The notes below the pieces were generated by a model. It was not told the DNA's origin. It was given only the letters and a program-made list of their open reading frames with translations, and ran no database searches. Both the position numbers and the translations under genes were made by a program. A stretch of 64,000 nt of DNA from Pedobacter sp. Leaf176. GTDB lineage: Bacteria; Bacteroidota; Bacteroidia; Sphingobacteriales; Sphingobacteriaceae. Each line of letters opens with the position of its first letter. Within the stretch, counting starts at the first letter, position 1. The stretch lies in contig NZ_LMPD01000008.1 of assembly GCF_001424305.1 (NCBI RefSeq), positions 62,001 through 126,000 on the forward strand, read 5' to 3'. This document shows positions 1 to 64,000 of the stretch, in pieces.

Positions 1-1
1 T

Positions 2-2680
2 ATTTACTTTGAGGCACCTACAAAAGGAAAGTATTTTGTTTATTATATGCCCTATAAAAATGAGGGGAGAAGTAATTATCCGAAAGGCGTTTATTTAAAA
101 GCAGATAATTATACATTAAATAATGCGAATAAGATTGCTATTAATGCGACTGCTTTGGAAATTCAATCCATCGATGCCTTTAATTCTTTTTATCCGATGG
201 AAGTTATCGCAACCGCTAAGGAAACTGCTGCTGTAAAATCTAAAAATCAATCTGAAGCATTTATTGTATTTCCTGAGGATAGACTATTTCCGATTAAAAT
301 GCAAAATGATTTACCTTATCGCTGGATTCAGAAAGGCGTTTCTAATACGTTTTCCGGTTCAGCTAAAAAGGGTGAAAATTATGCATTTCAATTTGGCGTT
401 TATGCTTTGAAGGATTTAAAAGACGTCAAAGTGTTCTTTGGTGATTTAAAGTCATCAACAGGAAAAATAATTTCTGCAAAATACATCAACTGTTTAAATA
501 CCAATGGAATAAGCTACGACAACAAACCTTTAACAAAAACAGTAAACGTTGCTACAGGAAAAGTGCAAGCCATGTGGATTACGGTTGATGTTCCAAGAAC
601 AACATCAGCGGGGATTTACACTGGCAGGTTCGCAGTGAAATCTAATGGGAAATCAAAAAATATTGATGTAAAATTAACAGTTGGAAATGACGTTCTTGCG
701 GATGCCGGCGTTGGCACACCAGATAAACAGACACGCCTGACCTGGTTAAATTCGGCAATGGCGCAGGCAAATACAGTTGTTGCACCCTACACACCACTAA
801 AAGTTGAGGGAAATGTGATTTCTTTATTGGGCAGAAAGTTCGAAATCAACGCCGATGGCTTTCCAAGGCAAATTCAAACTTTCTTTAATCCGGAAATGAC
901 TGGTTATACTGAAAAACCAAATAATATTTTGTACGAACCTATTCATTTTCATTTTTACAATACATCAAAAATTCAGGAGAAATTTGTTAATGGCAATTTT
1001 CAAATTACGAGCAAAGAAGCGGGAATGGTCAAGTGGACTGCAACCAGTACTTCTGAGAATCTGAAAATGGATATAGAGGGTTCACTTGAATTTGATGGTT
1101 ATGTACATTATGTGGTTAAAGTAACCGCACTAAAGGATATCGATTTCAGTAACGTAGATTTTCACATCCCGTTTGAAAAAGGTTCAACGAAATACTTAAT
1201 GGGATTGGGTGAAAAAGGTGGACTGAGGCCTGATACCGTAAAATGGAAGTGGGATGTTGCACATAAAAACCAGGATGCGGTATGGATCGGTAATGTAAAT
1301 GCAGGCTTGTATTACAACTTAAGAGATGAGCATTATCTTCGTCCGCTGAATACCAATTTCTACTTGCAGAAGCCTTTATTTCTTCCAAAATCGTGGGGAA
1401 ATGATGGTAAAGGTGGAATTCAGATCAACGTGAAAGGGAGCTCAATGCTTGCTGATAATTTTACCGGAGCACGAACCATGAAAAAAGATGATGAGCTTTA
1501 TTACAATTTCAATTTGTTGATAACACCTTTCCATCTGCTAGACACCGACTTTCAGTGGAGCAATCGTTTTTACCATAAATATGGAAATTTAGATTCTATT
1601 AAATCGGCAGGGGCCACGGTAATCAACATTCATCATGCCACGCCTATAAATCCATGGATAAATTATCCTTTCATCGAATGGAAAAAGATGAAAAGCTATA
1701 TCGACGAAGCGCACAGCAAGGGTTTGAAAGTTAAGATTTATAACACTGTACGTGAACTTTCTAATCATGCTTATGAATGGCCTGCACTGCGTAGTTTGGG
1801 TACAGAAGTTTATTCACCAGGAAAGGGTGGGGGTTTTAGCTGGTTACAAGAGCATTTGGATTCTAACTACATTGCCGCCTGGTTTGTACCCGAAATTAAA
1901 GACGCTGCAATCATAAACAGCGGTATGAATCGCTGGCATAATTATTATGTGGAGGGTATGAATTGGCTGGTTAAGAATGTTGGTATCGACGGTGTTTACC
2001 TTGATGATGTCGCTTTTGATAGGATAACAATGAAGCGGATCAAGCGTGTATTAACGCAAGATAATCACCCGGGAATTATCGATTTACATTCAGCAAATCA
2101 GTACAATAAAAACGATGGATTTAACAATAGCGCCATTTTATATTTGGAACATTTTCCTTATTTAAATCGCTTATGGTTTGGCGAATATTTTGATTATCAG
2201 AAGAATAATTCCGATTTCTTTTTAACTGAGATCAGTGGAATTCCATTTGGTGTAATGGGCGAAATGCTTCAGGACGACGGCAATCCATGGCGGGGAATGA
2301 TTTACGGCATGACAAGCCGATTAGGATGGTCGGAAAAAAGCGACCCGAAACCGTTATGGAGCGCTTGGGATGATTTTGGAATTCAAGGCTCAGAAATGAT
2401 TGGCTGCTGGAGTGAAAACTGTCCGGTTAAAACAGATAATCGGAAAGTTTTGGCTACAGTTTATAAGCATAAGAATAAAACGATGGTTGCATTGGCAAGT
2501 TGGGATGAGACTGATGTTAAAGTCAATTTAATTATCGATTGGGGCAAGTTAGGTTTGAGTGCTGAGAAAGTTAAAATTTCAGCGCCAGGTATTGATAAGT
2601 TTCAGGCTGCAGGAAATTATCTGGAAGGAAAATCAATTCCTATTGAAAAAGGCAAAGGATTGATATTGATTTTCGAATAA
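2..2680 (+). CDS. GH123-N (DUF6067)-like glycoside hydrolase, 5'-truncated by window edge
   Basis: The frame is open to base 2, so the gene starts upstream of the window; about 892 residues are visible and the natural stop is at 2680. The first ~500 residues are beta-rich with no clear catalytic motif. The C-terminal part looks like a TIM barrel: HHATPINPW near 1630, then DGVYLDD near 1988, an acidic motif common at barrel-strand ends of glycosidases. A short beta domain typical of the C-terminus of such enzymes follows. I recall this architecture as the Bacteroidota family whose N-terminal part is called DUF6067 or GH123_N. The substrate cannot be read from sequence. The first ATG in the window (47) is internal and is not the start. 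The gene converges with the GMC small subunit across a palindromic repeat. Confidence 0.65.
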   Translation: MYFEAPTKGKYFVYYMPYKNEGRSNYPKGVYLKADNYTLNNANKIAINATALEIQSIDAFNSFYPMEVIATAKETAAVKSKNQSEAFIVFPEDRLFPIKMQNDLPYRWIQKGVSNTFSGSAKKGENYAFQFGVYALKDLKDVKVFFGDLKSSTGKIISAKYINCLNTNGISYDNKPLTKTVNVATGKVQAMWITVDVPRTTSAGIYTGRFAVKSNGKSKNIDVKLTVGNDVLADAGVGTPDKQTRLTWLNSAMAQANTVVAPYTPLKVEGNVISLLGRKFEINADGFPRQIQTFFNPEMTGYTEKPNNILYEPIHFHFYNTSKIQEKFVNGNFQITSKEAGMVKWTATSTSENLKMDIEGSLEFDGYVHYVVKVTALKDIDFSNVDFHIPFEKGSTKYLMGLGEKGGLRPDTVKWKWDVAHKNQDAVWIGNVNAGLYYNLRDEHYLRPLNTNFYLQKPLFLPKSWGNDGKGGIQINVKGSSMLADNFTGARTMKKDDELYYNFNLLITPFHLLDTDFQWSNRFYHKYGNLDSIKSAGATVINIHHATPINPWINYPFIEWKKMKSYIDEAHSKGLKVKIYNTVRELSNHAYEWPALRSLGTEVYSPGKGGGFSWLQEHLDSNYIAAWFVPEIKDAAIINSGMNRWHNYYVEGMNWLVKNVGIDGVYLDDVAFDRITMKRIKRVLTQDNHPGIIDLHSANQYNKNDGFNNSAILYLEHFPYLNRLWFGEYFDYQKNNSDFFLTEISGIPFGVMGEMLQDDGNPWRGMIYGMTSRLGWSEKSDPKPLWSAWDDFGIQGSEMIGCWSENCPVKTDNRKVLATVYKHKNKTMVALASWDETDVKVNLIIDWGKLGLSAEKVKISAPGIDKFQAAGNYLEGKSIPIEKGKGLILIFE

Positions 2681-2763
2681 ACGTCATTTCGACTGGAGCA
2701 AGGCGGAATGGAGAAATCTTTGAACCCATCTGGAAAGATTTCTCCGCTTCGATCGAAATGACG
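2681..2763. repeat. REP-like bipartite palindromic repeat between convergent genes
   Basis: Two nested inverted repeats are visible: CGTCATTTCGA (2682-2692) pairs with TCGAAATGACG (2753-2763), and GGAGAAATCTT (2710-2720) pairs with AAGATTTCTCC (2735-2745). Both arms are perfect. The element fills the gap between two gene ends facing each other, so it could end transcription in both directions. I recall near-identical dispersed repeats in Pedobacter genomes; that is memory, not a search. Confidence 0.75.
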
Positions 2764-2774
2764 ACTTAGCTTAG

Positions 2775-3407
2775 CTAAATCTTCACATTCTGCATGCCAT
2801 ATTGCTTCAGAACATCATCAGGAACGCCAGCCCATTGGTTTGGAGAATTTCCAACATAGCCGATGTCTTTTACGCCAATTTCACTCGTGTAAAAACCTGA
2901 TGCTGTTAAATCTCTCATTCTATTGAAAAATGCCACGCCGGCCTGCATCTCGGGTCTGGCCTTTTCAGGGTAAGCAATTTCATCAACGATTGATAATTGA
3001 TTGCTTTGTGAAAGTTCGACAAAGGATTTCTGAAATTTATTGAAGCTGTAAATATCCAGCCATTTCAAGCCACCACGCATTGGCACTTTGTGTTCTGGAA
3101 TATCCTTTACAATAAACTCGATAAATTCAGGGACTTTTGCATCAGAAGCGCTTCCCGAAACATCATCTTTAGGGATGATAATATCGGCTAAAACTGTAAT
3201 CGTGGCCATTTCGTGCTTATCGAAAAAGGTTTCGGATTTAAGTTTTTTATCCCTATCCATTTCCCATTGCTCTCTGCCGGCTTCTTTTGTTGTTTCGGCA
3301 GGCGCGGCAACTTCGGTTTTGGTTTCAGGTTGTTTACAGGCTTCAACCAGTACTGCCGTACTCAGGGCCGTTAAGCCCAAAGCCTTTATGGAATCTCGTC
3401 TGTTCAT
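2775..3407 (-). CDS. Gluconate 2-dehydrogenase subunit 3 family protein
   Basis: A 210-residue protein with a twin-arginine-type signal (RR at residues 3-4, then a short hydrophobic stretch) and Cys24 at a possible but atypical lipobox (LVEAC). The body carries the features of the gluconate 2-dehydrogenase small subunit family: FFDKHEMATITVLADIIIPKD, which is the usual opening of the domain, and VPEFIEF. These subunits accompany membrane or periplasmic GMC-type flavoprotein dehydrogenases. The gene starts 1 nt after the stop of the GMC oxidoreductase upstream, so the two are surely co-transcribed and probably form one complex, exported by Tat. A cytochrome c subunit, present in classic three-subunit enzymes, is not next to them. 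The substrate is unknown. Confidence 0.85.
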   Translation of the reverse strand: MNRRDSIKALGLTALSTAVLVEACKQPETKTEVAAPAETTKEAGREQWEMDRDKKLKSETFFDKHEMATITVLADIIIPKDDVSGSASDAKVPEFIEFIVKDIPEHKVPMRGGLKWLDIYSFNKFQKSFVELSQSNQLSIVDEIAYPEKARPEMQAGVAFFNRMRDLTASGFYTSEIGVKDIGYVGNSPNQWAGVPDDVLKQYGMQNVKI

Positions 3408-3408
3408 A

Positions 3409-5145
3409 TTATATGTTTTGTTTTTTCTTTTGTGCCAAAATATATTCTGCTGTTCTCATTGATAAGGCGAGGATTGTCCAGGTTGCATTTTTATCACCCT
3501 GTTGTACGAAAGGACCAGCATCAACGACAAATAAATTTTTACAATCGTGTGCCTGGCAATACTTATTTAAAGCTGACTTTTTAGGGTCGTCGCCCATACG
3601 GATGGTACCAACTTCATGTATAATTTTTCCTGGATTCAGCAAACCGTAGTTCGTATCTGCACCGTGAATTTCAGAAGTTACGACTGCGCCCATTTCTTTC
3701 ATAATGGATAAAAAAGTTTCCTGCATGTGTTTCGCTTGCAGAATTTCTTCCTTCGCCCATTTGTAATTAAATCTTAAAACCGGAATGCCATATTTATCCA
3801 CCATGTTGGGGTCTATTTCGCAATAATTATCTTCGCGGGCGATTGCAGTTCCACGACCAGCCATGCCCACACTTGTTCCATAGAAGCGTCTATAATCATC
3901 TTTTAAAGACTTACCATAACCGCCCGCTTCTTTTTTCTTGCCATTTCTGTCGGGAACCATGCCGTTAATTGATTCAACACCTCCGCCAAAACCGTAAGAT
4001 GGCATACCCATCCCACCGCCATATTCAATGTGATAACCGCGAGGAAAATTCAATTTTTTGTTATCCAGCCACCAGGGCGAGTAAATATGCACACTTCCTA
4101 AACCGTCTTCGTTATAACGTTTTCTATCCATTAATTGAGGAAGAAAACCGTATACGCCGGCGCCAGTAGAATCGTGTAAATATTTTCCGACCACGCCGCT
4201 GCTATTTGCTAAGCCGCCAGGGTGTGCGGACGATTTTGAGTTCAATAAAATTCGGGCAGATTCGCAGGCACTGGCGCCTAAAATCACCAGTTTACCATTA
4301 ACCTGGTACTCTTGTAAATCTTTTCTATTTACATAAGAAACGCCTTTTGCCGTTCCATCTTTATCCGTAATTACTTCACGAACCATCGCATCAGTAATAA
4401 CGGTTAAATTACCTGTTTTTACTGCCGGAATCACCAAGCAAGAGGAAGCGGAAAAATCGCCATATACTTTACAGCTTCTTCCACACTGGCCGCAATAGAA
4501 GCAGGGCGCACGATCATTATTTCCTTTAATAGATTCGGTCATTACTGCGCCACGACCGGTAATTACTTTTACACCAGCTTTTTCTGCACCTTTTTTTATG
4601 AATAATTCATTTAACCTGGGTTTAGGCGGCTTCATAAAGATGCCATCAGGTTCATTTTCTAAACCCTCGGCGGTTCCATAAATACCGATCATTCGGTCAA
4701 CTTTATCGTAGAACGGCTTTACGTCATTATAGGTGATTGGCCAGTCGTCGGTTAAGCCGTCGGTTGGCTTAAAATCCTGTGGCCCCATTCTTAAGGAAAT
4801 TCTTCCCCAGTGATTGGTACGGCCACCAAGCATCCTCGATCGAAACCACTCAAATTCGGTTTTATTTTTTTGAGTGTAAGGCTCGCCTTCCAACTCCCAT
4901 CCACCATAAGAGGCATCGAAATCGCCAAACGGGCGGACGGTGCCGGCACCACGTCTGGGCGATTCCCAGGGCCATTTCAATTGATGAGAATCTAACCTCG
5001 GGTCGAAATATTGCCCCGCTTCGAGCATTAAAACTTTTTGGCCAGCGTTTGCAAGTACATACGCTGCCATGCCGCCACCTGCGCCAGAGCCAACTACAAT
5101 GGCATCATAAACAATTGGCGATTTTTTTATCTGAAATTCACTCAT
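3409..5145 (-). CDS. GMC family FAD-dependent oxidoreductase
   Basis: A 578-residue glucose-methanol-choline family flavoprotein. The FAD-binding Rossmann motif GSGAGGG is at residues 19-25, followed by the acidic residue of LEAG that binds the ribose. A Cys-rich segment, FYCGQCGRSCK, lies near residues 213-225, as in gluconate dehydrogenase-type members. The C-terminal GMC domain has HEVGTIRMGDD and ends with the conserved DAGPFVQQGDKNATWT region. It probably oxidises a sugar, sugar acid or polyol in the periplasm. It has no Tat signal of its own, so export together with the RR-bearing small subunit (1 nt downstream) is likely. It is divergent from the methyltransferase gene at 5408. The exact substrate is not determinable. 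Confidence 0.88.
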   Translation of the reverse strand: MSEFQIKKSPIVYDAIVVGSGAGGGMAAYVLANAGQKVLMLEAGQYFDPRLDSHQLKWPWESPRRGAGTVRPFGDFDASYGGWELEGEPYTQKNKTEFEWFRSRMLGGRTNHWGRISLRMGPQDFKPTDGLTDDWPITYNDVKPFYDKVDRMIGIYGTAEGLENEPDGIFMKPPKPRLNELFIKKGAEKAGVKVITGRGAVMTESIKGNNDRAPCFYCGQCGRSCKVYGDFSASSCLVIPAVKTGNLTVITDAMVREVITDKDGTAKGVSYVNRKDLQEYQVNGKLVILGASACESARILLNSKSSAHPGGLANSSGVVGKYLHDSTGAGVYGFLPQLMDRKRYNEDGLGSVHIYSPWWLDNKKLNFPRGYHIEYGGGMGMPSYGFGGGVESINGMVPDRNGKKKEAGGYGKSLKDDYRRFYGTSVGMAGRGTAIAREDNYCEIDPNMVDKYGIPVLRFNYKWAKEEILQAKHMQETFLSIMKEMGAVVTSEIHGADTNYGLLNPGKIIHEVGTIRMGDDPKKSALNKYCQAHDCKNLFVVDAGPFVQQGDKNATWTILALSMRTAEYILAQKKKQNI

Positions 5146-5383
5146 TAATTTGGTTTGGCTGTTAAATTTATCCTAAAATAATCTTTAATTGCATTAAACG
5201 AAAACCATTTGCCTTTTTGGAATCATTACTGATAACTTTTTTAATTGGTTAGCCCGCTTCTTGGCAATTACATCTTAGAAACGCTTTAAGCAGCAATACA
5301 TTACTAAACGTTGTTTATGCCCTTAAAAAAGTCGGCCGAGTGTTACATTATCAGTCATGGGGCGTTCTCTGAAGAAATTGATT

Positions 5384-5391
5384 TATCTTTG
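5384..5391 (+). promoter_or_regulatory. Bacteroidota -7 promoter box (TATCTTTG)
   Basis: A perfect TAnnTTTG box 16 nt before the ATG at 5408. No clear -33 TTTG is seen. It lies inside the longest open frame (first ATG 5357), so it argues that translation starts at 5408. Confidence 0.45.
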
Positions 5392-5407
5392 TTGCTTTAA
5401 TTTTACG

Positions 5408-6595
5408 ATGGTATTTTCAGAACAGATTGAACAATTTATCTCGGCTTTGCAAGCTAGTTTAACTTCAGAGAAGTTTGCTAAAATCTCTTTAGGGAATTAT
5501 AAAGGAGATGAAGAAGGCCTGAAGCAAATTCTGGTTAGAAAAGTCATTATTAAGCGAGAAGATAAGCTGGCTTTCACATTTCGCTACAAAACACGTGATT
5601 TGGTGAAAAACTTTTCTATAAGTGAGGGCATTAAGCTCGTTGCTGAACATTTGCATGCCGGATTTAATATAGGAACACTCTTTACAGCGGACAAGGACTT
5701 GATTCTTGAACAGTTAAATAGCGGTAAGGTTGTATTAAGGGAAATATCGGCATCAACCAGGGAGATTCCAAAGGCTACCCACGATAAAGAGAAAAGCAGG
5801 CTAATTAAAGCTGATTCGAAATCTTATTTAACTGAATTGAAAATTACCGACGGGGAAGGGAAAGTTTTCAAAAATGCGCAGGACAAATTCCGCCAAATAA
5901 ATCACTACATCGAAATTTTAAGTTCTCTGATAAAAGAGTTACCAGAGGGAACGATTAAAAATGTTGTAGATATGGGCTCTGGAAAGGGCTATTTAACCTT
6001 TGCTTTGTATGATTATCTACATTCGGTTTTGAAGTTAAATGCTGAAGTTGTTGGTGTAGAGTACCGCCAGGATATGGTAAACTTATGCAATGAGGTTGCT
6101 GAAAAGTCGGGCTTTCGGCACTTAAATTTCGTACAGGGAACAATTGAAGACTATGAAGCGGAGCATCTTAACCTGTTAATTGCACTTCACGCCTGCGATA
6201 CGGCAACAGACGACGCAATTTTTAAGGGAATTAAAGCGAATGCCGAATTAATCGTTGTTGCCCCTTGTTGCCATAAACAAATCCGCAAAGAAATTGAGCG
6301 CAACAAAGTAAAAAATGACGTTTCCTTTTTAACAAAGTACGGTATTTTCTTAGAACGCCAGGCGGAGATGGTTACCGATGGAATCCGAGCTTTGATTTTA
6401 GAATATTTTGGTTATAAAACGAAAGTATTCGAATTTATTTCTGATGCGCATACACCAAAAAATGTTTTAGTGGTCGGAATTAAGGGTAAAGAAAAGGACA
6501 CAAAAAACAAAGAGGAAATTCTCCAGAAGATTAAAGAAAGTAAAGAATACTTTGGCATTGGTTATCATCATTTAGAGCGGCTTTTAAACCTATAA
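5408..6595 (+). CDS. Class I SAM-dependent methyltransferase (Methyltransf_32-like)
   Basis: A 395-residue protein when read from the ATG at 5408; the frame runs 17 codons further up, but the -7 box at 5384 lies inside that extension. SAM-binding motif I is VVDMGSGKGYLTF near residue 185, then an acidic end of strand 2 (VVGVEYR). The later signature HACDTATDDAI (near 260) and VVAPCCHKQIR (near 284) is the pattern of the Methyltransf_32 group that includes METTL25 and GSTCD-like proteins. The N-terminal 180 residues are a separate unassigned domain, probably for substrate recognition. RNA or ribosomal substrates are known for some relatives, but the target here is unknown. No operon partner. 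Confidence 0.8.
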   Translation: MVFSEQIEQFISALQASLTSEKFAKISLGNYKGDEEGLKQILVRKVIIKREDKLAFTFRYKTRDLVKNFSISEGIKLVAEHLHAGFNIGTLFTADKDLILEQLNSGKVVLREISASTREIPKATHDKEKSRLIKADSKSYLTELKITDGEGKVFKNAQDKFRQINHYIEILSSLIKELPEGTIKNVVDMGSGKGYLTFALYDYLHSVLKLNAEVVGVEYRQDMVNLCNEVAEKSGFRHLNFVQGTIEDYEAEHLNLLIALHACDTATDDAIFKGIKANAELIVVAPCCHKQIRKEIERNKVKNDVSFLTKYGIFLERQAEMVTDGIRALILEYFGYKTKVFEFISDAHTPKNVLVVGIKGKEKDTKNKEEILQKIKESKEYFGIGYHHLERLLNL

Positions 6596-6678
6596 GTTTT
6601 TCAATTTCTAAAATCCGAAATTCAAAGCAGTCTTTATGTTAAGGGTTTCTAAATGATGAGCTCATGAGCGGATTGCCT

Positions 6679-7251
6679 TTAGATATAAATCCAAAGTAAT
6701 ACGGGCTTTTTCTTTGTTTTTAAAAGGTTGTCAATCTTTTTCATCGTTCCATCAGATAGAACCGGACACCCCGCACTTTGGCCGAATAAGGTTTGAGGAA
6801 ATATTTCCCGGTCAGGAACTGGCGTGTAGGAATGCAAAACCACAATTCTTTTAAAAGCATTATTGTTGGTTTCTTCTAACCCATCCATTTTGTAATGGAT
6901 GTTAATCCCCCAGTTACTGTAAGAACGACCTTTTACTTTATATTTTCCCAAAGACGTGCAGTTACTTCCAATTTTATTGCTAAACATTGGTTTTACCGGT
7001 GTACTACCACCGCCCACGCCATGGGCACAAAGTCCTGCTATGATGATTTCTTTTTGCTTAAAATTGTAAACAAAAATCCGGTTCTTCCCAGAGTGGATAC
7101 TCATGTCGATCATGATACAAACCGAAGTATCCATATTGTTTTTTTGGCAAAACGATAATGCGGTTTTGATTTTGGAATCACTCAGTTTATAGCTTGAAGC
7201 CGGTTTAAAGCTTAAGATCGCAAGTACCGCAAGTACTAAAAAAAATCTCAT
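6679..7251 (-). CDS. Murein L,D-transpeptidase catalytic domain family protein
   Basis: A 190-residue protein with an N-terminal signal peptide (cleavage near residue 20). It has the YkuD_2-type ending: a His at about residue 140 (VVLHSYTPVP) and FGQSAGCPVLSD with Cys162, matching the catalytic His and Cys of L,D-transpeptidase-like enzymes that cut or form 3-3 peptidoglycan bonds. It would act in the periplasm. The start is 14 nt after the stop of the DUF1304 gene upstream, so the two may share a transcript. Its own reaction (transpeptidase, carboxypeptidase or lipoprotein attachment) cannot be told from sequence. Confidence 0.82.
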   Translation of the reverse strand: MRFFLVLAVLAILSFKPASSYKLSDSKIKTALSFCQKNNMDTSVCIMIDMSIHSGKNRIFVYNFKQKEIIIAGLCAHGVGGGSTPVKPMFSNKIGSNCTSLGKYKVKGRSYSNWGINIHYKMDGLEETNNNAFKRIVVLHSYTPVPDREIFPQTLFGQSAGCPVLSDGTMKKIDNLLKTKKKPVLLWIYI

Positions 7252-7265
7252 TCTTTAAATTTATA

Positions 7266-7628
7266 CTACTTTAAATGCAATAGAATTAAAGCAACCAAAG
7301 CCGGAATCGACTGTACATAAAGAATCTTTTTACTTGCGGTTGCCGCACCGTAAATGCCGGCGATAATAACGCAACACAGAAAAAATATCGCGACGTAAAA
7401 TTTCCAATGTGGATCGCCTATGCATAATGACCAGATTAAACCGGCCGCTAAAAAGCCGTTATACAAGCCCTGGTTTGCTGCTAAAGTTTTTGTCGGTTTG
7501 AATAGTTCCTTCGGTATGGTTTTAAAAACCTTTGGCGCTTGAGTTGTCCAGGCGAACATTTCTAACCAAAGAATGTAAATGTGAATAATGGCAACTAAGC
7601 CGATTAGGATTTGTGCTGCTAATTGCAT
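7266..7628 (-). CDS. DUF1304 family integral membrane protein
   Basis: A 120-residue protein with four predicted membrane segments (about residues 5-25, 50-70, 75-95 and 100-118). It has the family hallmarks: HIYILWLEMFAW near the start and NQGLYNGFLAAGLIW in the middle. DUF1304 proteins are small inner-membrane proteins with no agreed function. It is the first gene of a two-gene unit with the L,D-transpeptidase-like protein, which does not by itself reveal its role. Confidence 0.88.
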   Translation of the reverse strand: MQLAAQILIGLVAIIHIYILWLEMFAWTTQAPKVFKTIPKELFKPTKTLAANQGLYNGFLAAGLIWSLCIGDPHWKFYVAIFFLCCVIIAGIYGAATASKKILYVQSIPALVALILLHLK

Positions 7629-7817
7629 AGTGTACGTATTTGGTATTGAAGATACAATAAAATCCTGAAGTAATTCTATGCAGGATTTCGTTTCAGCATA
7701 TCACTATATTTTGTTAACATCAAAGTTTGGTTAATTATTCTTGGATAACCTGTTTTTCGGCTTAAATAAGACACCTTTTTTACACGGATGAATAGCAAAA
7801 TACAACATCGTTTTTCC

Positions 7818-7825
7818 TACCTTTG
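7818..7825 (+). promoter_or_regulatory. Bacteroidota -7 promoter box for gcvP (TACCTTTG)
   Basis: A perfect TAnnTTTG box 23 nt upstream of the gcvP ATG. A -33 TTTG is not obvious at the usual distance. The 220 bp upstream gap shows no glycine-riboswitch-like fold that I can recognise. Confidence 0.5.
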
Positions 7826-7848
7826 CACGAAATTATTATTCATACCGC

Positions 7849-10725
7849 ATGAGCTTAAATATCCATTACAAGGAAGATTTTCAAAATCGTCATATTGCGC
7901 CAAATGAGGCAGATACAGCCGAAATGTTGCAAACTGTTGGCGTAAATTCTATTGATGAGCTAATTGAACAAACTGTTCCTACGGCAATTAGGTTGAAACA
8001 GCCTTTAAACTTGCCAGCAGCGAAGTCAGAAACGGAATACCTTGGTGCTTTAAAACAAACTTCATTGTTAAATAAAGTTTTCAAAAGCTTTATCGGTCAG
8101 GGTTATTACGACACCATTACGCCTGGCGTAATTTTGCGTAATGTTTTTGAAAATCCGGGATGGTATACGCAATACACGCCTTATCAGGCAGAAATTGCGC
8201 AGGGCCGTTTACAAGCATTGCTGAATTTCCAAACCATGGTTATTGATTTAACCGGGATGGAAATTGCGAACGCCTCACTTTTAGATGAAGGTACGGCTGC
8301 AGCAGAAGCTATGTTTATGCAATACAGTACGCGTAAGAATCAGTCTGCGAAAAAATATTTCGTTTCGGAATTGGTTTTTGCTCAAACAATAGATATTTTA
8401 AAAACCCGCGCAAATCCTTATGGTATTGAATTAGTTATCGGAAATCATTTAGATTTTGTTGCTACTGAAGACTTCTTTGGTGCAATTGTTCAATATCCGG
8501 CTGGTAATGGCGAAGTTTTTGACTATAAAGGTTTTGCATCGGAGCTCCATAACGTGAATATTAAATTAACCGTTGCAGCGGATATTTTAAGCTTAACATT
8601 ATTAACGCCTCCGGGCGAGTGGGGAGCAGATATTGTTGTTGGCACCACACAACGTTTCGGTATTCCGATGGGTTTTGGTGGTCCGCATGCTGCATTTTTC
8701 GCCACTAAAGAAGAATATAAACGTTCTATCCCCGGTCGTATTATAGGTGTAACCATCGACAGCCATGGAGATTACGCTTTACGTATGGCTTTGCAAACAA
8801 GGGAGCAACACATTCGTAGAGATAAAGCAACTTCGAATATCTGTACAGCCCAAGCATTGCTAGCTATTATGGCTGGTTTCTATGCGGCTTATCACGGTCC
8901 GAAAGGATTAAAAGCCATTGCAGAACGCACGCATGGTTTGGCAATAAGCCTGGCTTCAACTTTAAAAGACCTGGGTTATGAGCAGTTAAATTCAGCCTAT
9001 TTCGATACCATACGTTTTGATTTAGGCAATTTAAAAGGCGGCATTCATTCAGGTTGTTTAGATAACGAAATTAACCTTAACTATGTTGGTAATGTGGCTA
9101 CAATTTCAGTTGACGAAACAACTACTTTCGAAGACATTCAGTTAATTGCTAAAATCTTTGCTAAAGTAAAGGCGGTAGCTGCAGATCAGGTTGAAGTTAT
9201 AGAAACTGTAGAAACGGTTATTCCAACGGAATTACAACGTACATCAACATATTTAACGCATCCAATTTTCAACTCACACCATTCTGAGCATGAAATGTTA
9301 CGTTACATTAAATCGTTAGAGGCGAAAGATTTATCACTTTGCCACTCGATGATTGCCTTGGGTAGCTGTACCATGAAATTAAATGCCACGGCAGAAATGA
9401 TTCCGGTTACCTGGTCTCACTTCGGTCGTGTTCACCCATTCGCTCCTGCCGACCAGGTTTTAGGTTATTATTCTGTATTCAACGAATTAGATAAATGGTT
9501 AAGTGAAATTACCGGTTTTGCGGCAATGAGTTTACAGCCAAACGCTGGTGCACAAGGTGAGTATGCAGGTTTGATGGTTATTCGTGCGTACCACCACGAT
9601 AGAGGCGATTTCCACCGTAACGTGGCACTAATACCGGCATCGGCTCATGGTACAAACCCAGCTTCTGCAGCTATGGCTGACATGAAAATTGTTGTGGTTA
9701 AATCGTTGGAAAATGGCAACATCGATGTTGAAGATTTAAAAGCAAAAGCAGAGTTGCATAAAGACAATTTATCTTGTTTGATGGTAACCTATCCTTCAAC
9801 CCACGGTGTATTCGAAGAGAGCATCATTGAAATTTGTGAAACTGTACACGCTAATGGGGGACAAGTTTATATGGATGGTGCGAACATGAACGCGCAGGTT
9901 GGTCTTACAAGTCCTGCTAATATTGGTGCCGATGTTTGTCACTTAAACCTGCACAAAACCTTTTGTATTCCTCACGGTGGTGGTGGCCCCGGTATGGGTC
10001 CAATCGGTGTGGCTAAACACTTGGTTCCTTATCTTCCAGGTCACGCTGTAGTTGATATCGACAAAGGAAAATCAATTTCTGCCGTTTCATCTGCGCCTTG
10101 GGGTTCAGCATCAATCCTGATTATTTCTCACGCTTATATCGCTATGATGGGTGCCGAGGGATTGACTAATGCTACAAAATATGCGATTTTAAATGCAAAT
10201 TACATGAAAACTCGTCTGGAGCAACACTATCCGGTACTTTATTCCGGTGCTCAGGGGCGTTGTGCACACGAGATGATTTTAGATTGCCGTTCATTTAAAG
10301 CTTTTGGAATTGAAGTAACGGATATCGCAAAACGTTTAATGGATTATGGTTTTCACGCACCAACAGTTTCATTCCCCGTTGCAGGCACGCTAATGGTCGA
10401 ACCAACAGAATCTGAACCTAAGCACGAATTAGACCGTTTCTGTGATGCCTTAATCGCAATCAAAAAAGAAATAGATCAGGTAGAAAACTTAACTTTTGAT
10501 AGAGTAGACAACCCATTGAAAAATGCACCCCATACCGTTGCGGTAATTACTGCAAACGAATGGGAACATGCTTACAGCCGTCAAACTGCTGCGTTCCCAC
10601 TTCCTTATGTGTTAGAGCGTAAATTCTGGCCATCAGTTGGACGTGTTAACGATAGCCATGGCGACCGCTCCTTAATTTGTGCTTGTCCGCCGGTGGAGAG
10701 TTATTTAGAAGAAATCGTTCCTTAG
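7849..10725 (+). CDS. gcvP: Glycine dehydrogenase (decarboxylating), P-protein
   Basis: A 958-residue full-length P-protein of the glycine cleavage system: a PLP enzyme that decarboxylates glycine and passes the aminomethyl group to lipoyl GcvH. The N-terminal half begins with the typical [12 protein letters not shown]. The PLP lysine is K703 in [21 protein letters not shown], followed by the glycine-rich loop. Both halves are fused, as in proteobacteria and mitochondria. gcvH and gcvT are not in the window, so the system is dispersed here. A strong hairpin terminator follows at 10860. Confidence 0.98.
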
Positions 10726-10859
10726 ATAAGGTTGAGGGTAGGAAGGCAGAGGGTTTAAGGTTTCCCTTCTCCAAAGCCACTACCGATTCTTTCATTACGA
10801 GGCATTAAGCAATTCTTAGATGAAATCAAACACCTTGGTTTGGTCCTCACAAACCAATC
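10726..10859. other. Gap after gcvP: purine-rich arm, REP remnant and hairpin
   Basis: No gene is seen in 10726-11099. Directly after gcvP comes an AGG-rich, roughly 7-8 nt periodic stretch (10733-10760) whose GGTAG (10737-10741) faces CTACC (10780-10784). It may be a decayed relative of the periodic snapback elements described elsewhere in the window. Around 10791-10820 a sequence resembles half of a REP-type repeat. A perfect 8-bp hairpin, TTGGTTTG / CAAACCAA, lies at 10835-10857 with a 7-nt loop. Confidence 0.4.
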
Positions 10860-10907
10860 ATCTGCAAGTTTTATGAAGTCAATTTCATAAAGCTTGCAGA
10901 TTTTTTT
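10860..10907 (+). terminator. Intrinsic terminator of gcvP
   Basis: An 18-bp stem with one G-T wobble (ATCTGCAAG at 10860 pairs with CTTGCAGAT ending at 10901), a short loop, then a run of seven T. Strong intrinsic terminator on the plus strand, 134 nt after gcvP. Confidence 0.85.
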
Positions 10908-11040
10908 ATTTAAGCATTTATGCAATTACTGCCCGCCCTTTAGAGGGGGTTAGAGAGGGCTTAGTATTTTCCGAACAGTTAAGAGTATGGCCTATAGCCG
11001 ATCGAATAAGTAATGCTGCTGTGATTGCTTTTCGAAACCC

Positions 11041-11083
11041 ATATAAAAACAAAACCCCTTGATTTTTGCTCAAGAGGTTTTAA
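11041..11083 (-). terminator. Intrinsic terminator of pruA
   Basis: On the minus strand AAAACCTCTTGA (11081-11070) pairs with TCAAGGGGTTTT (11062-11051) with one mismatch, followed by TGTTTTTAT. It lies just after the pruA stop and ends that transcript. Between the two terminators (10908-11040) is a G-rich stretch (10929-10963) of unknown role. Confidence 0.75.
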
Positions 11084-11099
11084 TTTTATGTAGTTGATA

Positions 11100-12734
11100 T
11101 TAATCTTCAGCTAAGAATGGATAGCGATAGTCAGTTGGAGATTCGAAAACTTCTTTAATCGTGCGTGGAGAAACCCAACGCAATAAATTAATCATCGAGC
11201 CCGCTTTATCGTTGGTACCCGAACCTCTGGCACCGCCAAATGGCTGCTGGCCAACAACTGCTCCCGTGCATTTATCGTTGATGTAAAAGTTGCCGGCAGA
11301 GTTGCGTAAAGCATGACTTGCCTTGTCGATTGCATAACGATCTTGTGCTATCAGGGCACCGGTTAGGGCATATGGAGAAGTTGTATCAATCACCTCTAAA
11401 ATAGAATCGAAATCCTCGTCCGCATATACATAAACCGTTAAAACCGGACCGAAAAGCTCATCGCACATGGTCGTGTATTTCGGATCCTGAACAACTAAAA
11501 CAGTTGGCTCAACGAAATAGCCTTTACTTTTATCGTACTTACCGCCTGCGATAATTTCAACGCCTTCATCTTTCTTTGCCTGATCGATGTATTTGGCCAA
11601 TTTATCAAATGAGCGTTCATCAATAACCGCATTAATGAAGTTAGTAAAATCTTCAGTTCCGCCCATTTTGAAAGACGCTAAATCGGCTAATATTTGTTCT
11701 TTAATTTCCGGCCAAAGGCTTTCTGCAATATAAACACGACTCGCAGCTGAACATTTTTGTCCCTGGTATTCAAAAGCACCACGAACGATTGCAGTACTTG
11801 CAATTTTGGTCTGTGCAGATGGATGTACGAGTATAAAATCTTTACCTCCGGTTTCACCAACGATACGCGGATAAGACCTGTATTTGTGAATGTTTGTTCC
11901 TATTGTTTTCCAGATTTCCTGAAATACTTTTGTAGAACCTGTAAAGTGAATACCTGCAAAGTCCGGATGATTAAAGATCACCTCTCCGGTTTCTGGTCCG
12001 TCGGCATAAACCAGGTTGACAACGCCATCAGGTAAACCAGCTTCGCGGAAAATTTCCATTAGAAGATTAGCTGCATATACTTGTGTGTCTGCAGGCTTCC
12101 AAACCACGACATTGCCCATCATCGCTGCCGATGCTGGTAAATTCGCTGCAATTGCCGTAAAATTGAATGGTGTTAAAGCGAAAACAAAGCCTTCCAACGG
12201 TCTTTGTTCCACACGATTCCAACTTCCGCGAGGTGAAACAGGAGGTTGTTGTTTATAAATATCAGCCATGTAACTCACGTTAAAACGTAAGAAATCGATC
12301 AGCTCACAAGCAGCATCAATTTCCGCCTGATAGGCATTTTTACTTTGACCCAACATGGTCGCAGCATTTAATTTATAACGGTACTTTCCTGCGATTAAAT
12401 CAGCAGCTTTTAGGAAGATGGCAGCTCTGTGCTCCCATGAAAGATTTTCCCAGTCCTCTTTTGCCGCTAAAGCTGCATCAATCGCCTGTTTAATATGTGT
12501 TTTGTCGCCAATACTATATTGAGCTAAAATATGTTGATGATCATGTGGAGGAACAACTTTGCCTTTTTTTTCTGTGTAAACTTGCTTTCCGCCGATGTAC
12601 ATCGGTATGTCTTGTTGATGGGAACGGGCCTCAGCAAGCGCTTCTTTCAAAAGCACGCGTTCTTTGCTACCTGGGCCATAATTTAATATAGGTTCATTTA
12701 CCGGGGATGGTACGTTGAAAAATCCTTTAAGCAT
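11100..12734 (-). CDS. pruA: L-glutamate gamma-semialdehyde dehydrogenase (P5C dehydrogenase)
   Basis: A 544-residue aldehyde dehydrogenase of the single-function P5CDH type. It oxidises glutamate semialdehyde to glutamate with NAD+, the second step of proline degradation. Visible are the family opening LKGFFNVPSPVNEPILNYGPGSKER, the nucleotide and catalytic Glu region VGETGGKDF, the catalytic Cys in YQGQKCSAASR, and the C-terminal GARGSGTNDKAGS. The open frame extends 32 codons further (to 12830), but a perfect -7 box (12757-12764) sits inside that extension and the protein family begins at MLKGF, so I place the start at 12734. No proline dehydrogenase gene is adjacent. Confidence 0.95.
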   Translation of the reverse strand: MLKGFFNVPSPVNEPILNYGPGSKERVLLKEALAEARSHQQDIPMYIGGKQVYTEKKGKVVPPHDHQHILAQYSIGDKTHIKQAIDAALAAKEDWENLSWEHRAAIFLKAADLIAGKYRYKLNAATMLGQSKNAYQAEIDAACELIDFLRFNVSYMADIYKQQPPVSPRGSWNRVEQRPLEGFVFALTPFNFTAIAANLPASAAMMGNVVVWKPADTQVYAANLLMEIFREAGLPDGVVNLVYADGPETGEVIFNHPDFAGIHFTGSTKVFQEIWKTIGTNIHKYRSYPRIVGETGGKDFILVHPSAQTKIASTAIVRGAFEYQGQKCSAASRVYIAESLWPEIKEQILADLASFKMGGTEDFTNFINAVIDERSFDKLAKYIDQAKKDEGVEIIAGGKYDKSKGYFVEPTVLVVQDPKYTTMCDELFGPVLTVYVYADEDFDSILEVIDTTSPYALTGALIAQDRYAIDKASHALRNSAGNFYINDKCTGAVVGQQPFGGARGSGTNDKAGSMINLLRWVSPRTIKEVFESPTDYRYPFLAED

Positions 12735-12756
12735 ATTATATTTTTTATGATTTACG

Positions 12757-12764
12757 CAAAGATA
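12757..12764 (-). promoter_or_regulatory. -7 promoter box of pruA (TATCTTTG)
   Basis: A perfect TAnnTTTG on the minus strand, 22 nt before the ATG at 12734; a partial TTGC lies about 17 nt further upstream. It separates pruA from the polyketide operon whose last gene ends at 12827. Confidence 0.55.
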
Positions 12765-12826
12765 AGGCTTTTTAAGGGATGCAATTCTATTCTTCTGTAA
12801 AGAAATAGCGCAACATTTAACATCAA

Positions 12827-13387
12827 TCAACGTATAGGGTCACTATCAAAAACAATGCATAAATAGTTGCCATGGTGGCTAACCGATACATGATGTGGTG
12901 TTTTATTACACAAATTTTTTACCTCAGGAAGATTATTTTCGTTTTTATATAATTGGTAATCAGTATTTTGTTTATTGAAAAGCTGCGGGTAGTTTAAAGG
13001 GTATTGATTGCGCCATAACCTTATATTCTTTGAAAATCGAATATCATCAGTCGCAATGGTGTGTATAAATTCAGTTTTGATTTCGGTTGTTGTCAAAACT
13101 TTCAAAGTGTTGTAATTAACAAGGCCTTTTGCAGTTTCGTTATTCAATTCTACAATGCTGCACTGAAAAGCGGCTGGATTAAAAAGCCGTTTATTCGTTA
13201 TTCTGTTACATATTTTGTAGGCTGATTCTTTCATGCTCCAAAGAATCCAAACCAATACATCAGGATCTTTAGCTGATGAAATAAGCCGATGTTCTTCTTC
13301 AGTAAAAATCTTATCGAGGTAATTTTTACGCCTCCAGTTGCTTTGGATTTTGGCCAGGTTTAAATCTACGATATCATTACCCAGCAT
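12827..13387 (-). CDS. 4'-phosphopantetheinyl transferase superfamily protein
   Basis: A 186-residue protein when started at MLGNDIVDL; the open frame allows seven more residues (to 13408). The two superfamily motifs are present: GNDIVDL at the N-terminus (metal-binding Asp) and WSMKESAYK (W-x-x-K-E-S) near residue 70. Such enzymes move phosphopantetheine from CoA to a serine of carrier proteins. It is the last gene of the seven-gene operon, overlaps the ACP gene by 11 nt, and very likely activates that ACP. The C-terminal half is divergent, so specificity for other carriers cannot be judged. Confidence 0.85.
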   Translation of the reverse strand: MLGNDIVDLNLAKIQSNWRRKNYLDKIFTEEEHRLISSAKDPDVLVWILWSMKESAYKICNRITNKRLFNPAAFQCSIVELNNETAKGLVNYNTLKVLTTTEIKTEFIHTIATDDIRFSKNIRLWRNQYPLNYPQLFNKQNTDYQLYKNENNLPEVKNLCNKTPHHVSVSHHGNYLCIVFDSDPIR

Positions 13388-13637
13388 TTGCCTGTAATTT
13401 GTTTTCAATCACATCGATTGTTGCTTTAACCGTGAGCATTTTCGCCATTGAATCGTTATCGATTGTGATGTTAAATTTTTCCTCAATATCTAGAACGATA
13501 TCAACTAAATTTGCAGAGTTGATTTTAAGGTCTTTGATAAAGTCCGTATGCGCTCCGATATTTTCTAACGCAGATTTTTCTTCTGTATAGGGTATAATAA
13601 TTGTCTTTAGTTCGTCGATTATATGTTGTTCAGTCAT
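13377..13637 (-). CDS. Acyl carrier protein, atypical attachment motif
   Basis: An 86-residue ACP. The pattern LKINSANLVDIVLDIEEKFNITI aligns with the usual L-G-x-D-S-L-x-x-V-E segment and puts the phosphopantetheine serine at Ser41. The common Asp-Ser-Leu is Asn-Ser-Ala here. This divergence from housekeeping AcpP suggests a dedicated carrier for the pathway. It overlaps the ketosynthase stop by 8 nt, which indicates translational coupling. The housekeeping AcpP is not in the window. Confidence 0.9.
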   Translation of the reverse strand: MTEQHIIDELKTIIIPYTEEKSALENIGAHTDFIKDLKINSANLVDIVLDIEEKFNITIDNDSMAKMLTVKATIDVIENKLQANAG

Positions 13638-14910
13638 TTTTATATTTTTTAAAGATTACACAGGCATTAATGTCGCCAAATCCAAAACTTGCTTTAATTA
13701 AGATGTTAATGGGTTTTTCTATCAGTTTTTGAGGTATGCATTTGGCATTAATCAAGGAACTGATTTCCGGATTCAAATCCTCGCAGTTCACGTTTGGAAA
13801 GATAAATCCATTGTGCAGCTCCAGTATTGATGCCACAGACTCAATACTTCCTGCTGCACTAATGCAATGGCCTACCATTCCCTTTAATGAATTTATGTAA
13901 GGAAAATTGTCCGCGGAAGACCCTAATGCTTTCTTCCAGTTTTCAACTTCCAGTGCGTCTTTTGATGTAGCAGTTAAATGTCCATTTATCACATCTATTT
14001 CATCGGCCCCGACTCTGGAATTTTCAATCGCCTGCTTAATACAGCGCTGTACAGCAAGCGGGTTTGGAGCGGTCATGGTGCCTAAGCCACGCTGGCCACC
14101 GGAATTTGCATCACCGCCGAGGACTTCGGCATAGATTTTTGCATTTCTTGCCAAAGCGGAATTCAATGATTCCAATACTAAGGCACCTGCGCCGCTTCCC
14201 GGCACAAACCCACTAGCAGTTAAACTCATTGGCCGGCTTCCTTTCTCCGGTTCGTTATTGTGTTTGAAGGTACATACTTTCATGGCATCAAATCCTCCCC
14301 ATATGTATGGCCCGCTGTCGCTTGTACTTCCGGCCAACATCCTTTTGGCCTGTCCGGATTTAACCCTTTCATATGCCAGTAAAATGCTTTCGGTACCGGT
14401 TGCACACGCGGCGGAATTTGTAATCACCCGATTTCCTAAGCCTAATTTTCCACAGATGAAAGCACTAACTCCACTAGCCATGGTTTGTACAACAACAGAG
14501 CTTCCTAATTTTCGGATTTCCAATTCATCTATTTTGTTTATCGCCCAGCGAAATTTATCAATTCCTGAAGTACCCGTTCCGAAGACCGTTCCACTTTCCC
14601 AATCAGGCTCATCGTCATTGCTTTTCTCTAACCCAGCGTCTTTCCAGGCGTCCAAAGCTGCAATTACGCCGTAAATTATTCCGCTGCTGTTTAAATTTCT
14701 CAACTCTAAAGGCGTAAAATATTGTGCAATCCGGTCTTCATTAAGGGATGGTTTTGCTGCAATCTGGCAAGAAAATCCAAGCGCTTCCAAATCAGGTTGA
14801 TGCGTAATTCCCGAAGAGCCGTTTTTAATCGCCTCAGTAAAATCAGGAATTGTAGTTCCATTTGGCGCACAAATGCCGAGACCAGTAATTACGACACGAT
14901 TATTATTCAT
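13630..14910 (-). CDS. Beta-ketoacyl-ACP synthase (KS) family protein
   Basis: A 426-residue condensing enzyme of the FabF-like thiolase fold. The active-site triad looks intact: Cys169 in NSAACATGTES, His311 in INGHLTATSKDALE and His348 in SLKGMVGHCISAAG. The second motif reads NGHLTAT rather than the usual N-A-H-G-T-S-T, so it belongs to a side branch rather than housekeeping FabF. It would extend an acyl-ACP by two carbons using malonyl-ACP. It overlaps the dehydratase gene upstream and the ACP gene downstream by 8 nt each. In this context it should help to build the acyl starter for the type III synthase, or extend its product. Confidence 0.9.
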   Translation of the reverse strand: MNNNRVVITGLGICAPNGTTIPDFTEAIKNGSSGITHQPDLEALGFSCQIAAKPSLNEDRIAQYFTPLELRNLNSSGIIYGVIAALDAWKDAGLEKSNDDEPDWESGTVFGTGTSGIDKFRWAINKIDELEIRKLGSSVVVQTMASGVSAFICGKLGLGNRVITNSAACATGTESILLAYERVKSGQAKRMLAGSTSDSGPYIWGGFDAMKVCTFKHNNEPEKGSRPMSLTASGFVPGSGAGALVLESLNSALARNAKIYAEVLGGDANSGGQRGLGTMTAPNPLAVQRCIKQAIENSRVGADEIDVINGHLTATSKDALEVENWKKALGSSADNFPYINSLKGMVGHCISAAGSIESVASILELHNGFIFPNVNCEDLNPEISSLINAKCIPQKLIEKPINILIKASFGFGDINACVIFKKYKND

Positions 14911-15349
14911 CAGGTTTAGAAATTAACATCCCTTCAATAGTTCCTTTACATATCAGCTCACCCGAAACAGTTTCCATTTTTACTCTGCAACTCAATTTAT
15001 TAAATCTAAAATAGCGCTTTTCACTGGTTACAATTACTGTTTCCCCCGGGTATACCGGTCTTAGAAAATCGACCGAATTTGAGGTCATTGCAATCGATAT
15101 TTTCTGCTCATCAGAATAACTGCCCAATAGAAACAATCCTAAACAGACGAGTCCGATTTGAGCCATAGTTTCGGTCAAAATCACCGCAGGTGTTACAGGG
15201 GCGGTTTTAAAATGTGCCTCGTAAAATGGTAAATTTTGCGCGTATGTATAGCTTCCCTTCACACCATTTTCATCAATATGAAGCAAGTCATCAACGAACA
15301 AAAATGCATCTCCGTAAGGTAATTTATTGATTATTTCCTTTGCTTCCAT
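14903..15349 (-). CDS. FabZ-like 3-hydroxyacyl-ACP dehydratase (hotdog fold)
   Basis: A 148-residue hotdog protein. The start at 15349 is preferred: the stop of the polyketide synthase (15351) is 1 nt upstream and the family begins near INKLPYGDAFLFVDDL. In AHFKTAPVTPAVILTETMAQ the His and Glu are 14 residues apart, exactly as in FabZ, so dehydratase chemistry is possible. The glycines of the normal F-P-G-x-P-x-x-P-G loop are missing, which may mean changed substrate or thioesterase-like use. It belongs to the seven-gene operon and probably acts on ACP-bound intermediates made by the neighbouring KS. Confidence 0.82.
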   Translation of the reverse strand: MEAKEIINKLPYGDAFLFVDDLLHIDENGVKGSYTYAQNLPFYEAHFKTAPVTPAVILTETMAQIGLVCLGLFLLGSYSDEQKISIAMTSNSVDFLRPVYPGETVIVTSEKRYFRFNKLSCRVKMETVSGELICKGTIEGMLISKPDE

Positions 15350-15350
15350 C

Positions 15351-16403
15351 TTACCATTGTAAAAGTATTCTTTGTGCGGAAAATCCAGGGCCAAAACTCA
15401 GCATTAAACCTTTTTCTCCTGTCTGCGGTTTCGTATCCAGGGTACGTTCTAGTACGTATAACACCGTCGCACTGCTCATGTTGCCATAAAGTCTTAAAAC
15501 TTCTTTTGTTTCATCTATGTTTTTACCAAGTTTGCCAAATAATTCCTCTACAATCTGTATGATTTTTTTTCCGCCTGGATGAAAAATCAGATGGTCAATC
15601 GCCTCAATTTCCAAACCATTTTTAGCCAGGAAAGGGTGTATAATCGCCGGAAAATGCGAAGCAATCGTTTCAGGAACCTCTACATCCAATACCATTTGCA
15701 AACCGGAATTGGTCAGTTTAAATCCCATCATGTTTTCTGCATCGTAAAAATGATACATTTCCTCTGCTATAATTTCAGGCCCCTTATCTGCTCCGTCTGA
15801 ACTAAGTAAAACGCAGGCCGCACCATCCCCAAAAATGGCTGCGCTCACCACGTTGGCCATAGAAAAATCATTAAGCTGGAAGGTCGCAGTAGGCGATTCG
15901 ACGGCAACAACTGCCGCTCGCTTACCCGGATTTGCCTTGAGAAAATTTTTTGCATAAATGATTCCCGAAACCCCTGCAGCACAACCCATTTCGGTTACCG
16001 GTAAACGTACAATGTCCTGGCGAAGCCTCAATTCATTTATCAGGTAAGCGTCTAAAGATGGAATCATTATCCCCGTACAACTCACAGTGATGATGAAATC
16101 CAGATCTTCAGCTTTCCATCCGGCTTTTCCCAATGCCGTTTCAAGACATTGTTTACCCAATTTTATGCCTTCCTTTATGTAAATAGTGTTTCTTTCTTCA
16201 AAACTTAAATCGCTAAACACTTCTCCCGGTGACATTATTGAATAACGCTTATCTACAGCAGCACCCTCGAAAATTTTTTTAACCTTTCTGATAAATCGCT
16301 CGTCCTGGTTTTTCAACCACCCATCTAAAAAAGGCAGAATATCTTCCGTCGCACTCCAAAATTCGGGAAGGGCTTTCCCAACTGCTTTTATTCTAACACT
16401 CAT
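15351..16403 (-). CDS. Type III polyketide synthase
   Basis: A 350-residue chalcone/stilbene synthase superfamily enzyme. The catalytic triad is readable: Cys141 in TEMGCAAGVSG, His275 in IFHPGGKK and Asn308 in LYGNMSSAT. The CTGIMIPSLDAYL motif and the GPGFSAQRILLQW ending fit bacterial alkylpyrone/alkylresorcinol synthases rather than KAS III. These enzymes take a fatty acyl starter and add malonyl-CoA units to make alkyl-pyrones or resorcinols. Its start overlaps the methyltransferase stop by 4 nt (ATGA). The arrangement PKS, methyltransferase, FAD oxygenase recalls Streptomyces srsABC (phenolic lipids), from established knowledge of that cluster. Confidence 0.92.
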   Translation of the reverse strand: MSVRIKAVGKALPEFWSATEDILPFLDGWLKNQDERFIRKVKKIFEGAAVDKRYSIMSPGEVFSDLSFEERNTIYIKEGIKLGKQCLETALGKAGWKAEDLDFIITVSCTGIMIPSLDAYLINELRLRQDIVRLPVTEMGCAAGVSGIIYAKNFLKANPGKRAAVVAVESPTATFQLNDFSMANVVSAAIFGDGAACVLLSSDGADKGPEIIAEEMYHFYDAENMMGFKLTNSGLQMVLDVEVPETIASHFPAIIHPFLAKNGLEIEAIDHLIFHPGGKKIIQIVEELFGKLGKNIDETKEVLRLYGNMSSATVLYVLERTLDTKPQTGEKGLMLSFGPGFSAQRILLQW

Positions 16404-17113
16404 ATCGTTTTAATTATCCATTGGTAGCGAAATGCCCATTTCCATTTAATATCACTGAATTTAAAGTTTAACCGCTTGCTATAGTTCAAAAGATCTGCTC
16501 TTTTGAATCCCCGCAGAATAGATACTAGACCATCTTCTCTCGACATATCGTTTAATGCGAAAAGGAAACACAGAGCCTTGAAAAGATAGTAAGCTAAGGC
16601 GCTTCTGTGCAAGTCATTAATAACAATACCCAATTTTGCCGATTGTTTAAATTTTTCGAGAATGCGAATAATATCCTCGTCCTTAAAATGGTGTAAAGTC
16701 AGGGTGCAAATAAAAATATCACACGCTTGCTCCTCTATTGAACTGTCAAAAATATCACGACATTCGTAAGAAATATTGTTGTAATTCTTAGACAAATTTT
16801 CAGCGTGTTTTATTGTGAAATTGTTGGCATCTATTCCTTTTAAAATAAAATTCAAGTTTTTTTCTTCTGCATAATCGGCCAGGGCCCTCAGCATATCTCC
16901 ATTGCCGCAACCAATATCTGTAATACGTATTGGTTCATCTTTTGGTTTGCCCTGAATTAAGATTTTAATTCCACTAATGGTAACCTTATTGCCGCCTAAC
17001 AATTGATTAATGCGTGCGATTTTATCTAATGCATCTCTTAAAATCTCACCTTCCATCTGAAAATCATCCATAAGTTCCGGCGCATTGCTTCTAAACTTTG
17101 TATTTATCGCCAT
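16400..17113 (-). CDS. Class I SAM-dependent methyltransferase of the polyketide operon
   Basis: A 237-residue methyltransferase with SAM motif I ITDIGCGNGDML (about residues 66-77), the acidic GIDANNF and TLTLHHFKDEDI. UbiE-like proteins have this layout. It probably O- or C-methylates the polyketide ring. The start is either GTG at 17119 (overlapping the oxidoreductase stop by 4 nt) or ATG at 17113 (2 nt after it); I prefer the ATG. It overlaps the type III PKS by 4 nt. Methyltransferases sit next to type III PKS genes in Bacillus (bpsB) and Streptomyces (srsB). Confidence 0.85.
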   Translation of the reverse strand: MAINTKFRSNAPELMDDFQMEGEILRDALDKIARINQLLGGNKVTISGIKILIQGKPKDEPIRITDIGCGNGDMLRALADYAEEKNLNFILKGIDANNFTIKHAENLSKNYNNISYECRDIFDSSIEEQACDIFICTLTLHHFKDEDIIRILEKFKQSAKLGIVINDLHRSALAYYLFKALCFLFALNDMSREDGLVSILRGFKRADLLNYSKRLNFKFSDIKWKWAFRYQWIIKTI

Positions 17114-17115
17114 AA

Positions 17116-18246
17116 TCACGAAATTGGAATCGGTTGTCCATGGGTATATTTAATTAATTTATTCAAAATAAAAGGCATGCTGCTGATGGCGTTCATAGCG
17201 AAACTTTCCATTGCCTTGTTTTTTAATAACGATGTTAGGAGTTGTCCTGCTTTTAAGCGTGTACTAAACAGGCTTTTCCAGCTTGCACTATATTTTTTTT
17301 CTAACTCAATTCTTGATGAGATTTGTCCCTTAGCATATTTATTCAAAAGTTCGGATAAGATTTTCGCACTGTGAATAGCCATCGCCATTCCATTACCACA
17401 AAGCGGGTGTATTAATCCGGCAGTATCTCCGATCATTAAAATATGGTTATATACAGGTTCTTTTGCCTCGAAAGATATTTGGCTAATCGTTAAAGGGGCA
17501 TCAAAAATCATCTTTGACTGCTCTAATATGTTTCGAAGATTGGCGTTTTTATAGAGTACATTTTCCTGATAGGCTGTAATGTTTTTATGTTTTTTAAAGC
17601 TTTCGTAATCTGCTAAATAGCAGACGTTTAGTTTATTATTTTCAACTTTGGAAACGCCGCAGTAACCGCCTTCAAAATTATTCAGGCTCACAAGGTTATC
17701 TGGAAAATCTGAAAAATAGTGTGCCTTTACAGCCAGATAACCTGATCTTTTGCTGATAAACTCACGTTCCAGCTTTACGTCAATCGATGCCCGTTTGCCA
17801 TAGGCACCGATAACATGATTTGACTTAAGGCTTATTCCTGCGGATGTTTCGATAATAAACTGATTATCCGAATAAATTATATTAGTAACTGTATCCTGTA
17901 AAATGGTAATGCCACGGTTAAGCGCAGCTTGGTATAAAAAATTATCAAGAACGAACCGGCTCAAGCCCCAACCTCCTAATGGCAGTTTTGTGGTAAAAGA
18001 TTTTTGCGAACGGGATGTGAATTGTAGGTTTGTTATCAGTGTAGGCGATAAACCCGTCAGGTTAAGGTTAAGCGAGTCCAGGTAGGGCAAAACCTCGTTA
18101 GAAATATATTCCCCGCAAACTTTGTGATGCGGATAACTTTGTTTCTCAATTAAAATTACATTTAAACCAAATTGTTTTAGGTGAATAGCCGCAGTCAAAC
18201 CCGCCAAGCCACCACCAACAATTAGAACTTCTGATTCCAACTTCAT
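17116..18246 (-). CDS. FAD-dependent oxidoreductase, geranylgeranyl-reductase/hydroxylase-like
   Basis: A 376-residue flavoprotein, the first gene of the seven-gene operon. It shows the FAD Rossmann motif GGGLAGLTAA (11-20), acidic EKQ at the end of strand 2, KVCGEYIS typical of the geranylgeranyl reductase-like group, and the second FAD motif MIGDTAGLIHPLCGNGMAMAI near residue 284. By analogy with srsC it may hydroxylate the methylated polyketide ring toward a quinone; reduction of a prenyl or acyl chain is the other option. The intergenic gap before it (18247-18482) faces lpxK and must contain the operon promoter, but I found no perfect -7 box on the minus strand. Confidence 0.85.
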   Translation of the reverse strand: MKLESEVLIVGGGLAGLTAAIHLKQFGLNVILIEKQSYPHHKVCGEYISNEVLPYLDSLNLNLTGLSPTLITNLQFTSRSQKSFTTKLPLGGWGLSRFVLDNFLYQAALNRGITILQDTVTNIIYSDNQFIIETSAGISLKSNHVIGAYGKRASIDVKLEREFISKRSGYLAVKAHYFSDFPDNLVSLNNFEGGYCGVSKVENNKLNVCYLADYESFKKHKNITAYQENVLYKNANLRNILEQSKMIFDAPLTISQISFEAKEPVYNHILMIGDTAGLIHPLCGNGMAMAIHSAKILSELLNKYAKGQISSRIELEKKYSASWKSLFSTRLKAGQLLTSLLKNKAMESFAMNAISSMPFILNKLIKYTHGQPIPIS

Positions 18247-18462
18247 AAAAGTGTAAGCATCTTACAAGTTAACATTTTAAATCAGCCTTTGTTCTGTACT
18301 ATGAATAATTATAAAACTTAAGGCGGTACAAAAGTTAACGTTCAGTCTTTTATGGGATATATTATTGGATTTCTAAGAATTCTGGCAAAACCTTTCCAAA
18401 AGTTAAGGGTTCATTTTAGTAAGCATCCGATTTTGTGATGCCTGCTTTATCTTAATAATCAG

Positions 18463-18470
18463 TATTTTTG
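18463..18470 (+). promoter_or_regulatory. -7 promoter box of lpxK (TATTTTTG)
   Basis: A perfect TAnnTTTG box 12 nt before ATG 18483. The last three bases form the TTG at 18468 that would be an alternative start, so the box argues for ATG 18483. Confidence 0.45.
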
Positions 18471-18482
18471 AAACACGACGAT

Positions 18483-19544
18483 ATGTTATTAAATTATTTA
18501 CGCCTTTTACTGCTTCCATTTTCGCTTATTTATGGTTTAGCGATTACATTGCGAAAAAAACTTTATGATTGGGGCATCATGTCATCGGTTAAATTTGATT
18601 TGCCCATAATATGCGTAGGGAATCTGGCAGTTGGTGGATCCGGAAAAACGCCAACAACAGAATATTTGATCCGATTACTTACGAATAACAAAATTGCCGT
18701 TCTGAGCAGGGGCTATGGTCGTAAAACGAAAGGCTTCATTATCGCAGATGGTAACGCTACAGCCGAAACAATAGGCGACGAACCTTTACAATATTATCAC
18801 AAATTTGAAGATATAACGGTTGCTGTTTGCGAGGACAGAATAAAGGGAATAGAAAACCTAAAAGAAAACCATGACTTAATTATTCTGGATGATGCATATC
18901 AACATCGGGCTGTGCGTGCCGGTTTAAATATCTTACTTTTCGAGTTCAGGAAGTTAGGGACATTACAATTCTTACTTCCTGCAGGAAATTTAAGAGATGT
19001 GTTTTCATCAAGAAAACGTGCCGATGTTTTGCTGGTTACTAAATCTCCGGTTCCATTGTTGCATGTGGCGCAACAGGCATCAATTAACGAATTACAACCA
19101 AATGAAAATCAAAAAGTACTTCATTCCTATTTAAAATATGGCGAACTGAGGCATTTGTACCATGATGACAGCCGTTCGCTGGATTCGATAAAAGATTACG
19201 AAATCTTTTTGTTAACAGGAATTGCCAATCCCGCACCGCTTATTGAAGAGCTGGAGAAATATTCGAAAACAATCAAACACGAGGAATTTCCGGATCACTA
19301 CGCTTTCAAAATCGATGACATTAAGAAGTTTTTATCATCATTTGATGCAGGGACAAAAAAAGAAAAAATCATCATCACAACAGAAAAGGATAGCAAACGT
19401 TTAAAAGCTGCGGGATTTAAAGATTTACTGGTAAATTTACCAGTATATTTTTTACCCATTGAGGTCGATTTATTTGAAGAAGATAAGATTACCTTTGATG
19501 AACTTATTTTAAACTATGTTAAGAGCAATAGAAGAAACCGTTGA
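18483..19544 (+). CDS. lpxK: Tetraacyldisaccharide 4'-kinase
   Basis: A 353-residue LpxK: it phosphorylates the 4' position of the lipid A disaccharide at the inner membrane. It has a hydrophobic N-terminal anchor (LLNYLRLLLLPFSLIYGLAI), the Walker A-like GNLAVGGSGKTP, and LSRGYGRKTKG with the family signature. The TTG at 18468 also opens the frame, but the promoter position and the family start favour the ATG at 18483. The 3' end overlaps the next gene by 29 nt, so coupling is likely. Confidence 0.94.
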   Translation: MLLNYLRLLLLPFSLIYGLAITLRKKLYDWGIMSSVKFDLPIICVGNLAVGGSGKTPTTEYLIRLLTNNKIAVLSRGYGRKTKGFIIADGNATAETIGDEPLQYYHKFEDITVAVCEDRIKGIENLKENHDLIILDDAYQHRAVRAGLNILLFEFRKLGTLQFLLPAGNLRDVFSSRKRADVLLVTKSPVPLLHVAQQASINELQPNENQKVLHSYLKYGELRHLYHDDSRSLDSIKDYEIFLLTGIANPAPLIEELEKYSKTIKHEEFPDHYAFKIDDIKKFLSSFDAGTKKEKIIITTEKDSKRLKAAGFKDLLVNLPVYFLPIEVDLFEEDKITFDELILNYVKSNRRNR

Positions 19545-20331
19545 GTATATAAAACGCAAAACGGAAAACTTTAAACCAGAAATAGGTATTATTTTAGGCA
19601 CCGGCTTAGGTGGCTTAGTTAAGGAAATTAATGTTGAACATCAATTGATGTACTCAAATATTCCAAATTTCCCGATATCAACATTAGAGTTTCATAGCGG
19701 CAAATTAATTTTTGGAACTTTAAACGGAAAGAAAATTATAGCAATGCAGGGCCGTTTGCATTATTATGAAGGGTATACGATGCAGCAGATTACTTTTCCA
19801 GTCCGTGTAATGAAAGGATTGGGTATTGAGAATTTAATTGTGTCAAATGCTGCAGGCTCTTTAAATCCTGAATTTAAAAAGGGTGATTTAATGGTTATTG
19901 AAGATCATATTAATCTTCAGCCTGATAATCCATTACGTGGTTTAATCGAGAGTGAATTAGGCCCACGGTTTCCCGATATGAGCCAGCCATATAAAAAGAC
20001 AATTATTTCTAAAGCCCTGGAAATTGCGAAAGGTGTAGATGTAACATGTCATAAGGGCGTTTACGTGGCTGTTTCCGGCCCTAATTTGGAGACAAAAGCC
20101 GAATACAAATACCTCAGGCTAATTGGAGCAGATGCAGTTGGAATGAGCACTGTACCTGAAGTAATTGTAGCTAATCATGCAGGCTTACCTGTTTTTGCCA
20201 TTTCCGTGTTAACAGATGAAGGTTTTCCCGAAGACCTACAACCCTTTAACTTGAATGAAATTTTAGAAGTCGCCGCAAAAGCAGAGCCTAAAATGACTGA
20301 AATTTTAACTGCACTAATCGCTGAGTTATAA
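19516..20331 (+). CDS. punA: Purine-nucleoside phosphorylase
   Basis: A 271-residue purine nucleoside phosphorylase of the trimeric (PNP-I) type, which splits purine nucleosides with phosphate in the cytoplasm. Motifs: GIILGTGLGGL (phosphate loop), HSGKLIFGTLNGKKIIAMQGRLHYYEGY, SNAAGSLNPEFKKGD, and VSGPNLETKAEY. The start is inside the end of lpxK (29-nt overlap) and the stop is directly followed by the next start, so lpxK, this gene and the porin form one operon although their functions differ. Confidence 0.93.
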   Translation: MLRAIEETVEYIKRKTENFKPEIGIILGTGLGGLVKEINVEHQLMYSNIPNFPISTLEFHSGKLIFGTLNGKKIIAMQGRLHYYEGYTMQQITFPVRVMKGLGIENLIVSNAAGSLNPEFKKGDLMVIEDHINLQPDNPLRGLIESELGPRFPDMSQPYKKTIISKALEIAKGVDVTCHKGVYVAVSGPNLETKAEYKYLRLIGADAVGMSTVPEVIVANHAGLPVFAISVLTDEGFPEDLQPFNLNEILEVAAKAEPKMTEILTALIAEL

Positions 20332-22353
20332 ATGTATAAAGCTATTCTGTTTTGTTTGGCAATTCTGGTATTAATCGGCGGAGGCAATGTTCTTGCACAG
20401 GATTTAAAAACCACTGTGGGTACAAATAAAGAATTAGATTCTTTAAGAAAAAAAGAAGAAGGCGGAAAAGATTCTGTTGTTTACAATGCAAAGTTCATCC
20501 GTTTTACAAAGCTATCCTTAAGTAAGGACAGTATCGTCCTTTTACCTTTAGATACATCCACCACAAATATTCAAAATTACAGCCCTCTAGTTCAGCCGAA
20601 ACACCCCGCTATAACTACAGGTAGTATGGGGCAGGTGGCAAGGCCTCTATTATATGAGCCGACAAAGCGAATTGGATTTGATGCTGGATATCATTCTTTG
20701 GATTATTACGCGTTAACTCCGGAAGACATTATTTATTATCAGGCAAGAGCGCCTTTTACCAGCTTATATTTAATTAGTGCCGGGCAAAAGGAGCAACTTT
20801 TCAGGGGCATACATAGCCAAAATATCAAGAAAAATTGGAATGCGGGTTTCAACTTCAATAGAATGGATTCACGCGGCTTTTACAGTCGGCAGCGTGGCGA
20901 TAATCTAAATATTGCACTATTCAGTTGGTACCAATCGCCAGGTAAGCGGTACAACATGTGGGCATCTGTGATTTTTAATACGTTACGGGCCTACGAAAAT
21001 GGCGCTGTTGCCGCTAACAACATATTTGACGCCGACTACAGTAAAATTTCACGCGATGCTGAAGCCGTTCGTTTGTCATCTGCCAGAAATTTATACCGTA
21101 AAAATACTTTATTCTTAAAACAAACTTATTATGTAGGCCATATAGACAGCTCTTCTACTGTAAATGGTTCAGTTGTGCCTACAAATAAAATAACTTACAC
21201 CATTGAATATGATAATGATAGTTATGATTTTACAAAAAACGAGTCAGATGACAATACGGTAATTCCACGGGCATTAACCAAAGACGACGGCTCATTGGAC
21301 GTTACTTTTACAAACGATTCTACTCATGTTCAGCATGTCAAAAATGAATTTTTATACAGTTTCTTCTTAAGGCCAAAAAAATCCTCGGTTATTAGAAATG
21401 AGTTGAAGCTGGATGCCGGCATTAGACATGATTATTATCAGTACCGTTCCTTAGGAATAAGAACCACAGGTACAACCTATGGAGATAGATCTTTTGGGTT
21501 TCAAAACCTGAGTTTATTAGGTGCATTGGGCTATCGTTTCAATGATAACATCGATTTTAATTTAAATGTGCAGCAGATTTTCCAGGGGAGGAATGCCGGA
21601 GATTTTTTATACGAGGCAAAAAGCAGAATTGCTTTGGGGAAAACTATTGGAAGAATTGAATTAGGTGCTTACCTTCAAAACCAATCCCCATCAGAAATTT
21701 TTAGTTTTTACAACGGAAATCATTACAGCTGGATTAACAATGATCTGAAAAATGTTAAAGTGGCGAATCTTTCTTTAGACTATTTTAATGACAAGCTGGG
21801 TTTACAGGCCGGAGCTAAATATTTTCTTACAAGTAACTATTTATATTTTGGCACCACAATAAAGGGTATTAATGATATCAATATAAAACCATTACAAGAA
21901 ACTTCTGATATTAATCTAATACGTTTGGATATATCCAAAAAATGGCGGTTTGGTAAGTTTGCGGTTGAAAACTACCTGGCATATCAAAAAACGGATAATC
22001 AATCCATATTAAGAACACCTGATTTTTATACTTATAATAGTGTTTATGTCGATATTACTTTCTTTAAAGTTTTAAAGACAAATATAGGCTTCGATGTTAG
22101 ATACAATACGTCTTATGCTAATTATTCCTACTCGCCGGCCACATCTCAATTTTATGTAGGAGACGAAACAATATTAAAATCAACGCCTGTTGTTGATTTT
22201 TTCCTTAAGGCAAATTTAAAACGGGCGAATATTTTTGTTAAGTATGATTACCTGAACCAGGGATTACTTTCCAACGGCTATTATACTGTAAACCGTTATC
22301 CTATGCCCGATGCTTTATTGAAGTTTGGGCTAACCTGGAACTTTTACGACTAA
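20332..22353 (+). CDS. Putative porin (Bacteroidota Porin_10-type)
   Basis: A 673-residue protein with a signal peptide (cleavage after VLAQ, near residue 23) and a long run of alternating beta strands ending in an aromatic-rich C-terminus (LKFGLTWNFYD), as for outer-membrane barrels. The segment RPLLYEPTKRIGFDAGYHSLDYY resembles the Bacteroidota putative porin family. What it transports is unknown. The ATG follows the PNP stop with no gap. A perfect bidirectional hairpin follows. Confidence 0.8.
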   Translation: MYKAILFCLAILVLIGGGNVLAQDLKTTVGTNKELDSLRKKEEGGKDSVVYNAKFIRFTKLSLSKDSIVLLPLDTSTTNIQNYSPLVQPKHPAITTGSMGQVARPLLYEPTKRIGFDAGYHSLDYYALTPEDIIYYQARAPFTSLYLISAGQKEQLFRGIHSQNIKKNWNAGFNFNRMDSRGFYSRQRGDNLNIALFSWYQSPGKRYNMWASVIFNTLRAYENGAVAANNIFDADYSKISRDAEAVRLSSARNLYRKNTLFLKQTYYVGHIDSSSTVNGSVVPTNKITYTIEYDNDSYDFTKNESDDNTVIPRALTKDDGSLDVTFTNDSTHVQHVKNEFLYSFFLRPKKSSVIRNELKLDAGIRHDYYQYRSLGIRTTGTTYGDRSFGFQNLSLLGALGYRFNDNIDFNLNVQQIFQGRNAGDFLYEAKSRIALGKTIGRIELGAYLQNQSPSEIFSFYNGNHYSWINNDLKNVKVANLSLDYFNDKLGLQAGAKYFLTSNYLYFGTTIKGINDINIKPLQETSDINLIRLDISKKWRFGKFAVENYLAYQKTDNQSILRTPDFYTYNSVYVDITFFKVLKTNIGFDVRYNTSYANYSYSPATSQFYVGDETILKSTPVVDFFLKANLKRANIFVKYDYLNQGLLSNGYYTVNRYPMPDALLKFGLTWNFYD

Positions 22354-22362
22354 AGCTTGAAT

Positions 22363-22399
22363 AAAAAAAGCGTTCCGATGTCAATCGGAACGCTTTTTT
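22363..22399. terminator. Bidirectional intrinsic terminator
   Basis: A stem of 16 bp (GCGTTCCGAT at 22370-22379 with ATCGGAACGC at 22384-22393, extended by A/T pairs), loop GTCA, with A and T runs on the two sides. It serves the porin on plus and the barrel gene on minus. Confidence 0.92.
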
Positions 22400-22418
22400 A
22401 TGCTCAGTTTTGGTATTC

Positions 22419-23111
22419 TTACAAAGAATAACCAATTGAGAAACCGATAACACGATTTCTTAATTTGTCGTCGTTGGTTCTTGAATCTTTAGGTACAAGG
22501 TTAGATAATCCTAAGCCATAATTAGCACCTATTGAAATACCGCTGTTTAAACGATAAGCTAAGCCAAAATTTGCACCAAAATCGATGCTGCTTAAATCAT
22601 CACTGGTTGTGCTACCGAATTCTATATCTCTGTCAGTAAATGAAGAACCTGCTACAGCACCATTAGTATATGTTCCTGTATATTTATTTTTGCCAGATAT
22701 ATTGAAGCCAACATACGGGCCTGCGCTAATCTGGAATGCTCCTGCATCTCCCGTAGGGATTCTAACAACTGCATTAACAGGCACTTCAATGGCCATTACA
22801 TCTTGCTTAAATGTACCTGTTGCTGTTGTACCCGCTACAGTACCCGTGCTTTCTAATTTTGCACCCTTGTTTTGTAACGAAACACCTGGTTGAATGAAGA
22901 AATTATTTCCGACACCAAAATCCCCGAAGGCTGTAACATTGTACCCAACATTACTTTTGTAATCGCGATCTAATGCCCCCGTTCCGCTGTAGCTAGACAA
23001 GTTGACGCCGGCTTTTAATCCAAATCTGGCTGTACTACCACTCATTGTTGATTGTGCAAAAGCACCTGTTGCTAATAAAATAACCGATGCACTTAATAGT
23101 AACTTTTTCAT
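22419..23111 (-). CDS. Outer-membrane beta-barrel porin family protein
   Basis: A 230-residue protein with a clear signal peptide (MKKLLLSASVILLATGAFAQ). The body is an eight-strand-type outer-membrane barrel (OMP_b-brl_2 pattern): FGLKAGVNLSSYSG near the start, FFIQPGVSLQNKG, and an ending that repeats short aromatic or hydrophobic strands (VIGFSIGYSL). Such proteins are common in Bacteroidota and mostly lack a proven function. It is transcribed alone; the 272-bp gap upstream must hold the promoter. Confidence 0.85.
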   Translation of the reverse strand: MKKLLLSASVILLATGAFAQSTMSGSTARFGLKAGVNLSSYSGTGALDRDYKSNVGYNVTAFGDFGVGNNFFIQPGVSLQNKGAKLESTGTVAGTTATGTFKQDVMAIEVPVNAVVRIPTGDAGAFQISAGPYVGFNISGKNKYTGTYTNGAVAGSSFTDRDIEFGSTTSDDLSSIDFGANFGLAYRLNSGISIGANYGLGLSNLVPKDSRTNDDKLRNRVIGFSIGYSL

Positions 23112-23283
23112 AATATTTTTCTTTCTAAAAATCTTGTTAAAAATTAATGAGATGAACTCATATTGTTAATTATGTGCATCTTTCCAAAAGCTGTGCCAAA
23201 GTATTATTTAAGTTACATTTAGCTATATAAATAGCTGGTTTACAGTAGACTTTAAAAGTGTTTTTCAGTATAAAAACAAGTAG

Positions 23284-23317
23284 ATACAAAAGGTTTAATA
23301 ACCTTTCTATTTGTATA
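23284..23317 (-). terminator. Candidate terminator hairpin
   Basis: Nested inverted repeats: ATACAAA (23284-23290) with TTTGTAT (23310-23316), and AGGTT (23291-23295) with AACCT (23300-23304). It lies 67 nt past the end of the minus-strand gene 23384-24649, so it may terminate that transcript; the T run is weak. Confidence 0.4.
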
Positions 23318-23383
23318 GATTAAAGGATAATGAAAATTTACGAACTAATTCTGGTCAAAATTATCAAGACCGAAAATATAGTT

Positions 23384-24649
23384 TTACGTTTTTTGAGGTT
23401 TCTTTTTAGCGGCCGGGAACAGAACATTATTTAATATTAACCTATAACCCGAAGAATTTGGATGGAGGTTTAAGTCGGTTGGCGGGTCGCCAACCGCGTG
23501 TTGGTAATCTTCCGGATCGTGGCCTCCATAAAAAGTGAATTGGCCTTTGCCAATTTCACCGTGTAAGTATCTAACCTCTGCAGCACCTTTATTTTCACCC
23601 AAAACAGTTACACTGGTTTTTACAAGGTTTTTTTTAAAAGCAGTAGTTTGGCCCATAAAGCCTTTAATAACCTTATCATGGTTTTGGGTAAGCATAGTCG
23701 GTACCAAATCCCATTTCGCTGAAAAGTCGAATAAAGTAAAGTAATCATTTGTTTGGTTAAGGTTCCGGCCGTTTGTTACGTCAATATCTGAAAATTCATA
23801 ATTCATCGGGTTGGTGTCCAGTTTAAAACTCTGAAAAGCGAGGGTTTTGCTAAAGTCGAGTTTAGACTGTGCATTCGGATCTGCTCCATCACCGTCAAAC
23901 ATGGAAGCGCAAATGTCAATCCCTTCCGCAGCAAGTGCAATATCAAAGCTATCCGTTCCAGAACACATAGCGAACATAAAACCACCACCGGCACAATATT
24001 CTTTCATGTGTTTAGCCACAGCCAATTTCATTTCCGAAACTTTTTTATAGCCCATGCGTTTGGCTAACGCCTCTTGGCTCTTTACATCTTCTTGGTACCA
24101 GTTTGCATAACGAAACGAAGCGTAAAAACGACCATATTGGCCCGTAAAGTCTTCATGATGTAAATGCAACCAGTCATACTTGTTCAATTTATCCTGAAGG
24201 ATATCATCGTCGTAAATTACTTCATAAGGGATTTCGGCATAGGTTAAAACTAGTGTGACTGCATCATCCCAAGGAAGTTTGCTCTTCGGTGAATAAACAG
24301 CAATTTTTGGCGTTTTTTCAAGCTTTACCATTTCCATGTTTACCGAAGGATCGCTTATTTCATTTAATAGATTTACTACTTTTCCATCAGCTAAAACCTC
24401 ATAGGAAACGCCCCTGATTTTTAGTTCGTCCTCAATCGTTTTATTGTACTTTATTAAAAAGCTTCCACCACGATAATTTAAAAGCCAGTCAACTTCAACC
24501 TGTTTGCTTATCGTCCAATAAGCGATGCCGTAAGCCTTCAAATGGTTTTTCTGGTCTTCATCCATAAATATGAGCAGGGACGATGCTTTGGTATAAATGC
24601 TTAAAAACAAGCAAAAGACCAGGAAGTAATACTTTTTTTGAATAGCCAT
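23384..24649 (-). CDS. Secreted amidotransferase-like protein (often labelled asparagine synthetase B)
   Basis: A 421-residue protein with a signal peptide (about residues 1-22). I recall close relatives in Bacteroidota databases under the name asparagine synthetase B. I see no N-terminal catalytic Cys, no synthetase domain and no ATP-binding SGGxDS motif. A class I glutamine-amidotransferase or DJ-1-like fold is more plausible: EVIYDDDI and YDWLHLHHEDFTGQYG, then GGGFMFAMCSGTDSFDIAL, which looks like a nucleophile elbow with a Cys, and FTFYGGHDPEDYQH. It should act in the periplasm or at the surface. No enzyme function can be assigned with confidence. Confidence 0.55.
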   Translation of the reverse strand: MAIQKKYYFLVFCLFLSIYTKASSLLIFMDEDQKNHLKAYGIAYWTISKQVEVDWLLNYRGGSFLIKYNKTIEDELKIRGVSYEVLADGKVVNLLNEISDPSVNMEMVKLEKTPKIAVYSPKSKLPWDDAVTLVLTYAEIPYEVIYDDDILQDKLNKYDWLHLHHEDFTGQYGRFYASFRYANWYQEDVKSQEALAKRMGYKKVSEMKLAVAKHMKEYCAGGGFMFAMCSGTDSFDIALAAEGIDICASMFDGDGADPNAQSKLDFSKTLAFQSFKLDTNPMNYEFSDIDVTNGRNLNQTNDYFTLFDFSAKWDLVPTMLTQNHDKVIKGFMGQTTAFKKNLVKTSVTVLGENKGAAEVRYLHGEIGKGQFTFYGGHDPEDYQHAVGDPPTDLNLHPNSSGYRLILNNVLFPAAKKKPQKT

Positions 24650-24726
24650 AATTACTTAAAACACTAAAATACCTGATTTAGTCTGTTTACAAAAATTTAA
24701 ACGTGTTATAAGTAGCGTAATTTTGT

Positions 24727-24734
24727 TATTTTTG
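24727..24734 (+). promoter_or_regulatory. -7 promoter box of the cyclophilin gene (TATTTTTG)
   Basis: A perfect TAnnTTTG box about 50 nt before the ATG at 24786. The -33 match is weak. Confidence 0.45.
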
Positions 24735-24785
24735 CGCTTCATTAAAAGATTTGAAACTTTTAAAGATTTATAAAATCATATTGAT

Positions 24786-25244
24786 ATGAGTAAAGCAATA
24801 ATAAAAACCGAAAAAGGTAATATGACTGTTGAGTTCTTCGAACAAGATGCTCCGAAAGCAGTTGCAAACTTTAAAAAATTAGCAAATGAAGGATTTTATG
24901 ATGGTGTGACTTTTCACCGTGTAATTCCTAACTTCATGGTTCAAACTGGTTGTCCAAATTCAAAAGACGGTGCCACAGGAATGCCAGGCACTGGTGGGCC
25001 GGGTTATAAAATCGATTGTGAGTTGGATGGCGAGAACCAATATCATGATCGTGGTGTATTATCGATGGCTCACGCTGGTCGTAATACTGGAGGTTCTCAA
25101 TTCTTTATTTGCCACAGCAGAACAAATACGGCGCATTTAGATCGCAATCATACCGTGTTTGGTAAAGCAGTTGAAAATGTTGATCTTGTTGATGATATCC
25201 GTCAGGGGGACAAAATTACAGGGATTGAAATAATTGAAGATTAA
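24786..25244 (+). CDS. Peptidyl-prolyl cis-trans isomerase, cyclophilin type
   Basis: A 152-residue single-domain cyclophilin without a signal peptide, hence cytoplasmic. It helps protein folding by isomerising X-Pro bonds. Family marks: FHRVIPNFMVQTGCP with the catalytic Arg, GVLSMAHAGRNTGGSQFFICHS, and LDRNHTVFGKAVE. Length is normal for the small bacterial PpiB-like group. The next gene (DUF5606) follows after 66 nt that consist almost wholly of a periodic inverted element. Confidence 0.95.
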   Translation: MSKAIIKTEKGNMTVEFFEQDAPKAVANFKKLANEGFYDGVTFHRVIPNFMVQTGCPNSKDGATGMPGTGGPGYKIDCELDGENQYHDRGVLSMAHAGRNTGGSQFFICHSRTNTAHLDRNHTVFGKAVENVDLVDDIRQGDKITGIEIIED

Positions 25245-25249
25245 TAGCA

Positions 25250-25304
25250 GAGTGCTTGGTGCATAGAGGTCAATCCTATGCTCTACGCCCTACGCTCTAA
25301 GCAA
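25250..25304 (+). repeat. Heptamer-periodic inverted (snapback) element upstream of DUF5606
   Basis: The left arm holds GAGTGCT, TGGTGCA (7-nt steps from 25250). The right arm holds TATGCTC, TACGCCC and then TACGCTC (25277-25297). The reverse complement of the right arm resembles the left arm; most mismatches are transitions. The left arm starts 6 nt after the cyclophilin stop and the right arm ends 6 nt before ATG 25311. See the finding on the element family. Confidence 0.6.
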
Positions 25305-25310
25305 AAAAAT

Positions 25311-25862
25311 ATGAATTTAAGAGGAATAGTTGCCGTTTCCGGCAGACCAGGTTTGTTTAAACTGGTTGGACAAAATAAAGTAGGTTATATCCTGGAAGGT
25401 TTAGACGCACAAAAACTTAAAGTTGTGGCTAATATCACAAACACAAAACTTGCATCGCTTGAAGACATTACAGTTTATGGAGAAGATGAAGAGATTAAGT
25501 TAGTTGATGTTTTTACTAAAATTTCCGCAAAAGGAACGACTCCGGATGGTAAAGCGGATACGGCTACTTTACGTGCTTACTTTAACGAGGTAGCACCAGG
25601 TCATGATGAAGATAAAGTTTACGCTTCTGATATGAAAAAAATTATCGGTTGGTACAATATTATCAAAGATTTACCTTTGTTTACCGAAGATACGCCCGAT
25701 ACGCAAGGTACACCGGCTGAAGTAAAACTATCTGAAGAGAAAGCCGCTGCCGATAAAAAGCAAAAAGCGACGGGTTCAAAAGCGTCAGCAAATGCTAAAG
25801 CGACAACAAAAACTTCTGCTCCTGCTAAAAAGGCAAGCATGACCAGTAAAAAAGGAGTTTAG
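25311..25862 (+). CDS. DUF5606 domain-containing protein with basic Ala/Lys tail
   Basis: A 183-residue protein when started at MNLRGIVAVSGRPGLFK; the open frame begins 11 codons earlier inside the repeat, which makes that start unlikely. Residues 1-130 are the conserved DUF5606-type domain (GIVAVSGRPGLFKLVGQNKVGYILEGLD, an SH3-like beta start). The last ~45 residues are a low-complexity Lys/Ala/Thr/Ser tail resembling histone H1-like C-termini, so nucleic-acid binding is possible. The function is unknown. A strong terminator follows. Confidence 0.75.
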   Translation: MNLRGIVAVSGRPGLFKLVGQNKVGYILEGLDAQKLKVVANITNTKLASLEDITVYGEDEEIKLVDVFTKISAKGTTPDGKADTATLRAYFNEVAPGHDEDKVYASDMKKIIGWYNIIKDLPLFTEDTPDTQGTPAEVKLSEEKAAADKKQKATGSKASANAKATTKTSAPAKKASMTSKKGV

Positions 25863-25879
25863 GCTTCCAAAAGATTTGA

Positions 25880-25911
25880 AAAGCACCGGTGAGAATCGGT
25901 GCTTTTTTTTT
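25880..25911. terminator. Intrinsic terminator after DUF5606
   Basis: AAAGCACCG (25880-25888) pairs with CGGTGCTTT (25897-25905), followed by T8-9. It probably works for the plus-strand gene; the convergent small minus-strand ORF ends at 25919. Confidence 0.85.
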
Positions 25912-25918
25912 AAGCTTG

Positions 25919-26044
25919 CTAAAAAAAATAATATATAATTGCGCAAATAACTAATGCACCAATTATACTAACCCAGAGGTATTTGTCTGCGCCGCCTTGC
26001 CTGCTCTTAAACTTATATTGTCTTTTATATTTATCTAAAATCAT
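25919..26044 (-). CDS. Small membrane protein, 41 residues
   Basis: An ORF too short for most gene finders. The protein begins MILDKYKRQYKFKSRQ (strongly basic) and then has one hydrophobic helix of about 19 residues (VSIIGALVICAIIYYFF) up to the C-terminus, ending in a TAG. A positively charged N-terminus plus a single C-terminal membrane helix is a typical layout for real small membrane proteins. It lies 63 nt downstream of rlmH in the same direction. I do not recognise a family. The coding case rests on composition and position only. Confidence 0.5.
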   Translation of the reverse strand: MILDKYKRQYKFKSRQGGADKYLWVSIIGALVICAIIYYFF

Positions 26045-26107
26045 AATCTTTTATTTAACGATGAAAAAGAATGGTTATTTCCACAACTGATTTAACCTTT
26101 GTTCCTG

Positions 26108-26581
26108 TTAAGCGTGATGGTAAGGCTCGCCTTTCAATATACTAAAACCACGGTAAAGTTGTTCAACAAAGAACAAACGTATCATTTGATGAGAAAAAGT
26201 CATGTCTGACAAAGATATTAATCCATTTGCCCTTTTATAAATGCTCTCATCAAAACCGTAAGGACCACCTATAATAAAAATCAAATGCTGAATACTTCCT
26301 ACCATTTGTTTATTAAGATAGTTAGAAAATTCAACTGAACTGTATTTTTTCCCCTTCTCATCCAATAAAATTACAACATCCCCATTGCTAATTTGTTTGT
26401 GTAATAATTCTGCCTCCTTTGCTTTCTGCTGGGCTTCCGAGAGGTTTTTTACGTTTTTAACATCAGGAATTGCCGCTAAACTAAAATTAATATAATGCTT
26501 CAGCCGGTTAACGTATTTATCAATGCCTTCTATCAAATACTTATCTTCTGTTTTGCCTATGGCGATAAGGGTAATCTTCAT
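26108..26581 (-). CDS. rlmH: 23S rRNA (pseudouridine1915-N3)-methyltransferase
   Basis: A 157-residue SPOUT-class methyltransferase that methylates pseudouridine 1915 in helix 69 of 23S rRNA. The C-terminal SAM-binding knot is evident: FIIGGPYGFDESIYKRAN, LSLSDMTFSHQMIRLFFVEQLYRG, and the typical ending GEPYHH. Length matches the family (about 155 residues). It is transcribed divergently from the MutS-like gene. Confidence 0.96.
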   Translation of the reverse strand: MKITLIAIGKTEDKYLIEGIDKYVNRLKHYINFSLAAIPDVKNVKNLSEAQQKAKEAELLHKQISNGDVVILLDEKGKKYSSVEFSNYLNKQMVGSIQHLIFIIGGPYGFDESIYKRANGLISLSDMTFSHQMIRLFFVEQLYRGFSILKGEPYHHA

Positions 26582-26690
26582 TTATTTGCCTTTACTATCC
26601 TTTATAGCTACAAACTTAGATAAAAATGCACCAACAAAAATAATTTATCATCTGCTTTAATACCTTTACAAAAAATATAAAGTAAACCTA

Positions 26691-28505
26691 ATGTTTAAAA
26701 CTCAAGAGCAAGTAAAAATCGAATATAGCCGGAAAGTTGATGAAGTCGCGAAGCAAATCGGTGCAACGAAGACATTCATCGATCAGCTTTCTTTGGTTCG
26801 CATTGGTTTGTTTTTGTTGGAAGTTTTATTCTTTATTTTGCTATTAAACTCCGATAACAATGGTTGGAGAACATTGATTCAAATTTTATTGGCAATTCCA
26901 ATAATAGGGTTTATATTCATCGTTCGCCAACAAAGTAAGCTTGATAGAAAGCTAAGTTTCGAAAAAAAACTCCTATGGGTATATCAGAATGAACTGAATA
27001 TTTTGAATGATCTGGAAAACGGATACGACAATGGAAAACGTTTCGAATCACAGTCACACCCTTACAGCTCAGACCTTGATATCTTCGGGAACTCATCTTT
27101 ATTCGCTTTGACCAATCGTTGCAGTACAAAAACTGGCAATGAGATGCTGGCAGCGAGCTTCGCTGATTTAAAATCTATCGACGAGATTGTGCTTCGCCAA
27201 AAGGCAATAAAAGAAATGTCAGATCTCACAGACAAGACATATGAGTTTCGTGCTAACCTATTAGGTCATGAAACGTCAAAAATAGAGCTTATAAAAGATC
27301 ATTTGTCCACTAAACTAGCCGCACAACTTTCATTTACTAGGAGTTCTTTCTTTAGATTCTACGTTACTTTAGTCCCTTTTATAAGTTTATTTCTGATCCT
27401 AGGCGGACTATTTTTCGGAGGTGTTTTCTGGAAGTTTTTCGTCTTCTTCTTTTTTGCTCATATTGGCTGGAATTCATTTTTCAGCAAAAAAATAGATCTG
27501 GTGTTCTACAGTTTTAGCGGCAGTTCTGGTTTATTGAATGAATACTCAAAAGCCATTCAATGGACAGAAAAACAGCAGTGGAGCAGCAAATATATTTTAG
27601 ATTTTATTCAGATGGATTCAACCGTGAGTGAAGAAATAAAAAGCCTATCCAACGTTATCCAAAATTTCGATTCACGTTTAAATTTAATGATAGGAAGCTT
27701 GTTGAATGCGTTGTTTCTATGGGATTTCAGATGCTGTATTCAATTGGAGAAATGGTTACAAACTTCATCAAAAAATGTGATTTCATCCTTAAATAATCTT
27801 GGCCAATTTGAAGAAATAATTTCGCTTTCAACACTGGGTTATAACGCGCCTCAGTGGACTGTACCTCAAATTGAAAGTTCTTTTACGCTATCTGCAATTG
27901 CTTTGGGACATCCTTTAATTAAGGAGTCATCGCGTATTGCAAATAATTTCAGTTTAGAAAACAGACCTACCGTAGATATTGTTACGGGTTCGAATATGGC
28001 CGGTAAGAGTACTTTCCTTCGAACCGTAGGGATCAACATGGTTTTAGCTTATTCCGGCGCTCCGGTTTGTGCAGGGGAGATGAAACTTTCTGTTTTTTCG
28101 CTAAATACCTATATGCGTATTAAGGATTCGTTGAATGAAAACACATCTACATTCAAAGCAGAATTAAATCGCTTAAAAATGATTTTAACTAATGTAATTC
28201 AAAACGAAAATACTTTTGTACTCATCGATGAAATGTTGAGGGGTACAAACAGCCGCGATAAATATTTAGGTTCAAAAGTTTTTATTGAAAAACTGCTAGG
28301 CTTAAAAAGAGCTGCGTTATTTGCTACACATGATTTACAACTAGCCGATATGCAATTAGAATACACAACTTTATTGCGTAATTTTCATTTTGATATATCT
28401 ATAAGAAATGGGGAAATGGTATTTGATTATAAATTAAAGAAAGGTCCGTGTTCTACATTTAATGCGGCACTTTTATTAAAAGAGATTGGTTTAAGCTTAG
28501 ATTAA
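26691..28505 (+). CDS. Membrane-anchored MutS-family ATPase
   Basis: A 604-residue protein with a C-terminal MutS-type ATPase: Walker A TGSNMAGKSTFLRT near residue 432, Walker B-type FVLIDEMLRGTNSRD, and ATHD. The mismatch-recognition domain of MutS is absent. The N-terminal part has two membrane segments (about 38-60 and 64-83) and another hydrophobic pair near 222-262. Bacteroidota have such membrane MutS paralogues beside MutS1 and MutS2. A role in mismatch repair is doubtful; the function is unknown. The last 4 bases overlap the end of the convergent surface-protein gene. Confidence 0.82.
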   Translation: MFKTQEQVKIEYSRKVDEVAKQIGATKTFIDQLSLVRIGLFLLEVLFFILLLNSDNNGWRTLIQILLAIPIIGFIFIVRQQSKLDRKLSFEKKLLWVYQNELNILNDLENGYDNGKRFESQSHPYSSDLDIFGNSSLFALTNRCSTKTGNEMLAASFADLKSIDEIVLRQKAIKEMSDLTDKTYEFRANLLGHETSKIELIKDHLSTKLAAQLSFTRSSFFRFYVTLVPFISLFLILGGLFFGGVFWKFFVFFFFAHIGWNSFFSKKIDLVFYSFSGSSGLLNEYSKAIQWTEKQQWSSKYILDFIQMDSTVSEEIKSLSNVIQNFDSRLNLMIGSLLNALFLWDFRCCIQLEKWLQTSSKNVISSLNNLGQFEEIISLSTLGYNAPQWTVPQIESSFTLSAIALGHPLIKESSRIANNFSLENRPTVDIVTGSNMAGKSTFLRTVGINMVLAYSGAPVCAGEMKLSVFSLNTYMRIKDSLNENTSTFKAELNRLKMILTNVIQNENTFVLIDEMLRGTNSRDKYLGSKVFIEKLLGLKRAALFATHDLQLADMQLEYTTLLRNFHFDISIRNGEMVFDYKLKKGPCSTFNAALLLKEIGLSLD

Positions 28506-31045
28506 CGTAATAACGTAACGCTACCAGAGTGTTTAATGTTTTGATTATCAAGTGTGGTTCCGGTTATTATATAATAGTAAACGCCGACCGGTAGGTCGTT
28601 TCCTCTGAAGTTTCCTTTCCAATTATCATTAATGTTCTCTGTAGTAAAAACAATAGTGCCATATCTGTTAAATACCTGGATTTGGTATTTTTTCAAATTG
28701 GTAATGTTAATTATTAATTCATCATTCGTACTGTCGCCATTCGGAGAGAATGCCTTGGGAATAAACAAGGATGCTTCTTTATTAATTAATAAATCGCCCA
28801 AAGTGAAGGAAGTAAAACAGCCATTTTTTGAATAAGCCGTTAGTTTTATCTTGAATAGGCCATCTATTGTATAATTATGTGATGGATTAATTTCATCCGA
28901 TGTAAAACCGTCTCCAAAATCCCATTGATAAAAATCGGCATTTGTAGATTTGTTAATAAAAGCAATTCGTGCGGGAACAGAAAATTTACCATTTAACGCA
29001 GGCGCTGTAAGAAAGTTTGCAACAGGTATTTTTGCGATTGGTGGAATATTAATTATTGCAGGTAAGGCGTTGCATTTTCCTGAAGTTAGTATAACGCTGT
29101 ACATCCCCGCCTGATCGAGACTTGTTATCGGAATTTCAACGGCATTTGTATTCGCCGTAAAATTATTTGGTCCGCTCCAGCGATAACTGATGTTGTCTTT
29201 AAAAGGTACAGATAATTTTAATACATCATTTAAACAAAATAATGTTTGATTAACAGATATTACAGGTATTTCCGGCTTCACTTCCACCAATAAATCCATC
29301 TCTTTTTTTGCAATACAACCGTTGTCGGTCTCAATAATTAAAGTAATCGTTTTCAAGCCAGGTGTTGAATAAGTAATTATCTTTCCGTCGTTGGTTAGAT
29401 CATTAAGGCTACTTACGCCACTACCGAAATCCCAGGTTATTTTCTTGTAATTCTGTGAAGAGTTAACGAAGGTAAAACTCTGACTAGGTTCGCATTCATT
29501 GTTAGTAATAATAGAAAAATTTGCTTCTGGTTTTAGGTCAACAGAAAGAATTTGTATTTCGTTTTCTTGACTAATGCAATCGCCAATTTGTATGAAGAGT
29601 TTATAAAGGCCTGCAGTCTCTGCCCCAGTGGCTAAGATTGATGGGTTTTGCAGCTGGGAGGTGAATCCGTTCGGACCTGACCAATGGTAAATTGCTAAGT
29701 TTAAGAATGGTGTAGAGAGCTGCAATACGTCACCCTGACACAAGGTCAAGTCCGATGCGATTATAGTTGGCTTGTCTGGTGTTTTCGCAACAATAAACGT
29801 TTCTGTGGTTATCACACTACAGCCATTGCTAGCTACGGCTTCCAGTACAACCACTTTTTCTCCTGGTGTACTATAGGTTATCGTAAATGGTCCTTTCGTG
29901 TCAGCATTGGAAATATTCGCTCCTTCACCGAAAGACCACCTAAGCTGGGCATAGTTGCTTGCGATACCTTCAAATTTATAAGCCTGGTTATCGGTGCAGG
30001 CGTTTAATTTTTCAAGTTGGATTTTAGCGCTTGGCCCTGCCAGATCAGCCGTTCCGTCAAATTCTATCGTAAAGCCATTATTTCCACTCGAAAAGTTATC
30101 TATAAGTATTGCATAGGTATGGCCTTCAATTAAATCTGCATATTTAACAAAACCATTTTGTCCGGATGGACAGCCGGAAGCTTCTGTCAGGTCTGTCTCT
30201 GTCATGCTTAACCCCGTTTTGTAATAGCTTGGCGTACAAGTTACCCCACTGCCTGCAGCACATCTAATTGCTGTTGCAGCGCTAATTTTACTGCAATCGC
30301 CGTTGATACCCAAATCGTAAAATACCCAGTCTATATCGTTCGTAATAACAGTCGGCGTAATTGTAAATGTAAAGCTACCTGCTTTTGACGCCTTAAACAT
30401 ATACCAGGCGGAGTTAGATTCTCTACCCAGGCAAGTTCCTGCAGATTCTTGATTGTTATTTCCAGCACCGCTTACATTAAGTTGCGTAAAGGTCTCCTTC
30501 GAACACAAAATTGATACGGTGCCACAATCCTGTCCTGGCTTTATAGGTGGAAAATAATTATCTAAACATAGCTTAAATCGACCGGTATTATCATTTCCTG
30601 CGCTTACCCGAATGTAATAAACTTGCCCTAATGTTAGTGCACCTTTATAAAGTGAGGTTACATTATTCGAGCTAAAAGAGGATCCAATCATCTCGATAAT
30701 TCCCGTTGTGTTGGTTTCAAACGTGTATAGCGCAACCAAAGGATCGATCATTGTATTGCTGTTGTTGGGATCTACTTTTCCTGTGATTGAAACGTTTACA
30801 TCGTATTTCGTTGCAGTAAACTTAAACCAAACATCTTTACCAGTTGCCGGCCAGCCCATTGGCTTACCGTAAGTAGAAGTTGTGGTCGCTTCAAAATTAT
30901 CGTAAAAGGCATCGCTCGTACAAAAAGCGGTGGTATTTGCAAGGTTTATAGCGCCGGCGATTTCATCATTTGATGGTGTAGCAATGTTGGCCCGGACATT
31001 GGTGTAGAATGTATTTAATATTACAAAAATGAACAGAAAGCGCAT
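28502..31045 (-). CDS. PKD-repeat surface protein with T9SS type B (CHU_C) sorting domain
   Basis: An 847-residue secreted protein: signal peptide (residues 1-19), pre-peptidase-like jelly-roll segments in the first 330 residues, then repeated PKD-type domains (WSFGEG near 370, WDFGSG near 550, YQWDFGDGF near 705) alternating with Ig-like cysteine-containing units (LCQGDVLQLSTP and FCLNDVLKLSVP). The C-terminal ~85 residues, SLFIPKAFSPNGDSTNDEL to GVYYYIITG, form the gliding motility-associated CHU_C domain that directs export by the type IX system. It is probably a cell-surface adhesin or scaffold. Transcribed alone. Confidence 0.9.
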   Translation of the reverse strand: MRFLFIFVILNTFYTNVRANIATPSNDEIAGAINLANTTAFCTSDAFYDNFEATTTSTYGKPMGWPATGKDVWFKFTATKYDVNVSITGKVDPNNSNTMIDPLVALYTFETNTTGIIEMIGSSFSSNNVTSLYKGALTLGQVYYIRVSAGNDNTGRFKLCLDNYFPPIKPGQDCGTVSILCSKETFTQLNVSGAGNNNQESAGTCLGRESNSAWYMFKASKAGSFTFTITPTVITNDIDWVFYDLGINGDCSKISAATAIRCAAGSGVTCTPSYYKTGLSMTETDLTEASGCPSGQNGFVKYADLIEGHTYAILIDNFSSGNNGFTIEFDGTADLAGPSAKIQLEKLNACTDNQAYKFEGIASNYAQLRWSFGEGANISNADTKGPFTITYSTPGEKVVVLEAVASNGCSVITTETFIVAKTPDKPTIIASDLTLCQGDVLQLSTPFLNLAIYHWSGPNGFTSQLQNPSILATGAETAGLYKLFIQIGDCISQENEIQILSVDLKPEANFSIITNNECEPSQSFTFVNSSQNYKKITWDFGSGVSSLNDLTNDGKIITYSTPGLKTITLIIETDNGCIAKKEMDLLVEVKPEIPVISVNQTLFCLNDVLKLSVPFKDNISYRWSGPNNFTANTNAVEIPITSLDQAGMYSVILTSGKCNALPAIINIPPIAKIPVANFLTAPALNGKFSVPARIAFINKSTNADFYQWDFGDGFTSDEINPSHNYTIDGLFKIKLTAYSKNGCFTSFTLGDLLINKEASLFIPKAFSPNGDSTNDELIINITNLKKYQIQVFNRYGTIVFTTENINDNWKGNFRGNDLPVGVYYYIITGTTLDNQNIKHSGSVTLLR

Positions 31046-31138
31046 AACGTAAATCTATAAAAAAATTTAATTTTATGATGATTTACGAATTAACGATTTA
31101 TTAATATTAAAGCTGCATCTTCATGTAACCCAATTTAA

Positions 31139-32476
31139 ATGATAAAAGCGTCTGATTTTGGTAAGCACTTTCTGTGGGGTGTTGCAACTGCTGCGGCACA
31201 AATAGAAGGCACATCTGATTACTATGGCAAAGGACCATCTATCTGGGATGCATTTTCCCATAAAGTAGGCAAGATAAAAAAAGGCCATAAACCAAATGTA
31301 GCCTGCGATTTCTATCATCGTTTTAGAGAAGATATAGCGATGGTTAAATTACTTGGTTTTAGAATATTCAGATTTTCAATAGCCTGGTCGAGAATTTTAC
31401 CTTTTGGAGAAGGAACGATTAATCCGGAAGGTATTCGTTTTTACCACAATGTTATTGATGAGTGTCTCGAACAGGGAATTACGCCATACGTAACTTTATA
31501 CCATTGGGATTTGCCACAGCAATTGGAAGAAAAAGGTGGTTGGACGAGCTTTAGCATCAATAGGGCTTTTAACGATTTTGTCCATATATGTGCAAAAGCA
31601 TATGGCGATAAGGTTAAGCACTGGATGGTTATCAATGAACCTTTTGGTTTTACCTCACTTGGTTATATGCTGGGCCTGCACGCGCCGGGCAAAACAGGCT
31701 TAGGTAATTTCTTTTCTGCAGCCCATCATACTGCTTTGGCGCAAGCTGAAGGTGGAAAAATTCTACGGGCAGAAATAAGCAACCCGACTATCGGAACAAC
31801 TTTTTCCTGCTCGGAAATACTTCCCTATACTCAAAGCGATAATGATATTCTCGTGTCTAAGCGGGTAGATTGTTTAATGAACCGACTTTTTATAGAGCCA
31901 ACACTCGGTCTGGGTTTTCCTTCAGAAAATTGGGAAGTGTTGGAGAAATTTCAAATTGAATACGGTACTTGGCGGCATACTGAGCGTTATAAGTTCGATT
32001 TTGATTTTATTGGTTTACAAAACTATTTTCCATTAACGGTTAAGTACAACGCATTTATTCCTGTAATACAAGCATGGGAGGTTAAAGCGAAAAGTAGAAA
32101 AAAGCCGCACACAGCAATGGGGTGGGAGATAAATGCGGATGGCTTTTATAACATTATAAAACAGTTCTCCTCTTACCCAAATATTAAAAACATCATCATA
32201 ACTGAAAACGGGGCCGCCTATCCTGATAAATTGATTGATGGACATGTTCATGATGTTGACCGTATAGAATATTTCAAACTTTACCTCGCTGCGCTGCTGA
32301 AAGCAAAAAATGAAGGTATGCCAATTACTGGTTACATGGCCTGGACTTTGATGGATAATTTTGAATGGGCTGAAGGCTTTACTGCTCGATTTGGACTTGT
32401 TTATAATGATTTCAAAACTCAGGAACGAACAATTAAGGATTCGGGTTATTGGTGGCAGGCATTTTTGAAGTCATAA
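31139..32476 (+). CDS. GH1 family beta-glucosidase
   Basis: A 445-residue family 1 glycoside hydrolase that releases beta-linked glucose or related sugars. The opening FLWGVATAAAQIEG is the family signature. The acid/base Glu167 lies in WMVINEPFG and the nucleophile Glu356 in IITENGAAYPD. The ending EWAEGFTARFGLVYNDF is also typical. No signal peptide, so it should act on imported oligosaccharides in the cytoplasm. No sugar transporter is adjacent; divergent from the T9SS surface protein. Confidence 0.96.
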   Translation: MIKASDFGKHFLWGVATAAAQIEGTSDYYGKGPSIWDAFSHKVGKIKKGHKPNVACDFYHRFREDIAMVKLLGFRIFRFSIAWSRILPFGEGTINPEGIRFYHNVIDECLEQGITPYVTLYHWDLPQQLEEKGGWTSFSINRAFNDFVHICAKAYGDKVKHWMVINEPFGFTSLGYMLGLHAPGKTGLGNFFSAAHHTALAQAEGGKILRAEISNPTIGTTFSCSEILPYTQSDNDILVSKRVDCLMNRLFIEPTLGLGFPSENWEVLEKFQIEYGTWRHTERYKFDFDFIGLQNYFPLTVKYNAFIPVIQAWEVKAKSRKKPHTAMGWEINADGFYNIIKQFSSYPNIKNIIITENGAAYPDKLIDGHVHDVDRIEYFKLYLAALLKAKNEGMPITGYMAWTLMDNFEWAEGFTARFGLVYNDFKTQERTIKDSGYWWQAFLKS

Positions 32477-32762
32477 TCTTGAGCATTTAGATTGAAAAGT
32501 TCTTTTTTAGGCAAATAAGACCTGACATAAGCGTATGCTTTAATAAGTTTATTTACATATTAACTCCAATCTGCTGAGAATTAATAAAATTAGTTGCTTC
32601 TAGGAAATCGAATAGATTTAATTAAATAATTACATCATTGCTTCGGATTGGCCATTTTTACTTACGATCCAGTACCATGCAGAGAAGAAACCACCTCATT
32701 TTATATTCGTAAACAAGTGCGCATCTCTAGCAAAGCTATTAATTAAAAAAAATTAATAATTT
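32477..32762. other. Gap after GH1, no gene seen
   Basis: The 439-bp gap runs from 32477 to 32915. Its first 286 bases are AT-rich with only tiny ORFs and no clear terminator for the GH1 gene. The rest holds the palindrome, promoter and hairpin listed next. Confidence 0.5.
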
Positions 32763-32785
32763 TTATTTAGACTTAATCTAAATAA
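32763..32785. promoter_or_regulatory. Palindromic operator TTATTTAG-N7-CTAAATAA (Fur-like?)
   Basis: A 23-nt palindrome; with the inner bases the match is 9 bp on each side (TTATTTAGA / TCTAAATAA). It overlaps the expected -33 region of the promoter at 32788, so a bound protein should block transcription. The same TTATTTAG-N7-CTAAATAA pattern lies upstream of aconitase at 35740-35762. Confidence 0.65.
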
Positions 32786-32787
32786 TG

Positions 32788-32795
32788 TATATTTG
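32788..32795 (+). promoter_or_regulatory. -7 promoter box (TATATTTG) of the DUF6686 gene
   Basis: A perfect TAnnTTTG, with TTTA at 32766-32769 spaced 18 nt upstream as a -33 element. It predicts a leader of about 115 nt before ATG 32916. Confidence 0.6.
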
Positions 32796-32853
32796 AACTG
32801 TTCTTGAAGATATTCAACATCATCTTTTGGTTAGTTTTTGTTGATTAATAAGT

Positions 32854-32889
32854 CCTGACTACCCACATTGATGATGTGGGTAAATCAGG
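32854..32889 (+). promoter_or_regulatory. Leader hairpin upstream of DUF6686
   Basis: CCTGA and TACCCACAT (32854-32868) pair with ATGTGGGTA and TCAGG (32874-32889) around a small internal loop; the apical loop is 5 nt. There is no T run, so it is not a terminator. It ends 26 nt before the ATG and could control mRNA stability or translation. Confidence 0.55.
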
Positions 32890-32915
32890 CGCAATTAAAT
32901 TCGAATCGTTAGCCT

Positions 32916-33236
32916 ATGTGTAAAACTTTGGTTTTAGCCCAGAATGAAAATCTAACAATTGCACAGTGTTGCAATTGCCGTGTTTTGAATATTTGGAGAG
33001 CGGGCGTTCTTATGAACTTTTCATTTGAGCAATTCAAGGCCTTTTATCATGCAACTAAAACACTGGAATTTGACAATTATTTAGAAAGCAGACCAGATGG
33101 CAAGGAAGTTGTAATTCTTTCTACGCCTTTGCCGGATATCAGTTTAGTATTTACAAGATATGAATGGCGTGAATTTTTCGAAAAAATGGAAGAAGCCAAT
33201 TTCATGCAAAAAGTTTATGAGCTGGTGAATAGGTAA
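32916..33236 (+). CDS. DUF6686-like small protein with Cys cluster
   Basis: A 106-residue protein. A CxxC-type cluster (QCCNCRVLNIW, residues 18-28), with another Cys at position 2, suggests metal or Fe-S binding. The rest is NFSFEQFKAFYHATKTLEF and a C-terminal helix. I recall this as the Bacteroidota family DUF6686, without known function. The promoter carries a palindrome also seen before aconitase, so a role in iron or metal homeostasis is plausible but inferred. Single-gene unit, followed by a terminator. Confidence 0.65.
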   Translation: MCKTLVLAQNENLTIAQCCNCRVLNIWRAGVLMNFSFEQFKAFYHATKTLEFDNYLESRPDGKEVVILSTPLPDISLVFTRYEWREFFEKMEEANFMQKVYELVNR

Positions 33237-33252
33237 CAATTTAGTTTAAAAA

Positions 33253-33286
33253 AAATCCCATTATGAAATTAATCAAAATGGGATTT
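33253..33286 (+). terminator. Terminator hairpin after DUF6686
   Basis: AAATCCCATT (33253-33262) pairs perfectly with AATGGGATTT (33277-33286); the following T tract is short. Confidence 0.7.
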
Positions 33287-33310
33287 CTTGGATTAAGAAA
33301 TAAAAATCGA

Positions 33311-33348
33311 AGGACAAAGATCACAATTATATAGTCTGTCTTTGTTCT
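33311..33348 (-). terminator. Candidate terminator of aconitase
   Basis: AGGACAAAGA (33311-33320) pairs with TCTTTGTTCT (33339-33348) with one wobble. It lies just beyond the acn stop on the minus strand. Confidence 0.45.
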
Positions 33349-33369
33349 TTATTCCTTGCTCTTTTATCC

Positions 33370-35649
33370 TCAAAGCGCGGCTTTGGCAGCGGCTTCAGCT
33401 CTAATAATATTTAGTGCACCGCCTGCTTTAAACCACTCAATTTGTTGTTCGTTGTAACTGTGGTTTACCGGGAAAGATTCCTCAGTTCCATCTAAGTGAT
33501 GTAATACTAATGTTAATGGTTTATTTGGAGCAAACTCTGTTAAACCAAGAATATCTACGGTGTCACCTTCCAGAATTTTATCATAATCATCTTTATCAGC
33601 GAAAGTTAGACCTAACATACCTTGTTTTTTCAGGTTGGTTTCATGAATACGGGCAAAGGACTTTACCAATACAGCACGAACACCCAGGTGACGCGGCTCC
33701 ATAGCTGCGTGTTCGCGAGATGAACCTTCACCGTAGTTTTCATCGCCGATTACAATTGATCCGAAACCAGTGGCCTTATAATCACGCTGAGTAGCAGGGA
33801 CCGGACCGTATTCGCCGGTTAGTTCGTTTTTAACATTGTCAGTTTTGTCGTTGAAGTAGTTTACTGCTCCAATTAACATATTGTTAGAAATATTATCCAG
33901 GTGACCACGGAATTTTAACCAAGGTCCGGCCATGGATATATGATCTGTTGTACACTTGCCTTTAGCTTTGATTAAAAGTTTCAAACCTTTCAAGTCAGTA
34001 CCCTCCCAAGCGGTAAACGGATCTAATAATTGCAAACGGTGAGACGTTGGAGAAACCAAAACTTCTACCTTAGAACCATCTTCTGCAGGCGCCTGATAAC
34101 CCGCATCTTCAACAGCAAAACCTCTTGTTGGTAGTTCATCACCAGTTGGTGGATCTAATTTAATCTGCTCACCTTTATCGTTAGTTAAGGTATCTGTTAG
34201 TGGATTGAAACCAAGATCTCCAGCAATGGCAATTGCAGCAACCATTTCAGGTGATGCTACGAAAGCAAAGGTGTTTGGATTACCATCTGCACGTTTAGCG
34301 AAATTTCTGTTAAACGAGTGTACAATCGTATTCTTTTCTGCTTTCTCCGCACCGGTTCTGTCCCACATTCCAATACATGGTCCGCAAGCGTTGGTGAAGA
34401 TTGTTGCATCTAAGTCTTCGAAAGTTTTCAAATATCCATCCCGATCTGCTGTGTAACGCACTTGTTCAGATCCAGGGTTTATGCCAAATTCTGCTTTGGT
34501 AACCAAACCTTTAGAAATGGCTTGCTTGGCAATAGATGCAGCTCTGGATAAATCTTCGTATGAAGAGTTGGTGCAGGAGCCGATTAAACCCCATTCCACT
34601 TTCATTGGCCAGCCGTTTTTCTCTGCCTCAATTTTCATCTGAGAAACCGGAGTTGCTAAGTCAGGTGTAAAAGGTCCGTTCAAATAAGGTTCTAAAGTAT
34701 TTAAATCAATTTCAATTACCTGATCAAAATAGTTTTCTGGATCCGCATAAACTTCAGCATCACCGGTTAAGTAAGAAGCAATTTTATTAGCCTCATCAGC
34801 TACATCATTTCTGTTGGTTGAACGTAAATAGCGCTCCATACTCTCGTCATAACCGAAAGTAGATGTTGTTGCACCAATTTCTGCACCCATGTTGCAAATT
34901 GTGCCTTTACCGGTACAACTCATAGATGTGGCACCCTCACCGAAATATTCCACAATAGCACCTGTACCACCTTTTACGGTTAAAATGCCTGCGACTTTAA
35001 GGATAACATCTTTGGCAGCAGTCCAGCCGTTTAATTTGCCGGTCAACTTCACACCAATTAATTTAGGGAATTTAAGCTCCCAGGGTAATCCGGCCATTAC
35101 ATCACAAGCATCGGCACCACCAACACCGATAGCAACCATACCCAAACCGCCGGCATTAACCGTATGGGAATCAGTTCCAATCATCATCCCGCCAGGGAAT
35201 GCATAGTTTTCTAATACTACCTGGTGAATGATACCTGCACCTGGTTTCCAGAAACCGATACCGTATTTATTGGAAACTGATGATAGGAAATCAAAAACTT
35301 CAGCACTTTCAGTCCGCGCATGAGGTAAATCTATTGCTGCACCTTCTTTGGCTGTGATCAGGTGATCGCAGTGAACCGTTGAAGGAACTGCAACCTGAGG
35401 ACGACCAGCTTGCATAAATTGTAAAAGGGCCATTTGAGCAGTTGCATCCTGCATAGCTACGCGATCTGGTGCGAAATCTACGTAATCAGTTCCCCGTGAA
35501 AATGCTTTTTTAGGATTGCCGTCCCAAAGGTGTGCATATAATATCTTTTCTGATAATGTTAAAGGTCTGCCAACTATTTTGCGGGCCGCATCAACGCGGC
35601 TACCGAAGTTTGCATATACCTTTTTAATCATGTCTATATCAAAAGCCAT
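33370..35649 (-). CDS. acn: Aconitate hydratase
   Basis: A 759-residue aconitase of the mitochondrial-like (AcnA-type) family: it isomerises citrate to isocitrate in the TCA cycle with a [4Fe-4S] cluster. Visible are STVHCDHLI near the start, [15 protein letters not shown], and the cluster cysteines in [14 protein letters not shown] and [13 protein letters not shown]. The C-terminal swivel domain has [22 protein letters not shown]. Length is normal. It is transcribed alone; its upstream region carries the TTATTTAG-N7-CTAAATAA palindrome, fitting iron-linked control. Confidence 0.97.
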
Positions 35650-35739
35650 CGATTTATTGTTTAAAAGGGTAATACTTCTATTATATTCCTGCGAATTTAC
35701 AAAAAAAATGCACGTTATAGGTCATACTAAGATCATTGT

Positions 35740-35762
35740 ATTATTTAGTATTGTTCTAAATA
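35740..35762. promoter_or_regulatory. Second copy of palindrome TTATTTAG-N7-CTAAATAA, upstream of acn
   Basis: Perfect 8-bp arms (35740-35747 and 35755-35762) around TATTGTT, with the same arm sequence and spacer length as at 32763-32785. It is 91-113 nt before the acn ATG. Confidence 0.65.
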
Positions 35763-35784
35763 ATTTTACAAAAAGAATGTCCAT

Positions 35785-35824
35785 TTCCGAACTCTTGTGT
35801 TCGTTTTTGAACGCCTGTGCGGAA
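35785..35824. promoter_or_regulatory. Nested symmetric motif with alternating CGAAC/GTTCG half-sites
   Basis: TTCCG (35785-35789) mirrors CGGAA (35820-35824), and inside it GTTC (35799-35802) mirrors GAAC (35809-35812). CGAAC-like and GTTCG-like half-sites alternate every 9-11 bp, about one helix turn. It looks like a multi-site operator. It lies between the deacetylase stop and the acn promoter region. Confidence 0.4.
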
Positions 35825-35880
35825 TTTAAATAAGTAAATGCTTGTTAATGAGTTGCTTGTTTTGAATTTTGCTATTGGCA

Positions 35881-36573
35881 TTACTTTAGTTGATGATAAA
35901 TCGATGAAAATTGATAACCCTGTTTCGAAAAATGGTCCAGTACCTTTGGTAACGCATATTGCAGGCGATCAAAGGCTTTTAAGCTATCGTGGAAGACGAT
36001 GATTGATCCATTTTCTGTATGTTTTATCACATTTTGAAAGCATTTTTCAGGTGAAAGATCGACGTCGAAATCGCCGCTCAAAACGTCCCACATTACAATT
36101 TGTAGTTGTGTGCCGGGGGTTAAATGTCGAGGGTTGTAAAATTGGGCATTTATACCTTCAACCCATAACCTGTAACCGCTAACCAATTTTGAAATTTGAG
36201 ATTTTTTTATTCTTCCATATGGCGGGCGAAAAAGATTGGTTTGAGTAAATGCCTGGCATTTTAAGAAATTCTGAAGATAGGGTTCGTCTTCGGTAATCCA
36301 GCCTTTAAGGTGGTTAAAAGTATGGTTCCCGATGGCATGGCCATCATTTTTTATGCGTTCGAAAACGTCAGGATGCTTGTTAATATTATCGCCGATACAA
36401 AAGAAAGTTGCTTTTGCATTAAAGGCTTTTAAGGTTTTTAAAACAAAATCTGTAACATTGGGTATAGGTCCATCGTCAAAGGTTAAATAAATAACTTTTT
36501 CGGTGCGGGATTTATTCCAAATCAATTTGGAATAATACCATTTGAGCAGGAGCGGCGATTTAACCAGGTACAT
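35881..36573 (-). CDS. Polysaccharide deacetylase family protein (NodB fold)
   Basis: A 230-residue carbohydrate esterase 4 domain with its catalytic motifs: TFDDGP (motif 1, metal-binding Asp pair), HAIGNHTFNH (motif 2, metal His residues), and RPPYGR (motif 3). Members remove N-acetyl groups from chitin-like oligomers, peptidoglycan or exopolysaccharide. There is no clear signal peptide. A perfect -7 box ends only 5 nt before the ATG, so the mRNA may be nearly leaderless. The substrate is unknown. Confidence 0.9.
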   Translation of the reverse strand: MYLVKSPLLLKWYYSKLIWNKSRTEKVIYLTFDDGPIPNVTDFVLKTLKAFNAKATFFCIGDNINKHPDVFERIKNDGHAIGNHTFNHLKGWITEDEPYLQNFLKCQAFTQTNLFRPPYGRIKKSQISKLVSGYRLWVEGINAQFYNPRHLTPGTQLQIVMWDVLSGDFDVDLSPEKCFQNVIKHTENGSIIVFHDSLKAFDRLQYALPKVLDHFSKQGYQFSSIYHQLK

Positions 36574-36578
36574 TACAT

Positions 36579-36586
36579 CAAAGTTA
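36579..36586 (-). promoter_or_regulatory. -7 promoter box of the deacetylase gene (TAACTTTG)
   Basis: A perfect TAnnTTTG on the minus strand, immediately before ATG 36573; no good -33 element is visible. Confidence 0.4.
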
Positions 36587-36603
36587 GTAATTGCCCGGAC
36601 AGA

Positions 36604-36635
36604 TTGAAATTATTAAAGTTGTTTATATAGATTTG
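36604..36635 (+). promoter_or_regulatory. Promoter of the TolC/adaptor operon
   Basis: -7 box TAGATTTG (36628-36635, perfect) with TTG at 36604-36606 as -33 element, 21 nt apart. It lies inside the longest open frame and sets the start of the TolC gene at 36645. Confidence 0.55.
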
Positions 36636-36644
36636 AAACAAATT

Positions 36645-38000
36645 ATGAAAATGTTTACCAGGAATAGCTTACTTACCGTATCTGTACTTTTATTTGCTCT
36701 AAGCTTGAATCAATTCGCTAAAGCCCAGGAAGTGATTACCATTGAGCAAGCCGTTGAAAATACTTTAAAAAACAACCTCAATATTAAACAGGCCGCTTTC
36801 AGTGCGGCCATTAGTGAGGAAGACCTACGGCAGTCTAAAAATGCATTACTCCCTACATTAAGCGGAAGTGTTAACCAATCCATGCAGTGGGGAAGAAGTC
36901 AACAGGTTTCTGGTTTATTTGAAAATACACAAAACTACAATCTAAACCCAAACTTAAATACGAACGTTACGTTATTCGGTGGAGGGACAAAAATTAATCA
37001 AATCAGACAGAATAAATTTTTATTGGATGCAAGTAAGACGAATGTTGATAAGGTAAAAAATGATTTGATATTGCAGGTGGTAACAGCTTACCTTCAAGTG
37101 CTTAACAATCAGGATCAGGTAAAGGCGACAGAACAACAACTGGAAGTGGCTAATTCAACTTTGAAGCGCGAGCAGGCATTACTTGACGTGGGTAATAAAA
37201 CGTTGGCAGACATTTCTCAGGCTAAATCTCAGGCAGCCACAGCTGAGCTGAATTTGACCGATGCACAAAATCAACTTACCATTGCTTACCTAACATTAGG
37301 CCAGTTAATGGAAATTCAGCCCCCAATGACTTTTAAAGTTCAGCCCCCAATGGTAAGTGAAATTGATAATGTTAAAACAGCCTATGTGCCCAGCGATATT
37401 TACAAGCAGGCGATGGAAACATTTCCAGACATCAAATTAGCATTTAATTATAGCAAAGCAGCAGAAAAAGCTGTTGATGTTGCCAGAGGCAGTTACTTTC
37501 CGCAAATAAGTTTCGGTGGTGGCTTAGGTTCTGCCTACTACTATCAGTTTAATGCCAGTCAGTTCCGTCCTAACTCCCCATTTGGTAGTCAGTTAACTGA
37601 TAACTTTGGTCAATTTATAAGCATGGGCATCCAAATTCCTATCTTTAATGGCTTTTCAACACGATCGAATGTTAGGAGGGCAAAAATTTCTTTGCAACAG
37701 CGTAAAACGGATGAAGCATTAGCCAAAAATAATCTCATTAAAGTTATCAATCAGGCGGTTGCGGATTTAAATGCAGCTAAGAGTCGCTATTCGTCTACGC
37801 AAAACGCATTCCAAGCCCAAAAAGATGCATTTTATGTAATAGACCAGCGCTACAACGTGGGCCTTGTAAATTCGTTAGATTACAGTACAGCCCAGACAAA
37901 TCGAAATAAGGCTGAGATAGATTTTATTTTAGCTAAGTATGATTTAATTTTCAGAGCCAAGGTAATTGACTATTATTTAGGGAAACAGATTACATTTTAA
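36645..38000 (+). CDS. TolC family outer-membrane efflux protein
   Basis: A 451-residue protein with a signal peptide ending near FAKAQ. It has the internally repeated coiled-coil and barrel layout of TolC channels (ITIEQAVENTLKNNLNIKQA at the start and the repeat in the second half, MGIQIPIFNGFSTRSNVRRAK). The open frame starts 18 codons earlier, but the promoter lies in that part. TolC forms the outer-membrane exit of tripartite pumps. The adaptor gene follows after 30 nt; no inner-membrane pump gene is next to them. Confidence 0.93.
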   Translation: MKMFTRNSLLTVSVLLFALSLNQFAKAQEVITIEQAVENTLKNNLNIKQAAFSAAISEEDLRQSKNALLPTLSGSVNQSMQWGRSQQVSGLFENTQNYNLNPNLNTNVTLFGGGTKINQIRQNKFLLDASKTNVDKVKNDLILQVVTAYLQVLNNQDQVKATEQQLEVANSTLKREQALLDVGNKTLADISQAKSQAATAELNLTDAQNQLTIAYLTLGQLMEIQPPMTFKVQPPMVSEIDNVKTAYVPSDIYKQAMETFPDIKLAFNYSKAAEKAVDVARGSYFPQISFGGGLGSAYYYQFNASQFRPNSPFGSQLTDNFGQFISMGIQIPIFNGFSTRSNVRRAKISLQQRKTDEALAKNNLIKVINQAVADLNAAKSRYSSTQNAFQAQKDAFYVIDQRYNVGLVNSLDYSTAQTNRNKAEIDFILAKYDLIFRAKVIDYYLGKQITF

Positions 38001-38030
38001 CAATCAACAAACGAAATACAATAAAATATT

Positions 38031-39374
38031 ATGAAACTGAAGCACATTTTAATTACCATTGGTGTAATCCTTGTTGTTCTAATCGGATTAAAGCTTGCCG
38101 GTGTAATTGGGGGCAACAAAACCGAAAAGGTAACTACGGAAAAAGCAACTGATAGAACTGTTGTGGAAACGGTTACTGCAAGTGGTAAAATTCAACCCGA
38201 AACAGAAGTGAAACTAAGCTCTGAAGTATCGGGTGAGGTGGTAGAACTTAAGGTAAAAGAAGGTGATATAGTCAAAGCCGGCCAGTTACTATGTAAAGTT
38301 AGACCTGATGTATTGCAATCGGGTTATGAAAGAACCGTTGCGACATTTAATGCTCAAAAGGCCAGTGTAGCTGCAGCTCAACAACAATTAATTCAAAACC
38401 AGGCGAATTTCGTTAATTCAGAGGCTACCTATAAACGTAATGTAGAATTATTCAATAAAAAGGTAATTTCTGCTTCAGAATTTGATGCCGCGAAAGCTGC
38501 TTATTTAACCGCAAAAGCAAATTTAGCAAGCGCAAAGGAAAATGTTACCGGTGCAAAATTTACATTAGAGCAAACAGGTGCAAACGTAAAAGAAGCAGGT
38601 GCAAACCTCGCAAAAACTACAATTTACGCTCCTGTAGATGGAGTAGTTTCAAAACTTTCTATCGAATTGGGCGACCGTATTTTAGGTACGTCACAAATGG
38701 CAGGTACAGAGATTATGCGTATCTCTAACCTATCATCAATGGAAGTAAATGTTGATGTTAATGAAAACGATATTACGAGAGTAAAAGTTGGTGATAAGGC
38801 TTCAATTGAAGTTGATGCATTTTCTGATAAAAAATTCAGAGGTGAAGTTACTGAAATTGCGAGTTCATCAACTGCAGTCGGAACAACAACTTCGACATCG
38901 GTAGATCAGGTAACAAACTTTTCTGTAAAAATCAGGATTAAGGAGGAGCTTGCTGGGAAACAACAATCTATTTTTCGTCCGGGCATGTCTGCAACAGTGG
39001 ATATTGAAAGTGAGTCATTAAAAGGCTTATCAATTCCGATTCAGGCTGTGTTCACAGATAATAAAAATAAATCCTCAGATGCTGGCGCTGCTGCAAATAA
39101 TCAGGAAAATAACGACAAACAGAAGTCTAAACTTGCAGATAAGACGGTTAAGCAATTTGTTTACGTATATGACGCCGCAAGCAAAAAAGTTAAGCAAACT
39201 GAGGTAGCTACCGGCATTCAAAATGATCAGTTTATCATTGTAAAATCTGGCGTTAAAGCCGGACAGGAAATTGTGACTGGCCCTTATTCTGCGATTCAAA
39301 ATAAACTTAAAGATGGAATGGTAGTAGAGAAAACCTCTAAAGACCAATTGTTTAGCAAAGACGGAAAAAAGTAA
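38031..39374 (+). CDS. Efflux periplasmic adaptor (HlyD/MacA/RND-type)
   Basis: A 447-residue membrane-fusion protein: one N-terminal membrane helix (residues 5-27), biotinyl-lipoyl half-motif SSEVSGEVVELKVKEGDIVKAGQLL, a coiled-coil hairpin (about 100-190), second half-motif TTIYAPVDGVVSKLSIELGDRI, and beta-barrel domain. It links an inner-membrane transporter to TolC. Bacteroidota loci of this kind usually continue with MacB-type ABC permeases; here the next gene is gpsA, after a periodic snapback repeat. The pump must be encoded elsewhere. Confidence 0.92.
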   Translation: MKLKHILITIGVILVVLIGLKLAGVIGGNKTEKVTTEKATDRTVVETVTASGKIQPETEVKLSSEVSGEVVELKVKEGDIVKAGQLLCKVRPDVLQSGYERTVATFNAQKASVAAAQQQLIQNQANFVNSEATYKRNVELFNKKVISASEFDAAKAAYLTAKANLASAKENVTGAKFTLEQTGANVKEAGANLAKTTIYAPVDGVVSKLSIELGDRILGTSQMAGTEIMRISNLSSMEVNVDVNENDITRVKVGDKASIEVDAFSDKKFRGEVTEIASSSTAVGTTTSTSVDQVTNFSVKIRIKEELAGKQQSIFRPGMSATVDIESESLKGLSIPIQAVFTDNKNKSSDAGAAANNQENNDKQKSKLADKTVKQFVYVYDAASKKVKQTEVATGIQNDQFIIVKSGVKAGQEIVTGPYSAIQNKLKDGMVVEKTSKDQLFSKDGKK

Positions 39375-39413
39375 TTAATAAATAATCGCAGGAATTGGTA
39401 TCTTGCATTGTTG

Positions 39414-39481
39414 AAGGTGTAAAGTTAATGGTTAAATAGTTGTTTAGCCTGATGCTTTACACCTTTTACCTTTAACCTTTT
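39414..39481 (+). repeat. Heptamer-periodic snapback element upstream of gpsA
   Basis: A perfect 11-bp inverted repeat, AAGGTGTAAAG (39414-39424) with CTTTACACCTT (39455-39465). Both arms continue in 7-nt steps; the right arm has ACCTTTT, ACCTTTA and again ACCTTTT (39461-39481). It ends 8 nt before ATG 39490. Confidence 0.7.
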
Positions 39482-39489
39482 TTATAACC

Positions 39490-40488
39490 ATGGTACCAAA
39501 AATAGCAATGATTGGAGGCGGAAGCTGGGCTACTGCAATTGTTAAAATGCTATCAGACAATTCGACCGAAAAAGAGATTTACTGGTGGATGCGAAATGCT
39601 GAAGCAGTTGAGCACATCAAGAAGTTTAAACACAATCCACATTACATCAGCTCTGTAGAAATAAAAATATCCCCGGATAATATCTCTACTGAAATAAATT
39701 GCATCATCGAAGCTGCTGATTACATAGTTTTAAACGTTCCGGCAGCCTTTTTGAAAGACAGTTTGGCTAATATCACGCCTGAAGATTTAAAGGGTAAGAA
39801 AATCGTGTCTGCAATTAAGGGCATAGTACCCGAAGACAATTTAATTATCGGAGAATTTCTCCACGAAGTTTACGGAATTCCATACCATGATATTCTGGTT
39901 GTGAGCGGTCCCTGCCATGCGGAGGAGGTTGCTTTTGAGAAGCTTTCCTATTTAACAATCGCCTGCACCGATATGCAAAAAGCGTCATCTTTCGCTTCTT
40001 TTCTAAATACAAGATATATTAAAACTAATATATCTGATGATATTTATGGAACAGAGTACGCTGCGGTTTTAAAAAACATTTATGCAGTTGCCAGTGGTAT
40101 CTGCCACGGGATTGGCTATGGCGATAACTTTCAGGCAGTTTTAATTAGCAATGCAATTCGTGAAATCAAGCTTTTTGTAGATGTTGTGCATCCAATAAAC
40201 CGCGATATTATGGAGTCTGCCTATCTTGGCGACCTTTTGGTAACGGCCTATTCGCAATTCAGTAGAAACAGAACATTTGGCAATATGGTGGGGAAGGGCT
40301 ATACGGTAAAATCAGCCCAACTGGAAATGAATATGATAGCCGAGGGCTATTACGCAGCAAAATGTATGCAACTCAAAAACCGTGCGCATGATGTAGAGAT
40401 GCCCATTTGCAAGGCAGTTTATAATATTTTATATGAGGGTCATTCACCCCCTATGGAAATGAAGTTGCTCGCCGAAAAGCTAAATTAG
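39490..40488 (+). CDS. gpsA: NAD(P)H-dependent glycerol-3-phosphate dehydrogenase
   Basis: A 332-residue GpsA, making sn-glycerol 3-phosphate from dihydroxyacetone phosphate for phospholipid synthesis. Motifs: N-terminal nucleotide-binding IGGGSWATAIVK, VSGPCHAEEVA, and the catalytic Lys region EYAAVLKNIYAVASGICHG, then the substrate-binding RNRTFGNMVGKG. Normal length. It is probably read from the TolC/adaptor transcript or from its own promoter inside the 115-nt gap. Confidence 0.95.
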   Translation: MVPKIAMIGGGSWATAIVKMLSDNSTEKEIYWWMRNAEAVEHIKKFKHNPHYISSVEIKISPDNISTEINCIIEAADYIVLNVPAAFLKDSLANITPEDLKGKKIVSAIKGIVPEDNLIIGEFLHEVYGIPYHDILVVSGPCHAEEVAFEKLSYLTIACTDMQKASSFASFLNTRYIKTNISDDIYGTEYAAVLKNIYAVASGICHGIGYGDNFQAVLISNAIREIKLFVDVVHPINRDIMESAYLGDLLVTAYSQFSRNRTFGNMVGKGYTVKSAQLEMNMIAEGYYAAKCMQLKNRAHDVEMPICKAVYNILYEGHSPPMEMKLLAEKLN

Positions 40489-40679
40489 TATTTTACGTTA
40501 ATTGCCAACTGCTTACAGGATTGAACTTTTTTACACGATATAAAGTTTATCCTGCAATTGCATGATGTAACTGTTTTCACTCCTGTTGTTTCTTTCCTTT
40601 GCTATCATAATACATTGTGCTTCATTGTAAAACAAAAGCTAAGATGAACTGTTATTCCTCCAAAATAAATATAACTGTC

Positions 40680-41021
40680 ATGAAAAAGAAATTTGCAATA
40701 GGATTATTAACACTCGCATTATTTGGCGGTTTGAGCCTTAGCGTAAACGCACAGGAAAAGAAAACAGACGTAGGCAAAGCACTAGATAAAACAGGTAAAG
40801 CGATTGGTAAAGGCGCAAAATCTGTTGGTAATAAAACTGCTGAAGTTGCGGTAAAAGGTGGTTCAAAAGTGGCTGATAAAACCTGGAAAGGTAAGATGGC
40901 ACCAGATGGTTCTGATGTTTACATCAATGCGAAGAACGAAAAATATTATGTAAACTCGAAAGGCGCTAAAATCTGGCTAAAGCCTAGTCAGATTAGAACC
41001 AGAGTAGAAGTTAAAAACTAA
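40680..41021 (+). CDS. Small secreted basic protein, unassigned
   Basis: A 113-residue protein from ATG 40680; the open frame begins 21 codons earlier, but MKKKFAIGLLTLALFGGLSLSVNAQ is a classic signal peptide. The mature part is basic and repetitive (GKALDKTGKAIGKGAKSVGNKTAE and KGGSKVADKTWKGK), then VYINAKNEKYYVNSKGAKIWLKPSQ. It should be periplasmic or outer-membrane associated. I do not recognise a named family. Own transcription unit, closed by a perfect terminator. Confidence 0.75.
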   Translation: MKKKFAIGLLTLALFGGLSLSVNAQEKKTDVGKALDKTGKAIGKGAKSVGNKTAEVAVKGGSKVADKTWKGKMAPDGSDVYINAKNEKYYVNSKGAKIWLKPSQIRTRVEVKN

Positions 41022-41033
41022 AATATCCCTTAC

Positions 41034-41068
41034 AAAAAGGCTCGATTGAAATTCAATCGAGCCTTTTT
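41034..41068. terminator. Bidirectional intrinsic terminator
   Basis: A 15-bp perfect stem (AAAAAGGCTCGATTG with its complement), loop AAATT. It lies between the plus-strand small gene and the convergent rimO. Confidence 0.95.
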
Positions 41069-41073
41069 GTTTT

Positions 41074-42405
41074 CTAAACTATTGTTCCGTATAAATCGAA
41101 ATCTTCAGCTCTGTTAATCTTTACATTTACAAAGCTTCCGTTTGCCGCATAACCGGTTGCAGCGTCAATTAAAACCTCATTATCAACTTCAGGAGAATCA
41201 AACTCTGTTCTTCCTACAAAGAAATCACCTTCTTTTTTATCAACCAGAACTTTAAAGGTTTTTCCAACTTTTTCCTGGTTAATATCGAAAGAAATTCCCT
41301 GCTGTACTTCCATTATGTCATCAACACGTTGTTGTTTTAACTCATCAGGTACATCGTCAACAAGTGTGTGCGCATGTGTTTTTTCTTCATGCGAATAAGT
41401 GAAGCAACCCAACCGATCAAATTTTGTTTCAGCAACCCAGGCTTTCATCTCCTCGAAATCGTATTCAGTTTCGCCAGGATAGCCACAAATCAAGGTGGTT
41501 CGCATTGCGATATTTGGCACTTTATCTCTAATCTGATTAACCAGATCTATTGTTTTTTGCTTTGTCGTTCCCCGGCGCATAGACTTCAGCATATTATCGG
41601 TAATGTGCTGTAATGGCATATCCAGATACTTGCAGATATTATCACGCTCATTCATGGCATCTAAAATTTCCATCGGAAAACCTGAAGGATAAGCATATTG
41701 TAAACGAATCCATTCAATGCCAGGAACATCTGATAAACGGCGCATTAACTCATCTAACTTACGCACACCATAGAGGTCTAAACCGTAATAGGTAAGATCC
41801 TGAGCAATTAAAATCAGCTCTTTTGTGCCATTTCTAGCCAATATTTTTGCTTCATTAACCAACTCTTCCATTGGTTTGCTTAAATGTTTGCCTCGCATTA
41901 AAGGGATGGCACAGAAAGAGCAAGGGCGGTTACAGCCCTCCGCAATTTTGAAATAGGCGAAATGAGAAGGAGTGGTTAACAAACGTTCGCCAATAAGTTC
42001 ATGTTTGTAATTGGCACCTAACTCATGTAATATATTTTGCAGGTCGTTGGTGCCAAAAAAGGCGTCTACATTGCTGATTTCTGATTCCAGCTCTGGCTTG
42101 TAACGCTCAGACAAACAGCCTGTTACCACTACTTTGCCAATTTTACCTGCTTCTTTTAACTCGCTGAATTGTAGAATGGTATCAATTGATTCCTGTTTGG
42201 CATTATCGATAAAACCGCAGGTATTAATTACAACGATGTCATCTTTACCCATTTTATCAGATTCATGCACAACATTTAAGTTATTGCCACGGAGCTGACC
42301 CATTAATACTTCTGAATCGTAAATATTTTTTGAGCAACCTAAGGTAATCACATTGATTTTAGGTTGCTTGATTGTTGAACTTTTTTTTATGGTTTTGGTA
42401 TTCAT
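41074..42405 (-). CDS. rimO: Ribosomal protein S12 methylthiotransferase
   Basis: A 443-residue radical-SAM methylthiotransferase that modifies Asp of ribosomal protein uS12. N-terminal cluster cysteines (VITLGCSKNIYDSEVLMG, NTCGFIDNAK, VTGCLSERY), radical-SAM CNRPCSFC motif, and a C-terminal TRAM domain. YPSGFPMEIL is typical of RimO rather than MiaB. It is the last gene of the rpmB to rimO run, but an element of about 560 bp with a broken GxxExxY gene now lies between it and ftsY. Confidence 0.96.
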   Translation of the reverse strand: MNTKTIKKSSTIKQPKINVITLGCSKNIYDSEVLMGQLRGNNLNVVHESDKMGKDDIVVINTCGFIDNAKQESIDTILQFSELKEAGKIGKVVVTGCLSERYKPELESEISNVDAFFGTNDLQNILHELGANYKHELIGERLLTTPSHFAYFKIAEGCNRPCSFCAIPLMRGKHLSKPMEELVNEAKILARNGTKELILIAQDLTYYGLDLYGVRKLDELMRRLSDVPGIEWIRLQYAYPSGFPMEILDAMNERDNICKYLDMPLQHITDNMLKSMRRGTTKQKTIDLVNQIRDKVPNIAMRTTLICGYPGETEYDFEEMKAWVAETKFDRLGCFTYSHEEKTHAHTLVDDVPDELKQQRVDDIMEVQQGISFDINQEKVGKTFKVLVDKKEGDFFVGRTEFDSPEVDNEVLIDAATGYAANGSFVNVKINRAEDFDLYGTIV

Positions 42406-42431
42406 ATTAATTTGATTTCGCTTTCCTTGTA

Positions 42432-42465
42432 GATTGATTCCACCGATTTAGCGATTCCACAGATT
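42432..42465. repeat. Left periodic array flanking the GxxExxY pseudogene
   Basis: GATT occurs at 42436, 42445, 42453 and 42462 (steps 9, 8, 9). GATTCCACAGATT (42453-42465) is the exact reverse complement of AATCTGTGGAATC at 42977-42989 on the other side of the gene. Confidence 0.7.
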
Positions 42466-42571
42466 CCCTTGCGGATATTAATTATACTGCGATTCTTTTG
42501 ATATTATAAATTATGTAGTCGATTTTAATCAGCCTAATTGCACTCAAAAATGGATGCTTTGGTTTTAAAAT

Positions 42572-42943
42572 TTAAACGACAAGTCTATTTACTTCGCAGC
42601 TGGAATTGCCAAAGTTAATCAATAATCCTGTTTTAATTTTGCTTGCTTTCAAATAAGAAATAACTTGACTTTTGAATAACTTAGGTTGAAAACCTGCTAC
42701 CGCTTATAAATCAACTATCACGCTATCTTCGACAACTAAATCACAACGAAAGGTGCCTATCAGACTGCCTTCAAATATAACTTTGAACTCTTTTTCTACT
42801 TCGTGCCTTAAATTTATTTGCTTTACTTTTATTTTTAAAGCGTTTGAATATATTCTCTCTGGAAATCCAGGGCCTAGATGATTATGAATATTGTAACTAC
42901 ATCCAATTATTGCTTCCATAATCAGGCCTTTCTCATATTCCAT
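42572..42943 (-). pseudogene. GxxExxY family protein, interrupted by one in-frame stop
   Basis: Read from 42943 the protein has the family signature GFPERIY at residues 26-32 (GCSYNIHNHLGPGFPERIY) and stops after 79 residues at TAA 42704-42706. The same frame continues for 43 codons: AVAGFQPKLFKSQV, SYLKASKIKTGLLINFG and a TAA at 42572. This is the normal C-terminal half of the family (typical length about 125). The stop replaces the Lys of the usual LKAV, one base from AAA. So the gene is a recent, single-mutation pseudogene, unless it is read through. It lies between ftsY and rimO, enclosed by inverted arrays. Confidence 0.85.
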
Positions 42944-42959
42944 TACTAAAATTACCTAA

Positions 42960-42989
42960 AATCTGTGTAATCCAGTAATCTGTGGAATC
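42960..42989. repeat. Right periodic array flanking the GxxExxY pseudogene
   Basis: AATC occurs at 42960, 42969, 42977 and 42986 (steps 9, 8, 9), the mirror image of the left array. It ends 12 nt before the ftsY stop. Confidence 0.7.
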
Positions 42990-43001
42990 ACCCACGAAGT
43001 G

Positions 43002-43964
43002 CTATTTAAACAAACTATTCACAAACTCCCTCTTATCGAAAAGTTGTAAATCGCCTATTTTTTCACCGACGCCAATATATTTTACAGGAATTTTAAATTG
43101 GTCTGATATTCCTATCACAACCCCGCCTTTGGCGGTTCCATCCAACTTTGTAATTGCTAAAGCATTTACGTCTGTTGCTTCAGTAAACTGTTTACATTGC
43201 TCAAATGCATTTTGCCCGGTTGAGGCGTCAAGAACCAATAAAATTTCATGAGGTGCATTCGGAACCACCTTTTGCATTACCTGTTTAATTTTACCAAGTT
43301 CGTTCATTAAACCTATTTTGTTATGTAAACGCCCTGCGGTATCGATAATTACAACGTCTTCGCCATTGGCGACAGCAGATTGGAGTGTATCAAAAGCTAC
43401 CGATGCCGGATCCGATCCCATTGCCTGAGCAACAACCCGGACGCCCACACGCTCACCCCAAAGTTTAATCTGTTCTACAGCGGCTGCTCTAAATGTATCT
43501 GCAGCGCCTAAAACAACTTTGAGATTTGCTTCTTTAAGCTTATGAGCGAGTTTGCCGATTGTAGTCGTCTTACCAACGCCATTTACGCCGACCACCATAA
43601 TAACATAAGGTTTATGTTCGCCATATTCAAACTGACGGAAATCATTACTGTTGTTTTCTGATAACAATAACTGAATTTCATCGCGAAGAATAAAATTTAA
43701 TTCAGAGGTATTCAGGTATTTATCTTTTGCAACGCGTTCCTCAATACGCTTAATTATTTTCAGCGTTGTGCTTACACCGACATCAGAGGTTACTAAAACT
43801 TCCTCCAGATTATCGAGAACTTCATCATCAACAGAAGATTTTCCGGCAACAGCTTTGGTTATTTTGTTAAAGAAACCATCTTTTGTTTTCTCTAAACCTT
43901 TATCCAATGCTTCCTGGGCTTCAGGTGCACTTTCTTTCTTCTTGAAAAAATCGAATAAACCCAT
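43002..43964 (-). CDS. ftsY: Signal recognition particle receptor FtsY
   Basis: A 320-residue SRP GTPase receptor for co-translational membrane targeting. The start at MGLFDFFKKK is preferred; the frame allows seven residues more. NG-domain motifs: G1 VGVNGVGKTTTIGKLA, DTFRAAAVEQ, G3 IIDTAGRLHNK, G4 TKLDGTAKGG, and the ending GVGEKIGDLQLFD. The acidic A domain is short. It follows the ribosomal genes, separated by a terminator-like hairpin at 43984-44020. Confidence 0.97.
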   Translation of the reverse strand: MGLFDFFKKKESAPEAQEALDKGLEKTKDGFFNKITKAVAGKSSVDDEVLDNLEEVLVTSDVGVSTTLKIIKRIEERVAKDKYLNTSELNFILRDEIQLLLSENNSNDFRQFEYGEHKPYVIMVVGVNGVGKTTTIGKLAHKLKEANLKVVLGAADTFRAAAVEQIKLWGERVGVRVVAQAMGSDPASVAFDTLQSAVANGEDVVIIDTAGRLHNKIGLMNELGKIKQVMQKVVPNAPHEILLVLDASTGQNAFEQCKQFTEATDVNALAITKLDGTAKGGVVIGISDQFKIPVKYIGVGEKIGDLQLFDKREFVNSLFK

Positions 43965-43983
43965 ATCTAAATTTTTATATAAC

Positions 43984-44020
43984 AAAAAAAGCCCTTCCGG
44001 TTTAAACGGAACGGCCTTTA
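43984..44020 (-). terminator. Terminator between bL38 and ftsY
   Basis: On the minus strand AAAGGCCGTTCCG pairs with CGGAAGGGCTTT with one bulge, followed by T7. It should end or attenuate the ribosomal transcript before ftsY. Confidence 0.65.
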
Positions 44021-44048
44021 ATATCTTCTAATATTAAAAAATATTAAC

Positions 44049-44204
44049 CTATTTAGATGCAATAGCATCTTTTACGTGGTCGTTATGTACGATAAGCTCT
44101 TTGAATGAATAAGCACCAGTTTTTGGTGATTTAACCATTGTAATAACTTTCGAATATTCTTTACCTGTACCTGTTTTAAGGGTTGCAACTACTTTCTTAG
44201 CCAT
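44049..44204 (-). CDS. DUF4295 ribosomal protein (bL38-type), 51 residues
   Basis: A 51-residue basic protein, MAKKVVATLKTGTGKEYSKV and onward to HVKDAIASK, below the size limit of many gene callers. The family DUF4295 is restricted to Bacteroidota and sits after rpmG. I recall that the Flavobacterium johnsoniae ribosome structure contains a lineage-specific protein named bL38 that fits this gene; the identification is from memory. The start lies 15 nt after the periodic element 44219-44282. Confidence 0.85.
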   Translation of the reverse strand: MAKKVVATLKTGTGKEYSKVITMVKSPKTGAYSFKELIVHNDHVKDAIASK

Positions 44205-44218
44205 GTTTTTATAATTTT

Positions 44219-44282
44219 AATGATTGAATTAGTGAATGTTCGAATGAATGAAATACTCAATCATTCAGTCAATCTATCATTC
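44219..44282 (-). repeat. Tetramer-periodic snapback element between rpmG and bL38
   Basis: Sixty-four bases that read as 16 tetramers in one register: nine of the AATG / ATTG type (44219-44254), then seven of the AATC / ATTC type (44255-44282). The two halves are roughly complementary, so the RNA can fold back. It fills the gap between two co-oriented ribosomal genes. Confidence 0.75.
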
Positions 44283-44284
44283 AA

Positions 44285-44467
44285 TTATTTAATCTCTTTG
44301 TGAACGGTTACTTTTCTTAATACCGGATTGAATTTTTTCAATTCCAATCTTTCAGTCGTATTTTTACGGTTTTTGGTAGAAATATATCTAGACATACCTG
44401 GCATGCCACTTTCTTTATGTTCAGTACATTCTAAAATAACCTGAACTCTGTTACCTTTTTTTGCCAT
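44285..44467 (-). CDS. rpmG: 50S ribosomal protein L33 (bL33)
   Basis: A 60-residue L33: [21 protein letters not shown], then [21 protein letters not shown] and the ending [10 protein letters not shown]. The Zn-binding cysteines are lacking (a single Cys), so it is the zinc-free type. Located 45 nt after rpmB. Confidence 0.97.
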
Positions 44468-44512
44468 TTTAATATAAATTGTAAACTGTTAATCTCAACA
44501 GTTAAAGTTTTT

Positions 44513-44746
44513 TTATAAAAATCCTTTTTTAACGAAACGATTGATTGCTTCGCTTATACCCACTTTATTGATGGTTTTAATTGCTGAAGTAGAAACTTTC
44601 AACGTAATCCAACGATTTTCTTCAGGAATATAAAATTTCTGAAGTTGTAGGTTCGGGTAAAATTTGCGTTTGGTTTTAACGTTTGAGTGAGAAACGTTGT
44701 TACCTACCATTGCTTTTTTTCCTGTTAAATCACAAACTCTTGACAT
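44513..44746 (-). CDS. rpmB: 50S ribosomal protein L28 (bL28)
   Basis: A 77-residue L28 beginning [22 protein letters not shown], followed by [19 protein letters not shown]; only one Cys, so zinc-free. It is the first gene of the rpmB-rpmG-bL38 unit. The divergent 209-bp gap to acs holds the promoter; the best minus-strand -7 candidate (GATATTTG, 44799-44806) has one mismatch. Confidence 0.97.
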
Positions 44747-44955
44747 GACTTATAAATATAGTTGTTAATATCGTCCGCTTAATTTTTTTAAGAGTGTGCA
44801 AATATCTGAATAATTATTGTAAATGACAAGTGGTCAGCTAAATATTTTCATATATTTTTAAAATTGTTTTGCTGCCTGTAATTAGATGTAATTTGACCAT
44901 TTCAGGTTGTTAATATTTATTTAAATTAGCCGATACTAACGATATATAAACAGCG

Positions 44956-46848
44956 ATGCAAATTACAACTTTTCAGCAATACGAGGAAGAATATAAAAAA
45001 AGCGTAGAAAATCCGGAGCAATTTTGGGGTGAAGTTGCGCAAAACTTTCAATGGCGTAAACCTTGGTTCAAAGTATTGTCATGGAATTTCAAAGACCCCG
45101 AAATAAAATGGTTCGAGGGCGCAAAATTAAATATAACTGAAAATTGTCTGGACCGGCATCTTGCTGCTAACGGAGATAAACCTGCGATTATATGGGAGCC
45201 GAATAATCCCGAAGAAGAAAGTGTTACGTTAACTTATAAGATGTTGCACGAACGGGTTTGCCGTTTTGCCAATGTTCTAAAAAGAAATGGTGCTAAAAAA
45301 GGCGATCGCATTTGTATTTACATGCCAATGGTACCCGAACTGGCAATTGCAGTTTTAGCATGCGCCAGGATAGGTGCAGTACATTCTGTAATATTTGGCG
45401 GTTTTTCTGCTAAATCGATCGCTGACAGGATTAATGATTCGCAATGTAAACTAGTGATTACGGCGGATGGTGCTTATAGAGGAAATAAACAAATTCCATT
45501 AAAAGATGTAATAGATGATGCCCTAATCGGCTGCCCGACTGTAGAGAAATGTATTGTTTTAACGCACGTTCGCACACCAGTTTCAATGCTTAAAGGAAGG
45601 GATGTTTGGTGGGAAGATGAGGTAAAACATGTTAATGATACCTGTGAGGCAGAAGAAATGGATGCAGAAGATATGTTGTTTATTCTTTATACATCGGGCT
45701 CAACAGGCAAACCAAAAGGTGTTGTACATACCTGTGGAGGTTATATGGTTTATGCTGGTTACACATTTTCGAATGTATTTAATTATCAGCCTGGTGAAGT
45801 TTATTTTTGTACCGCCGATATCGGTTGGATTACAGGGCATTCGTACATTGTTTACGGTCCGCTTTCTCAAGGCGCAACCTCAGTTCTGTTTGAAGGAATC
45901 CCGACACACCCGGGCCCCTCGCGCTTTTGGGACATTGTTGAGAAACATAAGGTAAATACTTTATATACTGCTCCAACGGCAATACGCTCATTAATGAGTT
46001 TTGGTGAAGAACCGCTCAATGGAAAAGATTTAAGCTCTATACGTATTTTAGGTTCGGTAGGAGAACCCATCAATGAGGAGGCATGGCATTGGTTCGATGA
46101 AAAGATTGGTCACAATGAGGCGCCAATTGTAGACACCTGGTGGCAAACCGAAACCGGTGGGATCATGATCTCACCTATTGCAACCGTTACTAAAACCAAG
46201 CCAAGTTTTGCAACATTGCCACTTCCCGGCGTTCAACCAATCCTGGTAGACGAGAATGGTAGCGAAATTAAAGGCAATGGTGTAAGTGGCAATCTATGCA
46301 TTAAATTTCCATGGCCCGGAATGCTGCGCACAACATATGGCGACCATGAGCGCTGTAAACAAACCTATTTCTCAACCTACGAAAATCTTTATTTCACAGG
46401 TGATGGCTGTCTGCGGGATGAGGATGGCTATTATAGAATTACCGGGCGTGTCGATGATGTTTTGAATGTTTCAGGCCACAGAATCGGAACTGCTGAAGTC
46501 GAAAATGCAATTAATATGCACGCAGGCGTAGTGGAAAGTGCTGTTGTTGGTTACCCTCATGATGTTAAAGGACAGGGAATATATGCCTTTGTAATTAACC
46601 CCGAAATGCATGGGGAAGCAGATTTAACCAAAAAAGATATTTTACAAACGGTTACCAGGGTAATCGGTGCAATTGCCAAGCCTGATAAGATATTGTTTGT
46701 TTCAGGATTGCCAAAAACCAGGTCTGGTAAAATAATGCGACGCATTCTGCGTAAAATTGCTGAAGGAGATACAGCAAATCTCGGAGATACCTCAACCTTA
46801 ATGGATCCTGCTGTCGTTGATGAAATTATTGAAGCTTCAAGAAGATAG
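44956..46848 (+). CDS. acs: Acetyl-CoA synthetase (acetate-CoA ligase)
   Basis: A 630-residue AMP-forming ligase converting acetate, ATP and CoA to acetyl-CoA. Motifs: the P-loop-like LFILYTSGSTGKPKGVVHT, VDTWWQTETGG, YFTGDGCLRDEDGYYRITGRVDDVLNVSGHR, and PKTRSGKIMRRILRK with the lysine that is acetylated in known Acs proteins. Length fits the family. Transcribed alone from a promoter I could not define. Confidence 0.97.
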   Translation: MQITTFQQYEEEYKKSVENPEQFWGEVAQNFQWRKPWFKVLSWNFKDPEIKWFEGAKLNITENCLDRHLAANGDKPAIIWEPNNPEEESVTLTYKMLHERVCRFANVLKRNGAKKGDRICIYMPMVPELAIAVLACARIGAVHSVIFGGFSAKSIADRINDSQCKLVITADGAYRGNKQIPLKDVIDDALIGCPTVEKCIVLTHVRTPVSMLKGRDVWWEDEVKHVNDTCEAEEMDAEDMLFILYTSGSTGKPKGVVHTCGGYMVYAGYTFSNVFNYQPGEVYFCTADIGWITGHSYIVYGPLSQGATSVLFEGIPTHPGPSRFWDIVEKHKVNTLYTAPTAIRSLMSFGEEPLNGKDLSSIRILGSVGEPINEEAWHWFDEKIGHNEAPIVDTWWQTETGGIMISPIATVTKTKPSFATLPLPGVQPILVDENGSEIKGNGVSGNLCIKFPWPGMLRTTYGDHERCKQTYFSTYENLYFTGDGCLRDEDGYYRITGRVDDVLNVSGHRIGTAEVENAINMHAGVVESAVVGYPHDVKGQGIYAFVINPEMHGEADLTKKDILQTVTRVIGAIAKPDKILFVSGLPKTRSGKIMRRILRKIAEGDTANLGDTSTLMDPAVVDEIIEASRR

Positions 46849-46866
46849 TATGATTTAGATGTATGT

Positions 46867-46937
46867 TTAAACAAGCTGGATCGGCTTTCATGGAAATTTT
46901 TACTTTCCCTGAAATAGAACCAACAAGGCTTGTTTAA
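46867..46937. repeat. Inverted repeat between acs and csbD
   Basis: TTAAACAAGC (46867-46876) and GCTTGTTTAA (46928-46937) are perfect complements around a 51-nt loop that has a small inner stem. No T run; role unknown. Confidence 0.5.
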
Positions 46938-46993
46938 CAAACAATATGCTAGTCCTGTTGTTGTTTAAATACAAATATATAAAGGACAACAAG

Positions 46994-47179
46994 ATGGATA
47001 AATTAGAATTAAAAGGAAAATGGAATGAGATTAAAGGCAAGGTTAAACAGGCTTATGGCGATCTAACCGAAGATGATCTAGCCCATGAAGAAGGTAAAGA
47101 TGATGAATTATTGGGAAAATTACAGCAAAAAACCGGTAAAGGCCGGGATGAGTTGGTGAAATGGATTAACTCATTATAA
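46994..47179 (+). CDS. CsbD family protein
   Basis: A 61-residue protein from ATG 46994 ([29 protein letters not shown]), the canonical start of this family; the frame opens 16 codons earlier, without family similarity. CsbD-like proteins are small, highly charged and often induced by stress (sigma-B in Bacillus); the molecular role is unknown. A perfect terminator follows. Confidence 0.92.
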
Positions 47180-47192
47180 TCTTAATATCGTT

Positions 47193-47232
47193 AAACAAAA
47201 CAGGCAATCACAATTGATTGCCTGTTTTGTTT
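47193..47232 (+). terminator. Intrinsic terminator after csbD
   Basis: A 17-bp perfect stem with ACAATT loop (47193-47209 with 47216-47232), A-rich on the left and T-rich on the right. Confidence 0.92.
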
Positions 47233-47251
47233 GTTGAAAAAGGTGAGCTAT

Positions 47252-48301
47252 ATGACAGACATTGCAAAACGATTTCCGCAAAATCCCATACTATCGCCTA
47301 AGGATTTAATTCCGAGTCGCGAAGGTTTAGAAATTGCCTGCTTGTTAAATCCAGGTGTTTTTACTTTTCAAAATAAAACATGGTTGCTTATTCGCGTTGC
47401 GGAGCGGCCTGCACAAATAGATGGTGTAATTTCTTTCCCTGTTTTAAGCGGCGATGGAATAGAGATTAAAGCAATAAATGGGAATGACCCGGATTTAATT
47501 GCAAATGATCCTCGTATTATCACATACAAAGGCGCCGATTATTTAACTACACTTTCACATTTGCGATTGGTTTGTAGTGATGACGGCATCAATTTTTATC
47601 AGCCCGAAGGCTACCCTTTATTGCAGGGGGAGGGACCGGATGAGGCCTTCGGCATTGAAGATTGTCGAGTGGCTTTAATAGAGCACACTTATTATCTAAC
47701 CTATACTGCGGTTTCTGAGCACGGCGTAGGCGTTGGCATGCGAACCACAAAAGATTGGAAGACTTTTAAGAAGCATGGTATGGTTATCCCTCCACACAAT
47801 AAAGACTGTGCAGTTTTCGAAGAAAATATTAATGGTAAGTTCTATGCTTTACACCGCCCGAGTAGCGTTGACTTAGGTGGTAATTTTATTTGGCTTGCCG
47901 AATCACCAGACGGATTTCATTGGGGTAATCATAAATGCTTAATTAAAACCCGGAAAGGTAAGTGGGACAGCAAACGTGTGGGAGCCGGTGCAGCCCCGAT
48001 TAAAACAGAAAAAGGCTGGCTGGAAATTTACCATGGTGCAAACGGTGAGCATCAGTATTGTTTGGGTGCCTTTTTAATGAGCCTAAACGATCCATCGAGG
48101 GTTTTAGCACAAACCGACGAACCAATTATGAAACCAGCAGCAGAATACGAAGTTTGCGGTTTTTTCGGACAGGTTGTTTTTACAAACGGGCATGTCGTCA
48201 ATGGCGATGAGTTGACAATTTATTATGGTGCAGCTGATGAGTTTGTTTGTGCCGCTAAATTTTCTATTCAGGATATTCTATCTGAGTTAAAATATCATTA
48301 G
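47252..48301 (+). CDS. GH130 family beta-mannoside phosphorylase/hydrolase
   Basis: A 349-residue five-bladed propeller enzyme. ATG 47252 is preferred over the TTG at 47231 that lies in the terminator. Family marks: NPGVFTFQNKTWLLIRVAER at the start, GIEDCRV with the catalytic Asp, RPSSVDLGGNFIWLAESPD, GAGAAPIKTEKGWLEIYHG. GH130 enzymes phosphorolyse beta-mannosides (for example beta-1,4-mannooligosaccharides), so the product would be mannose 1-phosphate. It has no signal peptide: cytoplasmic. It lies 6 kb before the GH92-containing locus but is transcribed separately. Confidence 0.9.
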   Translation: MTDIAKRFPQNPILSPKDLIPSREGLEIACLLNPGVFTFQNKTWLLIRVAERPAQIDGVISFPVLSGDGIEIKAINGNDPDLIANDPRIITYKGADYLTTLSHLRLVCSDDGINFYQPEGYPLLQGEGPDEAFGIEDCRVALIEHTYYLTYTAVSEHGVGVGMRTTKDWKTFKKHGMVIPPHNKDCAVFEENINGKFYALHRPSSVDLGGNFIWLAESPDGFHWGNHKCLIKTRKGKWDSKRVGAGAAPIKTEKGWLEIYHGANGEHQYCLGAFLMSLNDPSRVLAQTDEPIMKPAAEYEVCGFFGQVVFTNGHVVNGDELTIYYGAADEFVCAAKFSIQDILSELKYH

Positions 48302-48305
48302 TACT

Positions 48306-48344
48306 AAAAAGGGCGATTCACATTTTCTGAGAATCGCCCTTTTT
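48306..48344. terminator. Bidirectional intrinsic terminator
   Basis: AAAAAGGGCGATTC (48306-48319) pairs perfectly with GAATCGCCCTTTTT (48331-48344). Between the GH130 gene and the convergent M16 protease. Confidence 0.92.
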
Positions 48345-48363
48345 TACTTGTTATTCTAAAATA

Positions 48364-51294
48364 CTAATAACCGAAAATCTGTTCTAATGTTAATGTCTTA
48401 ACATTTCCGAATTTCTGCATGTCTTCTAATTTAACTTTTTTATCAGAAGCAACGATTAAATAAGTGTAGGGTTTATTTGCAACTTTTTCATCATGAAAAG
48501 CCTTGATGCTTGCGAAATTAATTGGTTTCAGCTCTTTGTATAGGTCAATTCTAGAATCGTAGTCGTAGCCTAATTTCTTATCAGCAAAGTAATAATAGAA
48601 TATGCCATCTTTGGTTACTCTATTCGATTCTAAATATGTTAAAACATTGGATTTAGCACCGTCAAATGATTTATCACTCTGTGGCAAAACGTTTAATAAC
48701 TCATTCATACCATTTACTGCATCCGTCATTTTATCGGCCTGGCTACCAACGTAAGCCAACATGCTGTATTGTCTGTCTGCTTTGTCTGGCATTTGGTAAG
48801 TTGCATAAGTTGAGTAGGCTAATGCCTTCGATTCTCTGATGGTTTGGAATACAATTGAGCCCATACCACCACCAAAATAGTTATTGAAAACCTCAATATT
48901 TGCCCTGTCTGTTTTGTTGTATAAACCCGTATTTCTGAACCAGCGAATTTCGGATTGCACCATGTCGTAATTTGCAAAATAAACTCTATTACTGTCCTGA
49001 ACGCTGTATGCATATACTTTGGCAGGCGCTGCAGGTGTAAATTCTTTTGGTAACAGGTGTTGTTTCTTAATGTCAGTAGTAAAAGTAGCTACATCCTTCG
49101 GACCGTAATAAGTAATTACGTGCTCATAATTTGTAAGGTTTTTCAACAGATAAATTAAATCGTCTGCTTTCATATTTTTAACATCCTCATTTGATAACAC
49201 ATTATTATATGGATTTAAACTACCATATTGCGCATAAGAAGTTAAGCCGGCCATAATCTGGCCTTTATTTAATTTGTTGTTCTCCCTGCTTTTTAAAATT
49301 GTACTTTTTAAATCCGACAGCGCTTTCTCGTTTGGTTTTACATTCGCAAAAATGTGTTCAACCAGGCTTACCGCTTTATCAAAATTCTCTTGTAAACCGC
49401 TAATGTTAATCGTTGTGTTTTCTGTTCCAACAGTTAAACTGTATGTACAAGCGATGTTGTAGAACGCCTTGCTAATGTCTTCAGCACTATATTTATCTGT
49501 ACTTAAGAATGGCAAATAGCTTGCAGCGTATGGCAGCAGTTTATAACTATTTGCACCGTGGTTAAATCTATAAGTCATTCTAAAAATAGAATTTTCACTA
49601 TTTTTTGTAGTTAAAATATCGGCAATACCAAGCTTACCGGTTATAATATCTTTTTTATAATCCAGAAACTTCGGTTCCATTGGTTTTACCGGCGCTTCCA
49701 AAATGTTTTTAACAAACGGCGAGGTTAGGTTTCCGTTCGCATTTATAGGGGTTATAGCCGGTTTTTCTACTTTAACGATATTTTTATCTTCGCCTTTGTG
49801 CTTAAAACCAATTACATAATCATCTTTAAAGTAGGTTTTGGCAAACGCAATAACCTGTGCTTTCGTAATTTTAGCGGTTTCTTCAATATCGCTTAAACTC
49901 TTATCCCACTTGGTGCCACGGTTTAAAATAAACTCGTTCGATAAATATTCAGCCCTGCTATTATTGCTATCAAATGCCTGTAAAAAACTCAGTTTTTGAT
50001 TGGCAACAACCGCTTCGATTAAGTCATCATCAAACTTTCCTTGTTTTAGCAAATCGATTTGCTCTAATAATAGTTTAGATGCCTGCTCTAAGCTCTGTCC
50101 CTGACGTGGTTGTGCCGATAAATTGAAGACGCCATAATCTTTCATTTGCTGGTAGCTTGCGCTCGAGCGTTGCGTTTTCTGCTGTTTGTTTAGATTGATA
50201 TCGATCAGGCCAGCTTTGCCATTGAACAAAATGCTTTTAATCAGGTTAAGCATGAGGCTATTTTTCGTGTTTTCAGCAAAACCGCGGTAGTAAATTTCTA
50301 CCATTTCTGCACTCGGACCGTAAACATCAACCTGTTGAATTTTAGTTAATGGTTTTTCAGGAGCCGGATTGTAAAGCGTGACAGGCTTTGAAACCATGTA
50401 ACCGAAAGTATTATCGATTTTTTTAATCATTACATCAGGGTTAAAATCGCCTGTAAATACTGCAGCCATATTGTTTGGTACATAGTATTTGTTGTAATAA
50501 TTTCGAATTTCTACGAGAGATGGATTTTTCAAATGCTCGATTGTTCCAATTGTAGTCTGCTGCCCGTAATTATGGGTTGGGAACAACAAAGCCATCATCG
50601 CTTCATCCAGTTTATTTGGGTCGTTATCCAAACCCCGGTTTTTTTCTTCATAAACAGCTTCAAGTTCCGTATGGAAAATTCGGAAAATAGGCTTACGGAA
50701 ACGTTCGCCTTGAATGGCTAGAAATTTATCAGTTGCGTTTGATGGAAAATCTTCGTTGTAAACAGTTTCTTCATACCAGGTGTGCGCATTTGATGAATTT
50801 CCACCGATGCCCGACATCATTTTGTCGTACTCATTTGCTATCGAAAAGTTAGAAGCCTCGCCCGAAGTTTTATCTATTTCCTTATAAATTTCTTTGCGCT
50901 GAACAGGGTCAGTTGTTTTATTATACTTTTCATAAAGGGCATCAATTTTATCCAGATAGGGTTTTTCTTTTGCCCAGTTTGTGGTGCCGAATTTATCAGT
51001 TCCTTTAAATAAAAGATGTTCTAAATAATGCGCTAAACCTGTTGCGTTTTTTGGGTCGGTGTTGCTGCCCGCCCGAACACTCATTCGAAACTGGATATTC
51101 GGTTCTTTATTATTTGGGGATAGAATAACCGTCAGGCCATTTTTTAGTGTGTAAAAGCGCGTTGAAGATGGGTCGTTTGTTACATACTTGTACGTGTAAC
51201 CGCCTGATGTGCCGGTTTTCCATTGATAAGTTTGTGCTTTAACAAACGTACCAGTTATCAGGAAACAGGCAAGACTAAATAGTTTGAATTTCAT
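48364..51294 (-). CDS. M16 family metallopeptidase, two-domain
   Basis: A 976-residue zinc protease of the insulinase/pitrilysin family with a signal peptide (residues 1-20), so periplasmic or outer-membrane exposed. The inverted zinc motif HYLEH (His89, Glu92, His93, in GLAHYLEHLLFKG) is intact and the third ligand region LEAVYEEKNRG follows. The C-terminal half has the inactive-partner signature GGGMGSIVFQTIRESKALAYS that binds substrate. Possibly cleaves peptides after uptake or export. It has a candidate -7 box at 51376-51383 (TATATTTG). Confidence 0.92.
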   Translation of the reverse strand: MKFKLFSLACFLITGTFVKAQTYQWKTGTSGGYTYKYVTNDPSSTRFYTLKNGLTVILSPNNKEPNIQFRMSVRAGSNTDPKNATGLAHYLEHLLFKGTDKFGTTNWAKEKPYLDKIDALYEKYNKTTDPVQRKEIYKEIDKTSGEASNFSIANEYDKMMSGIGGNSSNAHTWYEETVYNEDFPSNATDKFLAIQGERFRKPIFRIFHTELEAVYEEKNRGLDNDPNKLDEAMMALLFPTHNYGQQTTIGTIEHLKNPSLVEIRNYYNKYYVPNNMAAVFTGDFNPDVMIKKIDNTFGYMVSKPVTLYNPAPEKPLTKIQQVDVYGPSAEMVEIYYRGFAENTKNSLMLNLIKSILFNGKAGLIDINLNKQQKTQRSSASYQQMKDYGVFNLSAQPRQGQSLEQASKLLLEQIDLLKQGKFDDDLIEAVVANQKLSFLQAFDSNNSRAEYLSNEFILNRGTKWDKSLSDIEETAKITKAQVIAFAKTYFKDDYVIGFKHKGEDKNIVKVEKPAITPINANGNLTSPFVKNILEAPVKPMEPKFLDYKKDIITGKLGIADILTTKNSENSIFRMTYRFNHGANSYKLLPYAASYLPFLSTDKYSAEDISKAFYNIACTYSLTVGTENTTINISGLQENFDKAVSLVEHIFANVKPNEKALSDLKSTILKSRENNKLNKGQIMAGLTSYAQYGSLNPYNNVLSNEDVKNMKADDLIYLLKNLTNYEHVITYYGPKDVATFTTDIKKQHLLPKEFTPAAPAKVYAYSVQDSNRVYFANYDMVQSEIRWFRNTGLYNKTDRANIEVFNNYFGGGMGSIVFQTIRESKALAYSTYATYQMPDKADRQYSMLAYVGSQADKMTDAVNGMNELLNVLPQSDKSFDGAKSNVLTYLESNRVTKDGIFYYYFADKKLGYDYDSRIDLYKELKPINFASIKAFHDEKVANKPYTYLIVASDKKVKLEDMQKFGNVKTLTLEQIFGY

Positions 51295-51375
51295 TTATTT
51301 GGATTTGGTTTATGGTTGCGATTGTTCATTAATACAAGAGGTAAATGAATCATCGTATCAAATAAGTTATTTATC

Positions 51376-51383
51376 CAAATATA
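51376..51383 (-). promoter_or_regulatory. Candidate -7 box of the M16 protease (TATATTTG)
   Basis: A perfect TAnnTTTG on the minus strand, 82 nt before the ATG; without a clear -33 element. Confidence 0.35.
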
Positions 51384-51502
51384 TATGGTTTAAGCTAGTG
51401 AATGAAATAATTTTTATTGCAAACTAAAGATGTAGGAATTAAACCTGACTTAAAAATTTAGCTTTATTACGCCTTAAATTTTATAATCTGTATTTTTACA
51501 TC

Positions 51503-52342
51503 ATGACTAAGCAAAGTACAAAACCTAATATTCTAGTTGTTAATGATGATGGTATAACTGCGACGGGAATTAAAAACCTGATGGAGGTTATGCAGGAGTT
51601 GGGAAATGTTGTTGTGGTTGCGCCTGATAGTCCGCAGAGCGGGATGGGGCATGCGATTACAATTGGTAAACCTATTCGCTTCGATAAAGTAGATTTGTAT
51701 CCTGGAGTAGAGATGTATAAATGCAGTGGCACTCCTGTAGATTGTGTTAAACTTGGCGTAAATAAAATCTTTAAAGGTAAAAAGCCCGATTTATGTGTTT
51801 CAGGAATTAATCATGGTTTAAATAATTCAATAAACGTGCTTTATTCAGGTACCATGTCTGCCGCTGTTGAAGGCGCTATAGAAAAAATCCCTTCAGTTGG
51901 TTTCTCCTTAGATGATTTTGCTGCTGACGCAGATTTTAGTTTCACTAAAAAATATATTAAGCAAATTTGCGAACTGGTTTTAGCAAATGGTTTACCCGAA
52001 GGGACTTTGCTAAATGTTAATTTCCCTAAAGGCGGCAAACTTAAAGGAATTAAAATTTGCCGTCAGGCTAATGCAAAATGGATGGAAGAATTTGACGAAA
52101 GAACAGATCCGTATAAAAGGCCTTACTATTGGTTAACCGGTGTTTTTGAGAATTTTGATCGCGGGGAAGATACCGATGTTTGGGCATTGGAACATGGCTA
52201 TGTTTCTATTGTTCCGGTTCAGTTCGATCTAACTGCGCATCACGCAATCCCAGCTTTAAACAGCTGGAATTTTGATGTAGACGAGAAAGCAGATAATTCT
52301 ACTATTAAAATTTCTGCGCCGGATGGTTTAAATCTTGGTTAA
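51503..52342 (+). CDS. surE: 5'/3'-nucleotidase SurE
   Basis: A 279-residue SurE nucleotidase: metal-binding NDDG at residues 14-17 (ILVVNDDGI), APDSPQSGMGHAIT, and SGTPVDCVKLG, SGINHGLNNSINVLYSGTMSAAVEGA. It removes phosphate from nucleoside monophosphates and is linked to stress survival. It starts the surE, small membrane protein, lpxB unit. A near-match -7 box (TATTTTTA, 51491-51498) lies before the start. Confidence 0.95.
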   Translation: MTKQSTKPNILVVNDDGITATGIKNLMEVMQELGNVVVVAPDSPQSGMGHAITIGKPIRFDKVDLYPGVEMYKCSGTPVDCVKLGVNKIFKGKKPDLCVSGINHGLNNSINVLYSGTMSAAVEGAIEKIPSVGFSLDDFAADADFSFTKKYIKQICELVLANGLPEGTLLNVNFPKGGKLKGIKICRQANAKWMEEFDERTDPYKRPYYWLTGVFENFDRGEDTDVWALEHGYVSIVPVQFDLTAHHAIPALNSWNFDVDEKADNSTIKISAPDGLNLG

Positions 52343-52349
52343 TTAGCAA

Positions 52350-52622
52350 ATGAATCATCAATTAAGCAAATTAAAAGACTCGGTATGGGTGGGACTGGGA
52401 GTTGGATTGGTAATGCCTTCTATTCTTTGTGCAATCGCCTGGTACCTAATTCATCACGTAATTTATCTTGCTAAAGCTGATTTATTGTACATTGGTTGCA
52501 TTGCAGTGAATGCTTACACGATGCAATATTTCTTTAATAATTATAAAGAGAATATTGGAAGGGGTATATTGGCGGCAACATTTCTATGTGCCTTTGTTTT
52601 TTTCTATTATAAAGTTTTTTAA
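52350..52622 (+). CDS. Small integral membrane protein between surE and lpxB
   Basis: A 90-residue protein with three hydrophobic segments (about 13-35, 41-58 and 70-88) and no catalytic motif. It starts 8 nt after surE and precedes lpxB, an order I recall from other Sphingobacteria. I do not recognise a named family. The lipid A neighbour makes a role at the inner membrane plausible but unproven. Confidence 0.75.
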   Translation: MNHQLSKLKDSVWVGLGVGLVMPSILCAIAWYLIHHVIYLAKADLLYIGCIAVNAYTMQYFFNNYKENIGRGILAATFLCAFVFFYYKVF

Positions 52623-52623
52623 A

Positions 52624-52754
52624 GATGGAAAATCTAAGGTGGAAAAGAGAGAATAACGGTGTTAAAGAGATTCTGGTCTTTAATTTTTTATTTTATACGC
52701 TCAATTATCCCCTTTCATTTTCAATTTTTCAATCTCCATTTACCATTTTCTACC
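52624..52754 (+). repeat. Heptamer-periodic snapback element upstream of lpxB
   Basis: The right arm is six consecutive heptamers (52713-52754), for example TTCAATT and TACCATT, followed by TATAAAA and ATG 52762. The left arm starts 2 nt after the upstream stop in 7-nt steps (GATGGAA at 52624, GGTGGAA at 52638) and resembles the reverse complement of the right arm (17 of 26 positions by eye). Confidence 0.7.
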
Positions 52755-52761
52755 TATAAAA

Positions 52762-53877
52762 ATGAAATATTACCTTGTCGCCGGCGAAGCATCGGGCGAT
52801 TTACACGGTGCAAATTTAATGAAAGCCTTGAAAGGTGAAGATGATGGAGCCGTTTTTCGATACTTTGGTGGAAATAAAATGCAGGCAGAAGGGGGCCAGC
52901 TGGTAAAACACTATGCCGATATGGCATTTATGGGATTTACGGAGGTTTTATTAAATCTCAGAACGATTTACAAAAACTTAAGTGCTTGCAAAAAAGATTT
53001 AATTGATTGGCAGCCGGATGTTTTAATCTTAATTGATTTTCCAGGTTTTAATTTGAAAATTGCTGAATTTGCCAAAACCAGTGGTATAAGAGTCTGCTAT
53101 TACATTTCTCCAAAAGTGTGGGCCTGGAATCAAAAACGGGTTCTGAAAATAAAAAAGGTTGTCGATCATATGTTTTGCATCCTCCCGTTTGAAGTTGATT
53201 TTTACGGAAAATGGGATATGAAGGTTGATTATGTCGGTAACCCATTGCTGGATGAAAAAGCGCTTTTTAAGCCTGATGTTAATTTCAGACTAGATAATAA
53301 TATTGGTAACAGCAAAATTATAGCTTTTCTGCCTGGGAGCCGGAAACAGGAAATAGAGCGCTTATTGCCTGTGATGCTAAGCATTACCGATAATTTTCCG
53401 GAATATGAATTTGCAATTGCAGCTGCACCAACATTCAGCGAAAGTTACTATAAAACATTTATAGGTACTAAAAAAATCCATCTTTTGTTTGATAAAACCT
53501 ATAACCTGCTTCATCATGCACATGCGGCGGTTGTGGCTTCAGGTACAGCGACTCTGGAAACAGCTTTATTTAAGGTGCCCCAGGTTGTGGTATATAAAGG
53601 TGGCGCAGTGTCTATCGCTATCGCGCGAATGCTGGTTAAAATTCGGTTTATTTCCCTCGTAAATCTTATTGTTGACACAAAAATAGTAGCAGAATTAATC
53701 CAAGAGGATTGTGTTACAAAAAGAATCGATGAAGAATTGAGATTAATTGTCGACGGATCCGCCAGGGAAACCATGCTTTCAAATTACGACAAGTTAGCCA
53801 ACCTAATGGGTAAACCAGGCGCTTCGGAAAAAACAGCAAGGTTGATCATCGAATACTTAAAAACTAACAATCAGTAA
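52762..53877 (+). CDS. lpxB: Lipid-A-disaccharide synthase
   Basis: A 371-residue GT19 glycosyltransferase joining UDP-diacylglucosamine and lipid X during lipid A synthesis at the inner membrane. Motifs: YYLVAGEASGDLHGANL at the start, IDFPGFNLKIAEFAK, YYISPKVWAWNQKR, LPGSRKQEIERLLPVM and ASGTATLETAL. It lies downstream of surE and the small membrane protein, through the periodic element. Confidence 0.96.
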   Translation: MKYYLVAGEASGDLHGANLMKALKGEDDGAVFRYFGGNKMQAEGGQLVKHYADMAFMGFTEVLLNLRTIYKNLSACKKDLIDWQPDVLILIDFPGFNLKIAEFAKTSGIRVCYYISPKVWAWNQKRVLKIKKVVDHMFCILPFEVDFYGKWDMKVDYVGNPLLDEKALFKPDVNFRLDNNIGNSKIIAFLPGSRKQEIERLLPVMLSITDNFPEYEFAIAAAPTFSESYYKTFIGTKKIHLLFDKTYNLLHHAHAAVVASGTATLETALFKVPQVVVYKGGAVSIAIARMLVKIRFISLVNLIVDTKIVAELIQEDCVTKRIDEELRLIVDGSARETMLSNYDKLANLMGKPGASEKTARLIIEYLKTNNQ

Positions 53878-53888
53878 TTTATAAGTTT

Positions 53889-53955
53889 AGAGCAAGGTAC
53901 CGTTGGCTGCCTTTTAAAGGTCTATCAGTTTTAAACGGTACAGTGTTTATAGCTC
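53889..53955. repeat. Inverted repeat after lpxB
   Basis: GTACCGTT (53897-53904) with AACGGTAC (53934-53941), plus outer GAGC / GCTC and an inner CCTTTTAAAGG palindrome. It may end the lpxB transcript before the A-rich stretch; the T run is lacking on the plus strand. Confidence 0.4.
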
Positions 53956-54024
53956 AAAAAAAATCAAATAATACCATTCGATGAAATCAGTTTAGCCTTA
54001 CATGAAAAATAACGTATTTTTACT

Positions 54025-54032
54025 TAGTTTTG
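54025..54032 (+). promoter_or_regulatory. -7 promoter box of lacI (TAGTTTTG)
   Basis: A perfect TAnnTTTG box 29 nt before the ATG 54062. No CG-centred operator overlaps it, so autoregulation is not obvious. Confidence 0.5.
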
Positions 54033-54061
54033 GCATGACACCTGAAGTTTAATTGAATTAG

Positions 54062-55066
54062 ATGAAAGCCCTCTCCATAAAAGATATTGCTCTTAAAGCG
54101 AACGTTTCCATAACTACAGTTTCATTCATTATTAATGGAAAGGCGAAGGAAAAATCTATTAGTGAGGCGGTAATCGAAAAAGTAGAAAAAATTATTGTAG
54201 AAAGTGGCTACAAACCAAATCAGATTGCCAGAAGTTTAAGAACAGGCAACTCTAACATCATTGGTTTAATCGTTGAAGACATTTCCAACTCCTTTTTCGC
54301 CAAAGTAGCGCGGTTAATTGAAGACAAGGCCTATAAACATGGCTATAAAATAATTTATTCAAGTACCGAAAATGATGTAGAAAAAGCAAAGGAACTGATT
54401 AACATGTTCAAATCAAGAAAGGTGGATGCTTACATCATTTCGCCGATTAAAGGTTTGGAAAAAGACATTCAGGTTCTTTTAAATGATAATAAACCAGTTA
54501 TCCTGTTCGACAGGAATTTGCCTGATGTAGACACAAATTATGTTGGTTCTAATCATTTCAGTGCGTCGTATCAGTCGATAAAAACGTTTATTGAAGAAGG
54601 TAAAAAGAATATAGCCCTCGTTACCACAGACATCGATGTTCAACAGATAAATGAACGTTTTGAGGGCTACAGAAATGCACTTTTGGATCATAAGATGCCG
54701 TATAAGGAAGCGCTTGTTTTGAAAATTCATTTTAACCAGGATGAAGCAGCTACCATAAAGCAGATAAAACATCTTTTCGATACGGAGGAAATAGATGCAG
54801 TTTTATTTGCAACGAATTACTTAGCTATAAGTGGTTTAAAAGTACTTAAGATAACAAATAAAAAAATAGGGCCTGAGTTTTCTGTAATTGCCTACGACGA
54901 TCACGAGGCTTTCGAATTGCATACTCCAGGTATTTCTACTGTTCAGCAGCCCTTAGAGGAAATTGCTGAGACTGTTATAAAACTCATATTAAGTCAACTG
55001 ACTACAAAGACAAAATTGCCAAGCCAACAGGTTATAATTCCGGCAAAGCTCATCCTCAGAGATTAA
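54062..55066 (+). CDS. LacI family transcriptional regulator
   Basis: A 334-residue LacI/GalR repressor. Residues 1-55 form the HTH (SIKDIALKANVSITTVSFIINGKAKEKSISEAV) and hinge helix (YKPNQIARSLRTG); the remainder is a periplasmic-binding-like effector domain (IIGLIVEDISNSFFAKVARLIE, LFDRNLPDVDTNYVGS, SVIAYDDHEAFELHTPGISTVQQP). It precedes susC by 368 bp. Two identical CG-centred operators and one perfect palindrome in front of susC and the DUF4965 gene are its likely targets. The effector would be a sugar released from the glycan. Confidence 0.93.
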   Translation: MKALSIKDIALKANVSITTVSFIINGKAKEKSISEAVIEKVEKIIVESGYKPNQIARSLRTGNSNIIGLIVEDISNSFFAKVARLIEDKAYKHGYKIIYSSTENDVEKAKELINMFKSRKVDAYIISPIKGLEKDIQVLLNDNKPVILFDRNLPDVDTNYVGSNHFSASYQSIKTFIEEGKKNIALVTTDIDVQQINERFEGYRNALLDHKMPYKEALVLKIHFNQDEAATIKQIKHLFDTEEIDAVLFATNYLAISGLKVLKITNKKIGPEFSVIAYDDHEAFELHTPGISTVQQPLEEIAETVIKLILSQLTTKTKLPSQQVIIPAKLILRD

Positions 55067-55107
55067 AAAAATAACTGCAATCTGAATCGTAACGTTTTTT
55101 TTACAAC

Positions 55108-55119
55108 TAAAACGTTTTA
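55108..55119. promoter_or_regulatory. CG-centred palindromic operator (TAAAACGTTTTA)
   Basis: A perfect 12-bp palindrome with central CG, the classic shape of LacI/GalR family operators. Its TTTA end (55116-55119) coincides with the -33 element of the susC promoter, so binding would block RNA polymerase. Confidence 0.65.
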
Positions 55120-55146
55120 TTAAATCAAAAAAAATTTCTACTATTG
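55116..55146 (+). promoter_or_regulatory. Putative susC promoter
   Basis: TTTA (55116-55119), 19-nt spacer, TACTATTG (55139-55146), one mismatch from TAnnTTTG. The DUF4965 gene has the related TAATATTG at 60232-60239 in the same place relative to its operator. Confidence 0.5.
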
Positions 55147-55148
55147 AT

Positions 55149-55167
55149 ATGGTAAAACGATTTACTA
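55149..55167. promoter_or_regulatory. LacI-type operator, copy 1 (susC)
   Basis: ATGGTAAAACGATTTACTA, with near-palindromic core GTAAAACGATTTAC centred on CG. Nineteen bases are identical to 60243-60261. It begins 2 nt after the -7 box, on the expected transcription start. Confidence 0.75.
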
Positions 55168-55434
55168 TAACCAAATGTATTTATGAGACTTTCGCGAGGG
55201 GCTAACGCTATTGTAATTAAAATTAATTCTTTGTTACAGAAGGACTGTTCCGCTCCAAACAGTTTTGTTTTTACGATTAACAATTTCTTCACTTTTTAAT
55301 GAAATGATAAAATAAATGTAAGGCATCGGGCATTATGCTTTCATTTCTTATTACCGATATATCAGATGTCGATAAGGGAGCGTACAGTAAAACTAATAAC
55401 ATAACTAATCAATAAAAATTTAACAAAACCGCTA
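55168..55434 (+). promoter_or_regulatory. Long susC leader with terminator-like hairpin
   Basis: If the promoter is right the leader is about 280 nt and holds no gene. At 55244-55263 ACTGTT pairs with AACAGT and is followed by TTTTGTTTTT (55263-55272), which resembles a weak intrinsic terminator. It could attenuate susC transcription. I see nothing else in the 55067-55434 gap apart from the operators and promoter listed. Confidence 0.4.
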
Positions 55435-58400
55435 ATGAAAATTAATTTACTTAAAATTACGGGGCTATCTGCTGCAATAATATTGCTTAATGGCCCTGCG
55501 TTTTCAATGAATTTGGCCAGGGAAGGAGCGAAAGGATTCTTGAAAATGGACTTGTTGGAGCAGCAGGTTCAGGCGCAAAAAATTATTACGGGAACTGTGG
55601 TAGATGATAAAAACACACCGGTACCGGGTGTTGGTATCAAAAACCAGACTTCCGGCAAAACAACTGTTACAGATGCGAATGGTAAGTTTAGAATAGAAGC
55701 AAACGCAGGTGAGGTTTTACGATTTACTTATATCGGATATGATACTCAGAATGTAACTGTTGGTGAAAGTGATGCACTAAGTATAAGACTTGCGGTAAAT
55801 GCCGAAACTAAGTTAGATGAGGTAACTGTAGTTGGTATCGGTTATGGTACTTTGCCTCAGAAAGAAGTTTCCTCTGCTATTACGCATGTTACTTCTGAGG
55901 ATTTCAGACAAAGTGGTTCAAGAAATGCTTTGGATTTAATTCAAGGCAAGGTTGCTGGTTTAAGTTTAACCCGTACAAGCGGTTCTAACCCGAATAGCGG
56001 TGTTAGTGTACAGCTTCGTGGTGTTGTTTCGGTAACTGGCAGTCAATCTCCTCTATTTGTAATTGATGGAATACCAGGTGGTAACCCGGATTTGTTGCAA
56101 CAAGATGATATCGAATCGATCGACGTATTGAAAGATGGTTCTGCTGCTGCAATTTATGGTTCTACGGCAAATGCAGGTGTAATCTTAATCACCACTAAAA
56201 AAGGTAAACCAGGTCCTCCGCAATTTAACTATAATGGTTATGCACGGGTAGAAGTTTATAACCCATGGTTAGAGTTTTTAACTCCTGCAGAATACAAAGC
56301 TAAAGTAGCATCTGGCGAAATTAAACAACAAAATTTTGGTAGCGAAACCGATTTTGTAGGTGAATTAATTAAAAAAAATAATATTTCGAACAACCATAAC
56401 TTTAACATGAGTGGTGGTACAGATAAAACCAGCTATAGAGCTAGTTTTAACTATCGTGATTTGCAAGGTATTGCTAAGCAAAACAGCAGAGAAGAATATA
56501 CTTTAAGATTAAACATCAACCAGACAGGTTTGGATAATCGTTTAAGGATTCAGACAAACTTGGTTACAAACTTTAACAAAGCCAATTTATTAGGTGGCGG
56601 TGGATGGGAAAGTGAACAAACTAAAAACCCGACCCTGTCTAACTTTAATCCGGATGGAAGTTATCGTTTTGATTTAACGAGTACAAATGAATATGCCCGT
56701 TTATTTCAGGAGACATCTTACCGTAAACAACAAACAACATCGGCAGATATTAAAGTTGATTTAGATATTATCGATGGTTTAAAAGCTTCAGTTTTCGGTT
56801 CGGTACAAAGAGATAATGGTTTTGATGGTTCTTATCGTTCAAGAACAAGTGAAAATTCAGTAGAAAACACTGATTTTCCAGGTGGAGGTTATGCAGGCAA
56901 ATCAGATTTTTTAAATCAAAACTGGGCATTTGAGCCAACCTTACAGTACAATAAAACCATTGCATCTAAACACAGCGTTAGTGCTTTATTAGGTTATAGT
57001 TACAGATATGGCATGAGCGAAGGCTTAAGTGCCAACAACCGCGGTTTCATAAATGATTTGTTCCATGAAGATAACTTAGGTCAAGGTGCTGCATTAGGTT
57101 TAGGTAAAGCGGGTATCGGTAGTAGCAAAAGTGATAATACTTTAATCGCATTCTTTGGTCGTGTAAATTATGTATTTGATGGCAAGTATATTTTAACAGG
57201 TACTTTGAGAAGAGAAGGTTCATCCCGCTTCGGAGATAATAACAAATGGGGTAATTTCCCGGCTGTTTCAGGAGCATGGAATATCTCTCAGGAAAATTTC
57301 ATGAAAGATGTTACCTGGGTTAACAACTTAAAATTGAGGGTTGGCTATGGTGAAACAGGTAATAGTGGTTTTTCTAACAACGCATCAAGGGTAACTCTTG
57401 GCGGTGGTGGTCGTTACTTATATCCAGATGGTCAGTACCTGGAAACTTACGGACCAAGCCGTAACCCAAATCCAAACTTGAAATGGGAAACAAAAATAGA
57501 AACCAATATTGGTATCGATTTCAGTTTGTTAAAGAACCGTTTAACTGGTCAGATCGATTTATTTAATCGTAAAACGAAAGATTTGTTAGATACATACACC
57601 TCTCCACAGCCGCCTTTTATTCAAAGTTCTATTTATACCAACGTAGGTACAATTTCATCTAAAGGTATCGAGATTGCACTTAGCTATGCTGCAATATCTA
57701 AACCAGATTTTAACTGGGATATTGATGCAACAGCAAGTACTTTGAGGAATAATTTGGATGCTTATTCAAACGATGAGTATAAAATTAACTTCAAAACATT
57801 TGGTGGAATTGGCGGCGCTGGTGCGCTTGGAGATGCTATCGTTACTTATGAAGGCGGTCGTTTAGGCGAGTTCTGGGGTAAGAAGTTTGCTGGATTTACA
57901 CCAGAAGGTAAGTGGTTATTTTACAATAGAAACGGACAAGCAGTTCCAAATTCTCAAATCAACAATTCAAGGGATAAAAACGTAACGGATTTACAATTGA
58001 TCGGTAACGCCATTCCTAAATATTATGCTTCACTAAATAACAGTTTTAGGTATAAGCAACTTGATTTACGCGTGTTTTTAAGAGGTAAATTTGATTACGA
58101 TATCTTAAACAGAAATGCACTTTCGTATGCGAACAAAACTTGGTCTGGTAACTTGTTAAAGAGCACTTTCGACAAATACAGCCAAATTAACGACACTTAT
58201 ATGTACTCTGATTATTATTTAGAAAGAGGTAGCTACGTAAAACTTGATGAGGTCACTTTAGGGTATAACTTTAAGTTTAAAACCAAATTGATCAGAAACA
58301 TGCGTGTTTATGCAACAGGTCAAAACTTAGCAACTATTACTGGCTACACAGGTAGTGATCCTGACTTTATTAATGATAACGGCTTAGGTCCAAGTGTTGA

Positions 58401-58461
58401 TAACAGTGGCTCATACCCAAGTACACGTTCGTTCTTATTCGGATTAAATGTTGGATTTTAA
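55435..58461 (+). CDS. SusC/RagA family TonB-linked outer-membrane protein
   Basis: A 1008-residue TonB-dependent transporter for glycan fragments. Order: signal peptide, CarboxypepD_reg-like domain (IITGTVVDDKNTPVPGVGIKN, about 50-125), TonB-contact segment LDEVTVVGIGYG, plug domain (SPLFVIDGIPGG, then IESIDVLKDGSAAAIYGSTANAGVILITTKKG, about 140-260), and a long barrel ending in SYPSTRSFLFGLNVGF. The missing extra STN domain argues against anti-sigma signalling, which fits control by the adjacent LacI. SusD follows after 13 nt. Confidence 0.96.
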   Translation: MKINLLKITGLSAAIILLNGPAFSMNLAREGAKGFLKMDLLEQQVQAQKIITGTVVDDKNTPVPGVGIKNQTSGKTTVTDANGKFRIEANAGEVLRFTYIGYDTQNVTVGESDALSIRLAVNAETKLDEVTVVGIGYGTLPQKEVSSAITHVTSEDFRQSGSRNALDLIQGKVAGLSLTRTSGSNPNSGVSVQLRGVVSVTGSQSPLFVIDGIPGGNPDLLQQDDIESIDVLKDGSAAAIYGSTANAGVILITTKKGKPGPPQFNYNGYARVEVYNPWLEFLTPAEYKAKVASGEIKQQNFGSETDFVGELIKKNNISNNHNFNMSGGTDKTSYRASFNYRDLQGIAKQNSREEYTLRLNINQTGLDNRLRIQTNLVTNFNKANLLGGGGWESEQTKNPTLSNFNPDGSYRFDLTSTNEYARLFQETSYRKQQTTSADIKVDLDIIDGLKASVFGSVQRDNGFDGSYRSRTSENSVENTDFPGGGYAGKSDFLNQNWAFEPTLQYNKTIASKHSVSALLGYSYRYGMSEGLSANNRGFINDLFHEDNLGQGAALGLGKAGIGSSKSDNTLIAFFGRVNYVFDGKYILTGTLRREGSSRFGDNNKWGNFPAVSGAWNISQENFMKDVTWVNNLKLRVGYGETGNSGFSNNASRVTLGGGGRYLYPDGQYLETYGPSRNPNPNLKWETKIETNIGIDFSLLKNRLTGQIDLFNRKTKDLLDTYTSPQPPFIQSSIYTNVGTISSKGIEIALSYAAISKPDFNWDIDATASTLRNNLDAYSNDEYKINFKTFGGIGGAGALGDAIVTYEGGRLGEFWGKKFAGFTPEGKWLFYNRNGQAVPNSQINNSRDKNVTDLQLIGNAIPKYYASLNNSFRYKQLDLRVFLRGKFDYDILNRNALSYANKTWSGNLLKSTFDKYSQINDTYMYSDYYLERGSYVKLDEVTLGYNFKFKTKLIRNMRVYATGQNLATITGYTGSDPDFINDNGLGPSVDNSGSYPSTRSFLFGLNVGF

Positions 58462-58474
58462 AGATTAAAAAAAA

Positions 58475-60115
58475 ATGAAAAATAAATCAATCATATATAG
58501 TGTACTTGCAGGCGTATTATGCCTCACAAATGCATGTACTAAGTTGGATGAAAACGCTTATAACGAGCTGTTAACAGACAACTTTTATAACAACAGAACA
58601 GAAGTTTTGTCTGCTGTACTAAGGCCATATACCCACGCAAATGCATGGGTTACGCCATCAGGCCAGGATAGTTGGTGGCGCATGGCTGAGCTTTCAGGAG
58701 ACCAGTTAGCATGGCCAACAAAAGGCCGTCATGGTGAAGATGGAGGTAAATGGAAAAGGTTTCATTACCACACCTGGACCACTGACGAAGGCGGATTTAA
58801 CGGTGCATGGTCTTTAATGTTTTGGGGTATGGGCTTATGTAACGACCCTATTGAAAATATTGAGAAACGTGATATCGCGGCAATGGGTATTAGCCAGGCT
58901 GAAAAAGATGCTTTCGTAGCAGAGTTGAAAATGTTACGTGCCTTCCATTATTTAAAATTAATGGACTTGTTCGGAAATATTCCAATTGTAACCCAGGTGG
59001 GTATTCCTGCTAAACCTGAAACCAAATCACGTACGGAGGTATTTAATTTTATTGAGTCTGAAATCAAGGCAAATATTGATAAAACGCCTAAATTATCCCG
59101 CGCTCAATTAGGCCGTATTTCTCAGGCTGCTGGTTATGCAATGCTTGTAGAACTCTATCTTAATGCTGAAGTTTGGACAGGTACCGCGCGCTGGGATGAT
59201 TGTATTGCAGCTGCAAATAAATTAATCGCTGGCGAAGGTGGCGCACAGAACGGTACAATGGCTTTAGATCCAAATATTACCGATCAGTTTAAAACGACAA
59301 ATGATTTATCAAAAGAAGTTATTTTCTCTATTGCATATAACTATAGTGTAGCCAACTTCCAGCCATCATGGCCTTCAGAATTCTATCACTTTAAACAACA
59401 ACAAATTTATGGTGGTGGTAGAAATGGTAACGATGGTATTGTAGTTATTCCTGGTGTTTTTACAACCTACGAAGATGCTGATTTGAGAAAAAGAACTTGG
59501 TTGTTAGAAGGTACAATGTACCAGTTTACGAACCCTACTGCGCCTGTGTTAGCTTCTGAAGAATACAACGGTTTGCCGTTAGTTTTCGTTGATAACATTC
59601 GTAAAAACAAAAGTAACTCGACAGTTTCTAACATGAGTGAAGGTGAAGAAAACTCTGGTGTACGTTTTAACAAATATAAATTAGGTAACCAGTTTGCTGG
59701 TCCGGGTGGTATTCCGGCTATTGATCCAAACTACAATAATGGAGATTGGAATATCTATCGCCTAACCATGATTTATTTCGCTAAAGCGGAGGCTATAATG
59801 CGTAAAAATGGTGGTGTTGCAAATGCAGAAGCTGTACAATTGATCAACGATTGTAAAAAACGTGCTTACTCTGCTGCTGACTGGGCAACTAGAGCATATA
59901 CGCCTGCAACTTTAACTATGGATGAACTTTTGGCTGAAAGAGGCAGAGAATTTATCTTCGAAGGAATGAGAAGGGATGATTTAATCCGTTTTGGTAAATT
60001 TACGACCAATGCATGGTGGGATCATACGCCTACAGCTGCTACAAAAGCTTTGTATCCAATTCCTCAAAGACAGAGAGATTTGAATACCAATCTAACTCAA
60101 AACCCTGGTTATTAA
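58475..60115 (+). CDS. SusD/RagB family nutrient-binding lipoprotein
   Basis: A 546-residue surface lipoprotein that forms the lid of the SusC transporter and binds the glycan. Signal peptide with lipobox LTNAC (Cys21), then the acidic KLDE region expected for surface export in Bacteroidota. TPR-like helical body and the typical ending (MDELLAERGREFIFEGMRRDDLIRFGKF, YPIPQRQRDLNTNLTQNPGY). Co-transcribed with susC, and closed by a strong terminator. Confidence 0.95.
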   Translation: MKNKSIIYSVLAGVLCLTNACTKLDENAYNELLTDNFYNNRTEVLSAVLRPYTHANAWVTPSGQDSWWRMAELSGDQLAWPTKGRHGEDGGKWKRFHYHTWTTDEGGFNGAWSLMFWGMGLCNDPIENIEKRDIAAMGISQAEKDAFVAELKMLRAFHYLKLMDLFGNIPIVTQVGIPAKPETKSRTEVFNFIESEIKANIDKTPKLSRAQLGRISQAAGYAMLVELYLNAEVWTGTARWDDCIAAANKLIAGEGGAQNGTMALDPNITDQFKTTNDLSKEVIFSIAYNYSVANFQPSWPSEFYHFKQQQIYGGGRNGNDGIVVIPGVFTTYEDADLRKRTWLLEGTMYQFTNPTAPVLASEEYNGLPLVFVDNIRKNKSNSTVSNMSEGEENSGVRFNKYKLGNQFAGPGGIPAIDPNYNNGDWNIYRLTMIYFAKAEAIMRKNGGVANAEAVQLINDCKKRAYSAADWATRAYTPATLTMDELLAERGREFIFEGMRRDDLIRFGKFTTNAWWDHTPTAATKALYPIPQRQRDLNTNLTQNPGY

Positions 60116-60127
60116 TTAATGCTTTAT

Positions 60128-60158
60128 AAAAGGTGCTCTTAACGAGCACCTTTTTTTT
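60128..60158 (+). terminator. Intrinsic terminator after susD
   Basis: AAAAGGTGCTC (60128-60138) with GAGCACCTTTT (60144-60154), loop TTAAC, T8. It separates the susCD unit from the enzymes downstream. Confidence 0.92.
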
Positions 60159-60231
60159 GACTTTTTTTATTATAGCCTTTCAGTAACGCACTATTTACAA
60201 CAATTAAAGAATATAATAATTCTTTTTTACT

Positions 60232-60261
60232 TAATATTGGAGATGGTAAAACGATTTACTA
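60232..60261 (+). promoter_or_regulatory. LacI-type operator, copy 2, with -7-like box (DUF4965 gene)
   Basis: TAATATTG (60232-60239), one mismatch from TAnnTTTG, then the 19-nt operator at 60243-60261 identical to the susC copy. It is 42 nt before ATG 60304. So the enzyme unit has its own promoter under the same repressor. Confidence 0.72.
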
Positions 60262-60303
60262 ATCTTAAATTCAAGCAGCCCCAACATCTTAACCAGATAT
60301 ATT

Positions 60304-62751
60304 ATGATAAAATTTTGCACTTTATTTCTGTTAAGCATTTCAGTTTTTTTCAAATCTGTAGCACAAGATAGGGCGCCCGCTTATCCACTTATTACACACG
60401 ACACTTATTTCAGCATCTGGTCTTTCGGAGATGAACTTAACCAGTCTGTTACTAAACACTGGACAGGTAAAAACCAATCACTGACAGGAATACTGAAAGT
60501 TGATGGCAAATTTTACCGTTTCTTAGGTGCTGAATCCAAGGAATATAAAAGCATATTGCCTGCTACGGATGAAACTGCTTATCAGGCTGCTTACTCATTT
60601 AATAAACCAACAGAAGGTTGGATGACAAAGAAATTTGACGATGTTAAATGGCAAAAAGGAATTGCGCCTTTTGGCGATGATAAATCTGCTAAAACCAAAT
60701 GGAATAGCGACGATTTATATTACAGAAGAAAATTCTCTATCGCTAAATTATCGGCGGGAAAAAAATATTTGAAGTTAAACCATGATGATGATGTCGAAGT
60801 ATTCATTAATGGAAAATCTATTTACAAAAAGGAAGGCTGGGTTCACGAATACATCTACATTCCTATTGAAGAAGGCATATTAAATTCAGGAGAAAATTTA
60901 TTGGCTATTCACGTTAAAAACACTGCAGGTGGCAGATACCTCGACGCTGGTGTTGTAGAAGAAATTCCTCAGAAATCGACCGTCGGATTGGCTAAACAAA
61001 CCGATGTAAAAGTTGAAGCGACCACAACTAAATATAGTTTTACCTGCGGTGCTGTAAAATTAGATGTTACTTTTACTTCGCCACTTCTGTTAAATGACAT
61101 CGCTCTTACGGCACGGCCAATAAGTTACATCAGCTATGTGGCGGCAGCAACTGATGGCAAAACGCACCAGGTAGATTTATATTTCAGTGCATCTTCAAAT
61201 CTGTCCGTTAACACAGCAGACCAGCCTGTAACGGCAACAAAATCTCTGACAAACAATTTATCAATTTTAAGGGCCGGAACGGTCGATCAACCTGTTCTAA
61301 AAAAGAAAGGTGATGATTTACGAATTGACTGGGGTTACATGTATGTTGCTGTTCCGGAGAAATTTAAAGCGATACAGTATATTAATAAGCAAGCAGAAAG
61401 TTTAAATAGCTTCCTGGGCTCCAGATATCCTTCGACAGCTACAATCGTAAATGCTAAAGAATTAAATTTAAGCAGCATTATTCCATTCGGTACTGTATCC
61501 GGCAATTCTGTTGAAAAATACCTAATGATGGGTTATGATGATTTAAAATCTGTAGAATACTTCGGTACACAATTACATCCAATCTGGAAAAAATCGGGTG
61601 AGCGATTCGAAGTTCAACTTGCTAAAGCTGACAAAGATTTCCCTTCAGTAATTAAAAAATGTGCAGAATTCAACGCCAGCCTTTACGCTGATGCAAAGAA
61701 AGCTGGTGGTGCAGAGTATGCAGATTTATGTGAGTTGGCTTACAGACAAAGTATTGCTGCACACAAAATTGTTTACGCACCCAATGGTGATATCTTATTC
61801 CTTTCAAAAGAAAATTTTAGTGGCGGTTTTATTAACACGGTAGACGTTACCTATCCTTCTGCCCCTGAATATTTAATCTACAATCCTGAATTACTGACAG
61901 GAATGCTCAACGGTATTTTTTATTACTCAGAAAGCGGAAAATGGAAAAAACCTTATCCAGCTCACGATCTAGGGACTTATCCATTTGCTAATGGTCAGAC
62001 ATACGGTGAGGATATGCCGGTTGAAGAGGCGGGGAATATGATAATTTTAACCGGAGCAATCACTAAAGCACAGGGAAATGCAAAATATGCCGAAAAACAT
62101 TGGGCTACCATGTCAATTTGGGCAGATTACCTGTCGAAAGAAGGTTTTGACCCGGCAAACCAGTTGTGTACAGACGATTTCGCCGGTCACCTCGCTAGAA
62201 ACGCAAATTTATCTGTAAAAGCCATAGTAGCGCTTGGTGCATATGCACAAATGGCTCAGCAACTGGGCAAAACTGATGAAGCGACAAAATACAGAAATAT
62301 CGCATTAGAGATGGCTAAAAAATGGCAGCAAATGGCTGATGATGGCGACCATTACGCTTTAACTTTTAACGATAAAAATACATGGAGTCAGAAGTATAAC
62401 CTGGTTTGGGACAAGTTATTAGGCTTAAAACTCTTTCCCGAAGCAGTTTACAAAAAGGAAATCAATTACTATTTAACCAAGCAGAATACTTTTGGTTTGC
62501 CCTTAGACAGTCGTAAAACTTATACAAAATCCGACTGGATCATGTGGACTGCAACTTTAGCTGATAACCAGGCTGATTTTCAGAAATTTGTAAAACCGAT
62601 ATACCAGTTCGCAAATAAAACGGAAAGCCGCGTGCCATTGAATGATTGGCATGAAACTACGACTGGTACAAAGGTGGGTTTTCAGGCAAGAAGTGTTGTT
62701 GGTGGATATTTCATCAAATTGTTAGCAGATAAATGGGGCGTTAAAAATTAG
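60304..62751 (+). CDS. DUF4964/DUF5127/DUF4965 family protein (glutaminase-A-like) with jelly-roll insert
   Basis: An 815-residue secreted protein (signal peptide to about residue 20). It begins with the DUF4964-type segment YPLITHDTYFSIWSFGDELNQ, then an inserted galactose-binding-like domain (about 96-215: DDVEVFINGKSIYKKEG, LLAIHVKNTAGG), a DUF5127 beta domain, and the helical DUF4965/DUF1793 (alpha/alpha) part with HDLGTYPFANGQTYGEDMPVEEAGNM. The family is called glutaminase in databases, but members occur in polysaccharide loci and the helical barrel resembles glycosidases. A glycosidase role in this locus is an inference. It starts a unit with GH92. Confidence 0.8.
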   Translation: MIKFCTLFLLSISVFFKSVAQDRAPAYPLITHDTYFSIWSFGDELNQSVTKHWTGKNQSLTGILKVDGKFYRFLGAESKEYKSILPATDETAYQAAYSFNKPTEGWMTKKFDDVKWQKGIAPFGDDKSAKTKWNSDDLYYRRKFSIAKLSAGKKYLKLNHDDDVEVFINGKSIYKKEGWVHEYIYIPIEEGILNSGENLLAIHVKNTAGGRYLDAGVVEEIPQKSTVGLAKQTDVKVEATTTKYSFTCGAVKLDVTFTSPLLLNDIALTARPISYISYVAAATDGKTHQVDLYFSASSNLSVNTADQPVTATKSLTNNLSILRAGTVDQPVLKKKGDDLRIDWGYMYVAVPEKFKAIQYINKQAESLNSFLGSRYPSTATIVNAKELNLSSIIPFGTVSGNSVEKYLMMGYDDLKSVEYFGTQLHPIWKKSGERFEVQLAKADKDFPSVIKKCAEFNASLYADAKKAGGAEYADLCELAYRQSIAAHKIVYAPNGDILFLSKENFSGGFINTVDVTYPSAPEYLIYNPELLTGMLNGIFYYSESGKWKKPYPAHDLGTYPFANGQTYGEDMPVEEAGNMIILTGAITKAQGNAKYAEKHWATMSIWADYLSKEGFDPANQLCTDDFAGHLARNANLSVKAIVALGAYAQMAQQLGKTDEATKYRNIALEMAKKWQQMADDGDHYALTFNDKNTWSQKYNLVWDKLLGLKLFPEAVYKKEINYYLTKQNTFGLPLDSRKTYTKSDWIMWTATLADNQADFQKFVKPIYQFANKTESRVPLNDWHETTTGTKVGFQARSVVGGYFIKLLADKWGVKN

Positions 62752-62761
62752 TGTCAACAAA

Positions 62762-64000
62762 ATGAAATTTAAACATTCATTAATTGTTTTTTTTAGTATA
62801 CTGTACATCAGCTCGTTTGCGCAGCAAACCGATCTGGTTCAGTATGTTAATACTTTGCAGGGCACCAACTCCAAACATGAATTAACTAGGGGGAATACAT
62901 ACCCGACAACGGCATTGCCTTTTGGTATGCATACATGGACACCACAAACTGGTAAGAACGGTGATGGTTGGAAGTATCAATATTTTAAAGATGCAATACG
63001 GGGTTTTCAGCAGGCGCACCAATGCAGTTCATGGACCCGGGACTATGCTGTTTTCTCTTTAATGCCAATGATAGACAATTTGGTAGTTAATGAAAATCAG
63101 CGCGAAGCTAAATTTAAACATGCAAACGAAATCGCTAAACCAAATTACTATAAGGTAAAATTCGATAACCAGTTAACCACCGAAATTTCGCCCTCCGAAC
63201 GTGGTGCTCACCTTCGTTTTTCTTATCCAAAAGGTAAGAAAAGCTACCTGGTTTTAGATGGTTATATCCGAACCAGCGGTGTTAAAATTTATCCGAAGGA
63301 AAAAAAAATTACCGGCTATGTTAGTAATGGGCAGGGCTTTAAAAAAGAATGGAAGAGTTTTTTTGTTATTAAATTTGATCAACCTATAAAAGCTTTTGGA
63401 ACCTGGGAAAATAAGGAAAACAAAATTAACCCAGATTCAACCCATGCAGAAGGACTGGGTAAAGGCGCTTATATAGAATTCGAAGCTGGGGCCCGGGTTC
63501 AGATAAAAACAGCCTCATCTTACATTAGTTTAGAGCAAGCTGAATTAAATTTAAAAACCGAACTCGGTGCAGATAAAACTTTAGAACAAACAAAAGCAAA
63601 GGCTGCTGAAGTTTGGAATAAATCATTAGGGAAGATTTTAGTTGAAGGCGGCTCGAAAGAAAATACCGAGACCTTTTACTCTTGCTTTTTCAGGGCAAGC
63701 CTCTTTTCAAGGAAATTTTATGAGATTGATGCTTCAGGAAAGCCATATTATTTCAGTCCGTATGATGGAAAAATTCATCGAGGTTATATGTTTACTGACA
63801 CTGGCTTTTGGGATACTTTCCGTGCCCAGTTTCCTTTAAACACTTTAGTTCAGCCCGAAATGCATGGCCAATACATGCAGGCCATGCTTGATGCTTATAA
63901 GCAATGCGGCTGGTTGCCTTCCTGGTCTTTTCCCAGCGAAGGCGGCAGTATGATTGGTAATCATGCAATTTCTCTTTTTGCTGATGCATGGGCAAAAGGA
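62762..64000 (+). CDS. GH92 family alpha-mannosidase, 3'-truncated by window edge
   Basis: The frame is open from ATG 62762 to the window end (413 residues visible of an expected ~750). Signal peptide MKFKHSLIVFFSILYISSFA. Family marks: VQYVNTLQGTNSKHELTRGNTYPTTALPFGMHTWTPQT, PYDGKIHRGYMFTDTGFWDTFRAQFPL, and GWLPSWSFPSEGGSMIGNH. GH92 enzymes are calcium-dependent exo-alpha-mannosidases; the catalytic Glu/Asp of the C-terminal part is beyond the window. It follows the DUF4965 gene after 10 nt, in the same LacI-controlled unit. Confidence 0.93.
   Translation, partial: MKFKHSLIVFFSILYISSFAQQTDLVQYVNTLQGTNSKHELTRGNTYPTTALPFGMHTWTPQTGKNGDGWKYQYFKDAIRGFQQAHQCSSWTRDYAVFSLMPMIDNLVVNENQREAKFKHANEIAKPNYYKVKFDNQLTTEISPSERGAHLRFSYPKGKKSYLVLDGYIRTSGVKIYPKEKKITGYVSNGQGFKKEWKSFFVIKFDQPIKAFGTWENKENKINPDSTHAEGLGKGAYIEFEAGARVQIKTASSYISLEQAELNLKTELGADKTLEQTKAKAAEVWNKSLGKILVEGGSKENTETFYSCFFRASLFSRKFYEIDASGKPYYFSPYDGKIHRGYMFTDTGFWDTFRAQFPLNTLVQPEMHGQYMQAMLDAYKQCGWLPSWSFPSEGGSMIGNHAISLFADAWAKG

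Follow-up and report, generated by a model that had tools for sequence, protein, structure and literature searches.

A conserved Bacteroidota operon pairing a type III polyketide synthase with its own acyl-chain genes, a candidate source of phenolic lipids

Gene content and layout of the operon

The window analysed here, a stretch of 64,000 nucleotides from Pedobacter sp. Leaf176, contains a compact operon of seven open reading frames (ORFs) on the minus strand, running from 18246 to 12827 (Table 1). The genes encode, in order, an FAD oxidoreductase, a methyltransferase (MT), a type III polyketide synthase (PKS), a FabZ-like dehydratase (DH), a FabF-like ketoacyl synthase (KS), an acyl carrier protein (ACP) and a phosphopantetheinyl transferase (PPTase). 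The FAD stop codon is followed after 2 nt by the ATG of MT (17113), MT and PKS overlap by 4 nt, and the PKS stop lies 1 nt from the ATG of DH (15349); further overlaps of 8 nt (DH/KS), 8 nt (KS/ACP) and 11 nt (ACP/PPTase, ATG 13387) complete the chain. These ATG starts are preferred as the likelier ones, the ORF list opening MT at GTG and both DH and PPTase at TTG. A scan for sigma-70 promoters and terminators gave matches at chance level only. The first-pass annotation had described seven genes that overlap or lie 1–2 nt apart at 12827–18246, which the ORF reading bears out, and had given them the identities listed above, which agree with matches over the curated Pfam cut-offs for ACPS, PP-binding, ketoacyl-synt N and C, FabA-like, Chal_sti_synt N and C, Methyltransf_25 and FAD_binding_3.

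Table 1 Features of the seven-gene operon (positions in the window)
Feature	Length	Position	Strand	Basis
FAD-dependent oxidoreductase, geranylgeranyl-reductase/hydroxylase superfamily	376 aa	17116..18246	-	Pfam FAD_binding_3 44.7 bits, cut-off 22
SAM-dependent class I methyltransferase		16400..17113	-	Pfam Methyltransf_25 46.4 bits, cut-off 27; ATG 17113, GTG 17119 also open
Type III polyketide synthase	350 aa	15351..16403	-	Pfam Chal_sti_synt_N/C (PF00195, PF02797) above cut-off; Cys141-His275-Asn308
FabZ-like 3-hydroxyacyl-ACP dehydratase	148 aa	14903..15349	-	Pfam FabA-like 46.1 bits, cut-off 23; His46/Glu60 pair
FabF/FabB-type beta-ketoacyl-ACP synthase	426 aa	13630..14910	-	Pfam ketoacyl-synt N/C above cut-off; Cys169-His311-His348, Lys343
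Acyl carrier protein, dedicated	86 aa	13377..13637	-	Pfam PP-binding 26.7 bits, cut-off 20.8; Ser41 for phosphopantetheine
4'-phosphopantetheinyl transferase	186 aa	12827..13387	-	Pfam ACPS 46.1 bits, cut-off 25

The catalytic residues of the window proteins are intact. Residue counts were made over the 72 of 80 related loci that hold all seven genes: the PKS triad with Phe228, the KS catalytic residues, Ser41 of the ACP, D68, G70, G72, H143 and H144 of MT, and W50, K53, E54 and K58 of the PPTase are present in 72 of 72. The His and Glu of DH are found in 70, the other 2 being without the region; likewise, the GGGLAG glycines of the FAD protein occur in 69 (3 without the region) and its GD...P.CG residues in 71–72 of the 72. 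Matches to more specific NCBIfam models fall under their cut-offs, with the FAD protein at 94.6 bits against TIGR02032 (cut-off 158.8), MT at 125 bits against PRK06202 (cut-off 243) and KS at 274 bits against TIGR03150 fabF (cut-off 494). The closest solved relative of DH is FabZ 6n3p (3.6e-10). KS is 32% identical to another, FabF-like KS of the same genome (C1:597589), and the operon PPTase is one of three in the genome (PF01648 matches above cut-off).

The FAD protein is 37–46% identical, and MT 30–38% identical, to the corresponding proteins of 14 Bacteroidota loci in which a type III PKS, an MT and an FAD enzyme form a triad. This homology upholds the earlier comparison of the PKS, MT and oxidoreductase with known phenolic-lipid operons. 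The FAD protein is likely a ring hydroxylase or oxidase, and MT likely methylates the polyketide ring.

Conservation of the operon and linkage of the chain cassette

The contig scan returned at least 591 stretches, at least 553 of them confirmed as some relative, from which 80 loci were kept; it gives no frequency. Among the matches listed, the at least 80 Bacteroidota loci lie nearly all in Flavobacterium and Pedobacter, with a few in Chitinophaga, Dyadobacter and others, and the survey of the gene set that the first-pass annotation had proposed finds the full seven-gene order in 72 of 80, mostly in Pedobacter and Flavobacterium. Three of the eight incomplete loci (L106, L121 and L128) run into the end of their contig, and in two more the gene absent from the order count is found by tblastn (the ACP in L132, the PPTase in L155). 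Neither the order count nor tblastn finds the PPTase in L143 or the ACP and PPTase in L159, and a rearranged Dyadobacter locus (L134) has no FAD gene that we could see. In some relatives, neighbouring genes of the operon lie up to 480 nt apart; the PKS–DH gap was measured in 68 of the 72 complete loci, those with an SDR gene being left out. In a mirror-tree comparison of the 72 complete loci, the seven proteins give correlated pairwise distances (r 0.59–0.87).

The presence of KS follows that of the operon-type PKS. Of 201 genomes of the family, 30 have this PKS, and precisely these 30 also carry a KS of at least 64% identity; in the genus of the window, 26 genomes have both, 10 have neither and 0 have one alone; and in a phylum sample of 395 genomes all 33 PKS-positive genomes are also KS-positive. 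These counts come from related genomes and hence are not independent. In one of the 30 genomes (G115) the operon is split and both halves are retained. Five KS-positive genomes are without an operon-type PKS, each with a distant type III PKS (<40% identity) that is not beside the cassette, and three genomes of family f24 have a cassette-like KS without an operon-type PKS or a dar context. In the KS tree, the type III PKS label changes 2 times, and the KSs linked to type III PKSs are not resolved as a clade apart from the dialkylresorcinol (DAR)-type and f24 KSs. The observations support a fatty-acyl module tied to the operon-type PKS.

In the same tree, Dyadobacter sequences nest among Pedobacter, Kaistella among Flavobacterium, and genus g16 beside one genome of family f4. 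This nesting suggests horizontal transfer between families, but the PKS tree has 5 family changes, the minimum for six families, so we do not claim such transfer.

A sister cassette adjoins a different ring-forming enzyme. At locus L203, an SDR–DH–KS–ACP–PPTase cassette lies divergent from darB–darG–darH, and L204 has the equivalent placement; these surroundings were read in G014, one of 14 DarB genomes, and in G581, from another family. Among the 201 genomes of the family, the sister KS (52–56% identity) and DarB (≥79%) share exactly 14 genomes, with KS within 6 kb of DarB in 10. More distant DarB proteins (44–57%) occur in 16 genomes without the DAR-type KS, one of which, G120, has the PKS-type KS; DarB in general therefore does not need the cassette. 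No DarB is found in the window genome at E≤1e-90. We would put at even odds the broader proposal that SDR–DH–KS–ACP–PPTase is a portable chain-supply cassette, plugged by evolution both into a type III PKS pathway tailored by MT and FAD enzymes and into DarB, and so a general Bacteroidota route to a private acyl-ACP pool for phenolic lipids, with the tail set independently of membrane fatty acids.

The window version of the module carries KS, DH and ACP with their catalytic residues and is not a complete type II fatty acid synthase, as family calls find no ketoreductase and no enoyl reductase among the seven genes. The earlier idea of a dedicated fatty-acid module coupled to the PKS thus holds for the PKS linkage and gains independent support from the sister cassette beside darB and from a FabL-like SDR gene in some relatives, but does not hold for a full synthase. 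This SDR gene adjoins DH in 16 of the 116 loci scored, 6 of the 80 and 10 of another 36; the two sets overlap in species and hence give no organism total, and L069 and L202, among the 36, come from the same split operon, one half each. The best NCBIfam model of the SDR is the FabL enoyl-ACP reductase in five of five tested (141–171 bits, under the equivalog cut-off of 328), but enoyl versus keto reduction is not settled by this match because FabG ketoreductase models match too, at about 82–114 bits. The window genome has no close SDR ortholog (best match 27% identical), so the acyl chain may stay unsaturated in this strain.

Proposed pathway and alternative products

We consider it probable (roughly 0.6) that the product of the operon is a decorated phenolic lipid, for which the operon supplies its own acyl-ACP to the type III PKS and which is then methylated and oxidised. 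In this scheme the operon PPTase would activate the operon ACP, on which KS and DH, with a ketoreductase and an enoyl reductase borrowed from housekeeping metabolism, would extend an acyl chain; in some relatives the operon-borne FabL-like enzyme could supply the reductase step. The PKS would accept the ACP-borne chain as starter, add malonyl units from malonyl-CoA and close a ring, most likely an alkylresorcinol, which MT and the FAD enzyme would methylate and oxidise to a hydroquinone, a quinone or an ether. We infer every reaction, the ACP-to-PKS hand-over, the ring type, the chain length and the biological role from what is seen directly: gene content and order, catalytic residues, conservation, co-occurrence and the sister cassette by darB. 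Feeding a type III PKS with acyl-ACP is a known principle, not new here: excerpts of PMC6274091 describe it for ArsA/ArsB/ArsC, GCS (hexanoyl-ACP) and SCO7671, and CylI takes a carrier-protein-borne starter (PMC8086630, in part). Operons of PKS, MT and oxidoreductase yield alkylresorcinols or quinones (excerpts of PMC10896814 and PMC9927152), and in planctomycetes as well the role of the FAD enzyme is unresolved (PMC10896814, in part).

The supply logic would be unchanged if the ring were closed by lactonisation to an alkylpyrone and O-methylated by MT, an unlikely outcome to which the PKS nevertheless lends some substance. Its closest solved relative is Pks11 (1.9e-48), named for alpha-pyrone synthesis. 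The operon PKSs form one side of a branch with support 100 in the PKS tree; in the family search, matches drop from 67% to at most 39%, except for one 65-residue fragment at 48%, and the closest PKSs outside the clade, at 34–39% identity, mostly have an ICMT-type methyltransferase as partner, like BpsAB. In addition, Phe228, not Trp, occupies the position presumed to be that of ArsB Trp281, the presumed cyclisation switch, a column placed by inference from excerpts of PMC6274091 (a Met follows nine residues on). Yet the presumed switch is no firm rule, because Pks11 itself carries Trp there, and with Leu in the resorcinol enzyme CylI we rejected the residue as decisive for ring type; Phe, moreover, is still bulky and aromatic. 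MT and the FAD protein also resemble those of the triads, and triads of such kind give resorcinols in planctomycetes.

Compatible with the main biosynthetic reading, the end product could be a polyketide quinone acting as a respiratory electron carrier, not an envelope lipid or a signal. Mycobacteria and Streptomyces produce such quinones from PKS–MT–oxidoreductase operons (PMC9927152, in part), but family calls give no respiratory gene among the seven, and the operon is present in only 26 of 36 sampled genomes of the genus; we hold this role to be rather unlikely.

It is improbable that the cassette makes a separate, merely co-regulated lipid and that the PKS draws its starters from ordinary acyl-CoA or the housekeeping acyl-ACP pool. 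Acyl-CoA is the substrate of most characterised type III PKSs, and the 14 triads of other genera (L038–L050, L052) are without cassette genes nearby, but the cassette accompanies the operon PKS clade without exception in our samples, is kept in the sole split operon seen, and in its sister form is paired with another resorcinol synthase. A reversed order, in which PKS, MT and FAD enzyme make a small aromatic acid that is then attached to the ACP and lengthened by KS and DH to an aryl-alkenoate, would fit the best NCBIfam model of the PKS (DpgA, a maker of aryl-acyl-CoA, 177 bits, under the cut-off of 425) and the proposed route to flexirubin aryl polyenes from a coumaroyl starter via KS, reductase and dehydratase (PMC3992019, in part), but is hardly probable, as family calls find no acid-loading ligase and no DpgB–D-like gene among the seven, and the sister cassette adjoins darB, which encodes a chain-joining enzyme.

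In agreement with the first-pass annotation, which knew of no characterised product, open-licence PMC papers yielded no product or structure for this widespread Bacteroidota operon. If the phenolic-lipid reading is right, the operon would be a simple test system for the feeding of a type III PKS by a free-standing ACP, the length and saturation of the phenolic-lipid tail are predicted to be set by a dedicated KS, DH and, where present, enoyl reductase, and a common type of supply cassette would link two resorcinol pathways of the phylum.

Comparison with known systems

The srsABC genes form a PKS–methyltransferase–oxidoreductase operon for phenolic lipids. The window PKS likewise adjoins an MT and an FAD oxidoreductase, an arrangement also found in pkqABC, hidABC and the planctomycete triads (PMC9927152 and PMC10896814, in part). 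An alkylated, methylated and oxidised ring is likely common to the products of these operons and that of the window operon, which differs from them in four extra genes (DH, KS, ACP and PPTase). The window PKS is separate from the PKSs of the Bacteroidota triads and has Phe in place of Trp at the presumed switch: in a tree whose triad members are all from Bacteroidota, operon, triad and ICMT-linked PKSs form three groups. The koreenceine cluster (excerpts of PMC6498172) was set aside as an unrelated type II PKS pathway of Pseudomonas.

The Azotobacter ars operon likewise holds a dedicated fatty-acid machine and a type III PKS, and its carrier domain is known to pass the acyl chain straight to the PKS, a step that is only proposed for the window operon (PMC6274091, in part). 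Where ars has a type I fatty acid synthase, the window has free-standing type II-like KS, DH and ACP with their own PPTase; it also belongs to another phylum, has no ketoreductase and adds the MT and FAD genes. Cylindrocyclophane CylI, too, is fed by a carrier-protein machine, the chain there coming from type I PKSs (PMC8086630, in part).

The BpsAB-type pairs (L033–L037, L174–L177) contain the PKSs closest to that of the window outside its clade. BpsAB of B. subtilis, a PKS and ICMT pair, makes alkylpyrone methyl ethers. The methyltransferase of these pairs is of the membrane ICMT type (ICMT in three of three partners tested), whereas the window MT is of the soluble class I type, and we found homologs of neither the FAD enzyme nor the cassette in these loci. 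As with the dialkylresorcinol and flexirubin dar locus (DarB, DarG and DarH), where the sister cassette lies by darB in L203 and L204, the window pathway would join fatty chains into a ring, with a type III PKS in place of DarB.

Operon architecture and distribution

The operon reads, in order, FAD oxidoreductase, methyltransferase (MT), type III polyketide synthase (PKS), FabZ-like dehydratase (DH), FabF-like KS, ACP and PPTase, with adjacent genes overlapping by 4–11 nt or spaced by 1–2 nt if ATG starts are assumed. All seven proteins score over curated Pfam cut-offs, in agreement with the first-pass annotation, which had proposed these families in such a tight run. No listed NCBIfam model reaches its cut-off for any of the seven (KS, 274 bits against 494 for FabF; DH, 62 against 113 for FabZ; PKS, 177 against 425 for DpgA), as expected of specialised relatives. 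A P5C dehydrogenase gene (TIGR01236) lies downstream. The window itself is part of contig C8 of its genome (G000).

Coordinates of the operon and of related features
Feature	Location	Coordinates	Strand	Remark
Seven-gene operon	window	18246–12827	minus	
PPTase start	window	13387	minus	ATG, as used for gene spacing
Start of ORF divergent from operon	window	18468		presumably LpxK-like, named from sequence
166–167 aa protein between cassette and dar genes	L203	10541–11041		conserved; no Pfam or NCBIfam family matched in this copy
166–167 aa protein between cassette and dar genes	L204	10751–11254		conserved
Region with 2213-aa open frame	window genome, contig C6 (L201, L188)	531936–540873		KS-like stretch; a further PPTase gene about 8 kb away

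The seven-gene operon is real, conserved and widespread. Its PKS is found at 67% identity or more in 30 of 201 genomes of a family sample, below which the next matches reach at most 39%, bar one 65-residue fragment at 48%; the same gap, from 67% to 39%, recurs in a phylum sample, where 33 of 395 genomes carry the PKS. A scan of named genomes yielded at least 80 loci, chiefly from Flavobacterium and Pedobacter, with others including Chitinophaga, Dyadobacter and Kaistella; among the matches listed, the closest named relatives are from Pedobacter. The survey across Bacteroidota that had been proposed as a check recovered the seven genes in the same order in 72 of these 80 loci, 4 of them with an additional SDR gene. 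Three of the eight exceptions are interrupted by contig ends (L106, L121, L128) and in two the absent gene was recovered by tblastn (L132, L155); no PPTase was found at L143, neither ACP nor PPTase at L159, and no FAD gene in the 19 kb locus L134.

L134, from Dyadobacter sediminis, has a divergent cassette with an SDR, inverted ahead of an MT–PKS pair. L121 is on a 5.3 kb contig of a MAG labelled Candidatus Nitrotoga, probably through a binning error.

The 72 relatives with the full gene set share PKS Cys141/His275/Asn308, KS Cys169/His311/Lys343/His348, ACP Ser41 and PPTase W50/K53/E54/K58 without exception; DH His46/Glu60 are likewise unchanged in the 70 that cover both residues. Most intergenic gaps are short, with medians from −8 to 14.5 nt and a maximum of 480. 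Pairwise protein distances correlate across the operon, most strongly for PKS and KS (r 0.87), which also have the highest mean identities (81% and 74%), the PPTase having the lowest (45%).

PKS and KS also occur together. Of the 201 family genomes, the 30 with the PKS, and no others, have the KS at 64% identity or more. In the genus of the window both occur in 26 genomes, neither in 10 and one alone in 0, and in a second genus both occur in 4 and neither in 30; Fisher values on these counts ignore kinship. Across the phylum sample, the KS accompanies the PKS in all 33 genomes that carry the latter; of the 38 genomes with the KS, 5 lack an operon-type PKS. One genome (G115) retains the PKS–MT–FAD and DH–KS–ACP–PPTase parts on separate contigs.

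In a quick tree under a simple model, the operon PKSs form one group apart from the PKSs of 13 Bacteroidota triads and from 4 that are ICMT-linked. Triads of PKS, MT and FAD genes, in variable order and without adjoining cassette genes, occur in other genera of the family (L038–L050, L052), their PKSs being 26–33% identical to that of the window. A second Bacteroidota type III PKS group, at 34–39% identity to the window PKS, was examined at 11 loci; 9 of them (L033–L037, L174–L177, but not L178 and L179) have the same small gene next to the PKS, an ICMT-family methyltransferase in all three tested with Pfam, and we take the pair to resemble BpsAB. The 2213-aa frame elsewhere in the window genome is probably part of a separate multidomain PKS/NRPS cluster.

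The cassette, its optional SDR and its sister beside dar genes

In some relatives an SDR of ~265 aa adjoins the dehydratase gene, mostly between PKS and DH (6 of 80 loci in the main set, 10 of 36 in a second set with overlapping species), and to explain its distribution over the PKS tree takes a minimum of 8 changes. Each of the five SDRs tested has the enoyl-ACP reductase FabL as its best NCBIfam model (141–171 bits, below the cut-off of 328), with FabG models next at about 82–114 bits. The sequences show Tyr-x6-Lys spacing, a mark of enoyl reductases. The cassette thus resembles a module for elongating fatty chains in which an enoyl reductase is optional. The acyl supply proposed earlier as built in holds only in part: the operon contains a chain-elongation-like block, but no ketoreductase was found among its seven genes. 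The best SDR match in the window genome has 27% identity.

We read the KS surroundings in all five KS-positive genomes without an operon-type PKS; each has a distant type III PKS, none adjoining the cassette. In two (G014, G581), an SDR–DH–KS–ACP–PPTase cassette is divergent from a neighbouring locus, with identities to counterparts of 55%/53% for KS, 54–55% for ACP, 44–48% for SDR, 43–44% for DH and 25–37% for PPTase. The G014 neighbour, judged by its sequences, is a dialkylresorcinol/flexirubin locus: DarB (634.8 bits, cut-off 550), DarG and DarH all exceed NCBIfam cut-offs, and the protein preceding DarB, matched by no model, is presumably DarA. Four of the G014 proteins were sought in G581 and recur there at 52–75%. 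In the family sample, a KS at 52–56% occurs in exactly the 14 genomes having DarB at 79% or more, all of one genus whose 20 other genomes lack both, and the two lie within 6 kb in 10 of the 14. Counting against the association, 16 genomes have a more distant DarB (44–57%) and no DAR-type KS; the PKS-type KS is present in one of them (G120).

Three genomes of another family (f24; L205–L207) carry a DH–KS–ACP block near a GNAT-like gene, with an SDR only in L206 and a glycosyltransferase 2 gene nearby in both loci searched (L205, L206), a third context, perhaps that of a glycolipid.

Proposed pathway and relation to known systems

Most likely, the cassette would use its own ACP to extend an acyl chain that then serves the type III PKS as starter, and the MT and FAD enzyme would modify the ring. 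Precedents for such feeding are ArsA supplying ArsB/ArsC, and GCS and SCO7671, which accept hexanoyl-ACP (PMC6274091), and CylI (PMC8086630). PKS–MT–oxidoreductase operons are described in PMC10896814 as yielding singly methylated alkylresorcinols in planctomycetes, the role of the FAD enzyme being unresolved there, and in PMC9927152 as yielding quinone electron carriers in actinobacteria.

The ArsB Trp281/ArsC Gly284 switch is followed by Met nine residues further on (PMC6274091). The candidate column holds Trp in 13/13 triad and 4/4 ICMT-linked PKSs, and Phe228, with Met237, in the window PKS; Phe is kept in 72/72 relatives. In an alignment made without the ArsB sequence, Phe228 would correspond to Trp281. 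The residue is not decisive for ring type because Pks11, named as a pyrone enzyme, with Trp, and CylI, a resorcinol enzyme with Leu, contradict such a rule.

In line with the first-pass annotation, no product for a Bacteroidota type III PKS of this kind was met among the matches listed in searches of open-licence papers (most subscription papers and all preprints being outside this scope), and a word search of the main text of a phylum-wide survey (PMC9248904) found no 'T3PKS', 'type III' or 'resorcinol'. The chemistry is predicted and unproven. By its gene content, the window operon would belong with phenolic-lipid type III PKS operons, from which it differs by adding a chain-supply cassette; a sister of that cassette adjoins darB in the dar loci of G014 and G581.
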